From Nonomuraea angiospora (GTDB lineage Bacteria > Actinomycetota > Actinomycetes > Streptosporangiales > Streptosporangiaceae), in assembly GCF_014873145.1 (NCBI RefSeq), contig NZ_JADBEK010000001.1, forward strand, positions 9,796,001 through 9,860,000: DNA of 64,000 nt, in the 5' to 3' direction. The notes beneath the pieces were generated by a model. The model was not told where the DNA came from. It did not search any database and saw nothing but the letters and a program-made list of their open reading frames with translations. Every line of letters starts with the position of its first letter. Position 1 is the first letter of the stretch. This document shows, one piece after another, positions 1 to 64,000 of this stretch. Both the position numbers and the translations under genes were made by a program.

Positions 1-102
1 CCGCACATACCGGTCATCCGCACCGACGCGCGGGCGCGGCCGGCGGTCAAGAACACCCTCATCTCGCTCGTCGAGCACGCGCTCGCCGCGCGGGTCCACT
101 GA
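1..102 (+). CDS. Conservon GTP-binding protein, C-terminal fragment
   Basis: Only the last 33 codons are inside the window. They read PHIPVIRTDARARPAVKNTL and continue to LVEHALAARVH, then TGA. This matches the C-terminal helix of the two complete conservon GTPases here (13875-14453 and 48964-49551), which end with the same PHIP-VRLDAR and LVEHAL pattern. It is therefore the last gene of a further conservon upstream. It is convergent with the SIS-domain gene, whose stop lies 3 bp away. No nucleotide-binding motif is visible because the N-terminus is missing. Confidence 0.85.
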   Translation, partial: PHIPVIRTDARARPAVKNTLISLVEHALAARVH

Positions 103-105
103 CCC

Positions 106-1065
106 CTACCGGGCCGACCACCAATGCCCGGCGACCAGCTCGGCCACCAGCGTCTCGGTGAGCAGGGCGACGTCGGGGTCGTCGTCGTGCGCGTACCTGA
201 CCGCGGCCCTGGCGTCCTTCACCTCGCCCCCCACCGTGACCACCGTGGAGCCGCGCTCGCGCACCCAGTCCATGGCCTGCTCGGTGTAGCGGGAGCCGGG
301 GTAGAGCAGCGCGCGGTAGTCGAGGGTCTTGGTGAGGTAGACGTCCACGTGTGACCAGTCGCCCGTCTCGCACGCGTCGGCGGGGCGGCGCGGGCCCTCG
401 CGGAACATCAGCGCCGACTGCTCGGCCGACGACAGCCGCTCGGCGGGGGCGACGGTGTAGACGCCGCGGTCGCCGTCCAGCAGCTCCATGGTCATGGGGA
501 GCCACTCGTCCCTCCTGTCCAGGAGGTCCGTCGTGGCCTCGGCGGCCCGCTCCAGCAGCTTCGGCAGGTCGCGGCCCGTCCCGGTGAGGTGGGCCTCCAG
601 GGCCAGGAGGAGGGCCAGGGTGTGCTGGAACGTACGGCAGGCGACGCCGCCGCGCTCCTCGCCCGCGCGCATGTCGACCACCAGGTCCGCCCGCTCGGCG
701 AGGGGGGAGCCCTGGATGTTGGTGAGCGCCGCCAGGTAGGACGGCCCGCCCGTGTACCGTTCCACGGCGTCGAGGGTCTCCCTGCTCGAACCGGTGGCCG
801 AGATCGGGACGACCAGGGTGTCCGCGGCGGCCGGATAGGTGGCCTCCGCCGAGGCGTAGTCGGCGTAGGCGTCCACGCCCGCCCGGCGCAGGCGCAGCGC
901 CGCCACGCCCGCGGCGTACCGGGAGCTGCCCATGCCCAGGAAGAGCACCCTGGTCAGGCCCGGGGGGAGCGCCGCGAACGGGTTCTCCTCCCGCAGGGCG
1001 GCGGCCAGGCCCCTGAGCGCCGCCGGCTTGGCCTCCAGGTCGGACAGGTAGAGCTCGGAATTCAC
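106..1065 (-). CDS. SIS-domain sugar isomerase-like protein
   Basis: A 319-aa protein with SIS-type phosphosugar-binding motifs, FLGMGSSRYA near residue 45 and SATGSSRETL near residue 100, as in the isomerase half of glucosamine-6-phosphate synthase and the AgaS family. The family isomerises or deaminates phosphorylated aldo/keto (amino)sugars in the cytosol. The start is a GTG whose GTGA overlaps the stop of the upstream kinase gene, with a GAGGAGAAC ribosome site inside the kinase 3' end. The coupling implies that kinase and isomerase act in sequence, for example glucosamine to glucosamine-6-phosphate to fructose-6-phosphate. There is no glutaminase domain, so it is not a GlmS. The exact sugar phosphate is inferred. 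Confidence 0.8.
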   Translation of the reverse strand: MNSELYLSDLEAKPAALRGLAAALREENPFAALPPGLTRVLFLGMGSSRYAAGVAALRLRRAGVDAYADYASAEATYPAAADTLVVPISATGSSRETLDAVERYTGGPSYLAALTNIQGSPLAERADLVVDMRAGEERGGVACRTFQHTLALLLALEAHLTGTGRDLPKLLERAAEATTDLLDRRDEWLPMTMELLDGDRGVYTVAPAERLSSAEQSALMFREGPRRPADACETGDWSHVDVYLTKTLDYRALLYPGSRYTEQAMDWVRERGSTVVTVGGEVKDARAAVRYAHDDDPDVALLTETLVAELVAGHWWSAR

Positions 1066-2231
1066 GTGATGTTCTCCTCTTGGTACCAGGTGCGCAGGAC
1101 GCCCATGGGGGCGTAGCGCCAGCGGGGCAGGTGGCGGGCGGCGTAGATGAGCTCCCGGCACTCCTGCTCCACCTCGAACGGCCGGACCAGCCTCTCGTCG
1201 AGCAGCTCCGGCCGGTCCTTCTCGGCCAGGCGGACCTTGTAGGCCGCCAGCAGCCCGGCGCGCGCCTCGGCGGCCCAGGCCGCCGCCGCGCCGGGGTCGG
1301 TGCCCCTCCGCTTGATCGCCACCTGGGCCACGTGCTCGATGCTCGTGGTGAGCTGGGCCACGTCCCTGGCGGCGGGCTGGCACGGGTCGGCGTCGGTGAC
1401 GGTGGGGTTGCCGTCGAAGTCGATCACCGCGTACCCGTCCCGCCATTTGAGGATCTGACCCACGTGCAGGTCGCCGTGGATCCTGACGCGGGGGCCGGTG
1501 ATCGGCTCCTGGAGGGCGGCCAGCTCGCGCCGGATCGCCGGGGTCCGCGTGGCCAGCCAGGCGCCGTCCTCGCCGTCCGTGAGCGCGAGCGCCTCCGCGA
1601 GCGCGGCCTCCGCCCTGGCCGCCGTACCCGCGGCGTCGGGCTCCCGCGCGGAGGTGGGGAGCGTGGCGAGGGCGAGGTGCAGGTCGGCGGCGAGGCGGCC
1701 GAGCACGGGCGCGAAGTCCGTGGCGCCGGCCTCGGCCTCGTCGACGCACCACTCCCAGCCGTCGCGGGCGTCCGGAAGGTAGCCCGTGACCAGGGCCAGG
1801 AGCTGCTCGTTCCCGTCCACATCGCGGGTCAGGGCCGCGTAAGGGGGCGCGGTGTCGTTGAACCCCGCCTCAACGAGGTGGGCGAAGACCTCTGGGGCGG
1901 GGTGGGGCAGGGGGACCGGTGGGGTGAGCCACTTCACGACGACCTTCTCGTCCACGACCACCGAGTAGTTCGTCTGGTCCACGTGCGCGCCGAAATCCCG
2001 CTCACCTGGGGCCCCAGTGTGGAGATCTCCAAGGCTGTACGAGAGGGTGGGCAGCGGGAGGAAGCGCCGCACCGCGAACGGCGGCGGCACCTCACCTTCC
2101 AGCAGCGGGAGAAGTGCGGCGCTGACACCCCGGTCTCGGGCCGTGAGGGGCCTCTCACCGAGAGAGAGCAGCCGATCTGCTATTGAATCCCAATTCAACT
2201 CGTAGACCAAACTTCCAGGTAGCAATGTCAT
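1062..2231 (-). CDS. Aminoglycoside-phosphotransferase-fold sugar kinase, probable glucosamine kinase
   Basis: A 389-aa kinase of the maltokinase/APH fold. A candidate ATP-site lysine sits in VVVKWL (about residue 100), a Brenner-type catalytic loop HGDLHVGQ at about 252, and the metal-binding IDFDGNP at about 270. This resembles the actinobacterial glucosamine kinase family defined from Streptacidiphilus jiangxiensis more than the trehalose-pathway maltokinase, because no GlgE or TreS genes are nearby and a SIS isomerase gene is coupled behind it. The start is uncertain. ATG at 2231 is used, but the best Shine-Dalgarno (AGGGGAAATCAAC) precedes an out-of-frame ATG at 2247 that opens a 30-codon reading frame overlapping the kinase start. 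Sugar specificity is inferred from family and neighbours. Confidence 0.72.
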   Translation of the reverse strand: MTLLPGSLVYELNWDSIADRLLSLGERPLTARDRGVSAALLPLLEGEVPPPFAVRRFLPLPTLSYSLGDLHTGAPGERDFGAHVDQTNYSVVVDEKVVVKWLTPPVPLPHPAPEVFAHLVEAGFNDTAPPYAALTRDVDGNEQLLALVTGYLPDARDGWEWCVDEAEAGATDFAPVLGRLAADLHLALATLPTSAREPDAAGTAARAEAALAEALALTDGEDGAWLATRTPAIRRELAALQEPITGPRVRIHGDLHVGQILKWRDGYAVIDFDGNPTVTDADPCQPAARDVAQLTTSIEHVAQVAIKRRGTDPGAAAAWAAEARAGLLAAYKVRLAEKDRPELLDERLVRPFEVEQECRELIYAARHLPRWRYAPMGVLRTWYQEENIT

Positions 2232-2343
2232 CAAAAGTCTTGCTCATGTTGATTTCCCCTGCAACACTCCTGCTCTGGTCTGCTGTGTCCGGTAAGGTCG
2301 CGCGACCCCTCAAACTGCACAAATTTCAGAAGGAGTAGCGGCC

Positions 2344-3468
2344 GTGTCCCGTATCCGGTTCACCCGTCGTCTCCCGGCTGCCTTCACGGCGGCCGGCCTC
2401 GCGCTCGCCGTCGCGGCGTGCGGCGGTGAGTCGTCGACCAGCTCAGAAGGCCCGGCCGCGGCGGCGGCCGACCAGCTCAAGCCCAACGCGGACCTGTCGC
2501 AGCAGTCGCTCCAGATCACGGTCTGGGATGGTTACACGCCCAAGGAGCTGCCGGAGAAGGTCAAGGCGAAGCTCAAGGTCAAGGACATGAAGGTCGCCCT
2601 GCACGACACCAACGAGGTCGCGATGACCAAGCTCACCGCCCCCGGTGACAGCGGCATCGACGTGGCGTTCGTGTCGGGCCAGTACGCCCAGGCGCTCAAC
2701 GCGGCCGGCCTGCTGGAGCCGATCCACCCCGAGCTGATCCCCAACCTGGCCAACCTCTACCCGGAGGCCACCCAGCTCTCCTACGACAAGGGCAACAAGT
2801 ACTCGGTGCCCTACACCTGGGGCACGACCGGCATCTGCTACCGCAAGGACCTGGTGAAGAAGGTCCCGGACAGTTGGAACGATCTGCTCAAGCCCCCGGC
2901 CTGGGCCGACAAGAAGGTCACCATGATGACCACCGAGCGCTGGCTGGCCCTGCCCGCGATCAAGGCGCTCGGCTACTCGGTCAACACCGACAAGGACGAC
3001 GAGATCGCCAAGGTCAAGGACCTCCTCGCCGCGCAGAAGCCGCACCTGCTCGGCTACGACGACACGACCTTCGGTGACAAGCTGACGTCCGGCGAGGCCG
3101 TCATGGTCGAGGCGTGGGACGGCTGGTGCCCGACCACCGACCCGAAGGGCAACATCGGGTTCGCGAACCCGAAGGAGGGCAGCGACCTCTGGGTGGACAC
3201 CATGGTGATCATGAAGTCCTCCAAGAACAAGGAAGCCGCGCACGCCCTGATCAACTACATCCTCGACCCCGAGATCCACAGCTGGGCCGCCGAGAACATC
3301 AACTACAAGGTCCCGAACAAGGCCGCCATGGAGCGGGTCTCGATCCCCAAGGGCTCGCTGCTCGACATCAAGCCCGCCGAGCTGCTCAACGGCGAGTCGA
3401 TCATCGACCTGGGCCAGGCGTCGACCAAGTACACGCGCCTGTCGACCGAAATCACGGCACAGCAGTAA
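2344..3468 (+). CDS. Polyamine-type ABC transporter substrate-binding lipoprotein
   Basis: A 374-aa extracellular solute-binding protein of the spermidine/putrescine (PotD/PotF) family. A cationic N-terminus and hydrophobic stretch lead to a lipobox ending VAAC at about residue 27, so it should be lipid-anchored. The mature part begins with the ITVWDGYTPKEL pattern typical of PotD-like proteins, and TWGTTGICYRKDL is the hinge-region signature. The start is GTG with AAGGAG about 9 nt upstream. It is the first gene of a four-gene operon with two permeases and an ATPase, starting divergently from the kinase/SIS pair. Spermidine or putrescine is the family default; another cationic or amino compound is possible. 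Confidence 0.85.
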   Translation: MSRIRFTRRLPAAFTAAGLALAVAACGGESSTSSEGPAAAAADQLKPNADLSQQSLQITVWDGYTPKELPEKVKAKLKVKDMKVALHDTNEVAMTKLTAPGDSGIDVAFVSGQYAQALNAAGLLEPIHPELIPNLANLYPEATQLSYDKGNKYSVPYTWGTTGICYRKDLVKKVPDSWNDLLKPPAWADKKVTMMTTERWLALPAIKALGYSVNTDKDDEIAKVKDLLAAQKPHLLGYDDTTFGDKLTSGEAVMVEAWDGWCPTTDPKGNIGFANPKEGSDLWVDTMVIMKSSKNKEAAHALINYILDPEIHSWAAENINYKVPNKAAMERVSIPKGSLLDIKPAELLNGESIIDLGQASTKYTRLSTEITAQQ

Positions 3469-3472
3469 AACG

Positions 3473-4321
3473 GTGAAGTCTGAGGTCAAGGCCCGGCCGG
3501 CGTCCAGGGGACGCCGGCTGGGCGCGTTCGTTTTCCTGTCACCCGGCGTCACCTATCTGATCGTGCTGATGCTGGTGCCGCTCGCACTGGTGCTCAGCAA
3601 CACGGTGTTCCAGCGCGGCCGCTTCGGCGGCGTCGTCTACGAGTTCACCACCGAGAACTTCGAGCGCCTGATCGATCCGCTCTACCTCGGCGTGGTGGGC
3701 GTCTCGCTGAAGCTCGCGACCCTGACGACGCTGATCGCGTTGCTGATCGGCTATCCGACGGCCTATCTGATCGCCCAGCTCCCGCCGAAGTGGAAGACGG
3801 TGGCGCTGGTCGCCATCGTGCTGCCGTTCTGGACGAACTTCATCATCCGCGTGTACGCCTGGATCATCCTGCTGAGCGGCCCCGGCGTGATCAACTCGCT
3901 GCTGGGCACGGACCTGGAGCTGCTCTACAAGCAGGGCACGATCGTCACCGGGCTGCTCTACTCGTACCTGCCGCTGATGGTGCTGCCGCTCTACTCCGCC
4001 ATCGAGCGGCTCGACCCGCAGCTGCGGGAGGCCTCGGCCAACCTGGGGGCCTCGGCGTTCACCACCTTCAGGAAGGTCACGCTGCCGCTGACGGTCCCGG
4101 GCGTGATGACCGGGTGCCTGTTCGTGTTCGTGCCGAGCTTCGGCAACTTCGTCATCCCCGAGATCCTCGGCGGCAGCAAGTCGATCATGGTGGGCAACCT
4201 GATCCGCGACCAGTTCCTGAAGGCCCGCGACTGGCCGTTCGGCTCCGCGCTCGCGCTGGCGCTCATCGCGGTGCTGATCGTGCTGCTCCTCGTGCAGGCC
4301 AGGGTGACGCGCCGTGCGTAG
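3473..4321 (+). CDS. Polyamine-type ABC permease, PotB-like
   Basis: A 282-aa inner-membrane permease with six predicted transmembrane segments beginning at GVTYLIVLMLVPLALVL. An EAA loop (REASANLGASAFTTFRKVTLPL, shown in part) is present for contact with the ATPase. It corresponds to PotB/PotH, first of the two permease subunits. The GTG start is 4 nt after the binding-protein stop, and its 3' end overlaps the next permease by 8 nt, so the operon is tightly coupled. Confidence 0.88.
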   Translation: MKSEVKARPASRGRRLGAFVFLSPGVTYLIVLMLVPLALVLSNTVFQRGRFGGVVYEFTTENFERLIDPLYLGVVGVSLKLATLTTLIALLIGYPTAYLIAQLPPKWKTVALVAIVLPFWTNFIIRVYAWIILLSGPGVINSLLGTDLELLYKQGTIVTGLLYSYLPLMVLPLYSAIERLDPQLREASANLGASAFTTFRKVTLPLTVPGVMTGCLFVFVPSFGNFVIPEILGGSKSIMVGNLIRDQFLKARDWPFGSALALALIAVLIVLLLVQARVTRRA

Positions 4322-5093
4322 GTCCAAGCTCCTGTACGTCCCGTTCTGGGCCACGTACGTCTTCCTCTACCTGCCGATCGTCGTGCTCGTCGTCATGTCG
4401 TTCAACTCCGGCAAGTCGGCGTACACGTACGAGGGCTTCAGCCTCAAGTGGTACGGCGAGCTGGTCAACGACGAGCGGGTCAGGGACGGCCTGGTCAACA
4501 CGCTGATCGTGGCCACCGGCTCCACGGTGATCGCCACCGTGCTCGGCACGCTGCTGGCCGTCGGGCTGGCCCGGCACACCAGGTCCAAGACGCTGGACGC
4601 CATCGCGCTCATGCCGGCGGTGCTGCCCGACCTGGTGGTCGCGATCGGCCTGCTGCTGTTCTACGGCCTGATCCAGCTCACGCTCGGCCTCTACTCGGTG
4701 ATCCTCGCCCACGGCCTGTTCTCGATGGCTTTCGTGGCCGCGGTGGTGCGCACCAGGCTGACCAACTCCGACACCTCGCTGGAGGAGGCCTCGCGGGATC
4801 TGGGCGCGGGGCCGGTCACGACGTTCATGAAGATCACGCTTCCGCAGCTGACGCCGGGCATCGTCGCCGGCGCGCTGCTGGCGTTCACGCTGTCGCTGGA
4901 CGAGTTCGTGATCGCGTTCTTCACGATCGGCAACAGCGACCAGACGCTGCCGATCGTGATCTATTCGATGATCCGTTTCGGGGTCACCCCGAAGATCAAC
5001 GCGCTGGCCGCGATCCTGCTCCTCGTGAGCTTCACGGCGGTGATCGCCGGGCAGCGCATGACGAAGATCGGGGAGAGACGTGCTCAGGATTGA
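4314..5093 (+). CDS. Polyamine-type ABC permease, PotC-like
   Basis: A 259-aa permease, partner of the preceding gene. It has hydrophobic segments from YVFLYLPIVVLVVMSF onward and an EAA motif around EEASRDLGAGPVTTFMKITL, followed by LSLDEFVIAFF, a stretch characteristic of PotC/PotI subunits. The start is GTG inside the end of the previous gene, and its own end overlaps the ATPase gene by 14 nt. It forms the heterodimeric channel with the PotB-like subunit in the cytoplasmic membrane. Confidence 0.88.
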   Translation: MRRSKLLYVPFWATYVFLYLPIVVLVVMSFNSGKSAYTYEGFSLKWYGELVNDERVRDGLVNTLIVATGSTVIATVLGTLLAVGLARHTRSKTLDAIALMPAVLPDLVVAIGLLLFYGLIQLTLGLYSVILAHGLFSMAFVAAVVRTRLTNSDTSLEEASRDLGAGPVTTFMKITLPQLTPGIVAGALLAFTLSLDEFVIAFFTIGNSDQTLPIVIYSMIRFGVTPKINALAAILLLVSFTAVIAGQRMTKIGERRAQD

Positions 5094-6129
5094 CGGGATC
5101 ACCCGCAGGTTCGGGGAGGTCACGGCGCTCGACGAGGTGTCGCTGGAGATCGGCCAGGGCGAGTTCTTCGCCCTGCTCGGCCCTTCGGGCTGCGGCAAGA
5201 CCACGCTGCTGCGCATCATCGCCGGGTTCGAGACGCCCGACCGGGGCACGGTGACGCTGGACGGCGAGGACCTGCTGTCCAAGCAGCCGAACCGGCGGCC
5301 GATCAGCCTCATGTTCCAGTCGTACGCGCTGTTCCCCCACATGACCGTGGCCAAGAACGTGGCCTACGGCCTGGAGCGCGAGCGGCTGCCCCGCCAGGAG
5401 GTGAAGGAGCGCGTCGGCGAGGTGCTGGAGACCGTCGGGCTGTCGGCGCACGCGGGCCGCAAGCCCGCCCAGCTCTCCGGCGGCCAGCGGCAGCGGGTCG
5501 CGCTGGCGCGTTCCATCGTCAAGCGGCCGCGCCTGCTGCTGCTCGACGAGCCGCTGTCGGCCCTGGACAAGAAGGTCCGCGCCGACATGCAGCTGGAGCT
5601 CAAGCGGCTGCAGAACGAGGTCGGCATCACGTTCGTGGTGGTCACGCACGACCAGGAGGAGGCCATGTCGCTGGCCGACCGCATCGCGGTCTTCGACAGC
5701 GGCAAGGTGCGGCAGGTGGACGAGCCGATCGCGCTCTACGAGCGGCCCCGCACGCCGTTCGTGGCCGACTTCGTCGGCGCCAACAACCTCTTCCACGGTA
5801 CGGCCAGCGGCCTCGACGGCATCAAGACCGACGACTTCGGCATGCTGGCCGGCACCCCGCTCGAAGAGATCGAGACGGGCGCCAAGGCGCTGCTGGCGGT
5901 CCGGCCGGAGAAGGTCGAGCTGGCCGGCGAGAGCGCCACCCGCGGCCTCAAGGGCGGCGTCCTGGACGTCAGCTTCTACGGAGGCGTGTCGCACATCTCC
6001 GTGGAGGTGCCGGGCCACGCCAAGCCGGTGCTGGTCGCCGTGCAGGGCGCGAGTTCGGTGAAGGTGGGCGCGAAGGTCAAGGTGCGCTGGAAGGCCGAGG
6101 ACGCGGTCATCATGGCGGTCGACCGGTGA
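5080..6129 (+). CDS. Polyamine-type ABC transporter ATP-binding protein, PotA-like
   Basis: A 349-aa ATPase with Walker A GPSGCGKTT (about residue 34), Q-loop MFQSYALFPHMT, signature LSGGQRQRVALARS, Walker B LLLLDEPLSALD and switch VVTHDQEEAM. The C-terminal ~110 residues form a TOBE-type regulatory domain (AVRPEKVELAG onward), as in PotA. The GTG start is 14 nt inside the previous gene. It powers the PotB/C-like permeases. It is the last gene of the operon and its stop is 2 nt from the convergent TetR gene. Confidence 0.9.
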   Translation: MLRIDGITRRFGEVTALDEVSLEIGQGEFFALLGPSGCGKTTLLRIIAGFETPDRGTVTLDGEDLLSKQPNRRPISLMFQSYALFPHMTVAKNVAYGLERERLPRQEVKERVGEVLETVGLSAHAGRKPAQLSGGQRQRVALARSIVKRPRLLLLDEPLSALDKKVRADMQLELKRLQNEVGITFVVVTHDQEEAMSLADRIAVFDSGKVRQVDEPIALYERPRTPFVADFVGANNLFHGTASGLDGIKTDDFGMLAGTPLEEIETGAKALLAVRPEKVELAGESATRGLKGGVLDVSFYGGVSHISVEVPGHAKPVLVAVQGASSVKVGAKVKVRWKAEDAVIMAVDR

Positions 6130-6131
6130 GC

Positions 6132-6752
6132 TCAGCGGGCCAGGTCGTTGCCCGTGGCAGCGCGGGCGTACGAGAGGATCAGCTCGGCCGCCTCGGCCGG
6201 GCCGATCACCGGGTGCCTGGCCGTGATGCGGTAGCCGTACGCGTCCTCCAGCGCCACCAGGTTGCGGGCGATCGTCAGCGAGTCGGCGCTCAGCCTGAAC
6301 ACCCCCAGCGCGGCGCCGGTGTCGAGGACCGCCTGGTACATCGAGACCTGGCGGTCGTAGAGGGAGGTGAGCAGCACGCCGTAGACCCGGTTGCGGCCCG
6401 CGGCCCCGCCCAGCTCGTTGAGCAGGCGGACATCGGGGTCGAGCGGCCCGGTCGGCAGCCCGGACTTGATCGTGAGCACCAGCTTCTCGACCGGATCGGT
6501 GAGGGTGGCGAGCTGCCGCACGCGCTGCTCGTAGAAGCGTTCCATGCCCGCGTGCTGCGCCTCGACCAGCAGCTCGCTGAGGTCGGGGTAGTGGTAGAGC
6601 ACCGCGCCGGAGGTCAGGCCGGCCTCCTCGGCGACGTGCGAGAGCTGCACGCCGTCGATGCCGTGACGGATGATGGCCCTGCGCGCGGCGTCGATCAAGT
6701 CGATGCGCCGGTCACTACGGCTCTTACGCTGAGCCACCCCCACCGCCTTCAC
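6132..6752 (-). CDS. TetR-family transcriptional regulator
   Basis: A 206-aa protein with an N-terminal TetR helix-turn-helix (about residues 18-65: AARRAIIRHGIDGVQLSHVA then GLTSGAVLYHYPDLSELL) and an all-helical ligand-binding C-terminal domain. Several in-frame GTG codons make the exact start uncertain by up to about 6 residues. It is transcribed divergently from the glycosyltransferase/dehydrogenase pair and convergently with the polyamine ABC operon, so it probably controls the 6753-6862 divergent promoter and possibly the transporter. The ligand cannot be read from the sequence. Confidence 0.85.
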   Translation of the reverse strand: MKAVGVAQRKSRSDRRIDLIDAARRAIIRHGIDGVQLSHVAEEAGLTSGAVLYHYPDLSELLVEAQHAGMERFYEQRVRQLATLTDPVEKLVLTIKSGLPTGPLDPDVRLLNELGGAAGRNRVYGVLLTSLYDRQVSMYQAVLDTGAALGVFRLSADSLTIARNLVALEDAYGYRITARHPVIGPAEAAELILSYARAATGNDLAR

Positions 6753-6862
6753 TCGTTTGGCTGCTGTTCAGTTAGCCGTGACCATAGTGCCTGTTACTTG
6801 ACCTTCACGCTAGATGAGTTCTTGAATTCCTCTTCAAATTGATGAGTTTCCCCGGAGTCTCG

Positions 6863-8137
6863 ATGTCTCTCACCATCCTGTTCATGCCTGAAAGCGCCTA
6901 CGGGCCGACCAACAACTCGATCGGCATCGGCGACATCCTCCGCCGCCGCGGCCACCGCGTCGTCTTCGCCGCCGAGGCGTCGTGGAAGGGCAAGCTCGAA
7001 GCCCTCGGCTTCGAGGAGGACCTCGTCGACCTCGCCCCGCCGCCCGAGGACACCGAGGAGGAGCAGGACCCGGGGCAGTTCTGGAAGGACTTCATCCGCG
7101 AGACCGCCCCCGAGTACCGCAAGAGCACCCTGGAGCAGCTCGACACCGTCACCAAGCCGATCTGGGAGTCGCTGATCGACGGCGTGAAGTACTGCGAGCC
7201 GCAGCTCAAGGCCATCATCGAGCGGGTGAACCCCGACGTGATCGTCGAGGACAACGTGATCACGTTCCCGGCGCTGCTCACCACCGGCAAGAAGTTCGTC
7301 CGCATCGTCTCCTGCAACCCGCTGGAGGTGCGCGGCGAGAACATCGCGCCGGTCTTCTCCGGCCTGCCGGCCGACGACCGCTCGGAGTGGGAGGCCTTCC
7401 GCGCCGAGTACGACCGCACCCACCGCGAGCTGTGGAGCGCCTTCAACGAGTGGTGCGTCGAGCAGGGCACCGAGCCGCTGCCCGACCTCGACTTCATCCA
7501 CGAGGGCGACCTGAACCTCTACGTCTACCCCGAGATCCTCGACTACGCCGACGCCCGCCCGCTCGGCGACTCCTGGCACCGCCTCGACTCCTCGGTGCGG
7601 GAGACCGATGAGGCGTTCACGCTGCCCTTCGAGCGTAACGAGGGCTCGCTGGTCTACTTCTCGCTCGGCTCGCTGGGATCCTCCGACGTGGAGCTGATGC
7701 AGCGCGTCATCGACGTGCTGGCCACCACGCCGCACCAGTACATCGTCTCCAAGGGCCCGCTGCACGAGGAGATCAAGCTCGCCGACAACATGTGGGGCGC
7801 GGAGTTCCTCCCGCAGACCAAGATCATCCCGCTGTGCGACCTGGTCATCACGCACGGCGGCAACAACACGACCACGGAGGCGCTGCACTTCGGCAAGCCG
7901 ATGATCCTGCTGCCGCTCTTCTGGGACCAGTACGACAATGCCCAGCGGGTCGACGAGCTGGGCTATGGTGTCAGGCTCTCCACCTACACCTTCACCGACG
8001 AGGAACTGAAGGGGGCGGTCGAGCGGCTGCTCGGGGACACCGAGCTGCGCGCCCGGCTCGCCGCCGCGGGCGAGGAGATCAGGGGTCGCGACGGCCTGCG
8101 CAAGGCCGCCGACCTGATCGAGCAGCTCGGCCAGTGA
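6863..8137 (+). CDS. GT1-family glycosyltransferase (UGT/macrolide-GT fold)
   Basis: A 424-aa GT-B glycosyltransferase. The N-terminal acceptor domain starts with LTILFMPESAYGPTNNSIG, and the donor site carries the family signature THGGNNTTTEALHFGKPM (His about 331) followed by LPLFWDQYDNAQR. This is the pattern of UGT, oleandomycin-GT and flavonoid-GT enzymes that move a sugar from a nucleotide diphosphate to a small acceptor. The ATG at 6863 is preferred over one at 6839 because GGAG lies 6-7 nt upstream. It is paired with the aldehyde dehydrogenase 14 bp downstream and lies near an amino-sugar kinase/isomerase and a polyamine importer. Donor and acceptor are unknown; it could build or inactivate a secondary metabolite. 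Confidence 0.85.
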   Translation: MSLTILFMPESAYGPTNNSIGIGDILRRRGHRVVFAAEASWKGKLEALGFEEDLVDLAPPPEDTEEEQDPGQFWKDFIRETAPEYRKSTLEQLDTVTKPIWESLIDGVKYCEPQLKAIIERVNPDVIVEDNVITFPALLTTGKKFVRIVSCNPLEVRGENIAPVFSGLPADDRSEWEAFRAEYDRTHRELWSAFNEWCVEQGTEPLPDLDFIHEGDLNLYVYPEILDYADARPLGDSWHRLDSSVRETDEAFTLPFERNEGSLVYFSLGSLGSSDVELMQRVIDVLATTPHQYIVSKGPLHEEIKLADNMWGAEFLPQTKIIPLCDLVITHGGNNTTTEALHFGKPMILLPLFWDQYDNAQRVDELGYGVRLSTYTFTDEELKGAVERLLGDTELRARLAAAGEEIRGRDGLRKAADLIEQLGQ

Positions 8138-8151
8138 GGACATGATTTTCC

Positions 8152-9549
8152 ATGCGTGAACTGATCAACCCCGCCACCGGGCTGCCGTGCGCCGAGATTC
8201 CCGACACGCCGGTGGAGGGCGTCGCGGCGGCCGTCGACCGGGCCCGCGCGGCCTTCGAGGAGTGGTCGCAGACCACCCCGGCCGACCGGGCGCGGCTGCT
8301 GCTGCGGGTGGCCGACCTGGTGGAGGCCGACGCCGAGGAGCTGGCCAGGCTCGAGGTGGAGGAGACGGGCAAGCCCGCGGCGGTGTTCAGGGACGGCGAG
8401 CTGCCGTTCGCCGCCGACAACCTGCGCTTCTTCGCCGGGGCCGCCCGTTCCCTCGAGGGCTCGGGCGCCGGTGTCTTCAGCCCCGGCTACACCTCGGTCC
8501 TGCTGCGCCGTCCCGTCGGGGTGGTGGGGTCGATCGCGCCGTGGAACTTCCCGTTCGTCATGGCCGTCTGGAAGGTCGGGCCGGCGGTGGCCGCGGGCAA
8601 CGCCGTGGTGATCAAGCCGGCCCCCCAGACGCCGCGTACGACGTTGCGGCTGGCCGAGCTGTTCGCCAAGGCGGGCGCGCCCGACGGGCTCGTCCAGGCG
8701 GTCACCGGGGACGCGGAGACCGGCCAGGCGCTGGTCACCCACCCGGGCGTGGACATGGTCAGCGTCACCGGCTCCACGGAGACGGGCCGGGCGGTCATGA
8801 CCGGGGCCGCGGCCACGCTCAAGCGGGTGCACCTCGAGCTCGGCGGCAAGGCGCCCGCGCTGGTCTTCGGGGACGCCGACCTCGCGGAGATGGCCCGCGG
8901 GGTGGCGATGGGGGCGACGTACAACACCGGGCAGGACTGCACGGCCGCCACCCGCGTCTACGTCGCCCGAGAGGTGTACGCGGACGCGATCGAGGCACTT
9001 CGGGCAACTCTTGCCGAAATAACCGTCGGTGACCCCTGGGACCCGGCCACGGACATCGGCCCGCTGATCTCGGCCGCGCACCGGGACCGGGTTCACGGGT
9101 TCGTCTCCGGGGCCGGCGGGCGCGTGCTCCACGGCGGCGCCCCGATCGAGGGCCCCGGATTCTTCTACCCGCCCACGCTCGTGACCGACGTCGCCCAGGA
9201 CAGCGAGATCGTCCAAGGTGAACTTTTCGGACCCGTGCTCGTGGCGCTACCGTTCGACGGCGAGGACGAGGCGGTCAGACTGGCCAACGACACGCGGTAC
9301 GGTCTGGCCTCGTCGGTGTGGTCGCGTGACGTCTCCAGGGCCATGCGCGTGTCACACCGGCTCGATGTGGGCGTGACCTGGGTGAACGACCACCTGCCCA
9401 TCGCCAGCGAGGCGCCCCACGGCGGGGTGAAGGGCAGCGGGTTCGGCAAGGACATGAGCCAGGAGGCGGTGCAGGAGTATTCGGTGACGCGGCACCTGAT
9501 GGTGAAGCACGCGGCGCCGGTCGAGCGGGATTCGTTCCGGCCCGCCTGA
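8152..9549 (+). CDS. Aldehyde dehydrogenase, aminobutyraldehyde/betaine-aldehyde type
   Basis: A 465-aa NAD(P)-dependent aldehyde dehydrogenase. Catalytic residues are in place: N132 in PWNFP, E229 in ELGGK and C263 in GQDCTA. The E-to-C spacing of 34 is standard. The GQDCTAATRV context is typical of gamma-aminobutyraldehyde dehydrogenases of polyamine catabolism, which fits the polyamine-type importer upstream. It is transcribed 14 bp after the glycosyltransferase gene. A hairpin lies 20 bp after its stop. Substrate is inferred from motif and context; betaine aldehyde and other omega-amino aldehydes are alternatives. Confidence 0.85.
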   Translation: MRELINPATGLPCAEIPDTPVEGVAAAVDRARAAFEEWSQTTPADRARLLLRVADLVEADAEELARLEVEETGKPAAVFRDGELPFAADNLRFFAGAARSLEGSGAGVFSPGYTSVLLRRPVGVVGSIAPWNFPFVMAVWKVGPAVAAGNAVVIKPAPQTPRTTLRLAELFAKAGAPDGLVQAVTGDAETGQALVTHPGVDMVSVTGSTETGRAVMTGAAATLKRVHLELGGKAPALVFGDADLAEMARGVAMGATYNTGQDCTAATRVYVAREVYADAIEALRATLAEITVGDPWDPATDIGPLISAAHRDRVHGFVSGAGGRVLHGGAPIEGPGFFYPPTLVTDVAQDSEIVQGELFGPVLVALPFDGEDEAVRLANDTRYGLASSVWSRDVSRAMRVSHRLDVGVTWVNDHLPIASEAPHGGVKGSGFGKDMSQEAVQEYSVTRHLMVKHAAPVERDSFRPA

Positions 9550-9569
9550 AGACGTGTACGGCGATATGT

Positions 9570-9592
9570 TGCCCAAAGTGACCCTTTGGGCA
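9570..9592. terminator. Perfect 9-bp inverted repeat after the dehydrogenase gene
   Basis: TGCCCAAAG, a 5-nt loop, then CTTTGGGCA. It lies 20 bp after the dehydrogenase stop and 135 bp before the conservon kinase start. It could end the upstream transcript, although there is no T-run. It could instead be an operator: an 8-bp direct repeat GATATGTT abuts it at 9563-9570 and recurs at 9603-9610. Confidence 0.45.
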
Positions 9593-9708
9593 CGTGTGAT
9601 GGGATATGTTCGGTTGGCCGATCTGGTACGGGTTGTGTTCCAATTACCCGGCCGGAACGAATCCCATGCGCCACACGCGTGTCTGATTTCTTTCGAGCAC
9701 GTACCGGC

Positions 9709-9730
9709 GAGAGGTTGCGAGAGTCAGTGA
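9709..9730 (+). promoter_or_regulatory. Conserved conservon leader and ribosome site
   Basis: GAGAGGTTGCG sits so that the GAGAGG block begins exactly 18 nt before the GTG start at 9727. The same block at the same distance precedes the kinase genes of conservon 2 (45293) and conservon 3 (61086). It supports these GTG codons as the true starts and supplies the Shine-Dalgarno region. Confidence 0.6.
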
Positions 9731-12700
9731 GGACGAAAGACCCCAGGCACACGAGGTCAGGGGAGTACACAGGCGGACGTTTCCGGCTGGGGAACTGGCG
9801 TGTGCGCTCGAGGCTGGTCGCGCTGATCCTCATCCCCACGGTGGTGGGTGTGCTGCTCGCCGGCGTGCAGCTGGCCAACGCCATCGGCACCAGCGCCGAG
9901 TACCGCCGGCTCACCCAGGTCGCCGAGCTGGTGCAGCGCATCGGCGCGCTCAACCACGAGCTCGGCAAGGAGCGCACGCTCACCGCGTGGTACGTCGCCG
10001 ACCGCAGCAGAGGCCAGCGCCTCGTGCAGCTCAAGACGCAGCGGCAGGCGACGGACACCGCCAAGAAGCAGGTGCTGAGCGCGGCCAACGCCATCGACGC
10101 CACGCACTCCGCGCGTGTCATCGAGGGCGTCGACAACATGCGCCGGTGGCTCGCCGGTCTCGACAGCCTCCGCGAGTCCATGGTCTCGAACGTGCCGCCG
10201 CGCGCCGCCATCAGCACGTACAGCACCATGATCGGCGTCTTCTCCGCGATCGAGGGCGACCTGGGCGCCGGCGTCAACGACGACACCCTCCAGGGTGACG
10301 TGGTCGCGCTCGGCTCGCTGCAGCGGGTCAAGGAGGAGATCTCGCGCCAGCAGATCATCCTGATCGTGGCGCTCGTCCAGCGGAAGCTGGACAACGACGA
10401 CCTGTCGGACTTCCTGGGCTCCTGGAACAAGCAGCAGGCCGAGCTGGCCAACTTCGAGCAGGAGGCCGACTCCAAGGACCTGGACGCGTACCGGAAGGGC
10501 GTCAAGGGCCTGCAGATCGACCTCGCCGACGCCATGCGCCAGCGCGCGCTCGCCCAGGTGCGCGAGTACAACGAGATCCGGGACCTCGACATCACCACCC
10601 GCCGCGACCTCGGCAACTGGTACGAGTCCACCACCCTGTCCGGCAACGCCATGCGCAAGGTCGAGGACGGCCTGGCCACCAAGATCGTGGCCAGGACCCG
10701 GGAGCTGAGCGACACCGAGCAGCGCAACGCGATCGTCTCAGGTGCGATGATCCTGGTCCTGCTGCTCCTCGTCCTGGTCTTCACCACCCGCGTGGCCGGT
10801 TCGCTGGTCCGCCCGCTGCGCCGGCTGCGCGCCGAGGCGCTCCAGGTCGCCACGACCCGGCTGCCCGAGACCGTCCGCGTGCTGCGCGAGTCCGGCGAGG
10901 GCGCGCAGGTGCCCGAGACGCCCTCCGTCGGCATCAACACCCGCGACGAGATCGGTGAGGTCGCCCAGGCCTTCGACGAGGTCCACCGCGAGGCGATCCG
11001 GCTGGCCGGCGACGAGGCCAAGCTGCGGGCCAACGTCAACTCCATGTTCGTCAACCTCTCCCGCCGCAGCCAGACGCTGGTCGAGCGGCAGCTGCAGCTC
11101 ATCGAGGGCCTGGAGCAGGGCGAGGAGGACGAGCAGCGGCTCGCCAACCTGTTCCGCCTCGACCACCTGGCCACCCGCATGCGCCGCAACAGCGAGAACC
11201 TCCTGGTCCTCGCCGGCCAGGAGGCCGCGCGCAAGTGGAGCGAGCCGGTGCCGCTGGTCGACATCGCCCGCGCCTCGCTGTCCGAGGTCGAGAACTACGA
11301 GCGGGTCCAGATCCAGATCCCGTCCGGCACGCTGATCGTCGGCCCGGCCGTCACCGACGCCGTCCACCTGCTCGCCGAGCTCATCGAGAACGCGATCTCG
11401 TTCTCCCCGCGCGAGAGCAAGGTCCAGGTCACCAGCACCCCCGCCGAGGGCGGCGTGCTCGTGTCGATCAACGACCTGGGCATCGGGATGAACCAGGAGG
11501 AGCTCTCCGAGGCCAACTGGCGCCTGGCGAACCCGCCCGTCGTGGACGTGTCGGTGTCGCGGCGCATGGGCCTGTTCGTGGTCGGCCGCCTGGCCCTGCG
11601 CCACGGCATCCGCGTGCAGCTCAGCCCCCGGGAGACGGGCGGCCTGAGCGCGCTGGTCTTCCTGCCGGACATGCTCATCAGCAGCGGCCTGGGCGTGCCG
11701 CAGCAGGGCGGGCAGTACGAGGCGTTCACGGACTTCGACCCGAGCATGTTCACGGAGCCGTCGCGGAACGGGTCCTCCTCCTACGGCGGGGCGCCCTCCG
11801 GCGACGGTCCCGAGCACGTGGTGGACACGCAGTGGCCGGGGTCGCTGCCGGTGCCGGGGAGCGGCAACTGGGCTCCCTTCGGCGGCGACCAGCCGGCGCC
11901 GTTCAACGAGCAGCCCGTCGCGTACAACGAGCAGCCCTCCGCGTTCAACGACCGGCCCGCCGGGGACCAGCCGTTCGGGGAGCAGCAGCCGTTCGGCGAG
12001 CCGCAGCCCTTCGGGGAGCAGCCTTTCGGGGAGCGGCCCTTCGGGGAGCACCCGCAGAGCTCGCAGAACGGCGACCAGCCGCGCTGGCCGTCCTTCTCCG
12101 AGGAGCCCCCTCCGCCCGCGCAGCAGCCGTTCGGTGAGCAGCCGTTCGGCGAGCAGCGCTGGCCGTCGTTCGCCGAGGAGACGCCGCCTCCCGCGCCGCA
12201 GCCCTCGTCGTTCGCGGAGAACCGGTGGCCGTCCTTCTCGGAGCAGCCGCCGCCCCTGCAGGAGGACGAGCCGCGCTGGCCGTCCTTCGCCACCGAGCCG
12301 CCGAAGCAGCCGCAGGAGGAGCCGCGGTGGTCGTCGTTCGCCGACCCGGTGCCGCGCAGGTCGCTGTTCGAGTCCGAGGACCGTCCGCAGCCGCAGTTCG
12401 GGGAGTCGTACCGCTCGCCGTTCGCGGATGACCTCAAGCCCGCCGACCAGTTCCAGCAGAACGGGCACTCCAACTACGACAGGTTCGGGCCCGGCGACTA
12501 CTCCTCGCAGGACATGACCGGCCCGCTCCCCGTGGTGCGCAACTCGCCCATGGAGGAGCAGGGCGACGAGTTCCTGCCGATCTTCTCGTCGGTCGGATCC
12601 GACTGGTTCCGCCGGCCGGAGCCCGAGGTGCTCCAGCCGCACGAGCCTGCTCACTACGAGGAGCAGCCCGAGATCACCGCCGTGCACCCGGCGGTGCCCG

Positions 12701-13050
12701 CCGACCCGGCCCCGGCCGCTCCCGCGCAGTCCCCGTCGGGGCTGCCGCGGCGCACGCCCGGCGCGTCCGGGGCGGGCGCGACGTGGTCCTCGCCCGCGGA
12801 CTCCGGCTTCCAGGCCGCGCAGGCCGCCGCGCAGCCCGCGCAGGGCGGCACGACGTCCTCGGGCCTGCCCCGTCGCGTGCCCAAGGCCAACCTGGTGCCC
12901 GGTACGGCCAGCCTCGCCGAGCCCCAGGCTTCGTCGCCGGCACCGCAGATCTCACCCGAGCGGCTGCGCAGCCGGCTCTCCAGCTTCCAGCAGGGCGTCC
13001 GCCAGGGCCGAGCGTTCACCCGGGGCGAAGAGAATGAGGAGGACAAATGA
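9727..13050 (+). CDS. Conservon sensor histidine kinase with NIT-type sensor region (conservon 1)
   Basis: A 1107-aa membrane kinase. TM1 is at about residues 30-50 (RLVALILIPTVVGVLLAGV), followed by a ~285-aa extracytoplasmic all-helical region of the nitrate/nitrite-sensor (NIT) type. TM2 is at about 337-357, then HAMP, a DHp helix with candidate H480 in LDHLATRMRRNSENLL, and HATPase_c with N-box ELIENAISFSP and G-box DLGIGM. The last ~440 residues are Pro/Gln/Glu-rich and disordered, with QPFGE and RWPSF repeats and conserved short motifs near the end. The GTG at 9727 is chosen from the leader shared by three conservons. It is coupled to the LC7 gene through ATGA. Conservon kinases work with LC7, DUF742 and GTPase partners as a membrane signalling complex affecting development and metabolite production. 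Confidence 0.9.
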   Translation: MRTKDPRHTRSGEYTGGRFRLGNWRVRSRLVALILIPTVVGVLLAGVQLANAIGTSAEYRRLTQVAELVQRIGALNHELGKERTLTAWYVADRSRGQRLVQLKTQRQATDTAKKQVLSAANAIDATHSARVIEGVDNMRRWLAGLDSLRESMVSNVPPRAAISTYSTMIGVFSAIEGDLGAGVNDDTLQGDVVALGSLQRVKEEISRQQIILIVALVQRKLDNDDLSDFLGSWNKQQAELANFEQEADSKDLDAYRKGVKGLQIDLADAMRQRALAQVREYNEIRDLDITTRRDLGNWYESTTLSGNAMRKVEDGLATKIVARTRELSDTEQRNAIVSGAMILVLLLLVLVFTTRVAGSLVRPLRRLRAEALQVATTRLPETVRVLRESGEGAQVPETPSVGINTRDEIGEVAQAFDEVHREAIRLAGDEAKLRANVNSMFVNLSRRSQTLVERQLQLIEGLEQGEEDEQRLANLFRLDHLATRMRRNSENLLVLAGQEAARKWSEPVPLVDIARASLSEVENYERVQIQIPSGTLIVGPAVTDAVHLLAELIENAISFSPRESKVQVTSTPAEGGVLVSINDLGIGMNQEELSEANWRLANPPVVDVSVSRRMGLFVVGRLALRHGIRVQLSPRETGGLSALVFLPDMLISSGLGVPQQGGQYEAFTDFDPSMFTEPSRNGSSSYGGAPSGDGPEHVVDTQWPGSLPVPGSGNWAPFGGDQPAPFNEQPVAYNEQPSAFNDRPAGDQPFGEQQPFGEPQPFGEQPFGERPFGEHPQSSQNGDQPRWPSFSEEPPPPAQQPFGEQPFGEQRWPSFAEETPPPAPQPSSFAENRWPSFSEQPPPLQEDEPRWPSFATEPPKQPQEEPRWSSFADPVPRRSLFESEDRPQPQFGESYRSPFADDLKPADQFQQNGHSNYDRFGPGDYSSQDMTGPLPVVRNSPMEEQGDEFLPIFSSVGSDWFRRPEPEVLQPHEPAHYEEQPEITAVHPAVPADPAPAAPAQSPSGLPRRTPGASGAGATWSSPADSGFQAAQAAAQPAQGGTTSSGLPRRVPKANLVPGTASLAEPQASSPAPQISPERLRSRLSSFQQGVRQGRAFTRGEENEEDK

Positions 13051-13469
13051 GAGAAATGAGCCAGGGAGCGCGCGGCATCAGCTGGTTGATCACGGACTTC
13101 GTGAACAACGTGCCGGGCGTCGCCCACACGGTCGTGGTGTCGTCCGACGGTTTGCCGCTGGCCTTCTCCGAGGGTTTTCCCAAGGACCGGGCCGACCAGC
13201 TGGCCGCGGTGGCGTCCGGCGTGATCAGCCTGACCCAGGGGGCCGCGCGGGTCTTCGAGGGCGGTATGGTGACCCAGACCGTTATCGAGATGCAGCGCGG
13301 GCTCTTGATGATCATGTCCATCAGTGATGGGTCCTGTTTGGCGGTCCTGGCCGCTCCCGACTGTGACATGGGCCTGGTGGCTTACCAGATGACCCTGCTG
13401 GTCGAGCGGGCGGGCCAGGTGCTGACGCCGGCCGTACGCGCCGAGCTGCAAGCGGCCCGCCCCCGCTAG
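13047..13469 (+). CDS. Roadblock/LC7-domain protein (conservon 1)
   Basis: A 140-aa single-domain roadblock/LC7 protein (MREMSQGARGISWLITDFV onward), second gene of a conservon. The domain dimerises and in related systems (MglB, Cvn proteins) modulates the partner small GTPase. Its ATG overlaps the kinase stop as ATGA. It is closely similar in protein sequence to the paralogue at 48142, sharing for example DGSCLAVLAAPDCDMGLVAY. Cytosolic, with no signal or membrane segment. Confidence 0.93.
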   Translation: MREMSQGARGISWLITDFVNNVPGVAHTVVVSSDGLPLAFSEGFPKDRADQLAAVASGVISLTQGAARVFEGGMVTQTVIEMQRGLLMIMSISDGSCLAVLAAPDCDMGLVAYQMTLLVERAGQVLTPAVRAELQAARPR

Positions 13470-13492
13470 CGGGGCGGTGACAGGAGATCATG

Positions 13493-13894
13493 GTGTCAGG
13501 TCAGGGTTGGGCTGGTGATAGCACTCCGCCGCATCCGGCGGCTCCCCGTCCGCAGAAGCAGAGCTCCCTGGTACGGCCCTATGCCGTGACCGGGGGGCGC
13601 ACCGCTCCGCGGATGAAGTTCGCCATGGAGGCATTGGTGTCCTCCGTGACGTCGGAATACCAAGACATTTCCCTACTTAGTCCGGAGTATCAGGCGATTA
13701 TTCAACTGACCCGGAACGTCCGGTCGGTTGCCGAGATCTCCGCCCTTTTACGCCAGCCCCTTGGTGTGGTCCGGGTGCTGATCGCCGACATGGCGTCCGA
13801 GGGCCTGATCCGCGTGCACCAGCCTGCGCTGGACGCCGGAAAGCCGGACCTCAACTTGCTCGAAAGGGTGCTCAGTGGACTTCGCAGGCTCTAG
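13493..13894 (+). CDS. DUF742 protein (conservon 1)
   Basis: A 133-aa DUF742 protein, third gene of the conservon, with core motifs VRPYAVTGGRTAPR, a winged-helix-like middle (RSVAEISALLRQPLGVVRVL) and the C-terminal LLERVLSGLRRL. GTG at 13493 is preferred over ATG at 13490 because GGAG is then 6 nt away and the paralogue at 48570 also begins GTG-TCA. The 3' end overlaps the GTPase gene by 20 nt in a different frame. It probably links kinase and GTPase in the complex. Confidence 0.88.
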   Translation: MSGQGWAGDSTPPHPAAPRPQKQSSLVRPYAVTGGRTAPRMKFAMEALVSSVTSEYQDISLLSPEYQAIIQLTRNVRSVAEISALLRQPLGVVRVLIADMASEGLIRVHQPALDAGKPDLNLLERVLSGLRRL

Positions 13895-14453
13895 CCCCGG
13901 CCTAACCTCGACGAAGATCGTCGTGGCCGGGGGCTTCGGCGTGGGGAAGACGACGTTCGTGGGTGCGGTCTCGGAGATCCTGCCGCTCACCACCGAAGCG
14001 GTCATGACGGACGCCTCCGCGCACGTGGACGACGTCTCCCTCACACCGAACAAGACCACCACGACCGTGGCCATGGACTTCGGCCGGGTCTCGCTCGATC
14101 GCGACTTGATCCTTTACCTGTTCGGCACGCCCGGACAGCACCGCTTCTGGTTCATGTGGGACGACCTCGTCCGCGGCGCCATCGGCGCGGTCGTGCTCGT
14201 GGACACGCGCCGCCTGGCGGACAGCTTCCCCGCGATCGACTATTTCGAAGAGGCGAAGCTGCCGTTCGTGATCGGCATCAACGGCTGGGACGGGCAGTTC
14301 GCGCACGCGGAGGACGAACTCCGCGAGGCCCTGTCGATCGGCGGCCACATCCCGATCGTGCGCCTGGACGCCAGGCAGCGGGAGTCGGTGAAATCCACCT
14401 TGATCACCCTGGTGGAACACGCCCTCACCCGCCACATGCACACCCCGGTATAG
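13875..14453 (+). CDS. Conservon GTP-binding protein (conservon 1)
   Basis: A 192-aa small GTPase of the conservon D class. It has P-loop GGFGVGKTT (about residue 19), switch region TTTTVAMDFGRVSL, G3-like LFGTPGQHRFWFMW and hydrophobic beta strands AVVLVDTRRL and PFVIGINGWDG. The usual NKxD is replaced by NGWDG, as in the MglA-like/conservon family. The GTG start lies inside the DUF742 gene. It is the last gene of conservon 1. It is followed 22 bp later by the hairpin-rich repeat copy A. Confidence 0.92.
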   Translation: MDFAGSSPGLTSTKIVVAGGFGVGKTTFVGAVSEILPLTTEAVMTDASAHVDDVSLTPNKTTTTVAMDFGRVSLDRDLILYLFGTPGQHRFWFMWDDLVRGAIGAVVLVDTRRLADSFPAIDYFEEAKLPFVIGINGWDGQFAHAEDELREALSIGGHIPIVRLDARQRESVKSTLITLVEHALTRHMHTPV

Positions 14454-14475
14454 GCGGGCAGCGGCTCACCCCGGA

Positions 14476-14697
14476 GTAGGTGGGCCGGGTCCACCCACCC
14501 GTTGCCCATCTGGGTGGTGGGCCGCCTGACACCCACCCCGGCACAAAGGCCTTCGCAATGGGGCGCTTCGCGCCGAAGGGCTCAGACGTTCTTGTTCTGG
14601 GCGCCTTCGGCGCACCCCATGCCTTCGGCGACCGGTCGGCCCACCCCTTGACCTACGAGGCGGTGGGCCGACTTCTGCCCACCCTGCCTGCTGGATC
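14476..14697 (+). repeat. Hairpin-rich ~220-bp repeat, copy A
   Basis: It begins GTAGGTGGGCC and ends GCCCACCCTGCCTGCTGGATC (last 21 bases partly shared), with the core GTTGCCCATCTGGGTGGTGG. It is full of short G/C palindromes such as GGGCGCCTTCGGCGCACCC. The same element occurs in the opposite orientation at 41108-41311. Both copies start just after a gene's stop codon and have the same orientation relative to that gene. It could be a terminator-associated intergenic repeat or a small non-autonomous element. No ORF in it looks real. Confidence 0.8.
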
Positions 14698-15237
14698 CCG
14701 CAAGCTTCGTCAGGCGATCGCCGGATCGAGATCGCCCGCCGGGCGCATCGTCACTGGCGTGAGATCGCGCGGAGTGGAGAGCGGACACAGCGTGCCATCA
14801 CACAGGACAGCCACCACCCTCCCGCGCCGACCTATCGGCAACTCGCCCACGGCCCGAGGGATCATGTCCACGATCTTGACCTGACACCCAAGCTTCTCGT
14901 GCGGGTTCTTCATCGCCTGCGTTGGAGGCGGGTGAGCGAGATCGCCAATCGTCGTCGAGGAGGGACGACGGTTCCGTAGATCGGCGTAGCGGAAGGCGAT
15001 ACGCCGGGCGGCTCGTGACGGCTCGACGACCGGATGGCGGGCGTACAGCACCCGCTTACGCCCGGTCTACTGAGGTGAGCGGCATATCCGTGGGATCCCG
15101 CGCCACTACTACAACCCCCCTCACGGAACTACGAAAGCCTCCCGACAGGTCGACGACAGCGCTTGTGAGTACTTTCGACCGCAGACGGACCGTCACCCGA
15201 AAAGTTGGAAGAGGCTCTCTTTCCCAGGGAGGAAGTA
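14698..15237. other. Intergenic region before the lectin gene
   Basis: 540 bp with no convincing gene. Open frames on both strands show no family features and inconsistent codon use. The only functional element I can support is the ribosome site GGGAGGAAG just before the lectin ATG at 15238. A lectin promoter must lie in the last 100-150 bp, but no clear -10/-35 pair is visible. Confidence 0.5.
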
Positions 15238-15897
15238 ATGCGGCGCTTATGCGTCACCGTCGCGGTTCTACTCACTGCGATGATCGCGCTCACCACGAGC
15301 CCCGCCTCGGCGGCCGAACCCGCCGTGGTCACCGCGGCCGAACCCGCCGTCGTCACCGCGGCCGAAGCCTACGAGCAGGTCCAGCAAGCCGCTGCCGCCG
15401 GTGAGGGCGGTCGGAAGCTGGCCAACGGTGTCACCATGTACGACTCCGCACCTTTCCTCATGCGCGTCCGCTCCTACGGTAGCGGCTACTGCCTGGACAA
15501 CTTCGCCTCCGGCGGAGGGCAGAACAACTCACCTGTCGGCTTCTGGGCGTGCAACGGCGGCGGGACCCTGCTGTGGCGGTGGCGGGTCTTCGACAGCAAC
15601 CGCTACTACGGCACCGAGCTGGTGAACAACGCCTCCGGACGCTGCCTGGACTACCCGGCCTCCGCCGGCGGCCAGACCGGTCGCCAGTTCAACGTCTACG
15701 ACTGCCGAGACGGTGGCTGGGTCGGCCAGAACTTCCACGTCTACATCAGCGGCTCCGACGTCTGGCTCTCATCCGAGTACACCGCTGACGCCGTCTGCCT
15801 CGACGGCTACGCCAGCAGCTGGCGCGGCAACGGCAGCCCCGTGGGCCTGTGGAGCTGCAACGTCAGCAATCCCAACGCCTGGCAGCGCTGGTACTGA
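15238..15897 (+). CDS. Secreted ricin-type beta-trefoil lectin
   Basis: A 219-aa protein with a Sec signal peptide (MRRLCVTVAVLLTAMIALTT, cleavage near ASA-AEP). A short Ala/Val/Glu linker contains a perfect in-frame duplication of AEPAVVTA (24-bp tandem repeat). It is followed by one ricin B-type domain with three subdomains marked CLDNFAS, CLDYPAS and CLDGYAS and ending NAWQRWY. Such domains bind galactose- or xylose-type glycans. There is no catalytic module, so it is probably a stand-alone secreted carbohydrate-binding protein. ATG at 15238 follows GGGAGGAAG. A strong terminator follows. Confidence 0.85.
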   Translation: MRRLCVTVAVLLTAMIALTTSPASAAEPAVVTAAEPAVVTAAEAYEQVQQAAAAGEGGRKLANGVTMYDSAPFLMRVRSYGSGYCLDNFASGGGQNNSPVGFWACNGGGTLLWRWRVFDSNRYYGTELVNNASGRCLDYPASAGGQTGRQFNVYDCRDGGWVGQNFHVYISGSDVWLSSEYTADAVCLDGYASSWRGNGSPVGLWSCNVSNPNAWQRWY

Positions 15898-15902
15898 CCG
15901 AC

Positions 15903-15952
15903 CGCGAATGACTCCTGTCCGATCCCGAAGGATCGGACAGGAGTCATTCGCG
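15903..15952. terminator. Strong hairpin terminator, 23-bp stem
   Basis: Perfect inverted repeat with 23-bp arms around a CGAA tetraloop, starting 6 bp after the lectin stop. It has no T-run, as is usual in high-GC actinobacteria. It would stop lectin transcription and may also block read-through from the convergent methyltransferase gene ending at 16180. Confidence 0.85.
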
Positions 15953-16179
15953 CGTATCGCTCGCCAGGCAGATCCGTCAACTCGGCATTCTGGCCCTCCA
16001 CACCAGCGAGCCCCCAGCACACCCACGACAGCCCCGACCATCGCCGACGCCCACGGCTGAAAGCCCTGCGGAACCCGGTTGATGGCCGGCGGCGGGTCCC
16101 GCGACGACGGCGCGTCCGCCCGGGGCAGGATCTCCCTGGTCGAGGGCCTGACGCCTGGCCAGAGGCGCTCTCTGCCTGC

Positions 16180-17322
16180 TCAGGCCCCGGCGTGGCCCAG
16201 CGTACGCTCCGGATTGTCCAGCCAGATCCGTTGCCCCTCCCGCGTGACGGTCATCCCGAACCGCTCCCGGTCCGGCTCGCCCCAGGACACCCACTGTGCG
16301 TACGCGTCGGTGATCTCATCCCACAGGGACCGATCGCCGAGCTGGTATGCGAGGTGATCGCCGTCCGGGTCGTGCACCGCCGCCGCCCAGTGAGTCGGCT
16401 CGGCAGGGTCGACCACGTACAGCACGAAACGATCCCCCTCGTCGACCTCGCGGATGTGCAGGCCGGTGAGAGCCGACATGGCCAGCCCCGCCCCCGCCGG
16501 CGCGTGCGCGATCGTGCGCGGGTCCACCCGGGTCGTGGACCGCCGGCCGCTGCCGTCGTCGTCGGAGACAGGGGACCCGTCCTGCGAGCGCATCATCATG
16601 TACGACGTGTAGCCGGGGAACCGGCCGACGGCGACCCCGTCCGTCCTGACCACGAGCCGCACGGAGAGGTCGACGTCGAAGCCGGGCGAGAACGGCGCCA
16701 CGATCACACCGCCTGGCCGAGTCTGCTCGACCCACGCATACGGGACGGTGTGGACGGCGCAGGTGACGTGGACCCGGTCGTACGGCGCTCCCTCGGCCCA
16801 CCCGTCCGCCCCGTCACCGACGATCAAGCGCGGATGCACGCCGGCCGCGGCCAGCGTCTTTCCCGCCTGCCCGGCGACGGCCTGGTCGACCTCGATCGAG
16901 GTGACGATGCCGTGCTCGCCGACCAGGTGGGACAGCAGCGCGGCGGTCCAGCCCGTCCCCGTGCCGATCTCCAGCACCCGATCACCCGGCTCCGGATCGA
17001 GCAGGGTGAGCAGATCGACGACGGTCCCTGGGGCGGAGTTGGAGGAGGTGTAGCGCCCGTCCACCTCGCGGATGTCGGTCGCACCGGCATCGAGCTGCGT
17101 CACGATCGCATCCGGTCCGTACACCGTCGCCCACCAGGTGTCCGGGTCGGCGTGCCGGTCGATGAGGCGGGGGCCGCCTCCGGTGAGAACGACCCCGGTG
17201 GGGGGCACGAACCGATGCCGGGGCACGGCCCGCAACGCCTTGTCGACGGCGCCGCTGACCGGGCGGCGCTCGCTGATGGCGTCGATGAGGTCATCAATGC
17301 GGGCGCCCAGGTCGAAGGTCAC
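16180..17322 (-). CDS. RiPP-associated PIMT-like O-methyltransferase, probable imiditide-forming enzyme
   Basis: A 380-aa homologue of protein-L-isoaspartate O-methyltransferase. The N-terminal half has the PIMT fold: SSNSAPGTVVDLL at about 93 and SAM motif I VLEIGTGTGWTAALL at about 116-130. The C-terminal ~170 residues are an extension absent from housekeeping PIMTs, ending with RFGMTVTREGQRIWLDNPE, the kind of C-terminal motif found in RiPP-associated PIMTs of graspetide, lanthipeptide and imiditide clusters. The GTG start overlaps the stop of the 44-aa upstream gene (GTGA), so the pair is translationally coupled. No ATP-grasp, lanthionine or lasso gene is nearby, which points to an imiditide: methylation of an Asp in the peptide, then spontaneous aspartimide formation. 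Confidence 0.82.
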   Translation of the reverse strand: MTFDLGARIDDLIDAISERRPVSGAVDKALRAVPRHRFVPPTGVVLTGGGPRLIDRHADPDTWWATVYGPDAIVTQLDAGATDIREVDGRYTSSNSAPGTVVDLLTLLDPEPGDRVLEIGTGTGWTAALLSHLVGEHGIVTSIEVDQAVAGQAGKTLAAAGVHPRLIVGDGADGWAEGAPYDRVHVTCAVHTVPYAWVEQTRPGGVIVAPFSPGFDVDLSVRLVVRTDGVAVGRFPGYTSYMMMRSQDGSPVSDDDGSGRRSTTRVDPRTIAHAPAGAGLAMSALTGLHIREVDEGDRFVLYVVDPAEPTHWAAAVHDPDGDHLAYQLGDRSLWDEITDAYAQWVSWGEPDRERFGMTVTREGQRIWLDNPERTLGHAGA

Positions 17323-17453
17323 TTGCCGTCCTTCTTGTCCCCGTCACCGCTGCCGCGCTTGCCCTCGCTGCCGTCTCCGTCGTTCTGGCTCTTCCTCTCC
17401 TTCGGGGGAGTGAACGGCTTCAGGCTGGGCTCCTCGCCCTTGTGCTTTCCCAT
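17319..17453 (-). CDS. Putative imiditide-type RiPP precursor peptide, 44 aa
   Basis: A 44-residue peptide, MGKHKGEEPSLKPFTPPKER (1-20), followed by a Gly/Asp/Lys-rich tail with four Asp-Gly pairs at D25, D27, D37 and D42, including N24-D25-G26-D27-G28. Asp-Gly is the sequence most prone to aspartimide formation. It has no Cys and few Ser/Thr, so lanthionine chemistry is unlikely. Start is ATG with GGAGG 6 nt upstream. The stop overlaps the GTG of the PIMT-like gene. This precursor-then-methyltransferase order, with nothing else, matches the imiditide family founded on Nonomuraea maritima NmaA/NmaM. Which Asp is modified and whether the peptide is processed are unknown. Confidence 0.75.
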   Translation of the reverse strand: MGKHKGEEPSLKPFTPPKERKSQNDGDGSEGKRGSGDGDKKDGK

Positions 17454-17845
17454 ACCGGGCCTCCATCGTCCAGACGAGTCGCTTGTCGTAATCGTACGAC
17501 TACGGTCCGGGGTGGGGGAGGTAAAGGCCGGTTCCAGCCTTCGCCGGCAGGCGACTGTCACCCCGGCTGTAACGCGCCCAGGCGTGGCATAGGTGACCCC
17601 CGCCTCCAGGGCGAGAACCGGAAGCGGGGCCCGTCGGCTGATCTCGTCTGTCGGCCTTCGCCGGCTGATCGGGCCGTCGGCGCAGCCGGCGTAGCACTGG
17701 TTGCATTCGGCCGGCCGTGCGGGTGAGAGCCCTTCAGGCAGTCGTCGAGCTGCCGCCATTGCGTGGGGTGGATGTTCGTCGCGCACGGCATCCTGGGACG
17801 GCGTCTCCCCGATCTCATCCTGTCGGGCCGTCGAGGGACTGATGT
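17454..17845. other. Intergenic region upstream of the imiditide pair
   Basis: 392 bp between the VapC gene end and the precursor start. The reading frame of the precursor stays open upstream to 17849, but that extension has no family features and would ignore the good GGAGG-ATG at 17453, so it is treated as non-coding. It holds a 16-bp dyad at 17485-17500; otherwise only GC-rich short palindromes. Confidence 0.5.
17485..17500. promoter_or_regulatory. Dyad GTCGTA-N4-TACGAC upstream of the RiPP precursor
   Basis: Perfect 6-bp inverted repeat with ATCG centre, 31 bp before the precursor ATG. Position and symmetry suit an operator over the promoter of the precursor/methyltransferase operon. No matching regulator gene is adjacent. 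Confidence 0.4.
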
Positions 17846-18250
17846 TCACACGGGAACGACGGTGACCAAGCTTTCAAGTCCGACGAAGTCGTCGGTGTTA
17901 CGCGTGAAGAGCGGCAACCCTCGGCTGGACGCGACTGCGGCGATCATGAGGTCCATTCGGCGAGGGCGCGGGTCACGCTTCGCCGCGAGCGTCAGCGCGA
18001 CAAGGCTGCCGTAGCGAGCCGCCGCGTCGGCGTCGAAGGGCAGAGGCTCGAAGTCGGTCACTGCGGCGCCCAGCTTCTCCATGCGCGCGGCTCGGGTGGC
18101 CTGATCCTTGGCCATGGCCACACCCTGGTGAAGTTCGGCGAGCGTGATGGCGGTGAGCTCGGGATAAGCCGGAAGATCAGCGGGAGAGAGCTCGGTGAGA
18201 TCAATGTAAACGCGCGTGTCTATCACTCCGGCACTGTGCCGCTCAGTCAT
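17846..18250 (-). CDS. vapC: PIN-domain toxin, VapC family
   Basis: A 134-aa PIN ribonuclease. Acidic residues of the active site are visible: D11 in [11 protein letters not shown]46 in TLAELHQG, the D in [11 protein letters not shown] and D122 in TRNTDDF. The DLMIAA-VA and [13 protein letters not shown] patterns are typical of VapC. VapC toxins cleave tRNA or rRNA and are neutralised by the cognate antitoxin. It overlaps the upstream antitoxin gene by 8 nt, the usual VapB-VapC order, and appears intact. Confidence 0.88.
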
Positions 18251-18518
18251 CGCGGCCCTCCCACGGATCGTCGTCGATGCGGTCTTCGGAGCCGAAGAAC
18301 TCGTCGGCCTCTCGGCGCATCGCCGCGTAGTCCACGACGGGAAGTCTGCGATGCCTGGCGACGAGCTCTTCGGCGCTCATGCGCCGTCGGCGTGGAATCG
18401 GTCGCAACTCCGCGATCTCGACTCCGTTGCGGGTGATGTGAAAGACCTCGCCTGCCTCGACCTGATCCATGACAGCGGCGGAGTTATTGCGAAACTCCCG
18501 CTGGGTGATGATCTTCAT
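18243..18518 (-). CDS. vapB: VapB-type antitoxin, Phd/YefM fold
   Basis: A 91-aa protein whose N-terminal half ([20 protein letters not shown], then [16 protein letters not shown]) is the Phd/YefM DNA-binding fold. Its acidic C-terminus ([19 protein letters not shown]) should wrap the toxin. It is the first gene of the pair and is expected to autorepress it with the toxin. It overlaps vapC by 8 nt. Confidence 0.88.
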
Positions 18519-18581
18519 TATGCGTCGATCGTAGCTCGACGTAGCCCCCTGTGCTACAGGCGTCCCAGACAGTCATACCCG

Positions 18582-19364
18582 TCAAAGGGACTTCACCGTG
18601 CCGCCGTCGATGATGTGGTCAGCGCCCGTGATGTTGCCCGCCACGTCCGACAGCAGGAACGCGATCAGCGCCGCCACCTCCCGCGGCTCGGTGATGCGGC
18701 CCGTGGTGATGCCGAACGCCGCCGGGATCCCCTCCAGGAACGCGGCGTGGTCAGTGCCCGCCAGGGCGGCCATCTTGCCGCCGAAGCCGTCCGGGTCGTC
18801 CCAGAGTGCGGTGCGGACGACGCCGGGCGAGACGGTGTTGACCCGGACGCCCCTGGGTCCGAACTCCTCGGCGAGGGACTTGCCGAGCGCGGTCAGGGTG
18901 GCCTTGGCGGCGCTGTAGGCGACGGGGCCGGCGGCCGGGAGCCGGGAGTTGATGGACGAGACGTTCACCACCGAGCCGCGCCGCTCGATCAGGCTGGGCA
19001 GGGCGGCCCTGGTGACGCGGACGGCGCTGAACAGGTTGACGTCGAAGATGGCGGCCCACTCCGCGTCGCCGGTGTCGAGGAAGCCGACCGGCTCCACGGC
19101 GTCTCCGCCGCCCACGTTGTTGACCAGCAGGTCGATGCCGCCCAGCTCGGTGAGGGCGGTGTCCACGAGGGTGGAGACCCCGCCGGGGGTGCTCAGGTCG
19201 GCCGGCACCGCCACGGCGCCCGACTTCTCCAGCTCGGGCGTGATGGTACGGGCGGCGCCGACCACGCGTACCCCCTCGTCGATCAGGGTCTGCGCGGTGG
19301 CCAGGCCGATGCCCCGGCTGGCACCGGTGACGACGGCGGTCTTGGAGTCGAGTCCGAGCTTCAT
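18582..19364 (-). CDS. Short-chain dehydrogenase/reductase
   Basis: A 260-aa classical SDR. It has TGASRGIG cofactor motif (about residue 12), NNVGG, active-site Ser in VNVSSINS and YSAAK (YxxxK) catalytic pair, and ends in the GADHIIDGG pattern typical of the family. ATG at 19364 is chosen for GGAGAG 5 nt upstream; an in-frame start 11 codons earlier lacks a site. A TetR gene lies just upstream on the same strand, so it is probably the target of that regulator. Substrate unknown. Confidence 0.88.
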   Translation of the reverse strand: MKLGLDSKTAVVTGASRGIGLATAQTLIDEGVRVVGAARTITPELEKSGAVAVPADLSTPGGVSTLVDTALTELGGIDLLVNNVGGGDAVEPVGFLDTGDAEWAAIFDVNLFSAVRVTRAALPSLIERRGSVVNVSSINSRLPAAGPVAYSAAKATLTALGKSLAEEFGPRGVRVNTVSPGVVRTALWDDPDGFGGKMAALAGTDHAAFLEGIPAAFGITTGRITEPREVAALIAFLLSDVAGNITGADHIIDGGTVKSL

Positions 19365-19442
19365 GATCTCTCCGTTTTTCTTGAACTCAAGGTACAAAAT
19401 GCGGGCGCGGTGAACCCCGAACCCCGATAGTGGCGGGTCGGG

Positions 19443-20021
19443 TCAGAGGGAGTCGACGACCGCGTCGATCACCCTGGTGAGGCGGTCCGGGCCGTCGGCG
19501 ACGCGCGCCAGCAGGCGCATGCCGACGACGGTGTTCAGCAGCAGGCTCCCGGCCGCCCGGGCGTCCCGGTCGGCGGCGATCTCGCCCGTTCGCCGGCCCT
19601 CTTCGACCAGCGCGCGGAAGGCCTCCTCGGTGCGGTCGAGCATCCGCCGGACGAGCCGCGCCGCGCTCTCGTCCGACTGGCCGAGCTCGGCCGCTGTGTT
19701 CACGGCCATGCAGCCGCGCCGGTCGGGGTCGGCCAGGTCCATCTCGGACAGGCTGCGCAGCGCCCTGCGCAACCTGTCCTTGACGGGGCCCGGCTCCTCC
19801 AGCATCTCGATCAGCGCCGCCGCCTGGCTGTCGCGGTAGCGGCTCAGCGCCGCCTCGAACAGCGCGTGCTTGCTGCCGAAGGTGTTGTAGAGGCTGCCCT
19901 TGCCGATGCCGAGCGCGTCCACCAGGTCCTGCGGCGTGGTGGCCGCGTAGCCCTTGCGCCAGAACACCTCCATGGCGTGCTCCACGGCCACGTCCGGATC
20001 GAACTGCTTCGGCCTCCCCAT
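19443..20021 (-). CDS. TetR-family transcriptional regulator
   Basis: A 192-aa repressor with N-terminal HTH GRPKQFDPDVAVEHAMEVFW followed by PQDLVDALGIGKGSLYNTFG, typical of TetR regulators that control adjacent SDR genes. The C-terminal domain contains the GCMAVNTAAELG signature of the AcrR/YcdC-like subgroup. It lies between two SDR genes on the same strand, 78 bp upstream of one. The effector is unknown. Confidence 0.87.
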   Translation of the reverse strand: MGRPKQFDPDVAVEHAMEVFWRKGYAATTPQDLVDALGIGKGSLYNTFGSKHALFEAALSRYRDSQAAALIEMLEEPGPVKDRLRRALRSLSEMDLADPDRRGCMAVNTAAELGQSDESAARLVRRMLDRTEEAFRALVEEGRRTGEIAADRDARAAGSLLLNTVVGMRLLARVADGPDRLTRVIDAVVDSL

Positions 20022-20060
20022 GGCGAGGACGCTAGCAGTTTCTGGACCTGGAGGTCAAAA

Positions 20061-20771
20061 TCAGCCGGCGGCCGGCATCTCCGGAGGCGCTCCGGTCGCC
20101 AGCCAGTGGGCGCGCCGCGTGATCGCGGCCGGCCAGCCGTCCGGCACCACGGCGAAGGCGCCCGCCCGCACCGCCGCGAGGGCCTGGTCCGCGATGTCCG
20201 CGGGGTCCTCTCCGTCGGGCGACATGCCGGTGCGGACCAGGGCCGGGCACAGCATCGTCACGCCGATCGGCGTGCCGGCCAGCGACAGCGCCGCCTGTTC
20301 GGCGAGGGCGACGACGGCGTGCTTGGAGGCCGCGTACGCGCCACCGGCCGGGAACGTGACGAGCCCCGCCAGCGAAGCCGTGATCAGGATGTGCGCCGGC
20401 CGGCCGGACGACAGCAGCCGCGGGACGAACGCGCGCAGTCCGTTGACCACGCCGCCCACGTTCACCGCGAACACCCGGTCCCAGTCCTGCGGGCTCACCT
20501 CCCACGGCGCGCCCAGGTCCCGGCCGACGATGCCCGCGTTCAGGCAGACCAGATCGACGTCCGGGGCGGCGGCGGCCAGCGCCTCCATCTGCGCGGCGTC
20601 GGAGACGTCGGTCCGGACGGCCTCGGCTCCCAGCTCGGCGGCGGCTTCGGCGAGCGCCGTCTCGTTGACGTCGGCGAGCACGACCCGCACCCCGTCCGAG
20701 CGGAGCCGGGCGGCCAGCGCCCTGCCGATCCCGCCGGCGGCGCCGGTGACGACGGCGTTGGTGAGGTTCAT
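20061..20771 (-). CDS. Short-chain dehydrogenase/reductase
   Basis: A 236-aa SDR with TGAAGGIG cofactor loop, NAGIVG, active-site S in ITASLAG and YAASK. It begins with ATG that shares its A with the stop (TGATG) of the Ere-like gene, so the two are translated together. This pairing suggests that the hydrolase and reductase act on the same compound. Length and motifs are complete. Substrate unknown. Confidence 0.86.
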   Translation of the reverse strand: MNLTNAVVTGAAGGIGRALAARLRSDGVRVVLADVNETALAEAAAELGAEAVRTDVSDAAQMEALAAAAPDVDLVCLNAGIVGRDLGAPWEVSPQDWDRVFAVNVGGVVNGLRAFVPRLLSSGRPAHILITASLAGLVTFPAGGAYAASKHAVVALAEQAALSLAGTPIGVTMLCPALVRTGMSPDGEDPADIADQALAAVRAGAFAVVPDGWPAAITRRAHWLATGAPPEMPAAG

Positions 20772-22027
20772 CAGGATGCTCCAAACATGGTCGATGAGTC
20801 CGCCGTCGCGGTGGGAGTGCACACGACCGCGTCGAAGGCCTGGTGCAGCGGCGTGTCCACGGTCGCGCTCTGCGATCGGATGCGGTCCAGCGGCGGCCCC
20901 GGGCGCAGGTCGGTCAGGGTGACGGCCCCGCCGAGCCCGGCGTCGACGAGGGCCCCTTCCACGCTCCCGGGAGCCGGGGCGTCGAGGCTGACGACGTCGA
21001 GCGTGAATCCGACAGGGGAGCCCTCGGCGGGGACGATCATCTCCGGCACCTGGCCGGCGGTGTGGGTGAGCGCCACGGCGCGGTAGCGGGGGCCGAGGTC
21101 GCGTGCCAGGTAGTGGCCCATCGGCAGGCCGGCCAGGTGGCCGCCGAAGGTGACGGGGGTCTTCTGTATGTGGTTGTTGTGGGCCACCAGCACGACTCGC
21201 GCGCCGGTGCCGGCCCTGTCCAGCTGCCACTGTACGGCCGCGGCCATGTAATGGTCGCGAGCCGACGTGTCGCCGGGCAGGCCCGCGCCGGAGAACAGGT
21301 CGTTCATCGCCAGGAGCATGTAGTCGGTGTGGCGGGCGGCATCCAGGTGGCGCCGGGCCGTGTCGTATCGGTGCCGGCCGGCGCGGGAGACGTAGAGCGG
21401 TTCGAGCGCCCGCAGCCGCAGCGACAGCCGGGACAGGCTCGCCGTGAGGGAGTCCCGGAACGCCGGGTCGAGAGCGCCCCACGCGGGCGCCGACACGGCG
21501 GCCGAGCCGCCGGTGATCTCGTCGGCCGCGCGCAGGACGCCGGTCACGAAGTCGTCGAGGTCAGGGTCGACCAGTCGCAGGTATTCGGCGACCGGGTCGA
21601 GGTCCGGCCGCAGGGCCAGGGTGTTGGGCAGGTCGATCCCCACGATCCGGACGGGCCGGGACCTGCTCCGGTTGTAGTGGCGCAGCCAGCCCAGCAGCTC
21701 TCCGAACACGCCGCGGGTGAGGGGCCCGGCCAGCCGGAGGAGGTCGGCCTCGTCGCCCTCACCGGCGAGCCAGGCGTTGACGGCGGCGGCGTCCGCGGAT
21801 CCGAGCTCGAACGCCACGTCGGTGAACCCGCAGCGTTCGAGGAGGAAGCGCAGCAGCCGCGCACGGGCGAGGTTGAACTCGCGGACGAAATGGGCGCCCT
21901 CGCCGACGGCCACGACCTGGGCGTCACCGACCACGCCGCGCAGCGGCTCGAGGTCGTCGAGGTCGGGGTCGGCCGGGTCGAGGGTGTTGAGGACAGTCGT
22001 GTGCCCTGACAGGGAACGGGAAGTCAT
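20771..22027 (-). CDS. Erythromycin-esterase family protein
   Basis: A 418-aa protein of the Ere/succinoglycan-biosynthesis-related family. It has the conserved GEGAHFVREF near residue 43, AFELGSADAA, and a metal/catalytic His region LVAHNNHIQK near 285. Ere enzymes hydrolyse the macrolactone ester of macrolides, but many family members have other or unknown substrates. It is first of a two-gene unit with the SDR and starts divergently from the GH6 cellulase. Cytosolic by sequence, with no signal peptide. Confidence 0.82.
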   Translation of the reverse strand: MTSRSLSGHTTVLNTLDPADPDLDDLEPLRGVVGDAQVVAVGEGAHFVREFNLARARLLRFLLERCGFTDVAFELGSADAAAVNAWLAGEGDEADLLRLAGPLTRGVFGELLGWLRHYNRSRSRPVRIVGIDLPNTLALRPDLDPVAEYLRLVDPDLDDFVTGVLRAADEITGGSAAVSAPAWGALDPAFRDSLTASLSRLSLRLRALEPLYVSRAGRHRYDTARRHLDAARHTDYMLLAMNDLFSGAGLPGDTSARDHYMAAAVQWQLDRAGTGARVVLVAHNNHIQKTPVTFGGHLAGLPMGHYLARDLGPRYRAVALTHTAGQVPEMIVPAEGSPVGFTLDVVSLDAPAPGSVEGALVDAGLGGAVTLTDLRPGPPLDRIRSQSATVDTPLHQAFDAVVCTPTATADSSTMFGAS

Positions 22028-22325
22028 GGAAATGCACTCGTTTCTCGGTGGATGCCGGAAGCCGGCGGATAACGCGTCGAGGAACGCGGAACAGAGCGCT
22101 CGGCCGGACCCGTGCCGACGGGTCGCCGGAAGCGCTGCGAGGTCCGCTTACGGACGCGGATCAGAGAAACAAGGTGCCAGGAACCATGCGGCCGATCATA
22201 GCGGAGCCGCAGCACGCACGCTCCGTCACCGCCGGTGGCCGGTGCGTACGCTCGTACTCCACCTCTTGACCTTGTCAGACGGGGTCGGTAATGATCAACC
22301 GCGACTCCCGCCGAAAGGTGCACAC
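22028..22325. promoter_or_regulatory. Divergent promoter region, Ere-like gene / GH6 cellulase
   Basis: 298 bp between two outward-facing genes, so it must carry both promoters. A canonical cellulose-regulator (CebR) box is not present; only a weak core match GGAAGCGCTGCG lies near 22130. GAAAGGTG precedes the cellulase GTG. No coding sequence is supported. Confidence 0.4.
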
Positions 22326-23735
22326 GTGCGATTCATCGCAGGCAAGACCGCGGCTTTAGCCGCGGTCCTGACAGCAGTCCTCGTCGTCCCCCAGCCCGCC
22401 TCAGCCGCCGCCCAGCTCATCGGGAACGGCACCTTCAACAGCTCCACCGCCCCCTGGTCCGCGATCGGGCAGACGACCGTCGCGCTCGACGCCCAGCGGC
22501 TGCGGGTGGACGTGAAGGCCGTCGTCGCCAACCCCTGGGACGCCATGGTGGCCGCCCCGACCACCGCCGCCCTGAACCCGGGCAAGAGCTACACCCTCTC
22601 CTTCGACGCCTACTCCACCATCGCCTTCAAGGCCACCGCGACGGTGCAGTACAAGGCCACGCCCAGCTCCAACCAGTCGCTGGCCACGGGCGTGCAGCTC
22701 ACCACGTCGAGCAAGCGTTACAGCATCCCGTTCACGGCCGCGAGCGCCACGGACACGGCGGCCGAGGTGACGTTCCAGCTCGGCGGGTCCGGCGGGACGC
22801 CCGCGGTCCGGTTCGACAACGTGTCGCTGATGGAGACGCAGACGACGCGCCCGACCGCGCTGTTCGTGTGGAACCAGTCCAACCCGGCCAAGTTCGTCAC
22901 GGCCAATCCGAACGCCAGCCAGACTCCGGCGATCTCCGCGAACATCGCCAACAAGCCGATCTTCGAGTGGTTCGGCGGCTGGTTCAGTGACATCACCCAG
23001 GCCGTGGACACCTACGTCGGCGCGGCGCAGGCCCAGGACAAGCTGCCGATGCTGGTCGCGTACAACATCCCCAACCGGGACGCGTGCGCCAACCAATCGG
23101 GTGGCGGCGCGGGCGACGCGGCCGGCTATCACACGTGGATCACCGAGTTCGCCAAGGCCATCGGCACCAGGCATGCGATCGTCGTGCTGGAACCCGACGC
23201 GGTCGCCGCCGCCGGGTGCGTGACCCAGATCGGCAAGAACCCCGAGGACCAGTACGCGATGCTGCTGGACGCCACGCAGGTGCTGAAGGCCCAGGCCCCC
23301 AACGCGTGGGTCTACCTGGACGCGGCCAACGCCACCTGGCTCGCGCCGAACGTCATCGCGCCGCTGCTGGTCAAGTCGGGCATCGCCAACACCCGCGGCT
23401 TCTCCGTGAACGTGTCGAACTACTTCTTGACCGCCGACTCCGAGACGTACGCCGTCGGGGTCAACGCTCAGCTGTCGGGCACCGTGGGCGCCAAGAAGTA
23501 CGTGATCGACACCAGCCGCAACGGCAACGGCCCCTACACGGACAGCACGCCCGAGGACAACTGGTGCAACCCGCCCGGGCGCAAGCTCGGCGTCCCGCCG
23601 GCCAAGCAGTCGAGCGGCGCCGAGTACGTGTTCTGGGTCAAGGTGCCCGGTGACTCCGACGGCGTGTGCAACGCCTCCACCAAGCCGGCCGGGCAGTTCG
23701 ACCCCGACCTGGCGGTCGCCCTGATCAGGGGCTAG
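22326..23735 (+). CDS. Secreted GH6 cellulase with N-terminal CBM
   Basis: A 469-aa enzyme with a Sec signal peptide (MRFIAGKTAALAAVLTAVLV, cleavage after ASA). A ~145-residue beta-sandwich of the CBM4/9 type follows (LIGNGTFNSSTAPWSAI to VRFDNVSLME), then a glycoside hydrolase family 6 domain. GH6 motifs are LVAYNIPNRDACANQSGG, the acid-residue strand VVLEPDAV (Asp about 291), DTSRNGNGP, WCNPPGRKLG and WVKVPGDSDG. It cleaves beta-1,4-glucan with inversion; endo or exo action cannot be told. GTG start with AAAGG upstream. A shared terminator follows. Confidence 0.9.
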   Translation: MRFIAGKTAALAAVLTAVLVVPQPASAAAQLIGNGTFNSSTAPWSAIGQTTVALDAQRLRVDVKAVVANPWDAMVAAPTTAALNPGKSYTLSFDAYSTIAFKATATVQYKATPSSNQSLATGVQLTTSSKRYSIPFTAASATDTAAEVTFQLGGSGGTPAVRFDNVSLMETQTTRPTALFVWNQSNPAKFVTANPNASQTPAISANIANKPIFEWFGGWFSDITQAVDTYVGAAQAQDKLPMLVAYNIPNRDACANQSGGGAGDAAGYHTWITEFAKAIGTRHAIVVLEPDAVAAAGCVTQIGKNPEDQYAMLLDATQVLKAQAPNAWVYLDAANATWLAPNVIAPLLVKSGIANTRGFSVNVSNYFLTADSETYAVGVNAQLSGTVGAKKYVIDTSRNGNGPYTDSTPEDNWCNPPGRKLGVPPAKQSSGAEYVFWVKVPGDSDGVCNASTKPAGQFDPDLAVALIRG

Positions 23736-23743
23736 TTCCCGGT

Positions 23744-23772
23744 GGCCGGGCCTCTCGGCGAGAGGTCCGGCC
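23744..23772. terminator. Bidirectional terminator between cellulase and methyltransferase genes
   Basis: Inverted repeat of 13-bp arms (12 of 13 paired: GGCCGGGCCTCTC against GAGAGGTCCGGCC) with a 3-nt loop. It lies between two convergent stops, 9 bp after the cellulase gene. Confidence 0.75.
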
Positions 23773-23778
23773 GCTCTC

Positions 23779-24507
23779 TCAGACCCGCTGGAGCAGGAGG
23801 GTGACGAACCCGAGCGCCTTCCGGTAGCCGTTGAGCCACAGCTCGCGGTGCTCCCGCGCGACGGCGAGCGCCTGGTCGCCGTCGGGGCCCGGATTGGCGG
23901 CGGCCCATCGGGCCAGGGTGCCGGTCCACGACCATTCGTACTCGTCCCACTCGGCGAGGGTGCTCACGTGGCCGTAGACGGCCAGCCAGCCCTCGGACTC
24001 GGCCGCGGCCACCGTGCCCGCCAGGTCGGGGTACGCGCCGATGGCCTCCACGACCGCGGGAGCCGGCGTCCGCTCCCAGAACCCCTCCCCGATCAGCGCC
24101 AGCCCGCCCGGCCGGACGAACCGGGCGACCGCGTCCATCGTGCCCTTCAACCCCTGGAACGCGTGGGTCGAGCCCACGCAGAGCACCAGGTCGTACGGCT
24201 GCTCCGAGGAGAACTCGGTCGCGGGCAGCTCGTGCAGCGTCAGCCGGTCGGACAGGCCACGTGCCTCCGCCGCCCGCCTCGCCGCGGACACCGCCTCCGA
24301 GGAGAGGTCCACGCCGTCGGCCGTGGCCGAGGGGACGAGTTCGAGCGCGCGGAGCGACCATTCGCCCTCGCCGCAGCCCAGGTCGAGGATGCGGGCGCCC
24401 TCCGGCAGGGCCGCCCGGCGCAGCAACCGGTCGAGGTTGCCGGGCGTGATGGGCGCGGCGATCGGGTGGTCACGGTGGGCGATGGCGCTGATCAGTGTTC
24501 GTTCCAT
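23779..24507 (-). CDS. Class I SAM-dependent methyltransferase
   Basis: A 242-aa methyltransferase with motif I ILDLGCGEGEWSLRAL (about residue 41), acidic DGVDLSSEAV as motif II, and YDLVLCVGSTHAF followed by VRPGGLALIGEGFWE as motifs IV-V. The fold resembles small-molecule or generic methyltransferases annotated near UbiE. It is a single gene, convergent with the cellulase and 30 bp downstream of the CitE-like gene on the same strand, so it may be co-transcribed. No substrate can be assigned. Confidence 0.8.
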   Translation of the reverse strand: MERTLISAIAHRDHPIAAPITPGNLDRLLRRAALPEGARILDLGCGEGEWSLRALELVPSATADGVDLSSEAVSAARRAAEARGLSDRLTLHELPATEFSSEQPYDLVLCVGSTHAFQGLKGTMDAVARFVRPGGLALIGEGFWERTPAPAVVEAIGAYPDLAGTVAAAESEGWLAVYGHVSTLAEWDEYEWSWTGTLARWAAANPGPDGDQALAVAREHRELWLNGYRKALGFVTLLLQRV

Positions 24508-24537
24508 GCCGTTCAGTCTCGCGGCGCCCGCAACCGG

Positions 24538-25416
24538 TTATCGGCCGTACCGGTCGAGGACGGCCCGTGCCGTGGCGGCCATGGCCTCGTCCACCATCTC
24601 GCCCTCGAACGTCACCGCGCCCGACCCGCCGGCCTGGGCCGCCTCCACCGCCGCGATCAGCCGGGCGTAGCGGGCCAGCTCGTCGGGGGAGGGGGAGAAG
24701 GCCGCGTTGATGACGGGGACGTGGGAGGGGTGGATGGCCATCATGCCCTCGTAGCCGAGCGAGCGGTTCTGCCCGGCGAAGGAGCGCAGCCCGTCCAGGT
24801 CGCCGATGCCTGTCCACAGGCCCGCGACCGGGTTGGGGATGCCGGCGGCGCGCACGTCGAGGAGCACGCGGGAGCGCAGGCCGAGCGTGCTGTCCGGGGT
24901 CCAGCGGTAGCCGACGGCGCGGGCGACGTCGCCGCCCGGCGCGGTGACGGCGCCGAGGTAGGCGATCCGGGACGGGGCCGCCATGGCGACGTCGTAAGCC
25001 CCGCGCAGCCCGGAGGCCGTCTCCAGCAGCGGCACCAGGGCGATGTGGCCCCGAGGCAGGCCGCGCTCGCGTTCGCACCAGGCGAGCAGCCGGTCGGCGA
25101 GGCGCACGTCCTCCGGGCCGCTCACCTTGGGCAGCACGACCCCGGTGAGCCGCTCGTGGGCGACGGCCCGCAGCTCCTCGGCGCCCGCCCAGCCGTCCAG
25201 CGGGTTGACGCGGACGAGCAGGGCCAGGTGCCCCGCGTAGCCGGCCATCGCCGCGGCCACGTCGCGACGGGCCTGCGCCTTGCCGTCGGCGGGCACCGCG
25301 TCCTCGAGGTCGAGGATGACCGCGTCGGCCCCCGCGGCCTCCGCCTTGGCCAGCCACTCCGTCCTGGTGCCCGGGACGAAGAGCAGCGAACGGAGCAGGG
25401 GACGCTCAGATGACAC
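24538..25416 (-). CDS. HpcH/HpaI-family CoA-ester lyase, CitE-like
   Basis: A 292-aa TIM-barrel lyase of the citrate-lyase beta/malyl-CoA/citramalyl-CoA lyase group. Motifs are RSLLFVPGTR, the metal-binding VILDLEDAV (E and D ligands), VRVNPLDG, LPKVSGPEDV, LVPLLETASGL and AIHPSHVPVIN. It cleaves or forms a 3-hydroxyacyl-CoA such as citryl-, malyl- or citramalyl-CoA. It overlaps the CoA-transferase gene by 11 nt, which would supply the CoA ester. There are no CitD/CitF subunits, so it is not the citrate lyase complex. Confidence 0.85.
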   Translation of the reverse strand: MSSERPLLRSLLFVPGTRTEWLAKAEAAGADAVILDLEDAVPADGKAQARRDVAAAMAGYAGHLALLVRVNPLDGWAGAEELRAVAHERLTGVVLPKVSGPEDVRLADRLLAWCERERGLPRGHIALVPLLETASGLRGAYDVAMAAPSRIAYLGAVTAPGGDVARAVGYRWTPDSTLGLRSRVLLDVRAAGIPNPVAGLWTGIGDLDGLRSFAGQNRSLGYEGMMAIHPSHVPVINAAFSPSPDELARYARLIAAVEAAQAGGSGAVTFEGEMVDEAMAATARAVLDRYGR

Positions 25417-26629
25417 CGTGCTGCTCCAGCTCCGCCAGCTCCTCCTCGGCGAGTCCCAGCCACTCGTGGTAGACGAGGTGGTTGTCCTGCCCGAGCGCGG
25501 GGCCGGTGCGCCAGACCTTCCCGGGCCGCCGGTGGAAGTGGGGGATCACGCCCTGCATGCGCACGGGGCCGAGGTCGGCGTCGTCGACGGTGATGATGTC
25601 GCCGCGCTCGGCGTAGACCGGGTCGGCGACGATGTCGGCGGCGGTGAACACGCGGGAGGCCACCACCTCGGCGCGGGCGAACTCCGCCAGGCACTCGTCC
25701 GTCGTCCGCGCGGCCACCCATTCCCGCAGGCCCTTGTCCAGGGTCTCCCGGCCCTCGTGCTGCTGCGCCGACGTCGCGTAGTCCTCCTCGGGCAGGCCGA
25801 GCAGGCGGGCCACGTTGCGTACCGAGCGGAGGGTCGCGGAGGTCACCGTGATCCACTCGCCGTCGCCGGAGCGGTAGGTGTTGATCACCGCGGCGGGCGC
25901 GACGGCGAGCTGGTTGCCCGCCCGTTCGGGTACGGCGCCGAGCTGGTCGTAGGTGATGATCTGCCACTCGATCAGCCGGTAGAGCGGCTCGAAGAGGGCC
26001 AGGTCGATCCACTCGCCGTCGAAGCCGGGGTCACCCGCGCGGCGGTGGAGGGCGGCGAGCACGGCGTAGGCGCCCATCAGCCCCGTGACCGCGTCCCCGT
26101 GCGAGAACCCCGTGTGCACGGGCGGCCCGTCCGGGAACCCGGTCAGGTGCACCACCCCGCTCCTGGCCTCGCCCATCTTGCCGAAGCCGGGCTCGTTCGC
26201 CCGCGAGGACGTCGCCCCGAACCCGGAGATCTGCAGCAGGATCGCCTTCGGGTTGATCCGGTGGACGGCCTCCCAGTCCAGCTCCCAGTCGCGCAGCCGC
26301 CCGGCCCGCAAGGTGACGATCACGACGTCCGCCCAGGCCACCAGCCGGTGGGCGATCTCGCGGCCGGCGGCGTGGTGAAGGTCGAGGGTGACCGACCGCT
26401 TGTTGCGCCCGGCGACCTTGAACCACAGGGGGACGCCGTCCCGTACCGGGCCCATCGCGCGGGCGGCGTCGCCGGCGCCGGGGGCCTCCACGTGCACCAC
26501 GTCCGCGCCCTGGTCGGCGAGCATGGAGCCGGCCATCGGCCCGGCCACCACGTGCGCGAACTCCACCACCTTCAGCCCGCGCAGCTGCCCCTGGCCGCTT
26601 CCGCCCGTGTCCTGACCCGTGCCTGTCAC
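25406..26629 (-). CDS. Family III (CaiB/BaiF) CoA-transferase
   Basis: A 407-aa family III CoA-transferase. It has LKVVEFAHVVAGPMAGSMLA at the N-terminus, the VHVEAPGAGD and NKRSVTLDL signatures, GFGKMGEARSG, and SHGDAVTGLMGAYAVLAALH near the dimer interface. Enzymes of this class move CoA between carboxylic acids without an acyl-enzyme ping-pong release. GTG start with AAGGAG 5 nt upstream. It is first gene of the unit with the CitE-like lyase; a LysR box lies 81 bp upstream. Likely it activates a di- or tricarboxylate taken up by the CitMHS carrier. Confidence 0.86.
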   Translation of the reverse strand: MTGTGQDTGGSGQGQLRGLKVVEFAHVVAGPMAGSMLADQGADVVHVEAPGAGDAARAMGPVRDGVPLWFKVAGRNKRSVTLDLHHAAGREIAHRLVAWADVVIVTLRAGRLRDWELDWEAVHRINPKAILLQISGFGATSSRANEPGFGKMGEARSGVVHLTGFPDGPPVHTGFSHGDAVTGLMGAYAVLAALHRRAGDPGFDGEWIDLALFEPLYRLIEWQIITYDQLGAVPERAGNQLAVAPAAVINTYRSGDGEWITVTSATLRSVRNVARLLGLPEEDYATSAQQHEGRETLDKGLREWVAARTTDECLAEFARAEVVASRVFTAADIVADPVYAERGDIITVDDADLGPVRMQGVIPHFHRRPGKVWRTGPALGQDNHLVYHEWLGLAEEELAELEQHGVI

Positions 26630-26709
26630 CCGCGCTCCTTCGCCTCCCGATCCGTTTCATCCTGCCGAGGCGGTGAAATGCGTGTCCAGCACAAGAAAGC
26701 CATCATTCA

Positions 26710-26724
26710 ATGCGCTTTGCGCAT
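26710..26724. promoter_or_regulatory. LysR-type binding box (T-N11-A) upstream of the CoA-transferase gene
   Basis: Perfect dyad ATGCGC-TTT-GCGCAT containing T-N11-A (26711 to 26723), the classic LysR recognition geometry. It lies between the end of the lysR-like gene and the start of the CoA-transferase/lyase unit, 81 bp from the GTG. Confidence 0.65.
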
Positions 26725-26740
26725 GAATTCCGGAGTGGCC

Positions 26741-27670
26741 TCAGTCGCGGTTCCAGGACACGCCCGCGGGCAGCTCCCGCAGCTCGCGGCGGAACCCGTC
26801 CAGCAGGTCCAGGAACGCGCTCGTCGCCAGCGGCAGCGTGCGGCGGGCCCGGACCACGACGTCCAGCCGGCGGTCCACGACGGGTTCGGCGAGCGGCCGG
26901 TAGACCAGCCGCCCCGCCCCCATCAGCGGCAGCACCAAGGCGGGCATCGCCGAGACCCCCAGCCCGGCCGTCACCAGCCCGCCCACCGTCGCCACGCTCC
27001 CGGCCTCGGCCGCCAGCGTCGGGACCGCCCCGGCCTGCGCGAACGCCGCGTCCGTGAGCCGCCGCACGCTCGACTCCGGCCCGATCGCGAGGAACGGCTC
27101 CCGGGCCAGCTCCTCCCAGGTGATCTCCGGGAGCTCGGTGAGCGGGTGGCCCTCGGGCAGCACGGCGTGGAAGCGGTCCTTGATGAGCGGGCGGTGTTCG
27201 AGCTGCTCGGGGGCGGCGCCGACGGTGGAGATGGCGAAGTCGGCGTCCCCCGAGAGCACCCGGCCGAGCACGACCTGCTCCAGGCCGTCCATGATCCGCA
27301 GCCCGGCCATCGGCCGCCGCAGCCGGAACTCGGAGATCACCCGGGGCAGCAGCACCGCGGCCACCGAGGGCAGCGTGGCCACGGCCACCACGCCCGACTC
27401 GCCGAGCAGGTAGCGCTCCAGCTCCTTCATGCCCGACCGGTGCGCGGACACGATCTGCTCGGCGACCCGCAGCGTCTCCACCCCGGCCGCCGTCAGCTGC
27501 ACGTTGCGGGTGTCGCGCTCCAGCAACTGCGCTCCGAGCAGCCGCTCCAGCTCGGCCACCGCGCGGCTGAGCGACGACTGCGACACGTGCATCTCGGCCG
27601 CCGCCGCCGTGAAGCTCGCCGCTCTGGCCACGGCGGCGTACGCGGCCAGCAGCCGCAGGTTCGCCTCCAT
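26741..27670 (-). CDS. LysR-family transcriptional regulator
   Basis: A 309-aa LysR regulator. The N-terminal winged HTH (residues ~1-60: FTAAAAEMHVSQSSLSRAVA then LLERDTRNVQLTAAG) is followed by a periplasmic-binding-like effector domain. It starts divergently from the CitMHS transporter and sits upstream, on the same strand, of the CoA-transferase/lyase pair. Candidate boxes at 26710 and 27675 suggest that it controls both. The inducer is probably the transported acid or its CoA ester. Confidence 0.9.
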   Translation of the reverse strand: MEANLRLLAAYAAVARAASFTAAAAEMHVSQSSLSRAVAELERLLGAQLLERDTRNVQLTAAGVETLRVAEQIVSAHRSGMKELERYLLGESGVVAVATLPSVAAVLLPRVISEFRLRRPMAGLRIMDGLEQVVLGRVLSGDADFAISTVGAAPEQLEHRPLIKDRFHAVLPEGHPLTELPEITWEELAREPFLAIGPESSVRRLTDAAFAQAGAVPTLAAEAGSVATVGGLVTAGLGVSAMPALVLPLMGAGRLVYRPLAEPVVDRRLDVVVRARRTLPLATSAFLDLLDGFRRELRELPAGVSWNRD

Positions 27671-27674
27671 GGCG

Positions 27675-27700
27675 TGAGCATAGACCCGAACTTTTGCTCA
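27675..27700. promoter_or_regulatory. Dyad TGAGCA-N14-TGCTCA in the lysR/citMHS divergent region
   Basis: Perfect 6-bp inverted repeat starting 5 bp from the LysR ATG and lying 120-145 bp before the transporter start. Position fits autoregulation by the LysR protein. Spacing is longer than a single LysR box, so this is tentative. Confidence 0.4.
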
Positions 27701-27820
27701 GAACGCATGGATAAATGTTGCTTTGATGCTGGACCTGAGATTTCGTCGCTCGGAAACTCTTCCGTAACACTCCGGCACGTCAACCCCCCGCGAGCCGGTC
27801 GAGGAAGAAGGCGAACACCG

Positions 27821-29125
27821 ATGCTGGCAGCCCTGGGATTCACCACGATCGTTCTGTTCCTGCTGCTCACCATGACCAAGCGCGTGTCGGTCCTGATCGC
27901 GCTGGTGCTGATCCCGGTCCTGGCGGCGCTGGCCGGGGGCTTCGGCGGCGAGCTGGGGAAGATGATCCTCGACGGGCTGACCAAGGTCGCGCCGACCGGC
28001 ATCATGATCGCGTTCGCGGTCCTGTACTTCAGCCTGATGATCGACGCCGGTCTCTTCGACCCGCTCATCCGCGGCATCCTGCGGGTGGCCAAGGGCGATC
28101 CGCTCCGCATCGCGGTCGGCACCGCCGTACTGACCATGTGCGTGGCCCTCGACGGAGACGGCGCCTCGACGTTCCTCATCACGGTCTCGGCGCTGCTGCC
28201 GGTCTACCGGCGGCTCGGCATGAGCCCGCTCGTCCTGTCGGGCGTCGTCTGCCTGGGCGCCGGAGTCATGAACCTCATCCCCTGGGGCGGGCCCACCGCC
28301 CGCGCGATGGCGGCGCTGAAGCTGGACAGCTCCCAGGTGTTCACGCCGGTCCTGCCCGCGATGGCGGCGGGCATCGCGTGGGTGCTGGTGGCGTCGTACC
28401 TGATCGGGCTCAAGGAGCGCCGCCGCCTCGGCACGATCTCCGCCCCCGAACTGCCCGAGGAGCGGCTGGTCGGCGAGGGCCCCGGCACCCAGCGGGCGCC
28501 CGTCCACCCGGCTCTGACCGTCTTCAACCTGGTCCTCACGGTCGCCCTGCTGGTCGGGCTGGTGCTGCAGGTGATGCCGCTGCCGGTGCTGTTCGTGGTC
28601 GGGTTCGCGATCGCGCTGCTGGTCAACCACCCGACCTGGGAACGCCAGCAGGAGCTCCTGGAGAGGCACGGCAAGAGCGTCGTCCTGGTCACCACCATGA
28701 TCTTCGCGGCCGGCGTGTTCACCGGCGTCCTCACCGGCACCAAGATGATCAGCAGCATGGCGTCGGCGTTCGTGAGCGTCATCCCCGACTCCCTCGGCGG
28801 GCACCTGCCCGTGCTCGTGGCCGTCACCGGCATGCCGCTCAGCCTGGTCTTCACCCCCGACGCCTACTACTTCGGCGTCCTGCCCGTGCTCGCCGAGACC
28901 GTCAGCGGCTTCGGCGGCGCCCCGGCCGAGGTCGCCAGGGCGGCCATCCTCGGCCAGATGACCACCGGGTTCCCGCTGAGCCCGCTCACCGCCTCCACGT
29001 TCATCCTGGTCGGGATGAGCGGCGTGCAACTGGGCGAGCACCAGCGCTTCATCTTCAAGTGGGCCTTCGCCACCACCCTCGTGATGACCGTGGTCGCGCT
29101 GCTCACGGGCGCGTTCTCCCTCTGA
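27821..29125 (+). CDS. CitMHS-family citrate/divalent-metal:proton symporter
   Basis: A 434-aa integral membrane carrier with about 11-12 hydrophobic segments, including GFTTIVLFLLLTMTKRVSVL at the N-terminus. Family motifs are VALDGDGASTFLITVSALLP, LIPWGGPTARAM, FTPDAYYFGVLPVL and GFPLSPLTASTF. CitMHS proteins import citrate complexed with Mg2+, Ca2+ or other divalent ions with protons. The ATG at 27821 is used; the frame is open far upstream but that part is non-coding. Divergent from the LysR gene. With the CoA-transferase and lyase it forms a plausible uptake-activation-cleavage route. Confidence 0.9.
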   Translation: MLAALGFTTIVLFLLLTMTKRVSVLIALVLIPVLAALAGGFGGELGKMILDGLTKVAPTGIMIAFAVLYFSLMIDAGLFDPLIRGILRVAKGDPLRIAVGTAVLTMCVALDGDGASTFLITVSALLPVYRRLGMSPLVLSGVVCLGAGVMNLIPWGGPTARAMAALKLDSSQVFTPVLPAMAAGIAWVLVASYLIGLKERRRLGTISAPELPEERLVGEGPGTQRAPVHPALTVFNLVLTVALLVGLVLQVMPLPVLFVVGFAIALLVNHPTWERQQELLERHGKSVVLVTTMIFAAGVFTGVLTGTKMISSMASAFVSVIPDSLGGHLPVLVAVTGMPLSLVFTPDAYYFGVLPVLAETVSGFGGAPAEVARAAILGQMTTGFPLSPLTASTFILVGMSGVQLGEHQRFIFKWAFATTLVMTVVALLTGAFSL

Positions 29126-29141
29126 CCCCCCGGAGAGTGAC

Positions 29142-31106
29142 ATGAGCTGGCGCGAGCTTGCCCTCATACCGGCGCTGGTGGCGCTGCCGCTGTCCCCGCC
29201 GCAGCCGGATCTCGACATCCACGTGCTCTCGAACCGGGCCGACCTGGTCTCGGGAGGTGACGCGCTGGTCAGGGTCACCGGCCCCGCCCGGGTACGGGTC
29301 GAGCTCAACGGCGCCGACGTCACCTCCCGCTTCGCGCCCGGGCCGGACGGCGCCCTGACCGGGCTGGTCGACGGCCTCTCGCCCGGCGAGAACGTCCTGA
29401 CCGTCCGGCCGCCGCGCGGACGGGCCGAGCGGCTGACCATCACCGACCACCCGTCGGGCGGGCCGGTGTTCTCGGGCCCGCAGGTGGGGCCCTGGCAGTG
29501 CCAGACGGCCGAGAACGGCCTCGGCCCCGCCCTCGACGACCGGTGCGACGCCGCCCCGGTCCGCAGTGAGATCACCCTCGGCAACGGCGTCAAGGCCACC
29601 CTCGAACGCGGCACCGTCAACCGCGGGATCTACGACGTCCTCGTGCCGGCGAACTGGAACCACAAGCTGGTGTGGGTGTTCGGGGCGGGCACGGGCCAGC
29701 AGTACCGGCAGGGCGTCTCCCGCGGGCTGACCATGCCGGAGGCGCAGGAGGCGGCCGCCAAGGGGTTCGCGGTGGCGTCGTCCACGATGACCGACAACTC
29801 CCTGCACAGCAACGACGTCACCTCCGCCGAGACCGTCATGATGGTCAAGGAGCACGTCGTCGAGACGTACGGCGAGATCCGCTACACCATCGGCCGCGGC
29901 GGCTCGGGCGGGGCGCTCCAGCAGTACCTCGTCGCCGACGCCTACCCGGGCCTGCTGGACGGCCTCCTGCCCACCCAGGACTGGCCGGACCAGATCGTCG
30001 GGGCCTACCGCGAGTTCGGCGACTGCGCCGCGCTGGTCCGCGCCATGGACGCCTCGCCCCTGTGGACCGACTCCGGCGACAGGACCGCCGTCTTCGGGCA
30101 CGGAGGCACCGGCGTCTGCGCCACCTCCGCGGGCCGCGCCCCCGACTACATGAAGCCCGACGACGGCACGTCCTGCGCGGGCGAGGCGAGCTACGACCCG
30201 GCACGCAACCCCGGCGGCGTCCGCTGCACGCTCCAGGACTTCATGATCTCCATTTACGGCGCCCGCCCGCAGGGGTGCGCCGGCGTGCCGTGCGCCCGGC
30301 GGCCGTGGGACAACGTCGGCGTCCAGTACGGCCTGACCGCGCTGCGCGACGGCCGCATCAGCCCCGAACAGTTCGTCGACCTCAACCAGCGGATCGGCGG
30401 CTTCGACATCGACATGACCTGGACCCCTTCACGGACCGAGGCCGACGTCGAAGCCGTCGGGATCGCGCACCGCACCGGCCGCGTCGTCTTCGGCCGGGGG
30501 CTGGCCCAGGTGCCGATCCTCGTGGTCCGCGGCACCGACAACAACGACTACCACTACCCCTGGCGCAGCCTCGTGCTCCGCAACCGGCTCGACCGGGCCA
30601 ACGGCCACCACCGCAACCAGGTGCTCTGGACGAACGGCAGCGACGGCTCGCCCCTGGACGTCATGGACCGCTGGCTCGCCGCCGTCGAGGCCGACCGCCG
30701 GCCGATCCCGCTGCCCGCCAAGGTCGTACGCCACCGGCCCGCCGAGGCCGTGGACGCCTGCTGGATCTCCGGGACCAAGGTCATCGACCAGGCCGCCTGC
30801 GACCAGGCGTACCCGCACAAGGCCGACACCCGGGTCGCGGCCGGCGAGGGGCCGACCAGCGACCTGCTGAAATGCCGCCTCAAGCCGCTGCGGCGGGGGG
30901 ACTACGGCGGCGTCGCGTTCACGGGGGAGCAGTGGGCGCGGCTGCGCTCGGCCTTCCCTTCGGGCGTGTGCGACTACTCCCGCCCCGGCGTCGGCCAGAC
31001 GGACCCGGCCACGGGCCGCCTCCGGCCGCCCCAGCCCTGGCTCACCTTCACCACCGGCCCCGGCGGCACCCCCCTCGGCCCCCCTCCGTCCTCCCGCTCC
31101 CTCTAA
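29142..31106 (+). CDS. Secreted DUF6351-like protein with alpha/beta-hydrolase features
   Basis: A 654-aa protein starting 16 bp after the CitMHS gene. It has a short weak export signal (MSWRELALIPALVALPLSPP), a ~90-residue Ig-like beta region (VRVTGPARVRVELNGADVTS), then a domain with a nucleophile-elbow-like stretch TIGRGGSGGALQQYLVADAY near 250 and several Cys residues. The C-terminal part carries DACWISGTKVIDQAAC and CDYSRPGVGQTDP. It resembles the family annotated DUF6351; function unknown. The hydrolase reading is inference from the G-x-G-x-S-G-G-like elbow. It is followed by a second secreted hydrolase 24 bp later. Confidence 0.7.
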   Translation: MSWRELALIPALVALPLSPPQPDLDIHVLSNRADLVSGGDALVRVTGPARVRVELNGADVTSRFAPGPDGALTGLVDGLSPGENVLTVRPPRGRAERLTITDHPSGGPVFSGPQVGPWQCQTAENGLGPALDDRCDAAPVRSEITLGNGVKATLERGTVNRGIYDVLVPANWNHKLVWVFGAGTGQQYRQGVSRGLTMPEAQEAAAKGFAVASSTMTDNSLHSNDVTSAETVMMVKEHVVETYGEIRYTIGRGGSGGALQQYLVADAYPGLLDGLLPTQDWPDQIVGAYREFGDCAALVRAMDASPLWTDSGDRTAVFGHGGTGVCATSAGRAPDYMKPDDGTSCAGEASYDPARNPGGVRCTLQDFMISIYGARPQGCAGVPCARRPWDNVGVQYGLTALRDGRISPEQFVDLNQRIGGFDIDMTWTPSRTEADVEAVGIAHRTGRVVFGRGLAQVPILVVRGTDNNDYHYPWRSLVLRNRLDRANGHHRNQVLWTNGSDGSPLDVMDRWLAAVEADRRPIPLPAKVVRHRPAEAVDACWISGTKVIDQAACDQAYPHKADTRVAAGEGPTSDLLKCRLKPLRRGDYGGVAFTGEQWARLRSAFPSGVCDYSRPGVGQTDPATGRLRPPQPWLTFTTGPGGTPLGPPPSSRSL

Positions 31107-31130
31107 CCCTCGCCCCCCAGAGGACCGAAG

Positions 31131-32669
31131 ATGAAACCCCTCAAGACCATGGCCACCCTGTCCGCCACGCTGTCCGCCACCCTGGTTCTGACCTGCGCCC
31201 CCGCCCTCCCCGCGACCGCCGAACCCGCTCCCGTCACCTCTCTCCCTCCCGACCGGTTCTTCGCCTACGACCGCCCCGCCGAGTACGGCGTCCACCGGGA
31301 ACGCGTCACCGTACCCCTGCGCGACGGCAGCCACCTGGCCTGCGACCTGCACCGGCCAGCCGCCCCCGACGGCACCCCCGCCCCCGGCCGCTTCCCCGGC
31401 ATCGTCTACGACTACAACGCCTACAACCAGCTCGGCGCCCAGGGCCAGGCCGCCGCGTACTTCGTCACCCGCGGCTACGTCGCCGCCGTGTGCAACGCCC
31501 GGGGCTCAGGCGACTCGCCCGGCTACCTCGACCCCTTCAGCGGCCAGGAGCAGCGCGACAACTACGACCTCATCGAGTGGCTGGCCGCCCAGCCCTGGTC
31601 CACGGGCCGGATCGGGCAGACGGGCGTCAGCTACGGCGGGCACTCCTCCCTCCTCGTCGCCGTCAACAAGCCACCCCACCTGGCCGCCATCATCCCCGTG
31701 GACGGCATCAGCGACTGGTACGAGAACACCATCTACCGGGGCGGCATCTACTCGGCCAGGATCCGCGACTGGCAGCGCTCCGTCGCCCCCGACACCCTCG
31801 TCACGTACGCCCAGCACCCCCTCTACGACGACTTCTGGCGCGAGCGCAGCGTCAAGTCCCGCTGGAAGTACCTCGACGTCCCCGTCCTGGAGATCGCCGG
31901 CTGGTACGACCGCTACCGCCAGGGCATGGTGGAGAACCTCCAGGCGCGCGGCCGCAACGTCTGGCTGGTGTCCGGCCCCTGGGTGCACGGCTGGCCGGCC
32001 GGGCAGCCCGCCGACATCGGCAACGGCGCCTACCTCGCCTGGTGGGACCGCTGGCTGGCCCGCCGCCCCGGCACCCCGCTGCCCGCCGCGAGGGTGACGT
32101 CGTACGAGGTGCCCGGCACGGGCTGGCGGCAGTTCGACAGCTGGCCGCCGGCGGGAACGCGGACGGTGCGGCTCGGCCTCGGCGCCGACGGCACCCTGGC
32201 CTCCGACCCCGGCCGGCCCGCCACCCGCACCTTCCAGGTCAACACCGAGCCGGCCCCGGGCGGGCCGGGCCGGCGGCTGTCGTTCGCTACCGGACCGCTC
32301 CGGCGCGACCTGGTCCTCGCGGGGGAGATCCAGGCCCAGGTACGGGCCTCGTTCACGGCGGCCGACGGCAACATCGCGGTCGTGGTGCAGGACCTCGCCC
32401 CCGACGGCACGGCCACCCGCATCACCCAGGGCTGGCTGAAGGCGAGCCACCGCTCCGGCCACGAGCGCGCGGTCCCGGTACGTCCCGGCAAGACGTACGA
32501 CCTGGACCTCCGCACCTGGCCCACGCACTACCGCGTCGCGGCCGGGCACAGCATCAGCGTCACGGTGTCCAGCGACGACTACCCGGAGATCGACTCCGAC
32601 GCCCCAGCGGGACAGGTGTCGCTGAGGCTCGGCCACGGCGGCTCGAACCTCCGCCTACCCACCCTCTGA
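31131..32669 (+). CDS. Secreted CocE/NonD-type (X-Pro dipeptidyl-peptidase-like) hydrolase
   Basis: A 512-aa protein with a signal peptide (ATLSATLVLTCAPALPATA). The alpha/beta-hydrolase domain has the CocE features VYDYNAYNQLG, VCNARGSGDSPG and GVSYGGHSS, and a complete triad S167, D260 (WYDRY) and H286 (PWVHG). The C-terminal beta domain (LSFATGPLRRDLVLAG to the end) is the XPP-C jelly roll. The family includes cocaine esterase, Xaa-Pro peptidases and cephalosporin esterases. Adjacent to the DUF6351-like gene and co-directional, so probably co-expressed. Confidence 0.87.
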   Translation: MKPLKTMATLSATLSATLVLTCAPALPATAEPAPVTSLPPDRFFAYDRPAEYGVHRERVTVPLRDGSHLACDLHRPAAPDGTPAPGRFPGIVYDYNAYNQLGAQGQAAAYFVTRGYVAAVCNARGSGDSPGYLDPFSGQEQRDNYDLIEWLAAQPWSTGRIGQTGVSYGGHSSLLVAVNKPPHLAAIIPVDGISDWYENTIYRGGIYSARIRDWQRSVAPDTLVTYAQHPLYDDFWRERSVKSRWKYLDVPVLEIAGWYDRYRQGMVENLQARGRNVWLVSGPWVHGWPAGQPADIGNGAYLAWWDRWLARRPGTPLPAARVTSYEVPGTGWRQFDSWPPAGTRTVRLGLGADGTLASDPGRPATRTFQVNTEPAPGGPGRRLSFATGPLRRDLVLAGEIQAQVRASFTAADGNIAVVVQDLAPDGTATRITQGWLKASHRSGHERAVPVRPGKTYDLDLRTWPTHYRVAAGHSISVTVSSDDYPEIDSDAPAGQVSLRLGHGGSNLRLPTL

Positions 32670-32916
32670 CAGAGAGTCCCCGTTCGGGCTCACATGCGGG
32701 ACAACAGCTCGGCCACCTCGGCACCCGGTGGAGTCCGGCGCACCTCGGGGACCGCCGGGGCGGCCTGGGCCGTACATCGACCTTCGCCACCCTGCGTCTT
32801 GCCGCGTGATGAGCCTCTGCTGGATCGCGGACTTCTGGGAGGGCGGGCCGGCCCTGCTTGGCCATGCCGTCAATCCACACCCATGAGGAGCCAACGCAAA
32901 GAGTTGAAACCGCCAC

Positions 32917-33567
32917 CTAGCCCCGGGCCGGAGGAACCACCCGTATCCCGAAACCGTAAGAGCCAATGGCGCCGGCGATCCCCAGAAAGAGCAAGCTGTA
33001 ATGCTCCTGGCCCCGAGCCGTGGTGATGCCTCCCAGATCGAGCAGCGACTCCGTGGACCAGCCCAGCCCATTCAGGAGCCCGCCGACCGTGCGTTTGGCC
33101 TCGGCGTCATTCCCCGAGAGGAAGACCGTGCTCGGGCCCTCCAACGAGTCAGGCGCGCCCATGAGCCGTGCGTCGACGGTACAGAGCGTCTTGACGACCA
33201 TCGTGTCCGGAAACGTTCGTTGGATCTCCTCTCCCAGGCTCTCCCCAGGATGGGAGAGCGCGCCATCCTCAGTGAAACCGACCGATACGTCGAGCAGCAC
33301 CTTCCCGGCCAGGGCAGGGGCGCCTATCTCGGCGAGCAGCGGCACGGATGCGGTGCCGGGCGTCGCGTTGACCACTACCTCCGCACCCATGACGGCCGAG
33401 GACGGGTCCACAACCGGTACGCCCTCTCCCAGCGCAGCCGCCAGTTCCGCCCGCAATCCCGTGTCGTCCGACCGCCGCGATCCCAGGACGACGTCATGGC
33501 CCCCGCCGGCCCAGCCGGTGGCCAGCGCCCGTCCTACGTTGCCTGTTCCGAGAATTCCGATCTTCAT
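32917..33567 (-). CDS. NAD(P)-binding oxidoreductase of the F420-NADP reductase-like family
   Basis: A 216-aa Rossmann protein. GILGTGNVGRALATGWAGGG at the N-terminus is the dinucleotide loop, VLGSRRSDD is an NADP-type ribose-phosphate site, and VVNATPG and VVKTLCTVDARLM follow. It is homologous to NADPH-dependent F420 reductases and to bacterial dinucleotide-binding proteins often found alone. ATG at 33567 is used; an in-frame GTG three codons earlier is possible and neither has a clear ribosome site. Single gene with no evident partner. Confidence 0.8.
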   Translation of the reverse strand: MKIGILGTGNVGRALATGWAGGGHDVVLGSRRSDDTGLRAELAAALGEGVPVVDPSSAVMGAEVVVNATPGTASVPLLAEIGAPALAGKVLLDVSVGFTEDGALSHPGESLGEEIQRTFPDTMVVKTLCTVDARLMGAPDSLEGPSTVFLSGNDAEAKRTVGGLLNGLGWSTESLLDLGGITTARGQEHYSLLFLGIAGAIGSYGFGIRVVPPARG

Positions 33568-33951
33568 GGCGTTCACGCTACGGCGGTCTCACCCGCTGCC
33601 GCCTCAGGCCACAGCCGGATATGCCGCACACCATTAGTCGTAGGACCTCGCACCCGGCGCCAGGCCACCCGCGCCGATGGCCGTCCGTAGCTCATTCGCG
33701 TAATAGTCGGCGAGCGTCTCCCGGCCGGCGGGCAGCACGAGCCGACAGGGATCGGCCGCCTCCTTGAGCTGTCCGGTCGCCGCGTTTGGGACCCTCGCGC
33801 TTCCGGCCTTTCCGCAACGCATCCGCCCCGAACACTCAAGCGCAACCCTGACCGCCAGGACATCACCCACGAAGTCAGACAAGACGATCGAGGCGCGGCT
33901 GATACCATAACGCTTGTGACGTAACAGTCGTTATGTATCCCGGAGGAGCAA
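33568..33951. other. Intergenic region upstream of the TetR-GNAT operon
   Basis: 384 bp. An 82-codon minus-strand frame (33634-33882) is open but has a TTG start without ribosome site and no recognisable family, so it is not called. The right end holds the TetR operator dyad at 33906-33935 and GGAGGAG before the GTG at 33952. Confidence 0.5.
33906..33935. promoter_or_regulatory. TetR operator, 30-bp dyad
   Basis: CATAACG and CGTTATG outer arms with an inner near-palindrome TGTGACGTAACA share one centre at 33920/33921. 24 of 30 positions are symmetrical. The dyad ends 16 bp before the tetR GTG, so binding would block its own promoter, as expected for an autoregulated TetR gene. The region is locally A/T-rich. 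Confidence 0.7.
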
Positions 33952-34557
33952 GTGCCCAAGCAGGTCGATCAGGCTGAGCGCCGTCAGGCGATGTCCGAGG
34001 CCGTGTGGCGGGTGGTGGCGGAGCGCGGCATGGACGGGCTGACCATGCGAACGGTCGCCGACGCGGCCGGGTGCACGACCGGCATGGTGACCCACTACTT
34101 CCGCGACAAGAAGGCGCTGATGGCCCACGCCAGATCCGTCATGCACGACCGCATGGTCCACCGCGTCGACGCGCTCGCCGCCGGAGGCACCTCCCGGGAG
34201 ACGCTGCAGTCGGTGTGCGAGCAGGCATTGCCGCTGGACGCCGAGCGGCATCTGGAGGCCGTCGTGTGGATGCACTTCCAGCTCTCCGCCCGCACCGACG
34301 CCGAACTGCTCGACCTGCACGCGTCGGCCCACGCCTCCTGGGTCAGTCGCCTCACCGGCCTCCTGGGCGCCGCACTCGGCCGGCCGGAGCCCGCGGACCT
34401 GAAGGAGCGGGTCCACAGTCTGGTCGCCTGCCTGGACGGCCTGGCGTTGAATGCCGCCGCCGACCCTGGCGCCTACCCGCCCGAGCTCCTGCGCCGCGTC
34501 CTCGCGACTCAGCTTGACCTGGTCCTGGCAACCCCGGAAGGAACCGCGCATCCATGA
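33952..34557 (+). CDS. TetR-family regulator, BetI-like
   Basis: A 201-aa regulator with N-terminal HTH RRQAMSEAVWRVVAERGMDG followed by TMRTVADAAGCTTGMVTHYF, and a BetI-type helical C-terminal domain with WMHFQLSARTD and LVACLDGLALNA. GTG start with GGAGGAG 6 nt upstream. ATGA-coupled to the GNAT gene, so it controls its own operon through the 33906-33935 dyad. Effector unknown. Confidence 0.88.
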   Translation: MPKQVDQAERRQAMSEAVWRVVAERGMDGLTMRTVADAAGCTTGMVTHYFRDKKALMAHARSVMHDRMVHRVDALAAGGTSRETLQSVCEQALPLDAERHLEAVVWMHFQLSARTDAELLDLHASAHASWVSRLTGLLGAALGRPEPADLKERVHSLVACLDGLALNAAADPGAYPPELLRRVLATQLDLVLATPEGTAHP

Positions 34558-35012
34558 CGACCGCCGACCTGTCCATCACCGCCGCCGCGAGCGACGACCC
34601 CAGAATCCGGCGGTTGGTCCAGGACCTGGACGCCGACCTCGCCATTCGCTACCCCGGCGACATAGGTGACCCAGGGGGCCACCTCGACCCGGCCGTTCGC
34701 TTCCTGCTCGCTGAGCTCGACGGCCGACCAGTCGGCTGCTGCGCCATCCAGCCCTTCCCTGACGGCGCCGCCGAGCTCAAGCGCATGTACGTAACTCCGG
34801 CGGCCCGCGGCCGAGGCATCGCCGGACGGCTGCTGGCCGAGGCCGAACGCACCGCCGCCGCCCTCGGCCACCCCGAGATCCGTCTGGAAACCGGTCTCCA
34901 CCAGCCCGAGGCCATCGCGCTGTACACCCGTGCCGGCTACACGCCCATCCCCAACTATCCGCCCTACCAGCATGAGCCGCTCAGCCGCTGCTATGCCAAG
35001 CGGCTGCCCTGA
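34554..35012 (+). CDS. GNAT-family N-acetyltransferase
   Basis: A 152-aa acetyltransferase. Acetyl-CoA binding motif A is MYVTPAARGRGIAGRLLAEA (R/Q-x-x-G-x-G/A), with beta-strand FLLAELDGRPVGCCAI before it and LETGLHQPEAIALYTRAGY after. The subgroup resembles small-molecule or peptide acetyltransferases of unknown target. Coupled to the TetR gene by a 4-nt overlap, which suggests an inducible resistance or detoxification unit. Confidence 0.88.
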   Translation: MTTADLSITAAASDDPRIRRLVQDLDADLAIRYPGDIGDPGGHLDPAVRFLLAELDGRPVGCCAIQPFPDGAAELKRMYVTPAARGRGIAGRLLAEAERTAAALGHPEIRLETGLHQPEAIALYTRAGYTPIPNYPPYQHEPLSRCYAKRLP

Positions 35013-35435
35013 CGGGTCCCCCCAGGGAGCCACCCGTACGGTGGAGGATCTTCCTACTCGGGTGAAGGTTTCTCCGCTCCGGAGGAGTAATGACACCCCA
35101 TGCCATTCCCGGCCGTGCAGGATCACGGTGTTGTCCAGGAGCCTGAGGTCGCGCGGGCGCAGCCGGAAACCCGGCGTCATTGCCAAACTCGGACAAGACC
35201 GCCTCGCGAGCCTCCAGTGCGGCGAGCGCATTGGGGTCGGCGGCTTACCGGCCTCCTGTCGGCGTCGCTCGATCCGCAGCCGGTTGTCGTGCACGCACAG
35301 CCGACCTTGGCGTCATCGGAACACCGGCCACGCCCGGTCGAAGGCGCTCCCGTCATGTACGTCGCTGAGGACGCTCGGCGGCTAAGCCTTGCGTTTGCTT
35401 CGTTTATTTCGGATACTGCGACTGGAGGTGTCGTG
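35013..35435. other. Intergenic region before the orphan antitoxin
   Basis: 423 bp. Frames are open on both strands but none has a start, ribosome site and recognisable protein together. A minus-strand segment around 35030-35160 reads like a decayed coding fragment (LRLLDNTVILHGREWHGVSL) that I cannot assign. The promoter of the antitoxin gene must lie in the A/T-richer last 60 bp. Confidence 0.4.
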
Positions 35436-35891
35436 ATGGCCGATGTCCAAGCCAAGCGTGTTCAACCTGGGATCATCGACGCTGAGGTGGCTGGTCGCGC
35501 CGTGCGGCGGATCAAGGACTACCTCATGCGGTACCCCGACCAGACGACCATTCGCGTCGCAGGCGAGCACGGTGACGAGGGTCCGCTGATCTTGCCTCGT
35601 GAGGCCGTGAGTCTGCTCGCCTTCATCCTCGCTCAGGCGGCTGAAGGTCGGGGAGTGACGGTCATTCCGTCCCACGCCGAACTGACGACGCAGCAAGCGG
35701 CAGACATGCTGAACGTCTCACGCCCCTATCTGATCAAGCTTCTTGAGGCGGGAGAAATCCCCTTCCGGCTGATCGGCAAGCATCGGCGCATCACGTATGA
35801 GGATCTTCAGGAGTACAAACGTCGCGATGATGTCAAGCGCCGTACGGCTGCCGATCAGCTTGCTGCGCTCGGTCAAGAGCTGGGCATCTGA
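35436..35891 (+). CDS. Antitoxin with excisionase-type HTH (partner of PIN toxin)
   Basis: A 151-aa protein. The N-terminal half is a helical region (AEVAGRAVRRIKDYLMRYPD); the C-terminal half has an excisionase/MerR-like HTH (LTTQQAADMLNVSRPYLIKL, then GEIPFRLIGKHRRITYEDLQ). This architecture is common in actinobacterial PIN-toxin antitoxins, and a PIN gene remnant starts 3 bp downstream. ATG at 35436 has GGAGG 7 nt upstream; a GTG one codon earlier is possible. The antitoxin is intact while the toxin is not, so it is now an orphan and may still regulate other toxin operons. Confidence 0.82.
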   Translation: MADVQAKRVQPGIIDAEVAGRAVRRIKDYLMRYPDQTTIRVAGEHGDEGPLILPREAVSLLAFILAQAAEGRGVTVIPSHAELTTQQAADMLNVSRPYLIKLLEAGEIPFRLIGKHRRITYEDLQEYKRRDDVKRRTAADQLAALGQELGI

Positions 35892-35894
35892 AGC

Positions 35895-36201
35895 ATGGCC
35901 TTCGTAGTTCTCTACGACGCGAACGTGCTCTACGGCAATACACTTCGCGACCTGCTCATCCGTCTCGCTATGACGGGCCGCATACAGGCCAAATGGACCA
36001 ACGGGATCCTCGACGAGATGCAGCGTAACCTTGCTGCCAATCGTCCCGGACCAGATCGATCTCGATGGAAGGGTCGTATGGGCCTGTGTGCAACAGATCG
36101 CGGACTCGCGTATGAGTCCGCCGGAAACCGTTGACGACGTGCTCGACGCATTGGAGGTTGCCCGCCTCGTCGAGTCGGTTGCTGCGCTTCGAGCAGGGTA
36201 G
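35895..36201 (+). pseudogene. PIN-domain toxin, internally deleted and frameshifted
   Basis: The N-terminal ~50 codons encode FVVLYDANVLYGNTLRDLL to EMQRNLAANRP, the start of a PIN toxin. From about 36049, in the +1 frame, the sequence reads DQIDLDGRVVWACVQQIADS and continues to VESVAALRAG-stop at 36199-36201, the C-terminal part of the same family. Family proteins are about 185-190 aa, so roughly 85-90 internal residues, including central catalytic acids, have been lost at the 36045-36050 junction. The ATG frame itself stops at 36134 after 79 aa. The toxin should be inactive. Confidence 0.8.
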
Positions 36202-36418
36202 ATCGGAGGAGGCAAAAGTGACGACCAGCGTTAACGCTTTTCGGACGTCGCCCTTCCCGGCCGGTGTGAGGCGCGGCTGTACTCCATCAAGCTGTAGTCC
36301 TGTTTGCTCCGCTACGACGACCGCATTCGGATCAACCCGCACGCCTACGGTGGGTCGGCCGCCACCAGTCCTATTTGCCTGGCGCTGTCGTGACCAATCG
36401 GTCGGCGTCGGCGATGTG

Positions 36419-37000
36419 TTAACCCAATGGCAGGGCGCCAACCTTGCACTTGAACATCTCGGCGAACCGCCGCTGAGCGATCTGCATGAGCTGGACGAGG
36501 TCGTGGTCCTGGTCCCGAGACGGGTTCTTCTTAACGTAGATGGTGATGAGCGACTTCTCGTTCCCGCAATGGAACAAGGCGCCGGCCGCGCGAAACGGAT
36601 AGCCCCGGACCTCGTAGTTGTCCATTGATCCTATGCCCAGTTCCCGCGGGAGCTCGGCCCGGTCGTTCCCCTCCCCGTTTCGCATCCACTTCTCGATGAC
36701 TTCCTGCTCGGTTGAGCGCTCGTAACCTGTGAGGAGGATGCTTTGCACGTCGTTCATAACGGCGCAGCTATCCGCGACGGAGTGCTTGCTGGGGCCAGTC
36801 GTGTATCGGCCGGTGTAGCCGGTCAACTCGGCCACCGCGGCCTCTGGGATGAAATTACACAGATAGGGAGGACGATTCACGACGTCGCGCCGCACGGGCG
36901 AGGGTGTAGGCGGTGGGCCGACTGATCTGTTCGGCGTGCACGAGACAGTCGGCAGGACCATGACGGTCAGACAGAGCCACACCGCCGGCCGCCTAGTCAT
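36419..37000 (-). CDS. Secreted lipoprotein of unknown function
   Basis: A 193-aa protein with a lipoprotein signal, MTRRPAVWLCLTVMVLPTVSC, with lipid-Cys at about 21. The mature part (YLCNFIPEAAVAELTGYTG, then CAVMNDVQSILLTGYE) resembles the DUF3558-type actinobacterial lipoproteins that have two conserved Cys. The ATG overlaps the stop of the upstream 699-aa gene by 8 nt, so it belongs to the WXG100-like operon. It may be an outer-surface partner of that system; function unknown. Confidence 0.75.
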   Translation of the reverse strand: MTRRPAVWLCLTVMVLPTVSCTPNRSVGPPPTPSPVRRDVVNRPPYLCNFIPEAAVAELTGYTGRYTTGPSKHSVADSCAVMNDVQSILLTGYERSTEQEVIEKWMRNGEGNDRAELPRELGIGSMDNYEVRGYPFRAAGALFHCGNEKSLITIYVKKNPSRDQDHDLVQLMQIAQRRFAEMFKCKVGALPLG

Positions 37001-39092
37001 CGTCCCCCGCCTCCTGTTCAGAGCCACCGACGTTGGCCTTGAATTCGTCTGATCCCGCTTTGACTTTCGTTTGGGCACTACCGAAATCGTCGGGCACTCT
37101 GGAGTGGCGGTCCAGCCAGCTCACGAAGTTGTCGTACTCGTATCTGGTCATCCGGTGCGGGGCTTTGACCTGTGGCGGGTCGTTCTCTACGAAAGGTTGC
37201 TCTTTCAGGCTGTCGCGATCGTAGTACCCGTGGGCGACAGAGGATGACTCGAGCATCTGTTTCACCATCTGCTCGGCGGCCTTCTGATCAGACGCGGCCG
37301 CACCGAAACTCTTGGCAGTCTTCCCGCCGCCGTGCCCAGCCTGTTCCACCAGCCAGTTCCCGGCCTTCGCGTAGCCGTCCTTGACGAAGTTCTCGTAGAT
37401 GGTTTCGGCCGCCTTGAGCCCCACTTTGCCCACCTGCCCGGCGAAGGGGATAGGGACGAGGCCGATGCCGTCTTCGACCATTTTCCGGAAGGCCGCGTCC
37501 GCGGCGTCGGCCTCCTTGCCCCGGCCGACCAGCGCCAGCTTGCGTCCCTCGAGCAGGTGTCCCAGCGCCTTGGAGTCATTCGTGATCACGTTTTGCAGAA
37601 AAGTGTTGTCGTGCGCCGCGATCGCCTGGTCGATTCTTCCCCGCATGTGTGCGATCTGCCCGAAGAGCAGGGCCTGGTATCCCTTTTCATCGGCGGCCAC
37701 ATCGAGCAGGACTAGATCGATGTCCGGCGGGGTGAACTCGGAGATCGGCCGGCCGTTGACGATGCCCGTAAGCTCCCCGTCCTTCGCTCGCGCGTAGTTC
37801 TTGTAGTACGCGCTGACGATGTCGTCGGTGTGCTCCGCGAGGATGCGACCCATGTTGTCGCGGATGCCGGAGAGACGATCGAGCTCCGACGGGTCGTTGA
37901 TTTCGACCTCCCCCGCGTCGTTGAACGACGCATGTGGGTCGACCTCGTCGGCGAGTATTTGAGTGGCCATGACCGCCAGTCGCTTGGAGTCGGCATCGGC
38001 GCCCTTCATTGCCGCCTCCATGGCCTCCCCCAGCGATTCGCCGCGATCGCCCATCTCCCACTGTGGCCGGCGATCGCTCATCAGGTACTTCAGCAAGTCC
38101 TTGTTGTCGAGCAGCGCCTGCGCGCGCTCTCGCGACGTGCTCGCAACGGTCATCAGCGCGGCGATCGGATCGGCGCTGCCGATGACGTCGGAATCCTGGA
38201 ACGGCCGCGTGTCGATGGGCGCGGGAAGGTTGTAGACGTCGGTGTCCTTCGGCAGGAACCGCGTGCGATGCTCTTTCAGGTAGTCGCGGTCCCACTGGAT
38301 CATGTCCTGGCCGATGGTCCCCATGAACCACTCGCTGTACGCCTCTTTCGGCGCCGCCGCGAGGATCTGGCCGAGCGACCAATATCCGGGATTTGTCAGT
38401 CCGCCCATGTCGGGAGCCGGGAGCTCCGTGCGCCCCTGCCGCTTGAGCTCCTCGACGAACTTCCGGTTGAGATGCGCGTTCTTTGTCGGGTCGGTTGCAG
38501 CGGCGAGGGCCTTGCCCAGCATGGACAGTACGTCGCGATTCTGCTGCCGGATGGCCGCCGAATCGCGATTGGCGTCGAGCGTCTTGCGGATCCGCGTTCC
38601 CATGGCGGCGGGAAGCGCGAAGAGGCCCTGCGGGCCGAGTTGTTCGATGAGGGCGGTGGCGAACTGCGGATCGGACAGTCGCCCCTTGTAGGCGGCGAGC
38701 TTTTCCAGAGCGCCCGCGTCCCCGCGCGCGGCGGCCGCGAACAGCGGGGCGGCCTGCGCCGCCTCGGCCCGCACCTTGGCCGGGATCATTCTCGACTCGT
38801 CGATCCGCGCCATCCCGGCAGGGACGATCGCGCCGGGGGCCGGGTTGCCGAACACGTCCACGTCGACTTTCTCGGCCTCGTACGCGAGATCGCGCCGCCG
38901 GTAGAGGTCGGGGGCCTGCTCGGTCAGCCACTGCCCTATCCGGCCGATCGCCGCCACTCCCGGGTGGGTGAGCTCGACCTCGTTCAGAATCGCCCGGAGC
39001 TGCGCCGCGCATTCGGTCAGACCTTTTCCCGCGTTTTGCACGCCGGAGCCGAGCCGGTGCATTTCTCTGGGGTCGATCGAGGAGAAAGTCAT
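36993..39092 (-). CDS. Large DUF6571-like protein, putative type VII-associated protein
   Basis: A 699-aa protein beginning MTFSSIDPREMHRLGSGVQN, an N-terminal helical region (to about residue 90) like a WXG100/LXG hairpin. The middle part is mostly helical (KALAAATDPTKNAHLNRKFV, IQWDRDYLKEHRTRFLPKD), and the charged C-terminus ends QEAGDDD. It resembles proteins annotated DUF6571 in Nonomuraea and Streptomyces. No catalytic motif is recognised. It is ATGA-coupled to the WXG100-like gene upstream and overlaps the lipoprotein gene downstream. A secreted substrate or scaffold is inferred. Confidence 0.65.
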   Translation of the reverse strand: MTFSSIDPREMHRLGSGVQNAGKGLTECAAQLRAILNEVELTHPGVAAIGRIGQWLTEQAPDLYRRRDLAYEAEKVDVDVFGNPAPGAIVPAGMARIDESRMIPAKVRAEAAQAAPLFAAAARGDAGALEKLAAYKGRLSDPQFATALIEQLGPQGLFALPAAMGTRIRKTLDANRDSAAIRQQNRDVLSMLGKALAAATDPTKNAHLNRKFVEELKRQGRTELPAPDMGGLTNPGYWSLGQILAAAPKEAYSEWFMGTIGQDMIQWDRDYLKEHRTRFLPKDTDVYNLPAPIDTRPFQDSDVIGSADPIAALMTVASTSRERAQALLDNKDLLKYLMSDRRPQWEMGDRGESLGEAMEAAMKGADADSKRLAVMATQILADEVDPHASFNDAGEVEINDPSELDRLSGIRDNMGRILAEHTDDIVSAYYKNYARAKDGELTGIVNGRPISEFTPPDIDLVLLDVAADEKGYQALLFGQIAHMRGRIDQAIAAHDNTFLQNVITNDSKALGHLLEGRKLALVGRGKEADAADAAFRKMVEDGIGLVPIPFAGQVGKVGLKAAETIYENFVKDGYAKAGNWLVEQAGHGGGKTAKSFGAAASDQKAAEQMVKQMLESSSVAHGYYDRDSLKEQPFVENDPPQVKAPHRMTRYEYDNFVSWLDRHSRVPDDFGSAQTKVKAGSDEFKANVGGSEQEAGDDD

Positions 39093-39340
39093 TCGTCTCT
39101 CGGCCCCATCACGGTCTGGTTGGAGATCGTTTCGTGGAGATGGTCGATGACCCCGCGAAGTCCTCGCCACAACTCCGCACGCTGCTGCGCCAGGTCACCA
39201 CCGAATCTATCGGCGACCGGCCCCGTCCACGTCCGCCCGCTCGACATTTGCAGCAGCGGCTGGTCCAGCGTGTGCCAGTGCTGGTCAGACAATTCCTGAG
39301 CGCGGCGCAGCGCGTTCATCAACTCGGCACGAGTAGTCAT
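39089..39340 (-). CDS. WXG100-like small protein
   Basis: An 83-aa helical-hairpin protein, MTTRAELMNALRRAQELSDQ then a turn with WTG (RTWTGPVADRF) and a second helix AQQRAELWRGLRGVIDHLHE. Size and W-x-G turn match ESAT-6/WXG100 proteins secreted by type VII systems. ATG at 39340 is followed by a 4-nt overlap with the DUF6571-like gene. No EccC or other secretion ATPase is in the window, so secretion would rely on a system elsewhere. Confidence 0.65.
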   Translation of the reverse strand: MTTRAELMNALRRAQELSDQHWHTLDQPLLQMSSGRTWTGPVADRFGGDLAQQRAELWRGLRGVIDHLHETISNQTVMGPRDE

Positions 39341-39521
39341 GAAGACCTCCCACCGAAGCGGTACGCAAGCCGTGCCCATGAAGTCTCAAATTCGTTCCGA
39401 TTCACTTTGCCACGCCGCCATTCCGGACGTCATGCCGCCGAACGAAAACAGTATTCCTGTCAGCCGAGCGCGTCGATCTCCGCGATCAGAGCCGGCTCGG
39501 CACGGTGTGCATCAACCCAAG

Positions 39522-40004
39522 TCATGGCAGACCCCTTTTCGGATCGGGGGGAGTTGGGTAGGTGCCTCGGCCTGGCACCGTGTACACCAACCTCTGGTCG
39601 CGGAGAAGTGTCAGCGCGCGTCGTACGGTGCCCTTGGCCACGTCATATTGCTGTGCGAGTTGCGTTTCGGACGGCAGCGGCACGTCCTGCTCGAAGTCGC
39701 CGGCTCGGACCTTCGCGGCCAGGTCGTCAGCGATTGTCTGGAATCTCCACCCTGATCTTGCCTGGCGTGACGCGCTCTCTGGCCCAACGTATGAGCCCTC
39801 ACCCCTGATCGTGTAGATGATGCCCGCGTCGCGTAGCTCTCGGATCGCCCGCCGGGCCGTGATCCGCGCGACGCCGAACTCGCTCACGAGGTCAGCCTCG
39901 GACGGTACGAGCGCGCCCGGCTGGAGCGCGCCGTCGTCGATCCGCTTGCGCAGCACATCGGCGAGTTGGTTGTAGAGCGGCACGGGTCCACGAGGGTTGA
40001 GCAC
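39522..40004 (-). CDS. Tandem-wHTH GntR-family regulator
   Basis: A 160-aa protein made of two GntR winged-HTH domains. Domain one is residues ~8-72 (PLYNQLADVLRKRIDDGALQ, ARITARRAIRELRDAGI, RGEGSYV). Domain two is residues ~83-150 (FQTIADDLAAKVRAGDFEQD, AKGTVRRALTLLRDQRLVYT, PGRGTYP). There is no effector domain. Doubling of the wHTH in one chain suggests binding to a direct or inverted repeat as a pseudo-dimer. It is divergent from the small genes at 40176-40641, which it probably controls. Confidence 0.82.
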   Translation of the reverse strand: MLNPRGPVPLYNQLADVLRKRIDDGALQPGALVPSEADLVSEFGVARITARRAIRELRDAGIIYTIRGEGSYVGPESASRQARSGWRFQTIADDLAAKVRAGDFEQDVPLPSETQLAQQYDVAKGTVRRALTLLRDQRLVYTVPGRGTYPTPPDPKRGLP

Positions 40005-40056
40005 GTCCGAATCGTAGTTGTACCGATACGGGCCATCATCGGCGACTACGTCCCTT

Positions 40057-40068
40057 GCTAGGACTAGC
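40057..40068. promoter_or_regulatory. Dyad GCTAG-GA-CTAGC upstream of the GntR gene
   Basis: Perfect 5-bp inverted repeat in the 171-bp divergent region between the tandem GntR gene and the small gene at 40176. The stretch 40060-40130 is A/T-richer than its surroundings and includes TAGAAT, a possible -10 for the rightward genes. Confidence 0.4.
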
Positions 40069-40175
40069 CGTTCTCTTACATGGATTAGGACAAGCTATGT
40101 ACTGGCTAGAATGAGTGTTGTTACTGTGGCTCATGACGTTCAATGCCACGCGAACTGATGCCGGAGGTCCGGCCC

Positions 40176-40355
40176 ATGGCAGGCCCAACCACAGATCTAC
40201 GATTCGAACCCTTGACGGTTGAGATCCATGCCGTGCTCGAGAAGCACGGATACCGGCTGCCTCCGGGCGGTGATCACATCCGCGAACTCGTCATGGTCCG
40301 CGTCGATATCGCGCTCAAGAACCTCGTCGAGATCTTCGAAGGAAGAGTGCGGTGA
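40176..40355 (+). CDS. Small hypothetical protein, 59 aa
   Basis: A 59-aa protein (MAGPTTDLRFEPLTVEIHAV to EIFEGRVR), acidic/hydrophobic and mostly helical by eye, without recognised family. ATG at 40176 has GGAGG 8 nt upstream; another in-frame ATG at 40143 lacks a site. The stop is 1 bp before the next gene, so the two are translated as a unit. Divergent from the tandem GntR regulator. Confidence 0.55.
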   Translation: MAGPTTDLRFEPLTVEIHAVLEKHGYRLPPGGDHIRELVMVRVDIALKNLVEIFEGRVR

Positions 40356-40356
40356 C

Positions 40357-40641
40357 ATGGCGTGCGAGATTCCTGACTTCCACGGCCCGCACGCCGCACC
40401 ACCCCAGCCGGGCCACCTGGTATTGGCCTGGTACCAACCAGACCGTCGGGTTTTGCGCATCCGTGTCGTCTCGTGGACGTGCGAATGTCGGCCGACGACG
40501 TACGAGCTATGTGGCGCCGCTGGTCAGGGCTTCGTCCGTCGTATCGACCGCGACAAGCGGACCGTCCACGAAACCTCGTGGACATTGACCGCTGCCGCCA
40601 GACACACCTTCGAGCAGATCCTGCGCGGCGAGGCTCGGTGA
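40357..40641 (+). CDS. Small hypothetical protein, 94 aa
   Basis: A 94-aa protein (MACEIPDFHGPHAAPPQPGH to TFEQILRGEAR) with three Cys (C3, then CECRPTTYELC) that could bind metal or form disulfides. No signal peptide and no recognised family. GGAAGAG precedes the ATG by about 8 nt. Lies between the 59-aa gene and an HTH gene in a rightward string of small genes typical of actinobacterial accessory or integrative regions. Confidence 0.55.
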   Translation: MACEIPDFHGPHAAPPQPGHLVLAWYQPDRRVLRIRVVSWTCECRPTTYELCGAAGQGFVRRIDRDKRTVHETSWTLTAAARHTFEQILRGEAR

Positions 40642-40698
40642 TCGCCGCAACTTTTAATATCACGCCTATTTCTGAAAGAGTCGGGGTGCGGTGGTGCG

Positions 40699-41109
40699 AT
40701 GGCTGTAACGGATGATCAGGCCCGGCTCGTAGTCGAGGATCTGGCTGACCTCATGTCCCTCGCGCAGGGGCGAACCGCCGATCGGGCTCTTCACGCGGCG
40801 ATCCAGCGCATGGCTCAACGGCACGACCGTGGGCCGCAACCGAGCGCTGTACGGTTGTCCACGGCGGCCTCAGTTCTCGGCGTGACAGTTCCCACTGCCC
40901 GCTCGTGGATGAGTCACGGAGTGCTCGAAGCGGTTCCTGGCGAGGGTGTCGCTCGTGTGACGGCGACCTCACTGGCCCGGGTCGTGGTTGTCCTTCGCGA
41001 GATCGGCGAGGACGATCCTGGACGCAGACTCACCAAGGTGATCGCTGCGCTCCGTGACCTTTGGCGCTGTCCATTTGTGGATTGGCCAGACGGGCAAGAT
41101 ACTGCCTGA
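40699..41109 (+). CDS. Helix-turn-helix DNA-binding protein, possibly truncated
   Basis: A 136-aa protein with a MerR/excisionase-like HTH in the middle (RLSTAASVLGVTVPTARSWM, then SHGVLEAVPGEGVARVTATS). Similar proteins accompany PIN toxins as antitoxins, but no toxin gene follows. Its TGA stop is formed by the first bases of repeat copy B (41108 onward), and the tail CPFVDWPDGQDTA looks unlike the family, so insertion of the repeat may have shortened it. Confidence 0.65.
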   Translation: MAVTDDQARLVVEDLADLMSLAQGRTADRALHAAIQRMAQRHDRGPQPSAVRLSTAASVLGVTVPTARSWMSHGVLEAVPGEGVARVTATSLARVVVVLREIGEDDPGRRLTKVIAALRDLWRCPFVDWPDGQDTA

Positions 41110-41311
41110 TCCAGCAGGCAGGGTGGGCTTCAGCAGGCCCACCGCCTAGACGGTCAAGGGGTGGGCTCGATGGCGCCGGAGGCGCGTGGGGGTGCGCCGG
41201 AGGCGCCTAGGGAAGAACAGCCCGAGCGGAGCGAGGTCCTTTTGTTCGGGGCGGGTGTCAGCAGGCCCACCACCCAGATGGGCAACGGGTGGGGGAGCCA
41301 GGCCCACCTAC
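41108..41311 (-). repeat. Hairpin-rich ~200-bp repeat, copy B
   Basis: Reverse-complement copy of the element at 14476-14697. Shared blocks in order are GTAGGTGGGCC, CCACCCGTTGCCCATCTGGG, GCGCACCCC, CCCACCCCTTGACC, AGGCGGTGGGCC and the 20-bp run CCCACCCTGCCTGCTGGATC. Its left boundary makes the stop of the HTH gene and its right boundary is the TAG stop of the ABC ATPase gene, so it exactly fills the space between two convergent genes. Internal palindromes TGGCGCCGGAGGCGC and GTGCGCCGGAGGCGCC can fold into strong stems. Confidence 0.8.
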
Positions 41312-42081
41312 ACCGTGGCGTGGCTGCCGCGGACCAGGCGGCCGACCTCGGCGCGGAGGTGGACGAAGTCCGGGTGTTCGCGGGTCGTGATCTGGTCGCG
41401 CGGTCCGGGCAGTTCGACCTTGAGGTCGCCGACCACGTGGGCCGGGGCCTTGGACAGGACGACCACGCGGTCGCCCACGTAGACGCTCTCGTCGATGTCG
41501 TGCGTGATGAGCACGATCGTCATCTGGTGGTGGCCGCGTACCTTGAGGACGAGGTCCTCCAGGTCCTCGCGGGTCTGCGCGTCGACCGAGCCGAAGGGCT
41601 CGTCCATGAGCATCAGCGCCGGGCGGTAGGCCAGCGCCCGCGCGATCGCCACCCGCTGCTGCATGCCCCCCGACAGCTGGAACGGGTATTTGCGCTCCGC
41701 GCCCGCCAGGCCGACCGACTCCAGGGCCTCCTGGGCGGCCTCGCGGCGCTGGCGCTTGTCCATGTTCTTGCGGCGCAGCGGCAGCGCCACGTTGTCGGCC
41801 ACCGACATCCACGGGAACAGGGAGCGGCTGTAGTCCTGGAAGACCACGGCGAGATTGTCCGGCGTCTGGCGTACGAGGTTGCCCTCGACCTTGATCTGGC
41901 CGCCCGTCGGCGTGAGCAGCCCGGCGATCGAACGCAGCAGGGTCGACTTGCCCGCCCCGGAGGGGCCGACGATGCACAGCAGCTCACCCTCGGCGACGCT
42001 CAGGTTGAGGCCCTCGATGGCGTGGTGCGCGTTGGGGGTACCGCCGCCGTAGACGTGGGAGAGGTTGTCTATCTCGAGCAA
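41308..42081 (-). CDS. NitT/TauT-type ABC transporter ATP-binding protein (only ATPase for four permease sets)
   Basis: A 257-aa ATPase of the nitrate/sulfonate/taurine class. It has Walker A GPSGAGKST (about residue 39), Q-loop VVFQDYSRSLFPWM, signature LSGGMQQRVAIARA, Walker B LMLMDEPFGSVD and H-loop LITHDIDESVYV. The FPWM after the Q-loop is typical of SsuB/TauB. It lies 98 bp downstream of an SBP-permease-permease set on the same strand. Three other sets at 51.5-60.7 kb have no ATPase of their own, so this subunit probably serves all four. Confidence 0.9.
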   Translation of the reverse strand: MLEIDNLSHVYGGGTPNAHHAIEGLNLSVAEGELLCIVGPSGAGKSTLLRSIAGLLTPTGGQIKVEGNLVRQTPDNLAVVFQDYSRSLFPWMSVADNVALPLRRKNMDKRQRREAAQEALESVGLAGAERKYPFQLSGGMQQRVAIARALAYRPALMLMDEPFGSVDAQTREDLEDLVLKVRGHHQMTIVLITHDIDESVYVGDRVVVLSKAPAHVVGDLKVELPGPRDQITTREHPDFVHLRAEVGRLVRGSHATV

Positions 42082-42179
42082 TGGAGTTCCTCAGGGGGCG
42101 AGACCATGGACAACACGGAGCCGGAAATACTCTATCCGAGCCGGAATCGGCACACTTGTAAACGCGTGCGATCTTACTC

Positions 42180-42986
42180 TCACGTGCTGGAGAGTTGCTG
42201 GGCGGCGTGGTGCCAGGCCAGCACCCGGCGTTCGACGACGAGGAAGAGCTCGTTGAGTGCGTAGCCCAGCACTCCGAGCAGCACGATCCCGCCCCACATG
42301 GCGGGCAGGTCGAAGGTCTGGTACGCGGACGTGAGCTGGAACCCGATGCCGTTCACGGTGCCCGGCAGCAGTTCGGAGAAGACCATGACGATTAAGGAGA
42401 GCGACAGCGCGAGCCGCAGCCCCGCGAACATCTTGGGCAGCGCCGAGGGCAGGATCACCCGCGACAGCCGCTCGGCCCTGGACAGCCGGAAGGCCTGGGC
42501 GGTCTGCAGGTGCAGCGGTTCGACCGAGCGGGCGCCGTCGGCGGTGTTGAGCAGCACCGGCCAGACGATGCTGAAGACGATGAACGTCAGCTGCATCCGC
42601 AGCCCGAACCCGAACACCACCACGAAGACCGTGACCAGCGCGGGCGGCGGGATGGCCCGCAGGAACTGCAGCACCCCGTCGAGATAGTCGTACGCCCTCG
42701 CGGACAGCCCCAGCGCGAGCCCGAGCACGACCCCGGCCAGCGCGCCCCCCGCGAACCCGGCGGCCATCCGGCCCAGGCTCGGCAGGATGTTCCCGATGGC
42801 GTCCTCGGTCAGGAACAGCGTGCCCGGCGGCCCCGAGAACCACATCGCGTGCATCCTGACCACGATCGTGCTGGGCGGGGGGAAGAACGTGCTGCCCGCC
42901 AGCCGCGTGGCCACCTCCCAGGCGAGGATCAGCCCGGCCAGCACCAGCGACCGGAACGCCGCCCCGCGCATGCCCCTGGTCCTCAT
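42180..42986 (-). CDS. NitT/TauT-type ABC permease, class A (set 1)
   Basis: A 268-aa permease with six predicted TM segments. The class A signature is FFPPPSTIVVRMHAMWFSGP in the first loop. The EAA loop is LPSALPKMFAGLRLALSLSL, and the C-terminus ends ERRVLAWHHAA. The ATG overlaps the stop of the class B permease (ATGA). Class A and class B subunits recur as a pair in four sets in this window and should form a heterodimeric channel. Confidence 0.88.
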   Translation of the reverse strand: MRTRGMRGAAFRSLVLAGLILAWEVATRLAGSTFFPPPSTIVVRMHAMWFSGPPGTLFLTEDAIGNILPSLGRMAAGFAGGALAGVVLGLALGLSARAYDYLDGVLQFLRAIPPPALVTVFVVVFGFGLRMQLTFIVFSIVWPVLLNTADGARSVEPLHLQTAQAFRLSRAERLSRVILPSALPKMFAGLRLALSLSLIVMVFSELLPGTVNGIGFQLTSAYQTFDLPAMWGGIVLLGVLGYALNELFLVVERRVLAWHHAAQQLSST

Positions 42987-43798
42987 GCCGTCTCTCCCAG
43001 CCGCGCGTGGTGCCAGCGGAACGCCCGCTGTTCGGCGGCCACCAGCAGCGCGTTCACCAGCACCCCGAACAGCCCGACCCAGAACACCGCGGCCAGGATG
43101 TCGGTCATCCGCGCGGGCACGGCGATGCCGGCGAAGAAGATGAACACGCCGATGCCCTCGCCCCGCCCGGCCACGATCTCGGTGCTGACGATCAGGATGA
43201 GCGCCACCCCGGCGGCCAGCCGGAACCCGGTGGTGATGAAGGGCGCCGACGACGGCAGCGACACGCGCATCAGCACCGCCAGGGGCCCGAAGCCGTACGA
43301 CCGCAGCGACTCCTTGGCGAGCGGGTCGACGCCGCGCAGGCCGTACATCGTGTTGTAGAGGATCGGCCACAACGAGGCGTAGACCGCGAGCGTGACGCGT
43401 ACCTGCAGGCCCGTGCCGATCAGGAGGGACACCAGGGGAATCAGCGCCACCGACGGGATCGGCCGCAGGAACTCCACGACCGAGCGCGTGGCGGCGTCGA
43501 CGATCGGGACGCTGCCGAGCAGCAGCCCGAGCGGCACCGCGATCACCGCCGCGAGGCCGAGGCCGGCCGCCCAGGCGAGCAGGCTCGTCAGGGCATGGGC
43601 GCGGAAGGCGGGGTCGGCCATCAGCGTCGCCGCCCGCCCGAGTATCGCCGTCGCGGGCGGCAGCGTCTCCGGGTCCACCAGCCCGGTCCGGCTGAGCAGT
43701 TCGATCAGGGCGGCGAAGGCGAGGGCCCCGCCCGCCCGGCGCGACCAGCGTGTCGCGGCGGACGCCGGGCGGGCGGGGGCCAGGGTCTGAGCGCTCAC
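42983..43798 (-). CDS. NitT/TauT-type ABC permease, class B (set 1)
   Basis: A 271-aa permease of class B. It is marked by VEFLRPIPSVALIPLVSLLI in the third TM region, WPILYNTMYGLRGVDPLAKE, EAA-type SLPSSAPFITTGFRLAAGVA and the end EQRAFRWHHARLGE. GTG start overlapping the SBP stop (GTGA). Middle gene of SBP-permeaseB-permeaseA-ATPase. Confidence 0.88.
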   Translation of the reverse strand: MSAQTLAPARPASAATRWSRRAGGALAFAALIELLSRTGLVDPETLPPATAILGRAATLMADPAFRAHALTSLLAWAAGLGLAAVIAVPLGLLLGSVPIVDAATRSVVEFLRPIPSVALIPLVSLLIGTGLQVRVTLAVYASLWPILYNTMYGLRGVDPLAKESLRSYGFGPLAVLMRVSLPSSAPFITTGFRLAAGVALILIVSTEIVAGRGEGIGVFIFFAGIAVPARMTDILAAVFWVGLFGVLVNALLVAAEQRAFRWHHARLGETA

Positions 43799-44793
43799 CC
43801 GGACGTGGTCGGCGACATCAGCGACTTGACGTCGATCGCCTTCGTGAGCCACTTGGCCTCCAGCATCCAGTCGGCCACCCGCTGGAGGCGGACCGGGTTG
43901 TCGTTGCTGGAGAAGTACGGGAACGTGACGGTGGCCGCGGTGGCCGCGTCGATCTGGGTGAAGTTCGGCAGCACCTTGGCCACCACTTCGCGGTTGTTCT
44001 CCATGAGCTTGGCCGCGTTGTGGATGGCCCGCTGGAAGGCGGCCGCCGTCTTCGGGTTCTTGTCGTACCAGTCCTGCGTGCTGACGTACCCGGAGATCGG
44101 GAACTCGGCGGCGGGACCCGACGCCGGGTCGAGGATCTTGCGGGCGCCCATCGAGGACGTGGCCGCGGTGACCATGGGCTCGCCCAGGTACGCGGCGTCG
44201 ATCTGCCCGCCCTTCCACGAGGGCATGATGTTCTGGAACGTCACCTGGACATATTTGATCTTGGCCGGGTCGACGTTGTTGGCCTTGAGCACCTGCGTCA
44301 GCGCCAGCTCCTGGAAGTTGTGCAGGACGTTCACGTTGATCGTCTTGCCTTCGAGGTCCTTGGCGGTCTTGATGGGGGAGTTCGGCAGGGCCATGATGCT
44401 GAGCGAGTCGGGGGCCGCGCGAGAGCCCTCGGCCAGGATGCGCAGCTTCAGCGCCTGCTTGTCGTGCGCCTGGAACATCGACACGTAGTTGCCGAACATG
44501 GCGTCGATCTCGCCCTTGACCAGCATGGGGATGGCCTCCGGCGCGGCCTGGACCACCTGCGGGGTGACCTCCAGCCCTTCCTTCTCGAAGAGCTTCTGGT
44601 CGATGGCGACGTAGATGGCGGCACTGTCGATGGCGGGCAGGGTGGCGACCTTGATCTTCGTCTTCTCCAGGCCGCCGGCGGATGCGGACGGTGCCGCGCT
44701 GGGTGTCGTGGAGCCGCCCGTGCTGCACGCAACGGCGCCGAGTGTCAAAGCTAACCCGATGATGGCGGCCCTGGCGGGACGGCCAAGCCTCAT
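43795..44793 (-). CDS. NitT/TauT-type substrate-binding lipoprotein (set 1)
   Basis: A 332-aa NMT1/SsuA-like binding protein. The lipoprotein signal MRLGRPARAAIIGLALTLGA runs to a lipobox ending AVAC. The mature domain starts GGLEKTKIKVATLPAIDSAA, with EKEGLEVTPQVV and the middle-domain DLEGKTINVNVLHNF typical of the NitT/TauT family. ATG at 44793 follows GGGAG. It is the first gene of the set and starts divergently from conservon 2. The ligand is unknown; it has diverged clearly from the other three binding proteins, so a different ligand range is likely. Confidence 0.88.
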   Translation of the reverse strand: MRLGRPARAAIIGLALTLGAVACSTGGSTTPSAAPSASAGGLEKTKIKVATLPAIDSAAIYVAIDQKLFEKEGLEVTPQVVQAAPEAIPMLVKGEIDAMFGNYVSMFQAHDKQALKLRILAEGSRAAPDSLSIMALPNSPIKTAKDLEGKTINVNVLHNFQELALTQVLKANNVDPAKIKYVQVTFQNIMPSWKGGQIDAAYLGEPMVTAATSSMGARKILDPASGPAAEFPISGYVSTQDWYDKNPKTAAAFQRAIHNAAKLMENNREVVAKVLPNFTQIDAATAATVTFPYFSSNDNPVRLQRVADWMLEAKWLTKAIDVKSLMSPTTSG

Positions 44794-45310
44794 GTCAGGG
44801 ACTCCCTTCAGATGGAGCCAGGCGGGGGGACCGGGTGGCTTCTGCTCCCGGGGGCTGTGTGCCTGACGCACAACAGGGATAGACCGTAACACCAAATCTG
44901 TAGTCATTATCGCGAAAACGGCGTCTGTGGTTGCAATGTCGGGTTCTCGTTCTATCGTGAAAATTTGATGAGCGGTAAGAGATCGGTGTTTGTCCGGTTT
45001 GTGAAAGGAGGGGATCGACGGGACCGCTGTTACTGATGAGGCCAGTCAGTCGAATATTCCACGAGTCCCGAGGAGGCTCGCTGGGCACCCTTCCGTTGCC
45101 TGTTTCACCAGCTAGAGGGCAGCCTTACCGATTCTGCCGAAATATTTGGACAATCGGGGATAAACGCCTCAATGAGGCACTAGTGGTGGTTGGCTCGCGC
45201 CAACTGCTGTGCTCAAATGACGCCTATCTAGACGTAGATATTGCCCCACGTGCATTTACCTGCATGGTCACCGAGAATTCCCCTCCAGGGGCGAGAGGTA
45301 GCGAAGGCAA
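44794..45310. promoter_or_regulatory. Divergent promoter region, transporter set 1 / conservon 2
   Basis: 517 bp with lower GC than neighbours and no supported gene. It must hold both promoters. It contains the perfect dyad at 45189-45204, a hairpin GCCTC-AAT-GAGGC at 45166-45178, and ACCTGCAT (45258-45265), an 8-mer also found before conservon 3 at about 61047. The conserved leader block is at its right end. Confidence 0.5.
45189..45204. promoter_or_regulatory. Dyad GTTGGC-TCGC-GCCAAC upstream of conservon 2
   Basis: Perfect 6-bp inverted repeat 107 bp before the kinase GTG. It may be an operator in the divergent promoter region. Confidence 0.4.
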
Positions 45311-45314
45311 GTGA
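45293..45314 (+). promoter_or_regulatory. Conserved conservon leader and ribosome site
   Basis: GAGAGGTAGCGAAGGCAAGT, with the GAGAGG block 18 nt before the GTG at 45311, matching the leaders at 9709 and 61086. Confidence 0.6.
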
Positions 45315-48145
45315 GAACGCAGAGCGCCGAAGCTTCCGCCGACCGCGAGCCGCACGGGCACCAGAAGCGACGTTTGCCCAACCCTCCTTCACGCAGGTTC
45401 GGGCTGGGAAACTGGCACGTGCGATCGCGCCTTATCGCGCTGATCGTCGTCCCCACGGCCGTGGCCGTGGGTCTGGGCGGACTGAACGTGTTCACCTCGC
45501 TCAGGGACGCCAACACCTATCAGACCCTCAGAGAGGTGGCCGAGCTCAGCGAGCAGCTCGGCGCCGTCACCCATGAGTTGTCCTTCGAACGCGACCAGAC
45601 CGCCCTCTACATCGCCCAGGGCCGCCCGGGCAACCGGGAGACTCAGCTCCGTACGACCTACAGCGGAGTGAACAACCTCATCGACGAGGCCAAGAAGCGG
45701 GCGCAGGCGCTCTCGGACACCCATGCCGAGGCCGTACGACCCGTGCTCCGGCGCCTGGAGGAGATCCCGACGCTGCGGGAGACGGCCGTCAAGGGGAAGA
45801 TCCAGCCCCTCCCCATGATCCAGAAGTACTCGCAGATCATCGCGGCCCTGCTCCAGTTCCACGACCAGGTCGGCCAGGTGGCGGTGGACGACGAGGTCGC
45901 GCACAGCGCCAGCGCGATGGCGGCCATCGCCCGGGGCAAGGAGCAGGCCTCCAAGCAGCGCGGCGTCCTGGCCAGCGCGCTGGACAAGAAGGGCTTCGAC
46001 AGCGGCGAGCTCGACGCGCTCACCGACGCCAAGTCGCGTGAGGAGAGCGAGGAGACGCTGTTCGCGACCCTGGCCACCCTCGACCAGCTCGAGCTCTACC
46101 GCAACACGGTCGTGGGCAGGGACGTCGACCAGACCGACCTGTTCAGGCTGCGGGCCATGGCGCAGTCCGCCGAGGGCAAGGAGCTGAGCATCGGCGTACG
46201 GCCGGACAGGGACGTCGCCACCTGGTTCGAGGTCAGCACCGGCAAGATCGACGCGCTGCGCAGCGTGGAGAAGGACCTGTCCTCCTCCGTCATCCTGCGT
46301 GCCCGCGCCCTGGAGGAAGCCGCCAACCGTTCGGCCCTCATCTCCGGCGGCCTCATCCTGCTCCTGCTGGTCGTGGTCACCGCGATCATCTCGCTCATCG
46401 CCCGCTCGCTCATCAGGCCGCTGCGCAAGCTGCGCGGCGAGGCCCTCGACATCGCCGGCCACCGCCTGCCGGAGACCGTGCAGCAGCTGCGCGAGAGCGG
46501 CGAGGGCGCGGCCGGCCCCGTCATCCCCATCGGCGTGGACACCCACGACGAGATCGGCGAGGTCGCGCGGGCGTTCGACGAGGTGCACCGCGAGGCGGTC
46601 CGGCTGGCGGGCGAGGAGGCCCGCCTGCGCAGCAACGTCAACGCGATGTTCGTGAACCTGTCGCGGCGCAGCCAGACGCTGGTGGAGCGGCAGATCACCC
46701 TGATCGACGGTCTGGAGCAGGGCGAGCAGGACGAGCAGCGGCTCGGCAACCTGTTCAAGCTGGACCACCTCGCCACCCGCATGCGGCGTAACAGCGAGAA
46801 CCTGCTGGTGCTGGCCGGCCAGGACCCGCCGCGCCGCTGGAGCCAGCCGGTCAAGCTGGTGGACGTGGCCCGCGCCTCCCTCTCGGAGGTGGAGAACTAC
46901 GAGCGGGTCGTGCTCCAGGTGCCCGACGGCGTCTCGGTGGCCGGCCAGGCCGTCAACGACGTCATCCACCTGCTGGCCGAGCTCGTCGAGAACGCCCTGT
47001 CGTTCTCGCCGCGCGAGACCAGGGTGACCGTCTCCGGCAGCCGGATCGACGGCGGCGGCGTGATGTTGTCGATCACCGACGCCGGCATCGGGATGACCCA
47101 GGAGGAGCTGGTCCAGGCCAACGATCGCCTCACGGACGCGCCGAGCGTGGACGTGTCGGTGTCGCGCCGCATGGGCCTGTTCGTGGTCGCGCGGCTGGCG
47201 CACCGCCACGGCATCCGGGTGCAGCTGCGCCCGCACGCCTCGGGCGGCCTGACCGCGATGGTGCTCATCCCGGAGAACATGCTCGGCTCCCAGGCCCCCA
47301 ACTTCTCCGGCATGCCGTCCTTCTCGGGCAACCAGCCTCCCGCCCTCGCGGGCTCGGCCAGCGGCGGCCCCGGCGAGCAGCCGTACTCGGGGCCGCATCC
47401 CGCCCCTCCGGCCACGGACTGGCCGCAGCCGCCGTCGCCCACGTACCAGCTGGGCCCCGGCCACCCGTCCTTCCCCTCGCACCCGGAGCTGAGCGGCGGC
47501 AACTGGCCGCCGGCGCAGACGCAGTGGCAGCCGGACGCGAACGCGTGGCCGTCGGAGCCGCGCATCGGCAGCGGCTACGACAGCTCCGACGTGTGGACCC
47601 CGCCCCGCAGCCCGTCCTGGAACGGCGACCGCGCACTGCCCAGGCGGCCCGTGCCCGAGCCCCCGCCGGGCGGCTGGGGCCGCGACACCATGCCGCCGCA
47701 GCGGCCGGGGTTCGACTACCCCGAGACCGAGTCGGCCGACCCGGGCGGCATCCCGGCCGCACCGCCCGCCTCGGCGGGAGACGACTACTTACCCATCTTC
47801 GCCGCGGTGGAGTCGGCCTGGTTCGGCCGCGACAGCGGGGCGAGCTGGGGTTCGAGCAAGGCGGACGAAGGATGGAGCGCGGCGGAGGCAGTGGTGGAAC
47901 CGGTACGTGACGGCCAGACGGCGGCGGGGCTGCCGAAGCGGGTGCCCAAGGCCAACCTGGTGCCCGGCTCGGCGGACACCTCGACCCCGAAGGGCGTGAC
48001 ACCGATGCCGTCGGTGTCGCCGGACCGTATCCGCAACCGGCTCTCGAGCTTCCAGCAGGGCTTCCGGGCGGCACGTGACGACATCACCGAGGGCAGGGCG
48101 TTCCCCTCTGGCCCCAGGAACAATGACAGGGAGGAGGGCGCATGA
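45311..48145 (+). CDS. Conservon sensor histidine kinase with NIT-type sensor region (conservon 2)
   Basis: A 944-aa kinase. TM1 is at about 40-60 (LIALIVVPTAVAVGLGGLNV), then a ~280-aa helical NIT-type extracytoplasmic region and TM2 at about 341-363 (SGGLILLLLVVVTAIISLIA). HAMP follows, then DHp with candidate H486 in LDHLATRMRRNSENLL and HATPase_c (N-box ELVENALSFSPRE, G-box DAGIGM). The Pro-rich tail of ~280 residues ends with DYLPIFAAVESAWF, GLPKRVPKANLVPG and RNRLSSFQQGFRAARDD. The kinase core is nearly identical at DNA level to that of conservon 3. GTG start by shared leader; ATGA-coupled to LC7. Divergent from transporter set 1. Confidence 0.9.
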   Translation: MRTQSAEASADREPHGHQKRRLPNPPSRRFGLGNWHVRSRLIALIVVPTAVAVGLGGLNVFTSLRDANTYQTLREVAELSEQLGAVTHELSFERDQTALYIAQGRPGNRETQLRTTYSGVNNLIDEAKKRAQALSDTHAEAVRPVLRRLEEIPTLRETAVKGKIQPLPMIQKYSQIIAALLQFHDQVGQVAVDDEVAHSASAMAAIARGKEQASKQRGVLASALDKKGFDSGELDALTDAKSREESEETLFATLATLDQLELYRNTVVGRDVDQTDLFRLRAMAQSAEGKELSIGVRPDRDVATWFEVSTGKIDALRSVEKDLSSSVILRARALEEAANRSALISGGLILLLLVVVTAIISLIARSLIRPLRKLRGEALDIAGHRLPETVQQLRESGEGAAGPVIPIGVDTHDEIGEVARAFDEVHREAVRLAGEEARLRSNVNAMFVNLSRRSQTLVERQITLIDGLEQGEQDEQRLGNLFKLDHLATRMRRNSENLLVLAGQDPPRRWSQPVKLVDVARASLSEVENYERVVLQVPDGVSVAGQAVNDVIHLLAELVENALSFSPRETRVTVSGSRIDGGGVMLSITDAGIGMTQEELVQANDRLTDAPSVDVSVSRRMGLFVVARLAHRHGIRVQLRPHASGGLTAMVLIPENMLGSQAPNFSGMPSFSGNQPPALAGSASGGPGEQPYSGPHPAPPATDWPQPPSPTYQLGPGHPSFPSHPELSGGNWPPAQTQWQPDANAWPSEPRIGSGYDSSDVWTPPRSPSWNGDRALPRRPVPEPPPGGWGRDTMPPQRPGFDYPETESADPGGIPAAPPASAGDDYLPIFAAVESAWFGRDSGASWGSSKADEGWSAAEAVVEPVRDGQTAAGLPKRVPKANLVPGSADTSTPKGVTPMPSVSPDRIRNRLSSFQQGFRAARDDITEGRAFPSGPRNNDREEGA

Positions 48146-48564
48146 GGGATTTGAGCCATGCGGCGCGTGGCGTCGACTGGCTGATCACCGATTTCGTCAG
48201 CACGGTACCGGGCGTCGCGCACGCGGTGGTCGTCTCGTCCGACGGGCTGCCACTGGCGGCCTCGTCGGGCTTTCCGGCTGACCGGGCCGACCAGCTGGCG
48301 GCCATCGCGTCGGGTCTGGTGAGCCTGACGCAGGGTGCGGCCAGGGTGTTCGAGGGTGGTGCGGTCAATCAGACGATCGTGGAGATGCAGCGCGGGCTGA
48401 TGCTGATCATGTCGGTCAGTGACGGTTCGTGTCTGGCGGTGCTGGCGGCTCCGGACTGTGACATGGGTCTGGTGGCGTACCAGATGACGCTGATGGTTGA
48501 TCGCGCCGGTCAGGTGCTGACCCCGGCTGTGCGTGCCGAGCTGCGCGCGAGCCAGACCAGGTGA
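48142..48564 (+). CDS. Roadblock/LC7-domain protein (conservon 2)
   Basis: A 140-aa roadblock/LC7 protein (MRDLSHAARGVDWLITDFVS), second gene of conservon 2, close paralogue of 13047-13469. ATG overlaps the kinase stop. Expected to dimerise and act on the conservon GTPase. Stop is 5 bp before the DUF742 start. Confidence 0.93.
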   Translation: MRDLSHAARGVDWLITDFVSTVPGVAHAVVVSSDGLPLAASSGFPADRADQLAAIASGLVSLTQGAARVFEGGAVNQTIVEMQRGLMLIMSVSDGSCLAVLAAPDCDMGLVAYQMTLMVDRAGQVLTPAVRAELRASQTR

Positions 48565-48569
48565 TGTAG

Positions 48570-48983
48570 GTGTCAGACCCGAGATGGAACAGCGGCGGTT
48601 GGGCGCCCCCGTCTGTGCCCCAGTCCCAGCCGCAGCTGAATCCCGACCCCGCATCGCCCGTCCGTCCCTATGCCGTGACAGGTGGACGGACGGCGCCGCG
48701 GGTCAAGCTGGCGATGGAGGCCCTGGTGTCCTCGGCGACCGCCGAGCACCGGGAGTTCTCGCATATCACGCCGGAGTACCAGGCGATCAGCCAACTGTGC
48801 CGGCAGGTGCGGTCCGTGGCAGAGGTGTCGGCCCTGCTGCGGATCCCCCTCGGCGTGGTGCGCGTGCTGATCGCTGACATGGCTGCCGAAGGTCTCGTCC
48901 GTGTGCATCAGCCACAGCTGGACGAGGGCAGGCCGGACGTCAATCTGCTCGAAAGGGTGCTCAGTGGACTTCGCAGGCTCTAG
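48570..48983 (+). CDS. DUF742 protein (conservon 2)
   Basis: A 137-aa DUF742 protein with a Pro/Gln-rich N-terminus (VPQSQPQLNPDPASPVRPYA), core VTGGRTAPRVKLAMEALVSS, winged-helix-like RSVAEVSALLRIPLGVVRVL and terminal LLERVLSGLRRL. GTG start. It overlaps the GTPase gene by 20 nt. A 44-nt stretch spanning this overlap (48946-48989) is identical to the one in conservon 1 (13857-13900). Confidence 0.9.
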   Translation: MSDPRWNSGGWAPPSVPQSQPQLNPDPASPVRPYAVTGGRTAPRVKLAMEALVSSATAEHREFSHITPEYQAISQLCRQVRSVAEVSALLRIPLGVVRVLIADMAAEGLVRVHQPQLDEGRPDVNLLERVLSGLRRL

Positions 48984-49551
48984 CCCCGGTCTCACCTCGA
49001 CGAAGATCGTGGTGGCTGGAGGTTTCGGGGTGGGGAAGACGACCTTCGTCGGCGCGGTGTCGGAGATCATGCCGTTGACCACGGAGGCCGTCATGACCGA
49101 CGCCTCCGTGGGGATCGACGATCTGGGCATGACGCCGCTGAAGTCGACCACCACCGTCGCCATGGACTTCGGCCGGGTCTCCCTGGACCGTGACCTGATC
49201 CTCTACCTGTTCGGCACGCCCGGGCAGCACCGGTTCTGGTTCATGTGGGACGACCTGGTACGCGGCGCCATCGGCGCGGTCGTGCTCGTGGACACGCGCC
49301 GACTCTCCGACAGTTTCCCGGCGATCGACTACTTCGAGGAGGCCCAGCTGCCGTTCGTGGTGGGCGTCAACGGCTGGGACGGTGAGTATCCGCACACTGA
49401 CGCCGAGGTGCGTGACGCCCTGACGCTGGCGCCGCACATCCCGTTGGTGCGCCTGGACGCCAGGTCCAAGGACTCGGTCAAGGCCGCGCTGATCAACCTG
49501 GTCGAACACGCGCTCTCGGTCCGCATGGCCGTACCGGGCTGGGGTGGTTAG
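48964..49551 (+). CDS. Conservon GTP-binding protein (conservon 2)
   Basis: A 195-aa conservon GTPase. It has P-loop GGFGVGKTTFVGAVSEIM, TTTVAMDFGRVSLDRDLI, LFGTPGQHRFWFMWDDLV and AVVLVDTRRLSDSFPAIDYF, then PFVVGVNGWDG. The GTG start is inside the DUF742 gene; an upstream in-frame codon at 48901 belongs to the DUF742 reading region and is rejected. Last gene of conservon 2; an aldehyde dehydrogenase gene follows 115 bp later on the same strand. Confidence 0.92.
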   Translation: MDFAGSSPGLTSTKIVVAGGFGVGKTTFVGAVSEIMPLTTEAVMTDASVGIDDLGMTPLKSTTTVAMDFGRVSLDRDLILYLFGTPGQHRFWFMWDDLVRGAIGAVVLVDTRRLSDSFPAIDYFEEAQLPFVVGVNGWDGEYPHTDAEVRDALTLAPHIPLVRLDARSKDSVKAALINLVEHALSVRMAVPGWGG

Positions 49552-49666
49552 CTCCGCTTTCGAGCCGCTTTCGCCCGCGCGGGCGCGTTGACAGCCGCGG
49601 CACTCTCCTGATCACAATGGCTCCCGCCGAGCATCGCAGGAGCATCATGTCCCGTGGCCGCACCAC

Positions 49667-51046
49667 ATGAACGTGAGGAACCCGATCACCGGGCAGGCCG
49701 ACAGGCCGCTCGCCCCTGTCCCGCCCGACCGGCTCGCCGCCCTGGCGGCCGGTCTGCGCGAAAGGCAGCGGAGCTGGGCGGAGGCCGACCGCGGCGAGGT
49801 CCTGTCCCGGTTCGCCGCGGCGCTGGCCGCCGACGAGGAGCTGCTCGCCGCGCTGGTGACCGACACCGGCAGGGTGGGGGAGTCGGTCCTGGAGCGGCAG
49901 ATCGTCGCCGGTCTCATCGATCGGTGGGTACGCCAGGCGCCCGCCCTCCTCGCACCCCCGGCCGAGACCCCCGCCTCCCTGCCCGGCGTCTTCGTCGGCG
50001 GCGACGTGGTGCCGTACGAGCTGGTCGGGGTGATCAGCCCGTGGAACTTCCCGCTGCTGCTGGGCCTCATCGACGCGGTGCCCGCGCTGGCCGCGGGCTG
50101 CGCGGTGCTGGTCAAGCCGAGCGAGGTGACGCCCAGGTTCATCGAGCCGCTGATGCGGCTGGTCCCCGACGAGCTGCCGCTGCAGGTCGTCGAGGGCGAC
50201 GGCGGGACCGGCGCGGCCCTGGTCGATCTGGTGGACGCCGTGGTCTTCACCGGCAGCGTGGAGACGGGCCGGGTGGTCGCCGAGGCGGCGGCCCGCGCGT
50301 TCGTGCCCGCGTTCCTGGAGCTGGGCGGCAAGGACCCGGCGATCGTGCTGGCCGGGGCCGACCTGGAGCGGGCCGCGTCGGCCGTGCTGTGGGGCGGCAC
50401 CGCCAACGCCGGGCAGTCGTGCCAGTCGATCGAGCGCGTCTACGTGGCCCGCGAGGTCCACGACGAGTTCCTGGCGCTGCTGGTGGACCGGGCCGCCAAG
50501 GTGGGCCTGACCTGCGAGGGCGGCCCGATCGGGCCGATCATCGGCCCGGGCCAGGAGGACGTCATCGCCGCCCACCTGGCCGACGCCGTCGCCAAGGGCG
50601 CGACCGTGCACACGGGAGGCCGGATCGAGCGGCACGGCGGCGGCCACTGGTGCCGCCCGACCGTGCTGTCCGGCGTCGACCACGGCATGCTGGTGATGAC
50701 GGAGGAGACGTTCGGCCCGGTGCTGCCGGTCATGGCGGTGGAGGGGCCCGACGAGGCGGTCGCGATGGCCGAGGACTCGGTCTACGGGCTGTCGGCCGCG
50801 GTCTTCGCCGCCACGGAGGAGCAGGCCATGGCCGTGGCGGCGCGGCTGAGGGCCGGCGCGATCAGCGTCAACGACGCCTCGCTGACCGCGCTCGTGCACG
50901 AGGGCGAGAAGCACTCCTTCCGCCTGTCGGGGCTCGGCGGCTCGCGGATGGGCGCCGCTTCCATCCGCCGGTTCGTCCGCCGCAGGGCCTTCCTGGTCAA
51001 CCGTTCCGACGCCGCCGACCCCTGGTGGCACCCGACGAAGGAGTAA
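49667..51046 (+). CDS. NAD(P)-dependent aldehyde dehydrogenase
   Basis: A 459-aa aldehyde dehydrogenase with N127 in PWNFP, E218 in ELGGKDP and catalytic C252 in NAGQSCQSIERV (E-C spacing 34). ETFGPVLPV and NDASLTALVHEGEKHSFRLS near the end resemble the succinic-semialdehyde/benzaldehyde-type group. It starts ATG, follows conservon 2 and is 6 bp before a small DUF3598-like gene, probably its operon partner. It may oxidise an aldehyde produced from the compound imported by the neighbouring NitT-type systems. This is inference. Confidence 0.86.
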   Translation: MNVRNPITGQADRPLAPVPPDRLAALAAGLRERQRSWAEADRGEVLSRFAAALAADEELLAALVTDTGRVGESVLERQIVAGLIDRWVRQAPALLAPPAETPASLPGVFVGGDVVPYELVGVISPWNFPLLLGLIDAVPALAAGCAVLVKPSEVTPRFIEPLMRLVPDELPLQVVEGDGGTGAALVDLVDAVVFTGSVETGRVVAEAAARAFVPAFLELGGKDPAIVLAGADLERAASAVLWGGTANAGQSCQSIERVYVAREVHDEFLALLVDRAAKVGLTCEGGPIGPIIGPGQEDVIAAHLADAVAKGATVHTGGRIERHGGGHWCRPTVLSGVDHGMLVMTEETFGPVLPVMAVEGPDEAVAMAEDSVYGLSAAVFAATEEQAMAVAARLRAGAISVNDASLTALVHEGEKHSFRLSGLGGSRMGAASIRRFVRRRAFLVNRSDAADPWWHPTKE

Positions 51047-51052
51047 TCGCGG

Positions 51053-51496
51053 ATGGGACTTCGCGCGGACATGCCGCTGCTGGCCCGGCACGAGGGCGAG
51101 TGGGAGGGCGAGTACCTCCACCTCGACCGGGAGGGAAACCCGATCGACCGGCACCGCGTCCAGATGACCTGCGCGATCCTGGACGACACCGTCTACCACC
51201 AGACCAACCGCTACACCTGGGACGACGGGCGCACCGAGGTGCACGAGTTCCCGGGCACGTACCTCGGCGGCGGGCGCTGCGGGTTCGACACCGAGCGGAT
51301 CAAGGGCGAGTTCTGGGAGCTGGACGGCAGCACCATCTACCTCGGCTGGCAGTACAAGGCCGAGGGCGAGGACCTGCGCCTCCACGAGCTGATCGTCCTC
51401 AGCGAGGACGGCAGGTCCCGCAGCCGCGTCTGGCAGTGGATCAAGGACGGCGTGTGCGTAAAGCGCACCCTGATCAACGAGCGCCGCGTGAGCTGA
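51053..51496 (+). CDS. Small DUF3598-like (lipocalin-type) protein
   Basis: A 147-aa beta-rich protein. Features are LARHEGEWEGEYLHLDREGN at the N-terminus, YHQTNRYTWDDGRTEVHEFP in the middle and RVWQWIKDGVCVKRTLINER at the end, a pattern seen in proteins annotated DUF3598, which adopt a lipocalin-like barrel. A ligand-binding role is plausible but unproven. It starts 6 bp after the dehydrogenase gene. Its stop is 1 bp from the convergent stop of the class A permease of set 2. Confidence 0.65.
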   Translation: MGLRADMPLLARHEGEWEGEYLHLDREGNPIDRHRVQMTCAILDDTVYHQTNRYTWDDGRTEVHEFPGTYLGGGRCGFDTERIKGEFWELDGSTIYLGWQYKAEGEDLRLHELIVLSEDGRSRSRVWQWIKDGVCVKRTLINERRVS

Positions 51497-51497
51497 C

Positions 51498-52271
51498 TCA
51501 GCCTCGCGCCCCCCGGTGCCACGACAGCGCCGCGCGCTCGAACCCCAGGAACGCGGCGTTGAGCACGATGCCGAGCAGCCCGAGCAGCACGATCCCCGCC
51601 CACATGGCCGGGATGTCGAACTGGCTCTGCGCCTCCAGCATCCGGTGCCCGATGCCCTCGGTGCTGCCCACCAGCTCCGAGATGATCATCATGATCAGGG
51701 CCAGCGACACGCTCAGCCGCAGCCCGGCGAAGATCTTGGGTGAGGCGCCGGGCAGGATGATCCGGGTGAGCCGCTGCCAGGGGCCGAGCCGGTAGACGAC
51801 CCCGGTCTCGATGTACTGCCGGTCCACGTGGCGGGCGCCGTCCATGGAGTTGATCAGTACGGGCCAGACGACGCCGTACACGATCGCGGCCAGCTGCATC
51901 GGCGTGCCGATCTTGAACAGCGCCAGGAAGACCGGCACCAGCGTGGTGGGCGGCACCGAGCGGCCGAGGTGCAGCAGCGGCTCCACCAGGGCCGACAACC
52001 AGCGCGAACGGCCGAGCGCGATCCCGATCGCCATCCCGGCCACGCAGGCCACCGCCCAGCCGGCGAACAGCCTGGCCAGGCTGGGCAGCAGGTCGGCGAC
52101 GGCCTCGTCGGTCAGGAACGCCCGCGTCCACGGCCCCGAGAACCACAGCTCGTGCAGCCTGGCCACGATCCGTGACGGCGGCGGGAAGTACGCGGCCTGC
52201 GCCGACCGGGTGGCCAGCTCCCAGCAGATCGCGGCCACGGGCAGCAGCCAGTACCACACAAGCCTTTTCAC
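51498..52271 (-). CDS. NitT/TauT-type ABC permease, class A (set 2)
   Basis: A 257-aa class A permease. It has FPPPSRIVARLHELWFSGP in the first loop, EAA segment LPGASPKIFAGLRLSVSLAL and end FERAALSWHRGARG. GTG start with GTGA overlap to the class B gene. Last gene of the ten-gene run that begins at 60718. Confidence 0.88.
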   Translation of the reverse strand: MKRLVWYWLLPVAAICWELATRSAQAAYFPPPSRIVARLHELWFSGPWTRAFLTDEAVADLLPSLARLFAGWAVACVAGMAIGIALGRSRWLSALVEPLLHLGRSVPPTTLVPVFLALFKIGTPMQLAAIVYGVVWPVLINSMDGARHVDRQYIETGVVYRLGPWQRLTRIILPGASPKIFAGLRLSVSLALIMMIISELVGSTEGIGHRMLEAQSQFDIPAMWAGIVLLGLLGIVLNAAFLGFERAALSWHRGARG

Positions 52272-53047
52272 GAGGCGTCCCCCGTCCGCTCCCGGTGCCA
52301 GCGGAACACGCGCCTTTCGGCTGCCGTGAACAGCAGGTTGGCGGCCAGCCCGATCAGCCCCGCCCACAGCGGCGCCGCCAGCATGCGGTCGAGCCGGTTC
52401 GCGCTGCCCGCCAGCGACAGGAACGCGCCGATCCCGCCCCCGCCCGGCGCCAGCAGCTCCGCGCTGACGGCCACGATCAGGGTGACCGACACCGCGATCC
52501 GCACGCCGGTCGCGATGAAGGGCGCCGCGCTCGGCAGGCTCACCCGCAGCGCCACGGCGACCGGCCCGAAGCCGAAGCTCCGCAGCGTGTCCTTGGCCAG
52601 CGGGTCGACGTCGGTCAGGCCGTACAGCGTGTTGATCAGCACCGGCCACGTGCAGGTGTAGACGACCAGCGCGGTCTTGGCGTCCTGGCTCTCGGTCCAC
52701 AGGAACATCGCGATCGGGATCAGCGACACCGACGGGATCGGCCGCAGGAACTCCACCAGCGGCCGCACCGACCGCTCCACGAACGGGACCGTGCCGAGCA
52801 GCAGCCCCGCGGGCACGGCGACCGCGACCGCGATCACCAGCCCGCTCGCGCACGCGGCCAGCGTGGCCAGCACGTCGGCCCTGAACTGCGGTTCCAGCGG
52901 CAGCTCCGCCGCCGTGGCGAGCACGGACGACACGTACGGCCAGCCGGCCGGGGCCAGCCCGAGCCGTCCGGCCAGCTCGGCGAGGGCGACGAACGCGGCG
53001 ATCCCGATCGCCCCGAGCACCGCCCGGCCGGCCCGGTGTTCGATCAT
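52268..53047 (-). CDS. NitT/TauT-type ABC permease, class B (set 2)
   Basis: A 259-aa class B permease with VEFLRPIPSVSLIPIAMFLW, WPVLINTLYGLTDVDPLAKD, EAA SLPSAAPFIATGVRIAVSVT and end ERRVFRWHRERTGD. ATG overlaps the SBP stop (ATGA). Partner of the class A gene at 51498. Confidence 0.88.
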   Translation of the reverse strand: MIEHRAGRAVLGAIGIAAFVALAELAGRLGLAPAGWPYVSSVLATAAELPLEPQFRADVLATLAACASGLVIAVAVAVPAGLLLGTVPFVERSVRPLVEFLRPIPSVSLIPIAMFLWTESQDAKTALVVYTCTWPVLINTLYGLTDVDPLAKDTLRSFGFGPVAVALRVSLPSAAPFIATGVRIAVSVTLIVAVSAELLAPGGGGIGAFLSLAGSANRLDRMLAAPLWAGLIGLAANLLFTAAERRVFRWHRERTGDAS

Positions 53048-54027
53048 CCGCTCACAGGCGCGAACAGCTGCGCCACGTCCACCTTGGCCTTGAGGTAGCC
53101 GTAGCCGTGCAGCAGGTCGGCCAGCTTCTGGACGCTCGCCTTGTCGGCCTCCATCGAGAACTTGCCGAGCGTCATCGCCGCCGCCGCGTCCGCCGGGATC
53201 TGCGTGTACGTCGGCACGACCTCGTCGATCGCCTTCCTGTCGGAGCCCGCGATCTGCTGGGCCTTGGCCAGGGCGCGGTGGAAGGCGGCGGCCGTCTTCG
53301 GGTTCTTGGCCAGCCAGTCCTCGGTGACGCCCCACCCGTCGATCGGCACGCCGGCCGTCACGCCGTCGGTGGTGTCGATGATCTGGGTGGCGCCGCTCTT
53401 CTTCGCCGCGGTCAGGAACGGCTCGACCAGCCAGGCCGCGTCCACCTGGCCCGAGCTCAGCGCGGAGATCTGGTCGGCGAACTGCACCGGGACGTATTTG
53501 ACGTCCTCGGGCTTGAGCCCGGCCTCCTGCAGGTGGGCGTTGGTGAGCGTCTGGCCGAGCGCCTTGAGCACGTTGACCGCGATGGTCTTGCCCTTGAGGT
53601 CGGCGGGCGCCTTGATGGGGGAGCCCTTGGCCACGACGACGCCGGCCACGTTGGGGGCGGCCTCCTGGCTGTGCTGGAAGAGCTTGAGCTTGGCGGCGCC
53701 CGAGTCGTTGATGGCCATCAGCGACACGTAGCTCGTGAGGAACGCGTCCATGCTGCCGTTGAGGATCTTCGGCATGACCGCCTGGGGCGCCTGGATGATC
53801 TCCGTCTTGACGGTCAGGCCCTCCTCCTTGAAGAAGCCGCGCTTCTCCGCGATGAACAGCGGCGCCGACGACGGGACCGGCACCACGCCGACCAGCAGCT
53901 GGGTCTTCTCCAGCCCGCCCGCGGACGAGGTGCTGCTCGTGCCCGTCTGGCTCCCTCCTCCTCCGCCGCACGCGCTGAGCGTCAGCGCGATCGCCATACC
54001 CGCGACTACGAACCTGGCCAGCTTCAT
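53044..54027 (-). CDS. NitT/TauT-type substrate-binding lipoprotein (set 2)
   Basis: A 327-aa binding protein. Signal MKLARFVVAGMAIALTLSAC ends in its lipobox Cys; a Gly/Ser linker precedes GGLEKTQLLVGVVPVPSSAP. FFKEEGLTVKTEIIQAPQAV and DLKGKTIAVNVLKALGQTLT are family features. ATG at 54027 is preferred over TTG two codons earlier because AAAGG is then 8 nt upstream. Follows the set 3 permeases by 28 bp in the same run. Confidence 0.88.
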   Translation of the reverse strand: MKLARFVVAGMAIALTLSACGGGGGSQTGTSSTSSAGGLEKTQLLVGVVPVPSSAPLFIAEKRGFFKEEGLTVKTEIIQAPQAVMPKILNGSMDAFLTSYVSLMAINDSGAAKLKLFQHSQEAAPNVAGVVVAKGSPIKAPADLKGKTIAVNVLKALGQTLTNAHLQEAGLKPEDVKYVPVQFADQISALSSGQVDAAWLVEPFLTAAKKSGATQIIDTTDGVTAGVPIDGWGVTEDWLAKNPKTAAAFHRALAKAQQIAGSDRKAIDEVVPTYTQIPADAAAAMTLGKFSMEADKASVQKLADLLHGYGYLKAKVDVAQLFAPVSG

Positions 54028-54055
54028 CGCCAATGCCTTTCTCGGTCCTGAGAGT

Positions 54056-54835
54056 TCACGAATTACCGGTGGCCTGCCTGTGCCAGACGAGCATCCGGCG
54101 CTCGGCCAGCACGAACAGGGAGTTGACGGCGTAGCCGAGGACGCCCAGCAGGGCGATCGCCGCCCACACCCCGGCGCCGTCGAAACCGCGCATGGCTGTC
54201 AGCAGCTGGTAGCCGATGCCGTCCGTGCCGCCGACGAGCTCGGAGATCACCATGAGGATCAGCGCCAGCGACAGGCTCAGCCGCAGCCCGGCGAAGATCT
54301 TGGGTGCGGCGGCGGGGAGGACGACCAGGCCCAGGCGCTGCGGCCGCGACAGGTTGAAGACCGTGGCCGTGTCGGTGTAGGTGCGATCGACGGACCTGAC
54401 ACCGTCGATCGTGTTGAGCAGCACCGGCCAGATCACTCCGAACACGATAGTGGCCAGCTGAGTGGTCAGGCCCGCCTTGAACAACACGAGGAACAGCGGC
54501 AGCAGAAGAGGAGGCGGGATGGCCCGGCCGAACTCGATCAGCGGGTCCACGTAGTCGGTCGCCGAGCGCGAACGCCCGAGCAGCACGCCCGCCGCGATCC
54601 CGATCAGCGCGGCCAGCAGCCAGCCGCCGAACATGCGGCCGAGGCTGGGCAGGATGTTCGCGATCGCGTCGTCCGTCAGGAAGCCACGAGCGGGCGGGCC
54701 GGAGAACCACAGCTCGCGCATGCGCGCCACGATCGTCGTGGGCGGCGGGAAGTCGGTGTCCCCGATCGCGCGCCCGGCGATCTCCCAGACGGCCAGCACC
54801 ACGGGGACCACCCAGAGCCGGGCGAGCGCCTTCAC
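54056..54835 (-). CDS. NitT/TauT-type ABC permease, class A (set 3)
   Basis: A 259-aa class A permease with FPPPTTIVARMRELWFSGPP, EAA segment LPAAAPKIFAGLRLSLSLAL and end ERRMLVWHRQATGN. GTG start, GTGA overlap with the class B gene. Six predicted TM segments. Confidence 0.88.
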   Translation of the reverse strand: MKALARLWVVPVVLAVWEIAGRAIGDTDFPPPTTIVARMRELWFSGPPARGFLTDDAIANILPSLGRMFGGWLLAALIGIAAGVLLGRSRSATDYVDPLIEFGRAIPPPLLLPLFLVLFKAGLTTQLATIVFGVIWPVLLNTIDGVRSVDRTYTDTATVFNLSRPQRLGLVVLPAAAPKIFAGLRLSLSLALILMVISELVGGTDGIGYQLLTAMRGFDGAGVWAAIALLGVLGYAVNSLFVLAERRMLVWHRQATGNS

Positions 54836-55605
54836 GAAACCGCCCCGGTCCGCGCGTGGTGCCAGCGGAACAGGCGGCGCTCGCCGGCGAGCAGCGCCAG
54901 GTTCGCGATCACGCCGAAGAGGCCGGCCCAGAACGTCGCCGCCATCATGAGGTCGGTCCGGTTGCCGTTGCCGGCCACGGTCACGTAGACGCCGATCCCG
55001 TTGACGCCGCCGGCCACGAGCTCGGCGCTGACGGCCAGGACCAGCGCGATCCCGGCGGCGATCCGGACGCCGGTCGCCACGAACGGGGCCGCGCTGGGCA
55101 GGCTCACCCTGGCGAGCACGGCTGCCGGGCCGAACCCGAAGCTGCGCAGGGACTCCTTGGCCAGCGGGTCCACGTCGCGCATGCCGTACAAGGTGTTGAT
55201 CAGGATCGGCCAGACGGACGCGTACACGATGACGGAGACCTTCATCAGCTCGTCCACCGGGACCAGCAGGATCGCGAGCGGGATGATGGCCACGGAGGGG
55301 ATCGGGCGCAGGAACTCCAGCACGGGCCTGATCGCGCGCTCCACCGGCGCCAGCGAGCCGAGCAGCACGCCGGCGGGCACGGCCACCGCGACGGCGGTCA
55401 GCAGGCCGAGCGCCCAGTTCGCGAGGGTGGCGCCCACCCCGGCCAGGAACTTGGGGTCGGCGGGGAGGCGCACGGCTTCGTACAGCACGGTCGAAGGCGG
55501 CGGGAAGAGGAGGTTCTCGCCCAGGCCGAAACGGATGACCAGCTCTCCGGCCAGGAGGAACCCCGCGGCGCCGACGGCGCCGCGGAGCAGGCGGGCACCC
55601 GTCAT
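54832..55605 (-). CDS. NitT/TauT-type ABC permease, class B (set 3)
   Basis: A 257-aa class B permease with LEFLRPIPSVAIIPLAILLV, WPILINTLYGMRDVDPLAKE, EAA SLPSAAPFVATGVRIAAGIA and end ERRLFRWHHARTGA. Start overlaps the SBP stop by 4 nt. Strong similarity to the class B subunits of the other sets points to duplication of a whole SBP-permease-permease unit. Confidence 0.88.
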   Translation of the reverse strand: MTGARLLRGAVGAAGFLLAGELVIRFGLGENLLFPPPSTVLYEAVRLPADPKFLAGVGATLANWALGLLTAVAVAVPAGVLLGSLAPVERAIRPVLEFLRPIPSVAIIPLAILLVPVDELMKVSVIVYASVWPILINTLYGMRDVDPLAKESLRSFGFGPAAVLARVSLPSAAPFVATGVRIAAGIALVLAVSAELVAGGVNGIGVYVTVAGNGNRTDLMMAATFWAGLFGVIANLALLAGERRLFRWHHARTGAVS

Positions 55606-56585
55606 CCGCCCGGGCTCGCCGCGATGAGCGACTTCACGTCGATCGGGCCGTTGATGTACTTGTACTCGAGCATGAGGTCGGCCACCTTCTGCAGCCGGGC
55701 CGCCTCCAGGGTGCTCGGGTAGGCCCCCAGGGTGATCGCCGCGGCGGTCTTGGCGTCGATCTTCGTGTACGTCGGCAGCGCCGCCTCGATCTCCTTGCGG
55801 TCACCGGAGGCGAGCCGCTGCGCCTTGGAGATCGCCCGCTGGAAGGCGGCCAGCGTCTTCGGGTTCTGCCGCACCCATTCGTCGGTGGCCATCCAGCCCG
55901 CGATGGGCAGGTCGGCGGTCGGGCCCGTCATGGTGTCGGCGATCGTGCGGAAGCCGAGCGCGTTCTTGTTGGCCGTGATGAACGGCTCGGTGATCCAGCC
56001 CGCGTCGCCCTGCCCCGCGGTGATCGCGTTGCCCATCTCGGGGAACGGCTTCTCGGCGAACTTCACGTCAGCCTCGCTGAGCCCGGCCGCCCTGAGCTGG
56101 GTCGTGACCGCCAGCGTGGCGATGTTCCTGAGGTTGTTGACCAGGACCGTCTTGCCCTTCAGGTCAGCGACCCGCTGGATCGGAGAGTCCTTGGGGACCA
56201 TGATCTCGAAGGTGTTGGGGGCCGCCCGGTACATGTCGGCCACCAGCTTGATCTTCTTGCCCTGGCCGGCGGCCAGAATCGAGGACACGTAGTTGGTCTG
56301 GGTGATGTCCAGGGCGCCGCTCTCGATCTGCGGCAGCGCGGCGGCGCCGCCGGTGATCGTGACCGGCTCCACCGCCAGGCCCTCTTCCTTGAAGAAGCCC
56401 TTGGCCTGGGCGATGTAGAGCGCGACCGGGTCGGGGATCGGCAGCGCCCCGACCTTGATGGTGGCCTTCTCCAGGCCGTTGGGTCCCGTCGAGGCCGGGG
56501 ACGCGCCGCCCCCGCTGCAACCGGTGAGCGCGAGGACGGCGACGGAGCCGAGCACGAGTACGTGACAGCGCAGAGTGCGTGCCAT
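55602..56585 (-). CDS. NitT/TauT-type substrate-binding lipoprotein (set 3)
   Basis: A 327-aa binding protein with signal MARTLRCHVLVLGSVAVLAL and lipobox LTGC. The domain begins NGLEKATIKVGALPIPDPVA; FFKEEGLAVEPVTITGGAAA and DLKGKTVLVNNLRNIATLAV follow. ATG at 56585 has AGGAGA upstream. It lies 92 bp after the hydantoinase-like gene, the largest gap in the run, so an internal promoter is possible here. Confidence 0.88.
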   Translation of the reverse strand: MARTLRCHVLVLGSVAVLALTGCSGGGASPASTGPNGLEKATIKVGALPIPDPVALYIAQAKGFFKEEGLAVEPVTITGGAAALPQIESGALDITQTNYVSSILAAGQGKKIKLVADMYRAAPNTFEIMVPKDSPIQRVADLKGKTVLVNNLRNIATLAVTTQLRAAGLSEADVKFAEKPFPEMGNAITAGQGDAGWITEPFITANKNALGFRTIADTMTGPTADLPIAGWMATDEWVRQNPKTLAAFQRAISKAQRLASGDRKEIEAALPTYTKIDAKTAAAITLGAYPSTLEAARLQKVADLMLEYKYINGPIDVKSLIAASPGG

Positions 56586-56677
56586 GGGGGGTCTCCTACT
56601 TGTATTTGGGAGAGCGAGACACGTTACTTTGCGTGAGCGTACCCGAGGAATGATCGACTTTGCAGGCGCACGCGCCT

Positions 56678-58126
56678 TCAGGCGGGCCGGGACACGTAGC
56701 GGCCCACCGGCCGGCCCACGATCTTGCCGGCGTCCAGCACGTGGTTGCCGCGCACGAACGTGTCGGTGACCTTGGCGGTCAGCTCGAACCCCTCGAACGG
56801 CGTGTACTCCTGCGTCGACTCCGAGTCCTGCGCGCGTACCGTCCAGGTCTGCCCGGGGTCGACCAGGCAGATGTCGGCGTCGAACCCGGGCGCGATGGTG
56901 CCCTTGGTGCGCAGGCCGTACCGCTTGGCGGGGTTCCACGAGGTCAGCGCGGCGATCCGGCCGTACGGCAGGCCCCGGCGGCGGCCCTCGGTGATCAGGC
57001 CGGGCAGCAGGTACTCGGCGCCGCCGAACCCGGCCTTGGCCACGAAGACGTTGTCGCTCGGCTCGCCGAACTTCAGCTCCTCGCGGCAGCAGGCGTGGTC
57101 GCTGACCACCCAGTCCACGGTGCCCTCGAGCACGTGTCCCCACAGCGCCTCGACGTCCTCGCGGGGCCTGATCGGCGGGTTGACCTTGGCCCCGATGCCG
57201 CTGGCCGTGTCGATGTCGGCGAGCAGGTGACCGATCGTGACCTCGCGGCGGAAGTCGATGTGCGGGAACGTCGCCGCCATGCGGACGGCGGCGTCCAGGG
57301 CCTTGGCGGAGGACAGGTGCAGCAGGTTGATGTTGGCCAGGCCCGTCTCGTGGGCGAGGTAGGAGGCGATGAAGACGGCCAGCCCCTCGGAGTGCGGCGG
57401 GCGCGAGGCGCTGTAGGCGGCCAGGCCGCTCAGGTCTCCGGCCTCCTCCACGAGCTTCGTGTACGCGGTCATGATCTCGGCCGTCTCGCAGTGCAGCGAC
57501 AGCGAGATCTCGCCGGCCAGCTCGGGCAGCCGCTCCCTGGCCGCCTGCACGCCGCGCATCACGAACTCGAAGTGCGCGTAGTCATAGCGCTCGCCCTCCG
57601 GCAGCATGAGGAACGCCCGCTGGTCGTCGGAGCGCCCGTGCAGCCCGTGCCCGCCGTAGAACATGAAGATCTTGAACGACGGCACCCCGAACCGCTCGAC
57701 CAGGTCGGGCAGCTCGCCGATGTGCCCGCTCGACATGGGCGCCAGGTGGAAGCCGTAGTCGACGTAGGCCCGGCCCTCGGCCTGCTTGAGCACCTCCGGG
57801 AAGAACTCGGCGTAGGGGCCGCCCCTGTTGAGGTAGTACTGGCCGGTCCGCATGTAGGTGAGCGCCGTCGTCACGCCGCCCTGGGCACTGGCCCGGCTCT
57901 CCGACTCGGTGTCCTCGGGGAGCGGGTTGTAGATGCCCCAGTGCTGGTGGGCGTCGACGACTCCGGGGAAGGCCAGCTTGCCGCCGCCGTCGATCACCTC
58001 ACCGGCGGCGGACTGGCCGGGCTCCACCCGTACGATGCGGCCGTCCGCGATGGCGATGTCCGCCTCCACGGGGTGGTCGTTCTCGTGGGTGACAACCTTC
58101 ACGTTCTTCAACAACAGGTCGGTCAC
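56678..58126 (-). CDS. Cyclic amidohydrolase, dihydropyrimidinase/hydantoinase/allantoinase type
   Basis: A 482-aa amidohydrolase with the complete binuclear metal set of dihydropyrimidinases: H60 and H62 (VVDAHQHWG), K152 to be carboxylated (FKIFMFYGG), H212 (LSLHCETA), H270 (LLHLSSA) and D343 (VVSDHACC). Such enzymes open cyclic amides (dihydropyrimidines, hydantoins, allantoin) in the cytosol. GTG start. It sits inside the NitT-type transporter run, 14 bp after the set 4 permease gene, so it probably acts on an imported ring compound. The exact substrate is not readable; the HWG variant and CC after the Asp are not typical of DHPase. Confidence 0.86.
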   Translation of the reverse strand: MTDLLLKNVKVVTHENDHPVEADIAIADGRIVRVEPGQSAAGEVIDGGGKLAFPGVVDAHQHWGIYNPLPEDTESESRASAQGGVTTALTYMRTGQYYLNRGGPYAEFFPEVLKQAEGRAYVDYGFHLAPMSSGHIGELPDLVERFGVPSFKIFMFYGGHGLHGRSDDQRAFLMLPEGERYDYAHFEFVMRGVQAARERLPELAGEISLSLHCETAEIMTAYTKLVEEAGDLSGLAAYSASRPPHSEGLAVFIASYLAHETGLANINLLHLSSAKALDAAVRMAATFPHIDFRREVTIGHLLADIDTASGIGAKVNPPIRPREDVEALWGHVLEGTVDWVVSDHACCREELKFGEPSDNVFVAKAGFGGAEYLLPGLITEGRRRGLPYGRIAALTSWNPAKRYGLRTKGTIAPGFDADICLVDPGQTWTVRAQDSESTQEYTPFEGFELTAKVTDTFVRGNHVLDAGKIVGRPVGRYVSRPA

Positions 58127-58140
58127 AGCAGTGGTCTTTC

Positions 58141-58917
58141 CTAAGCGAGGCGGTAGGCGTGGCGGTGCCAGGACAGCACGCGCCGCTCCACCGTGAGGAA
58201 CAGTGAGTTGAATGCGAAGCCCAGCACGCCGAGCAGCACCACGTTGGCCCAGATGGCGGGCATGTCGGCGGCGCTGACGGCCATGTTGAGGAGATAGCCG
58301 AATCCCTCGGTGCTGGCCTTGAGCTCGGAGATGACCATGAGGATCAGCGCCAGGGAGACGCTCAGGCGCAGGCCCGCGAAGATCTTCGGCGCCGCGGCGG
58401 GCAGGATGATGCGGAAGAACCGCAGGTGGGCGGGCACGCCGAAGACGGCCGCGGTCTCGACCTTCAGCATGTCGAGGTTGCGCGCGCCGTCGATGGAGTT
58501 GAGCAGGATCGGCCAGACGATGCCGAACACGATGGTCGCGACCTGCACCTGCGGGCCGATCTGGAAGAGCACGAGGAAGATCGGCAACATCACGGGAGGC
58601 GGCACGGCCCGGCCGAACTCGATGAGCGGCTCGACGATGTCGGCCAGCCAGGGGGTCCTGCCGATCGCCACGCCGAGGCCCACGCCCACGACCACGGCGA
58701 TGGCCCAGGAGCCGACCACCCTGATCAGGCTGGGCAAGAAGTGGTGGACCGCCTCTTCGGTGAAGAGGTAGGGCCCGGAGAACCACATCTCGTACATCCG
58801 GGACAGGATCAGGCTCGGTCCGGGGAGGAACGGTGTGGCGAGCGCCCCCGCGAGCAGCTCCCAGCCGAAGAACATGACCGGGATCAGCCACAGGCGCTTG
58901 ATCAGGGTGAGGATCAT
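58141..58917 (-). CDS. NitT/TauT-type ABC permease, class A (set 4)
   Basis: A 258-aa class A permease with FLPGPSLILSRMYEMWFSGP, EAA segment LPAAAPKIFAGLRLSVSLAL and end ERRVLSWHRHAYRL. ATG at 58917 is used because its ATGA overlaps the class B stop, as in the other sets; an in-frame start 4 codons earlier is possible. Confidence 0.87.
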   Translation of the reverse strand: MILTLIKRLWLIPVMFFGWELLAGALATPFLPGPSLILSRMYEMWFSGPYLFTEEAVHHFLPSLIRVVGSWAIAVVVGVGLGVAIGRTPWLADIVEPLIEFGRAVPPPVMLPIFLVLFQIGPQVQVATIVFGIVWPILLNSIDGARNLDMLKVETAAVFGVPAHLRFFRIILPAAAPKIFAGLRLSVSLALILMVISELKASTEGFGYLLNMAVSAADMPAIWANVVLLGVLGFAFNSLFLTVERRVLSWHRHAYRLA

Positions 58918-59723
58918 GTGTTCCGCCACTTGAACAGCCGTCGCTCGGCGCGTGCGAGCAGGATGTTGACGATGAGCCCGATCACGCCGGCCCAGATCAG
59001 GACCGCGACGACGTCGATCAGCGCGTCCATGCCGATGCCGGTGCTCGCCTCGATGAGGAAGCCTCCGACGCCGACCGAACCGCCCACGATGTACTCCACG
59101 CTGATGGCCAGGATGAGCGTGATGGAGGCGGCCAGCCGGATGCCCGTCGCGATGAAGGGCGCCGCGCTCGGCAGGGCGACCCGCCAGATCACCGCGCCGG
59201 GGCCGAACCCGAAGGAGCGCAGCGTCTCCTTGCCCAGCGGGTCCACGTCACGCACCCCGTACAGGGTGTTGATCAGGATCGGCCAGGCGGCGGCGAACAC
59301 GATGAGCGCCACCTTGGCGTTGATCTCCGGCTGGAAGAAGAACAGCGCCAGCGGGATCAGCGCCACCGAGGGGATGGGCCGCAGGAACTCCACGAACACC
59401 CGGGTCATCTCCTCGACCACCGGGACCGTTCCCAGCAGCAGCCCGATCGGGACGGCGATCAGGACGGCCAGCGGCAGCCCGATGACCGCCGCCGTGAGCG
59501 TGCCTCCGATGTCCCCGAGGAACTCCGGGTCCACGGCCAGGGAGAACGTCCTGGCCAGGGTTTCCGCGGCCGGAGGCATCCACTTGAACAGGCCCGTCAT
59601 GCCGAGAAGCTGCCAGGCAAGCAGAAAACCCGCCACGCCGATGGCGTGGCGGGCGAATTTGGCCAGCTTGGCGCGGGCGAGCGGATTCTGCCCGCGCCGC
59701 GCCAGGTTGATCGTGCTCATCAT
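58914..59723 (-). CDS. NitT/TauT-type ABC permease, class B (set 4)
   Basis: A 269-aa class B permease with VEFLRPIPSVALIPLALFFF, WPILINTLYGVRDVDPLGKE, EAA ALPSAAPFIATGIRLAASIT and end ERRLFKWRNT. ATG overlaps the SBP stop (ATGA). The N-terminus is longer and basic (LARRGQNPLARAKLAKFARH). Confidence 0.88.
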   Translation of the reverse strand: MMSTINLARRGQNPLARAKLAKFARHAIGVAGFLLAWQLLGMTGLFKWMPPAAETLARTFSLAVDPEFLGDIGGTLTAAVIGLPLAVLIAVPIGLLLGTVPVVEEMTRVFVEFLRPIPSVALIPLALFFFQPEINAKVALIVFAAAWPILINTLYGVRDVDPLGKETLRSFGFGPGAVIWRVALPSAAPFIATGIRLAASITLILAISVEYIVGGSVGVGGFLIEASTGIGMDALIDVVAVLIWAGVIGLIVNILLARAERRLFKWRNT

Positions 59724-60718
59724 CCCTGAGGTGCTGCGTAGATCATCGAGTTGACGTCCATCTTCTGCTTGAGCAGGCCGGAGTCGAACATCAGGTCGGC
59801 CACCCGCTGGATGCGCTGGGCGTTCAGCGAGGTCGGGTAGGCGCCGAGGTTGATCGTGGCGGCGGTCTCAGCCGGGATCTTGGTGTAGGTCGGCAGGACC
59901 TTGGTGACCGCGCTGCGGTCGGTGGCCGCGATCTGCTGCGCCTTGGCCATGGCCCGCTGGAAGGCGGCCAGGGTCTTGGGGTTGTTCTGCGTCCACTTCT
60001 CCGTGGCCGCCCAGCCGGTGATGGGCAGACCGTCGGTCGGGCCGGACATGGTGTCCAGCAGCATGGTGGCGCCGATCTCCTTCTTCGCCTGGCTGACGTA
60101 CGGGTCCGTCATCCACACGGCGTCGACGCTGCCCTTGTCCAGGGAGGAGATCCAGTCCGTCGTCTGGATCACGACGTAGGTGATGTCCTTGCCGGGGGTG
60201 GGGTCGAGGCCGGCGATCTTGAAGTGGGGGCTCATCGTGAGCGTGCCCAGGCCGCCGACGATGTTGACGCCGATCTTCTTGCCCTTCAGGTCGGCGACCT
60301 GCTTGATCGGGGAGTCCTTCTTGACCATGATGCCGAAGGCCCCGGGGGCGCCCTGGTAGGAGTCCGCGATGTACTTGAACTTCTCAGTGCCGGCCTGCTG
60401 GATGGTCAGGATCGTGGCGTAGCTGCCCAGCACGACGTCCATCTGACCGTTGGCGAGCTTGGGGAGCACCGCCTGGGGAGCCTGGATGGGCTCCTGCTTG
60501 ACGTTGAGGCCCTCTTCCTTGAAGAAGCCGCGCTCCATGGCGATGAACAGTGGCGCAGAGTCCGCACCCGGATACTGTCCGACCAACAGGTCGGTTTTCA
60601 TGCCGCCGGCCGCGGAACTCGAGCTTTCTGGTTTGTCGCCAGAACTTGAACACCCGGTGATGACGAGGGTGCTCACAAGCCCAATCAGGGCACTACGCCC
60701 TAATGCACCGAACCGCAT
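59720..60718 (-). CDS. NitT/TauT-type substrate-binding lipoprotein (set 4)
   Basis: A 332-aa binding protein, first gene of the ten-gene run. Signal MRFGALGRSALIGLVSTLVI leads to lipobox ITGC, then a Ser-rich linker. The domain carries TDLLVGQYPGADSAPLFIAM, FFKEEGLNVKQEPIQAPQAV and DLKGKKIGVNIVGGLGTLTM. ATG at 60718 is chosen for GGAG upstream and a proper signal peptide; the frame is open further but lacks these. It starts divergently from conservon 3, with two dyads between them. Confidence 0.88.
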   Translation of the reverse strand: MRFGALGRSALIGLVSTLVITGCSSSGDKPESSSSAAGGMKTDLLVGQYPGADSAPLFIAMERGFFKEEGLNVKQEPIQAPQAVLPKLANGQMDVVLGSYATILTIQQAGTEKFKYIADSYQGAPGAFGIMVKKDSPIKQVADLKGKKIGVNIVGGLGTLTMSPHFKIAGLDPTPGKDITYVVIQTTDWISSLDKGSVDAVWMTDPYVSQAKKEIGATMLLDTMSGPTDGLPITGWAATEKWTQNNPKTLAAFQRAMAKAQQIAATDRSAVTKVLPTYTKIPAETAATINLGAYPTSLNAQRIQRVADLMFDSGLLKQKMDVNSMIYAAPQG

Positions 60719-60802
60719 TACGCGTCTCCTTATGAACCCATGGGGGTTGGGTGTGTTGGTAACTGAGGGTGTCAGCGACGGTCGAACCCTAGCGCAGGCA
60801 GT

Positions 60803-60824
60803 AGTTCCCGATGCACCGGGAACT
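60803..60824. promoter_or_regulatory. Dyad AGTTCCCG-N6-CGGGAACT
   Basis: Perfect 8-bp inverted repeat 85 bp upstream of the set 4 binding-protein ATG. Candidate operator for the transporter operon; its stem could also form a hairpin in RNA. Confidence 0.5.
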
Positions 60825-60838
60825 CCTAAAATTAACAA

Positions 60839-60866
60839 GATATATCACCATATGTGGCGATATATC
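60839..60866. promoter_or_regulatory. 28-bp operator-like dyad GATATATCACCA/TGGCGATATATC
   Basis: Two 12-bp arms (11 of 12 symmetrical) around TATG, each outer half itself the palindrome GATATATC. It is A/T-rich in a high-GC genome and central to the divergent region, so it is a good candidate for a regulator that controls the transporter run, conservon 3 or both. Confidence 0.6.
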
Positions 60867-61085
60867 CCTTTTGTCCGATTATTATCTCTGACCTGGCTTG
60901 ACTTCTAGGGCCTGTGGCAGGTGTTGTGATTTGCGTAAAATGTGCAGCTGTGTGTCGACCGTGATCTTTGCGCTATTGGCCGATCTCGTGTTGATGTGCT
61001 CCAATAAGCTCTCGCCCCAAGGGTGCGTCGGCGTCACACCGCAAACACCTGCATAACGTGATCTTCGTGCACCAGACCGTCAGAG

Positions 61086-61107
61086 GAGAGGTTGCGGAGG
61101 CAAGTGA
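61086..61107 (+). promoter_or_regulatory. Conserved conservon leader and ribosome site
   Basis: GAGAGGTTGCGGAGGCAAGT with GAGAGG 18 nt before the GTG at 61104. The same block and distance occur before conservon kinases 1 and 2. This argues against the in-frame TTG at 61092. Confidence 0.6.
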
Positions 61108-63992
61108 AGAGTGTTGTCCCCTCTGTGGGCGGGGATCCGGGCTTAATAGAGGAAGCCCCCCGACACGCGTCCGGCGGACCGCAGCCGGCCGCGCCGGGCG
61201 TTGCGGGTCAGGCCGTCAAGGCTGGGACGGGATCGCGTTTCTCCCTGCGTAACTGGCGTGTGCGCTCCAAGCTGCTCGTCCTGGTCGTCATCCCGACCCT
61301 CGCCGCCCTCGTGCTCGGTGGTCTGCGTGTCACGACCTCGATCGCGAGCGCCGGCGACTACGCACAGGTCAACGAGGTCGCCGTGCTGGCCAGCCGGCTG
61401 ACCGCCCTCGCGCACGAGGTCGAGGTGGAGCGCGACTACACCGCGCGCTTCGTCGCCCTCGGACGCAAGGCCGGCCGGACGGAAGTGACCGATCAGTACG
61501 AGCCGGTCAACAAGCTCGTCGCCGAGGTCAAGGGCAGCGTCGACGCGCTGGCGACCTCCGACAGCCCTCAGGCGCCCGAGGCCCTGCGCATCAAGAACCG
61601 TCTCAACGAGCTCGACACCGCGCGTAAGAACGCGATGGACTCCCAGCTCGACGTGAACTCCGTCATCGAGCTCTACGACCGGTTCATCACCGACCTCCTC
61701 TCCCTGAACGACACCATCGACCAAGGTGCGGTCGACAAGGAGCTCTCGGCGAGCGTCTCCGGCTTCGCCGCCCTCGCCCGGGCCAAGCAGTACGTCTCCA
61801 CGCAGCGCGCGCTGCTCGTGGCGGCCCTGGCCACCAGGGAATTCGGCCGGGTCGAGCTCGACGCCTTCATCGCCGCCCGCGCCCAGAAGAACAGCGAGCT
61901 GGCCACCTTCCGGGCACAGGTGCCCCTTGAGCTGCGCCAGGCGTACGACGACACCGTCAGCGGCAAGGCCAACGACCGCGCGGAGATCCTGGCCGCCCGA
62001 GCCCTGTTCCTGCAGAGCCTCGGGCAACCACGGAACGTGTCGGACCCGAAGCTCGGGCTCACCCGTGACGGCAAGGACTGGTTCGCCGCCATCAGCGAGA
62101 CCGTCGACGGCATGCGCAAGGTCGAGACGCGCGTGGCCGACTCGATCGTGCTCCGCAGCCGCACCCTGGAAGGGGCCGAGCAGCAGAGCGCCATCATCGT
62201 GGCGGTCGGCATCCTGATCCTGCTCATCCTCGTGCTGCTGGTCACCGTCTTCATGGCGCGCTCGCTGAGCGGCCCCCTGCGCAGGCTGCGCAGGGAGGCG
62301 CTGTTCATCGCCGGTCGCCGCCTGCCCGACACCGTCCGCCAGCTCCGTGAGGCCGACTCTGTCGAGAACGTCGACGTCCAGCCCATCGGCGTCGCCTCTC
62401 AGGACGAGATCGGTGAAGTCGCGCGGGCCTTCGACGAGATCCACCGCGAGGCGGTCCGGCTGGCGGGCGAGGAAGCCCGCCTGCGCAGCAACGTCAACGC
62501 GATGTTCGTGAACCTGTCGCGCCGCAGCCAGACGCTGGTGGAACGGCAGATCACCCTGATCGACGGTCTGGAGCAGGGCGAGCAGGACGAGCAGCGGCTC
62601 GGCAACCTGTTCAAGCTGGACCACCTCGCCACCCGCATGCGGCGTAACAGCGAGAACCTCCTGGTCCTCGCGGGCCAGGAACCGCCCCGCCGCTGGAGCA
62701 AGCCCGTCAAGCTGGTCGACGTCGCCCGCGCCTCCCTGTCCGAGGTCGAGAACTACGAGCGGGTCGTCCTCCAGGTGCCCGACGGCGTCGCCGTGGCCGG
62801 CCAGGCCGTCAACGACGTCATCCACCTGCTGGCCGAGCTGATCGAGAACGCCCTGTCGTTCTCCCCGCGCGAGACCAGGGTGACCGTCTCCGGCAGCCGG
62901 ATCGACGGCGGCGGCGTCATGCTGTCGATCAGCGACTCCGGCATCGGCATGACTCCGGACGAGCTCACCATCGCCAACGACCGCCTCATGGACGCCCCCA
63001 CCGTGGACGTGTCCGTGTCGCGCCGCATGGGCCTGTTCGTGGTCGCGCGGCTGGCCCACCGCCACGGCATCCGGGTGCAGCTGCGCCCCCACGGCACCGG
63101 TGGTCTGACCGCCATGGTCCTGATGCCGGAAGCGCTGCTCGGCTCGCAGTCTCCTGCCTACGCCACCCCCAGCGGCAACAGCATGGGGACGCTGGACTCG
63201 TTCGACGAGGGCTTCGGCGCCCGTACGCCCATGCCTCCCATGCAGCAGCAACCCCCCATGCCGCCCGTGCCGCCGCCGCCCGCCCCCCAGTGGGGTCCGG
63301 GGGGCTACCAGCCCGGGCCGGGGCACCCGTCGTTCCCCTCACAGCCGTCCTTCTCGGCCCAGCCGAGCATGGACGTGGGCTGGCCGTCCGACCCGCGCGC
63401 CAGCAGCGGCGGCTACGACACCTCTGACGTCTGGGTGCCGGCGCGCAACTCCAACAGCCGGCCGGGCGAATGGGGCCAGGACAACGGCAACTCCCTGCCG
63501 AAACGGCCCTTCGGCGGCGACCAGATGGACATGGGTCAGCCGAGGTACGACTTCCCCGAAACGGAGGCGGCGGCGACCGGTCCCATCCCGGCCGTGAAGC
63601 CCGCCTCTTCGGGCGACGAATACCTGCCGATCTTCGCCTCGGTCGAGTCGGCCTGGTTCGAGCACGGCAACGAGGGCGCCGCCACCTGGGGTTCCGCCAA
63701 GGCCGACGCGGGCTGGAGCGCCGCGGAGGCGGTCGTCGAGCCGGTACGTGACGGTGCGACCGCCGCAGGGCTGCCCAAGCGGGTGCCCAAGGCCAACCTG
63801 GTGCCCGGCTCGGCCGACACCGTCTCGGCGCCCAAGGGCGTCGCCCCCATGCCGGCGGTCTCGCCGGAGCGGGTGCGCAGCCGCCTGTCGAGCTTCCAGC
63901 AGGGGTTCAGGGCGGCACGTGACGACATCAGCGAGGGCAGGACGTACCCCTCCGGTCCGAGAAGTGTTGAAAGCAGGGATGAGCGCGCATGA
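61104..63992 (+). CDS. Conservon sensor histidine kinase with NIT-type sensor region (conservon 3)
   Basis: A 962-aa kinase. TM1 is at about 58-78 (KLLVLVVIPTLAALVLGGLR), a ~290-aa helical NIT-type sensor region, TM2 near 365-388 (AVGILILLILVLLVTVFMAR), HAMP, DHp with candidate H507 in LDHLATRMRRNSENLL and HATPase_c (ELIENALSFSPRE, DSGIGM). A Pro/Met/Gln-rich tail ends with EYLPIFASVESAWF, GLPKRVPKANLVPG and RSRLSSFQQGFRAARDD. The kinase core is nearly identical in DNA to conservon 2, whereas the sensor is diverged. GTG start; ATGA coupling to the next gene. It faces the ten-gene transporter run. Confidence 0.9.
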   Translation: MKSVVPSVGGDPGLIEEAPRHASGGPQPAAPGVAGQAVKAGTGSRFSLRNWRVRSKLLVLVVIPTLAALVLGGLRVTTSIASAGDYAQVNEVAVLASRLTALAHEVEVERDYTARFVALGRKAGRTEVTDQYEPVNKLVAEVKGSVDALATSDSPQAPEALRIKNRLNELDTARKNAMDSQLDVNSVIELYDRFITDLLSLNDTIDQGAVDKELSASVSGFAALARAKQYVSTQRALLVAALATREFGRVELDAFIAARAQKNSELATFRAQVPLELRQAYDDTVSGKANDRAEILAARALFLQSLGQPRNVSDPKLGLTRDGKDWFAAISETVDGMRKVETRVADSIVLRSRTLEGAEQQSAIIVAVGILILLILVLLVTVFMARSLSGPLRRLRREALFIAGRRLPDTVRQLREADSVENVDVQPIGVASQDEIGEVARAFDEIHREAVRLAGEEARLRSNVNAMFVNLSRRSQTLVERQITLIDGLEQGEQDEQRLGNLFKLDHLATRMRRNSENLLVLAGQEPPRRWSKPVKLVDVARASLSEVENYERVVLQVPDGVAVAGQAVNDVIHLLAELIENALSFSPRETRVTVSGSRIDGGGVMLSISDSGIGMTPDELTIANDRLMDAPTVDVSVSRRMGLFVVARLAHRHGIRVQLRPHGTGGLTAMVLMPEALLGSQSPAYATPSGNSMGTLDSFDEGFGARTPMPPMQQQPPMPPVPPPPAPQWGPGGYQPGPGHPSFPSQPSFSAQPSMDVGWPSDPRASSGGYDTSDVWVPARNSNSRPGEWGQDNGNSLPKRPFGGDQMDMGQPRYDFPETEAAATGPIPAVKPASSGDEYLPIFASVESAWFEHGNEGAATWGSAKADAGWSAAEAVVEPVRDGATAAGLPKRVPKANLVPGSADTVSAPKGVAPMPAVSPERVRSRLSSFQQGFRAARDDISEGRTYPSGPRSVESRDERA

Positions 63993-64000
63993 ATGACCTG
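63989..64000 (+). CDS. Roadblock/LC7-domain protein, first four codons (conservon 3)
   Basis: ATG-AAT-GAC-CTG (MNDL) overlapping the kinase stop by ATGA, exactly as in conservons 1 and 2, where the LC7 proteins begin MREM and MRDL. The rest lies beyond the window. Confidence 0.75.

Follow-up and report, generated by a model that had tools for sequence, protein, structure and literature searches.

A predicted two-gene imiditide locus in Nonomuraea angiospora and a promoter-like element found at many related loci

A short gene overlapping a PIMT homologue

The window, that is, the whole 64,000-nt stretch of Nonomuraea angiospora DNA that was analysed, carries on its reverse strand a 44-codon open reading frame and, directly behind it, the gene for a 380-aa PIMT homologue (Table 1). 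The TGA stop of the former and the GTG start of the latter overlap by 4 nt as GTGA. An earlier note had described the short gene with its GGAGG-ATG start, the stop/start overlap and four Asp-Gly pairs in the peptide, and all of these are present, the pairs being D25-G26, D27-G28, D37-G38 and D42-G43. The same note saw almost no Ser, Thr or Cys; this is true of Cys, which is absent, but four Ser and one Thr were counted, beside nine Gly, nine Lys, five Asp and four Pro. The net charge is +2 for the whole peptide and -1 for its last 20 residues (5 K/R against 6 D/E). The peptide gave no Pfam matches at E 0.1 and no NCBIfam matches at E 1, and three database proteins resemble it, with 89-95% identity across 75-100% of its length.

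Table 1. Features of the locus and one related site in the same genome.
Feature	Position	Strand	Remarks
Candidate imiditide/type I pamtide precursor gene MGKHKGEEPSLKPFTPPKERKSQNDGDGSEGKRGSGDGDKKDGK, 44 aa	17319-17453	-	ORF, ATG start, TGA stop
Asp25 codon, predicted modified residue, followed by Gly26	17379-17381	-	column of 46 aligned precursors
Shine-Dalgarno sequence GGAGG	17460-17464	-	6 nt ahead of precursor ATG
Promoter-like element CGTAGTCGTACGATTACG, with -10-like TACGAT	17487-17504	-	33 nt ahead of precursor ATG
-35-like hexamer TCCCCC	17514-17519	-	weak; relatives often TTGCCC or similar
Peptide L-aspartyl O-methyltransferase (PAMT; PIMT homologue), 380 aa, GTG start	16180-17322	-	PF01135, 1.5e-31
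Glycine-rich SAM-binding motif GTGTG, methyltransferase residues 120-124	16951-16965	-	40 aligned homologues
Acidic VDEGD stretch, methyltransferase C-terminal domain	16432-16446	-	aligns with DEDGD loop of P0087
WXXXGXP motif (WVSWGEP), methyltransferase residues 344-350	16273-16293	-	motif as given in PMC13001092
Short PAMT L128, same genome	C1:10462526		

In Nonomuraea jabiensis (L001/L049) the same reading frame occurs with its start and the 4-nt overlap, differing at 5 of 132 nt; three of these changes are non-synonymous and two synonymous, too few for a dN/dS test. The 60 nt directly 5′ of the precursor gene match at 45 of 61 positions, and identity in the more distant flanks amounts to 135 of 259 aligned columns between -300 and -60 and 129 of 262 downstream. 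The frame has thus been kept while the more distant flanks have strongly diverged, which is more than chance would leave.

The Pfam domain of the methyltransferase covers residues 91-213, and a C-terminal extension of more than 100 residues is folded in the AlphaFold model (mean pLDDT 92.7) as a domain of beta-alpha-4beta-alpha order. Within the glycine-rich motif G122, T123 and G124 are invariant among the 40 aligned homologues, with G120 and T121 conserved in at least 90%. The nearest matches with a species name are a protein of N. angiospora (P0004, 94%) and the N. jabiensis enzyme (L001, 92%). Of 50 solved chains listed, the only one to align over more than 219 residues was the Thermotoga maritima PIMT (1dl5), which aligned over 308 residues with 22-23% identity and which is not known to act on RiPPs. 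The C-terminal end of the methyltransferase quoted in the earlier note is present, with RTLGHAGA coming after it. A C-terminal domain of this type and a likeness to 1dl5 are given as PAMT traits (PMC10787088, section 2.2), and WXXXGXP is described as a motif of RiPP PIMTs near the C-terminus (PMC13001092).

By domain, the neighbours of the pair that were tested in the window are lectin, PIN, Phd, SDR, TetR and erythromycin esterase proteins, with no other RiPP enzyme among them. A Ricin-B lectin-domain protein is encoded at 15205-15897, an erythromycin-esterase-like protein at 20771-22027 and a GH6 glycoside hydrolase with CBM_4_9 at 21717-23735. PIN toxin-like (PF01850) and Phd/YefM antitoxin-like (PF02604) genes lie at 17846-18518, and a PIN gene is also found upstream in N. 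jabiensis. A NIT-domain sensor kinase, a Roadblock/LC7 protein, a DUF742 protein and an ATP/GTP-binding protein (PF03029) are encoded at 9586-14453, which we take to be the layout of an actinobacterial conservon.

Precursor-coupled methyltransferases in Nonomuraea and its kin

When 54 Nonomuraea genomes were searched with the methyltransferase (E <= 1e-30), 37 gave matches, in 107 rows altogether; 87 of the rows fall in the window, the paralogous locus L011 and a first set of regions, and 20 in a last set of loci. A wider family search at E <= 1e-90 matched 37 of 200 genomes and 19 of 68 genera. Alignment and tree were built from 69 methyltransferase ORFs of 350-406 aa, six of which are those of the window, L011 and L002-L005; short PAMTs, fragments and the last 19 loci are left out of this set. 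Among those 19, an interrupted methyltransferase gene (L175) has a precursor-like ORF and a partial one (L176) has none, 15 have ATP-grasp-like tails upstream as judged by eye, and L183 and L193 are ambiguous.

The methyltransferases with at least 46% identity to that of the window number 55 of the 69, and 46 of these 55 are preceded by a homologous small ORF, rich in Gly, Lys and Asp and terminating at the methyltransferase start. An HMM made from 45 of the small ORFs recovers most of them, which, coming from the same data, is a consistency check only. One locus outside the 46, L004 of Streptomyces montanisoli, bears a precursor label in the tree on composition only and has no HMM match. In 45 precursors Gly makes up 20%, Lys 19%, Asp 11% and Pro 9%; the published figures for type I pamtides are 17% Gly, 17% Pro and 10% Asp (PMC10787088), so that Pro is lower here. 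Precursor and methyltransferase distances are correlated (r 0.25 over 46 pairs at methyltransferase distance >0.3), and none of 2000 permutations reached as high a value.

The founding imiditide pair, NmaA/NmaM of Nonomuraea maritima, was placed through a homologue annotated to that species, P0087, which is 57% identical to the window methyltransferase over 358 columns and has DEDGD in its C-terminal region, where the VDEGD stretch of the window enzyme is one residue shorter. The NmaM loop is described as DEDGD (PMC13001092), and on organism and loop P0087 was taken as NmaM or a near copy. Because the loop is not unique, occurring in P0087 and five others (six in all) among the 120 homologues listed, this identification is indirect and the link to NmaM/NmaA putative. 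A further enzyme, L069, shares 96% identity with P0087. Asp-His occurs twice in the L069 precursor, once towards the end and once at the conserved column, where it agrees with the His reported directly after the modified Asp of NmaA (PMC13001092).

In the tree (71 rows: the 69 methyltransferases, P0087 and one distant PIMT from the same genome as the window), the window enzyme and P0087 fall within one 45-row clade of 44 loci and P0087 with support 100/100, in line with the family and the Nonomuraea founder that the earlier note had named. The case that it had named as refuting this reading, orthologous enzymes lacking any conserved small ORF upstream, was not borne out: an intact homologous precursor was found directly upstream at 38 of the 44 clade loci, with Asp at the site in all 38. 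Four of the six exceptions retain a frameshifted or shrunken precursor: the frame is broken in the assembly at L052, and the upstream ORFs are reduced to 22 aa at L084, 12 aa at L079 and 27 aa, without any Asp, at L081. No precursor was seen upstream of L070 and L086. A second group of 10 rows, which includes Microbispora and is separate from the 45-row clade, has precursors in nine. Between the two precursor-coupled groups branch all seven radical-SAM-associated PAMTs and three of the four ATP-grasp-associated ones (91/85), so either the precursor-coupled enzymes do not make up a single clade or they gave rise to the others; an HMM bears out these association labels for two of the seven and one of the four (TIGR04187, 361 bits), the rest having been assigned by eye.

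Across 58 loci (flanks of mostly ~1.5 kb per side, 2.2 kb at most), no neighbouring ORF family was seen at more than 4, and a conserved third gene such as a protease or exporter was therefore rejected; nor does any recurring neighbour point to how the peptide might be cleaved, exported or used. The absence of a recurring neighbour family fits the two-gene architecture described in PMC10787088 (sections 2.3, 2.5). The radical SAM proteins in front of the seven associated PAMTs (L100-L105, L107) have a Cys/Pro/Asp-rich C-terminal tail, which might itself be the substrate or might be cluster-binding. Upstream of L011 and L067 lies an ORF ending in FTGSEWAAF(R/K)DGMSKGEFDF, presumably a DUF397 protein.

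The column of Asp25 holds Asp in 41 of the 46 aligned precursors and Glu in the other five, and among 20 diverse precursors one His is invariant and this Asp column is conserved at 90% or more. The residue that follows is most commonly Gly (15 of 46), then Gln (9), His (6) and others. Asp25 is thus the most likely modified residue as predicted from these columns. Asp27 was rejected as first choice, its column having Asp in just 5 of 46. The earlier proposal of NDGDG as the modified site accordingly stands in part, narrowed to D25; its suggestion of a different core is right as to the variant sequence, which nevertheless lies within one precursor family and is not a new core type. The five precursors with Glu are those of L091-L095, and the enzymes of L092, L093 and L095 have WXXXRP in place of WXXXGXP.

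A promoter-like element and short methyltransferases

Many of the upstream regions have in common the consensus CGTARYCRTAYGRTYACG, separated from the precursor start by 21-45 nt, mostly 29-37, and many relatives have a -35-like TTGYCC 17 nt ahead of TAYGRT. At up to three mismatches within 90 nt upstream, the element was found at 25 of 38 clade precursors as against 0.13% of shuffled upstream sequences, a count to be read with the consensus having been drawn from some of the loci tested; 11 of the 38, including the NmaA-like L069, show at least five mismatches. In the 13.09-Mb genome of the window, three sites match with at most one mismatch, each ahead of a PAMT gene: one precedes the window locus, one the paralogue L011, whose methyltransferase is 57% identical to that of the window, and one a short PAMT (L128). 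Allowing two mismatches gives 15 matches against 6 for a reversed control, the added ones resembling chance. Across the 54 genomes, 50 matches at 46 places were obtained with at most one mismatch, where the reversed control gave 17. PAMT rows follow at 13 of these 46 places, so that most of the places do not precede one. Four loci from two other genera, the four whose upstream regions were read, have the element at 1-2 mismatches. Imiditide loci in three or more genera carry this promoter-like element. The word 'promoter' is absent from the main texts of PMC13001092 and PMC10787088.

In the window the element is nearly palindromic, with matches at 8 of 9 half-site positions. A repressor palindrome was considered and rejected, since relatives are less palindromic and the 17-nt spacing of the -35 and -10 sequences fits a promoter better; a role as a regulator site is possible. 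At one place (L169, G048:C26), where the methyltransferase search gave no PAMT row, an orphan precursor-like ORF (VGRHAKPHNPKEQQLDLKEGSVPDERH...) lies behind the element.

Fifteen loci (L109-L122 and L128) encode short PAMTs whose C-terminal domain is missing entirely or in large part, and the element lies upstream of every one of the 15, with 1-4 mismatches and within about 160 nt. In 10 of 14, a possible GTG start after a Shine-Dalgarno sequence would fuse a leader-like VSRHDGG or a variant of it in frame to the enzyme; three of 14 have a separate 14-15-aa VG(R/W)H mini-ORF and one has neither. In most of them translation could instead start at an internal ATG, and the likeness to a leader spans about seven residues. 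Their dN/dS values are 0.22-0.45 (eight pairs). These observations suggest that the short PAMTs are enzymes under selection that derive from imiditide operons, in a direction and with a function that we infer.

Proposed chemistry and its alternatives

Taken together, these data predict that the window locus is very probably an imiditide (type I pamtide) unit of two genes, whose enzyme would methylate a linear precursor, likely at Asp25. It resembles N. maritima NmaA/NmaM in genus, in two-gene layout, in a PIMT homologue with an acidic C-terminal stretch and WXXXGXP, and in a short Gly/Lys/Asp-rich precursor starting MG(K/R)H with one conserved Asp. It differs in having Asp-Gly rather than Asp-His, an NDGDG centre, and VDEGD in place of DEDGD. 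Compared by their description in PMC10787088, the SpaA/SpaM type I pamtides likewise have a precursor of ~45 aa with a PAMT as sole enzyme and a conserved Asp close to Gly/Pro. Unlike those of type II pamtides/cysimiditides, the window precursor has no Cys and hence lacks two CXXCXGXG motifs. With 1414 type I pamtides reported (PMC13001092), the locus joins a known kind and is perhaps already in that list.

Precursor and methyltransferase are probably carried on one transcript and translated in a coupled manner, since their ends overlap and the promoter element lies ahead of the precursor. The PIMT-like domain would use S-adenosylmethionine to place a methyl ester on one Asp side chain, most likely that of Asp25, with the C-terminal domain probably binding the precursor, as has been reported for enzymes of imiditide pathways. 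By analogy with PAMTs, which methylate Asp to an ester that goes on to aspartimide and isoAsp (PMC13001092, PMC10787088), the ester would close on itself to an aspartimide, whose hydrolysis to isoAsp or Asp may permit remethylation. Reaction, site and recognition mode are extrapolated from relatives. Type I enzymes modify linear peptides, and charge pairing between a basic precursor C-terminus and an acidic methyltransferase loop, as reported for NmaA and SpaA, has been proposed for their recognition (PMC13001092, PMC10787088). The window enzyme does have the acidic VDEGD stretch, but with a net charge of -1 in the last 20 residues of its peptide, charge pairing is the least supported step.

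One alternative follows the same pathway and is compatible with the imiditide reading: the relevant product would be isoAsp, with its beta-linked kink, and not a lasting aspartimide. Since Gly at n+1 favours quick imide hydrolysis, isoAsp may dominate, and with Gly after Asp25 the pathway is roughly as likely to end in isoAsp as in a stable aspartimide. SpaA was recovered hydrolysed, a change of n+1 to Gly in NmaA lowers the methylated and aspartimidylated species (PMC13001092), and more precursors have Asp-Gly at the site than any other pair; against this, roughly half of NmaA is still aspartimide when expression has run for 40 h (PMC13001092). We place this alternative a little short of an even chance.

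Very unlikely is a graspetide pathway, in which an ATP-grasp enzyme encoded elsewhere would cyclise the 44-aa peptide before the methyltransferase tailors it. The best NCBIfam model for the methyltransferase is indeed the graspetide methyltransferase TIGR04188, and ATP-grasp-associated PAMTs of the same superfamily, with the same C-terminal domain, exist in the genus (L096-L098, L108). The score is 282.3 bits against the 380 required, and P0087 obtains an equivalent 279, so that the match does not discriminate and was rejected as proof of a graspetide. The ATP-grasp-associated enzymes have an ATP-grasp gene in front, sit on other branches of the tree (L096-L098 as a separate clade), and no window-type precursor was seen at their loci; no ATP-grasp maturase is among the tested neighbours of the window locus, and no ATP-grasp family recurs beside precursor-coupled loci.

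Slightly less credible still, the small ORF would be a mere leader peptide for translation coupling and the enzyme an ordinary isoaspartate repair PIMT. The overlapping start and stop and the PIMT homology would suit such an arrangement, but the peptide is conserved as a protein, with its invariant His and near-constant Asp column, the C-terminal extension is of PAMT type, and the genome also encodes a 212-aa PIMT homologue (L015) that lacks the extension. A toxin-antitoxin-like pair of small peptide and enzyme, to which the overlapping two-gene layout and the PIN/Phd-YefM pair just upstream might point, deserves hardly any credence, as the methyltransferase belongs to a known RiPP enzyme type and the PIN ORF, seen upstream elsewhere in N. 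jabiensis only and absent from the neighbour families of at least three loci, was rejected with Phd as part of the system.

The imiditide reading thus retained, the window locus is a clear but ordinary addition to the class, and the promoter element, short PAMTs and Glu variants are of specialist interest. Tentatively, and with less than even confidence, the imiditides of Nonomuraea and its kin may be viewed as a set that is expressed together from a single, dedicated type of promoter. Housekeeping-like short PAMTs would have arisen from this set, keeping the promoter and, fused in frame to their N-terminus, a leader remnant while losing the recognition domain and the core, and some precursors would have moved from Asp to Glu. 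If so, the methyltransferase would have gained a function in the cell beyond making peptides, and glutamyl ester or glutarimide chemistry would be expected from the move to Glu. For the class as a whole, function is still the question to answer (PMC13001092). The window pair, which has Gly at n+1, would be useful for how the neighbouring residue sets the balance of aspartimide and isoAsp, and its precursor also offers a non-basic C-terminal part. The short PAMTs and Glu variants offer naturally occurring contrasts in which recognition and chemistry could be compared, and the shared promoter element would make the timing of imiditide production testable with one reporter for several loci.
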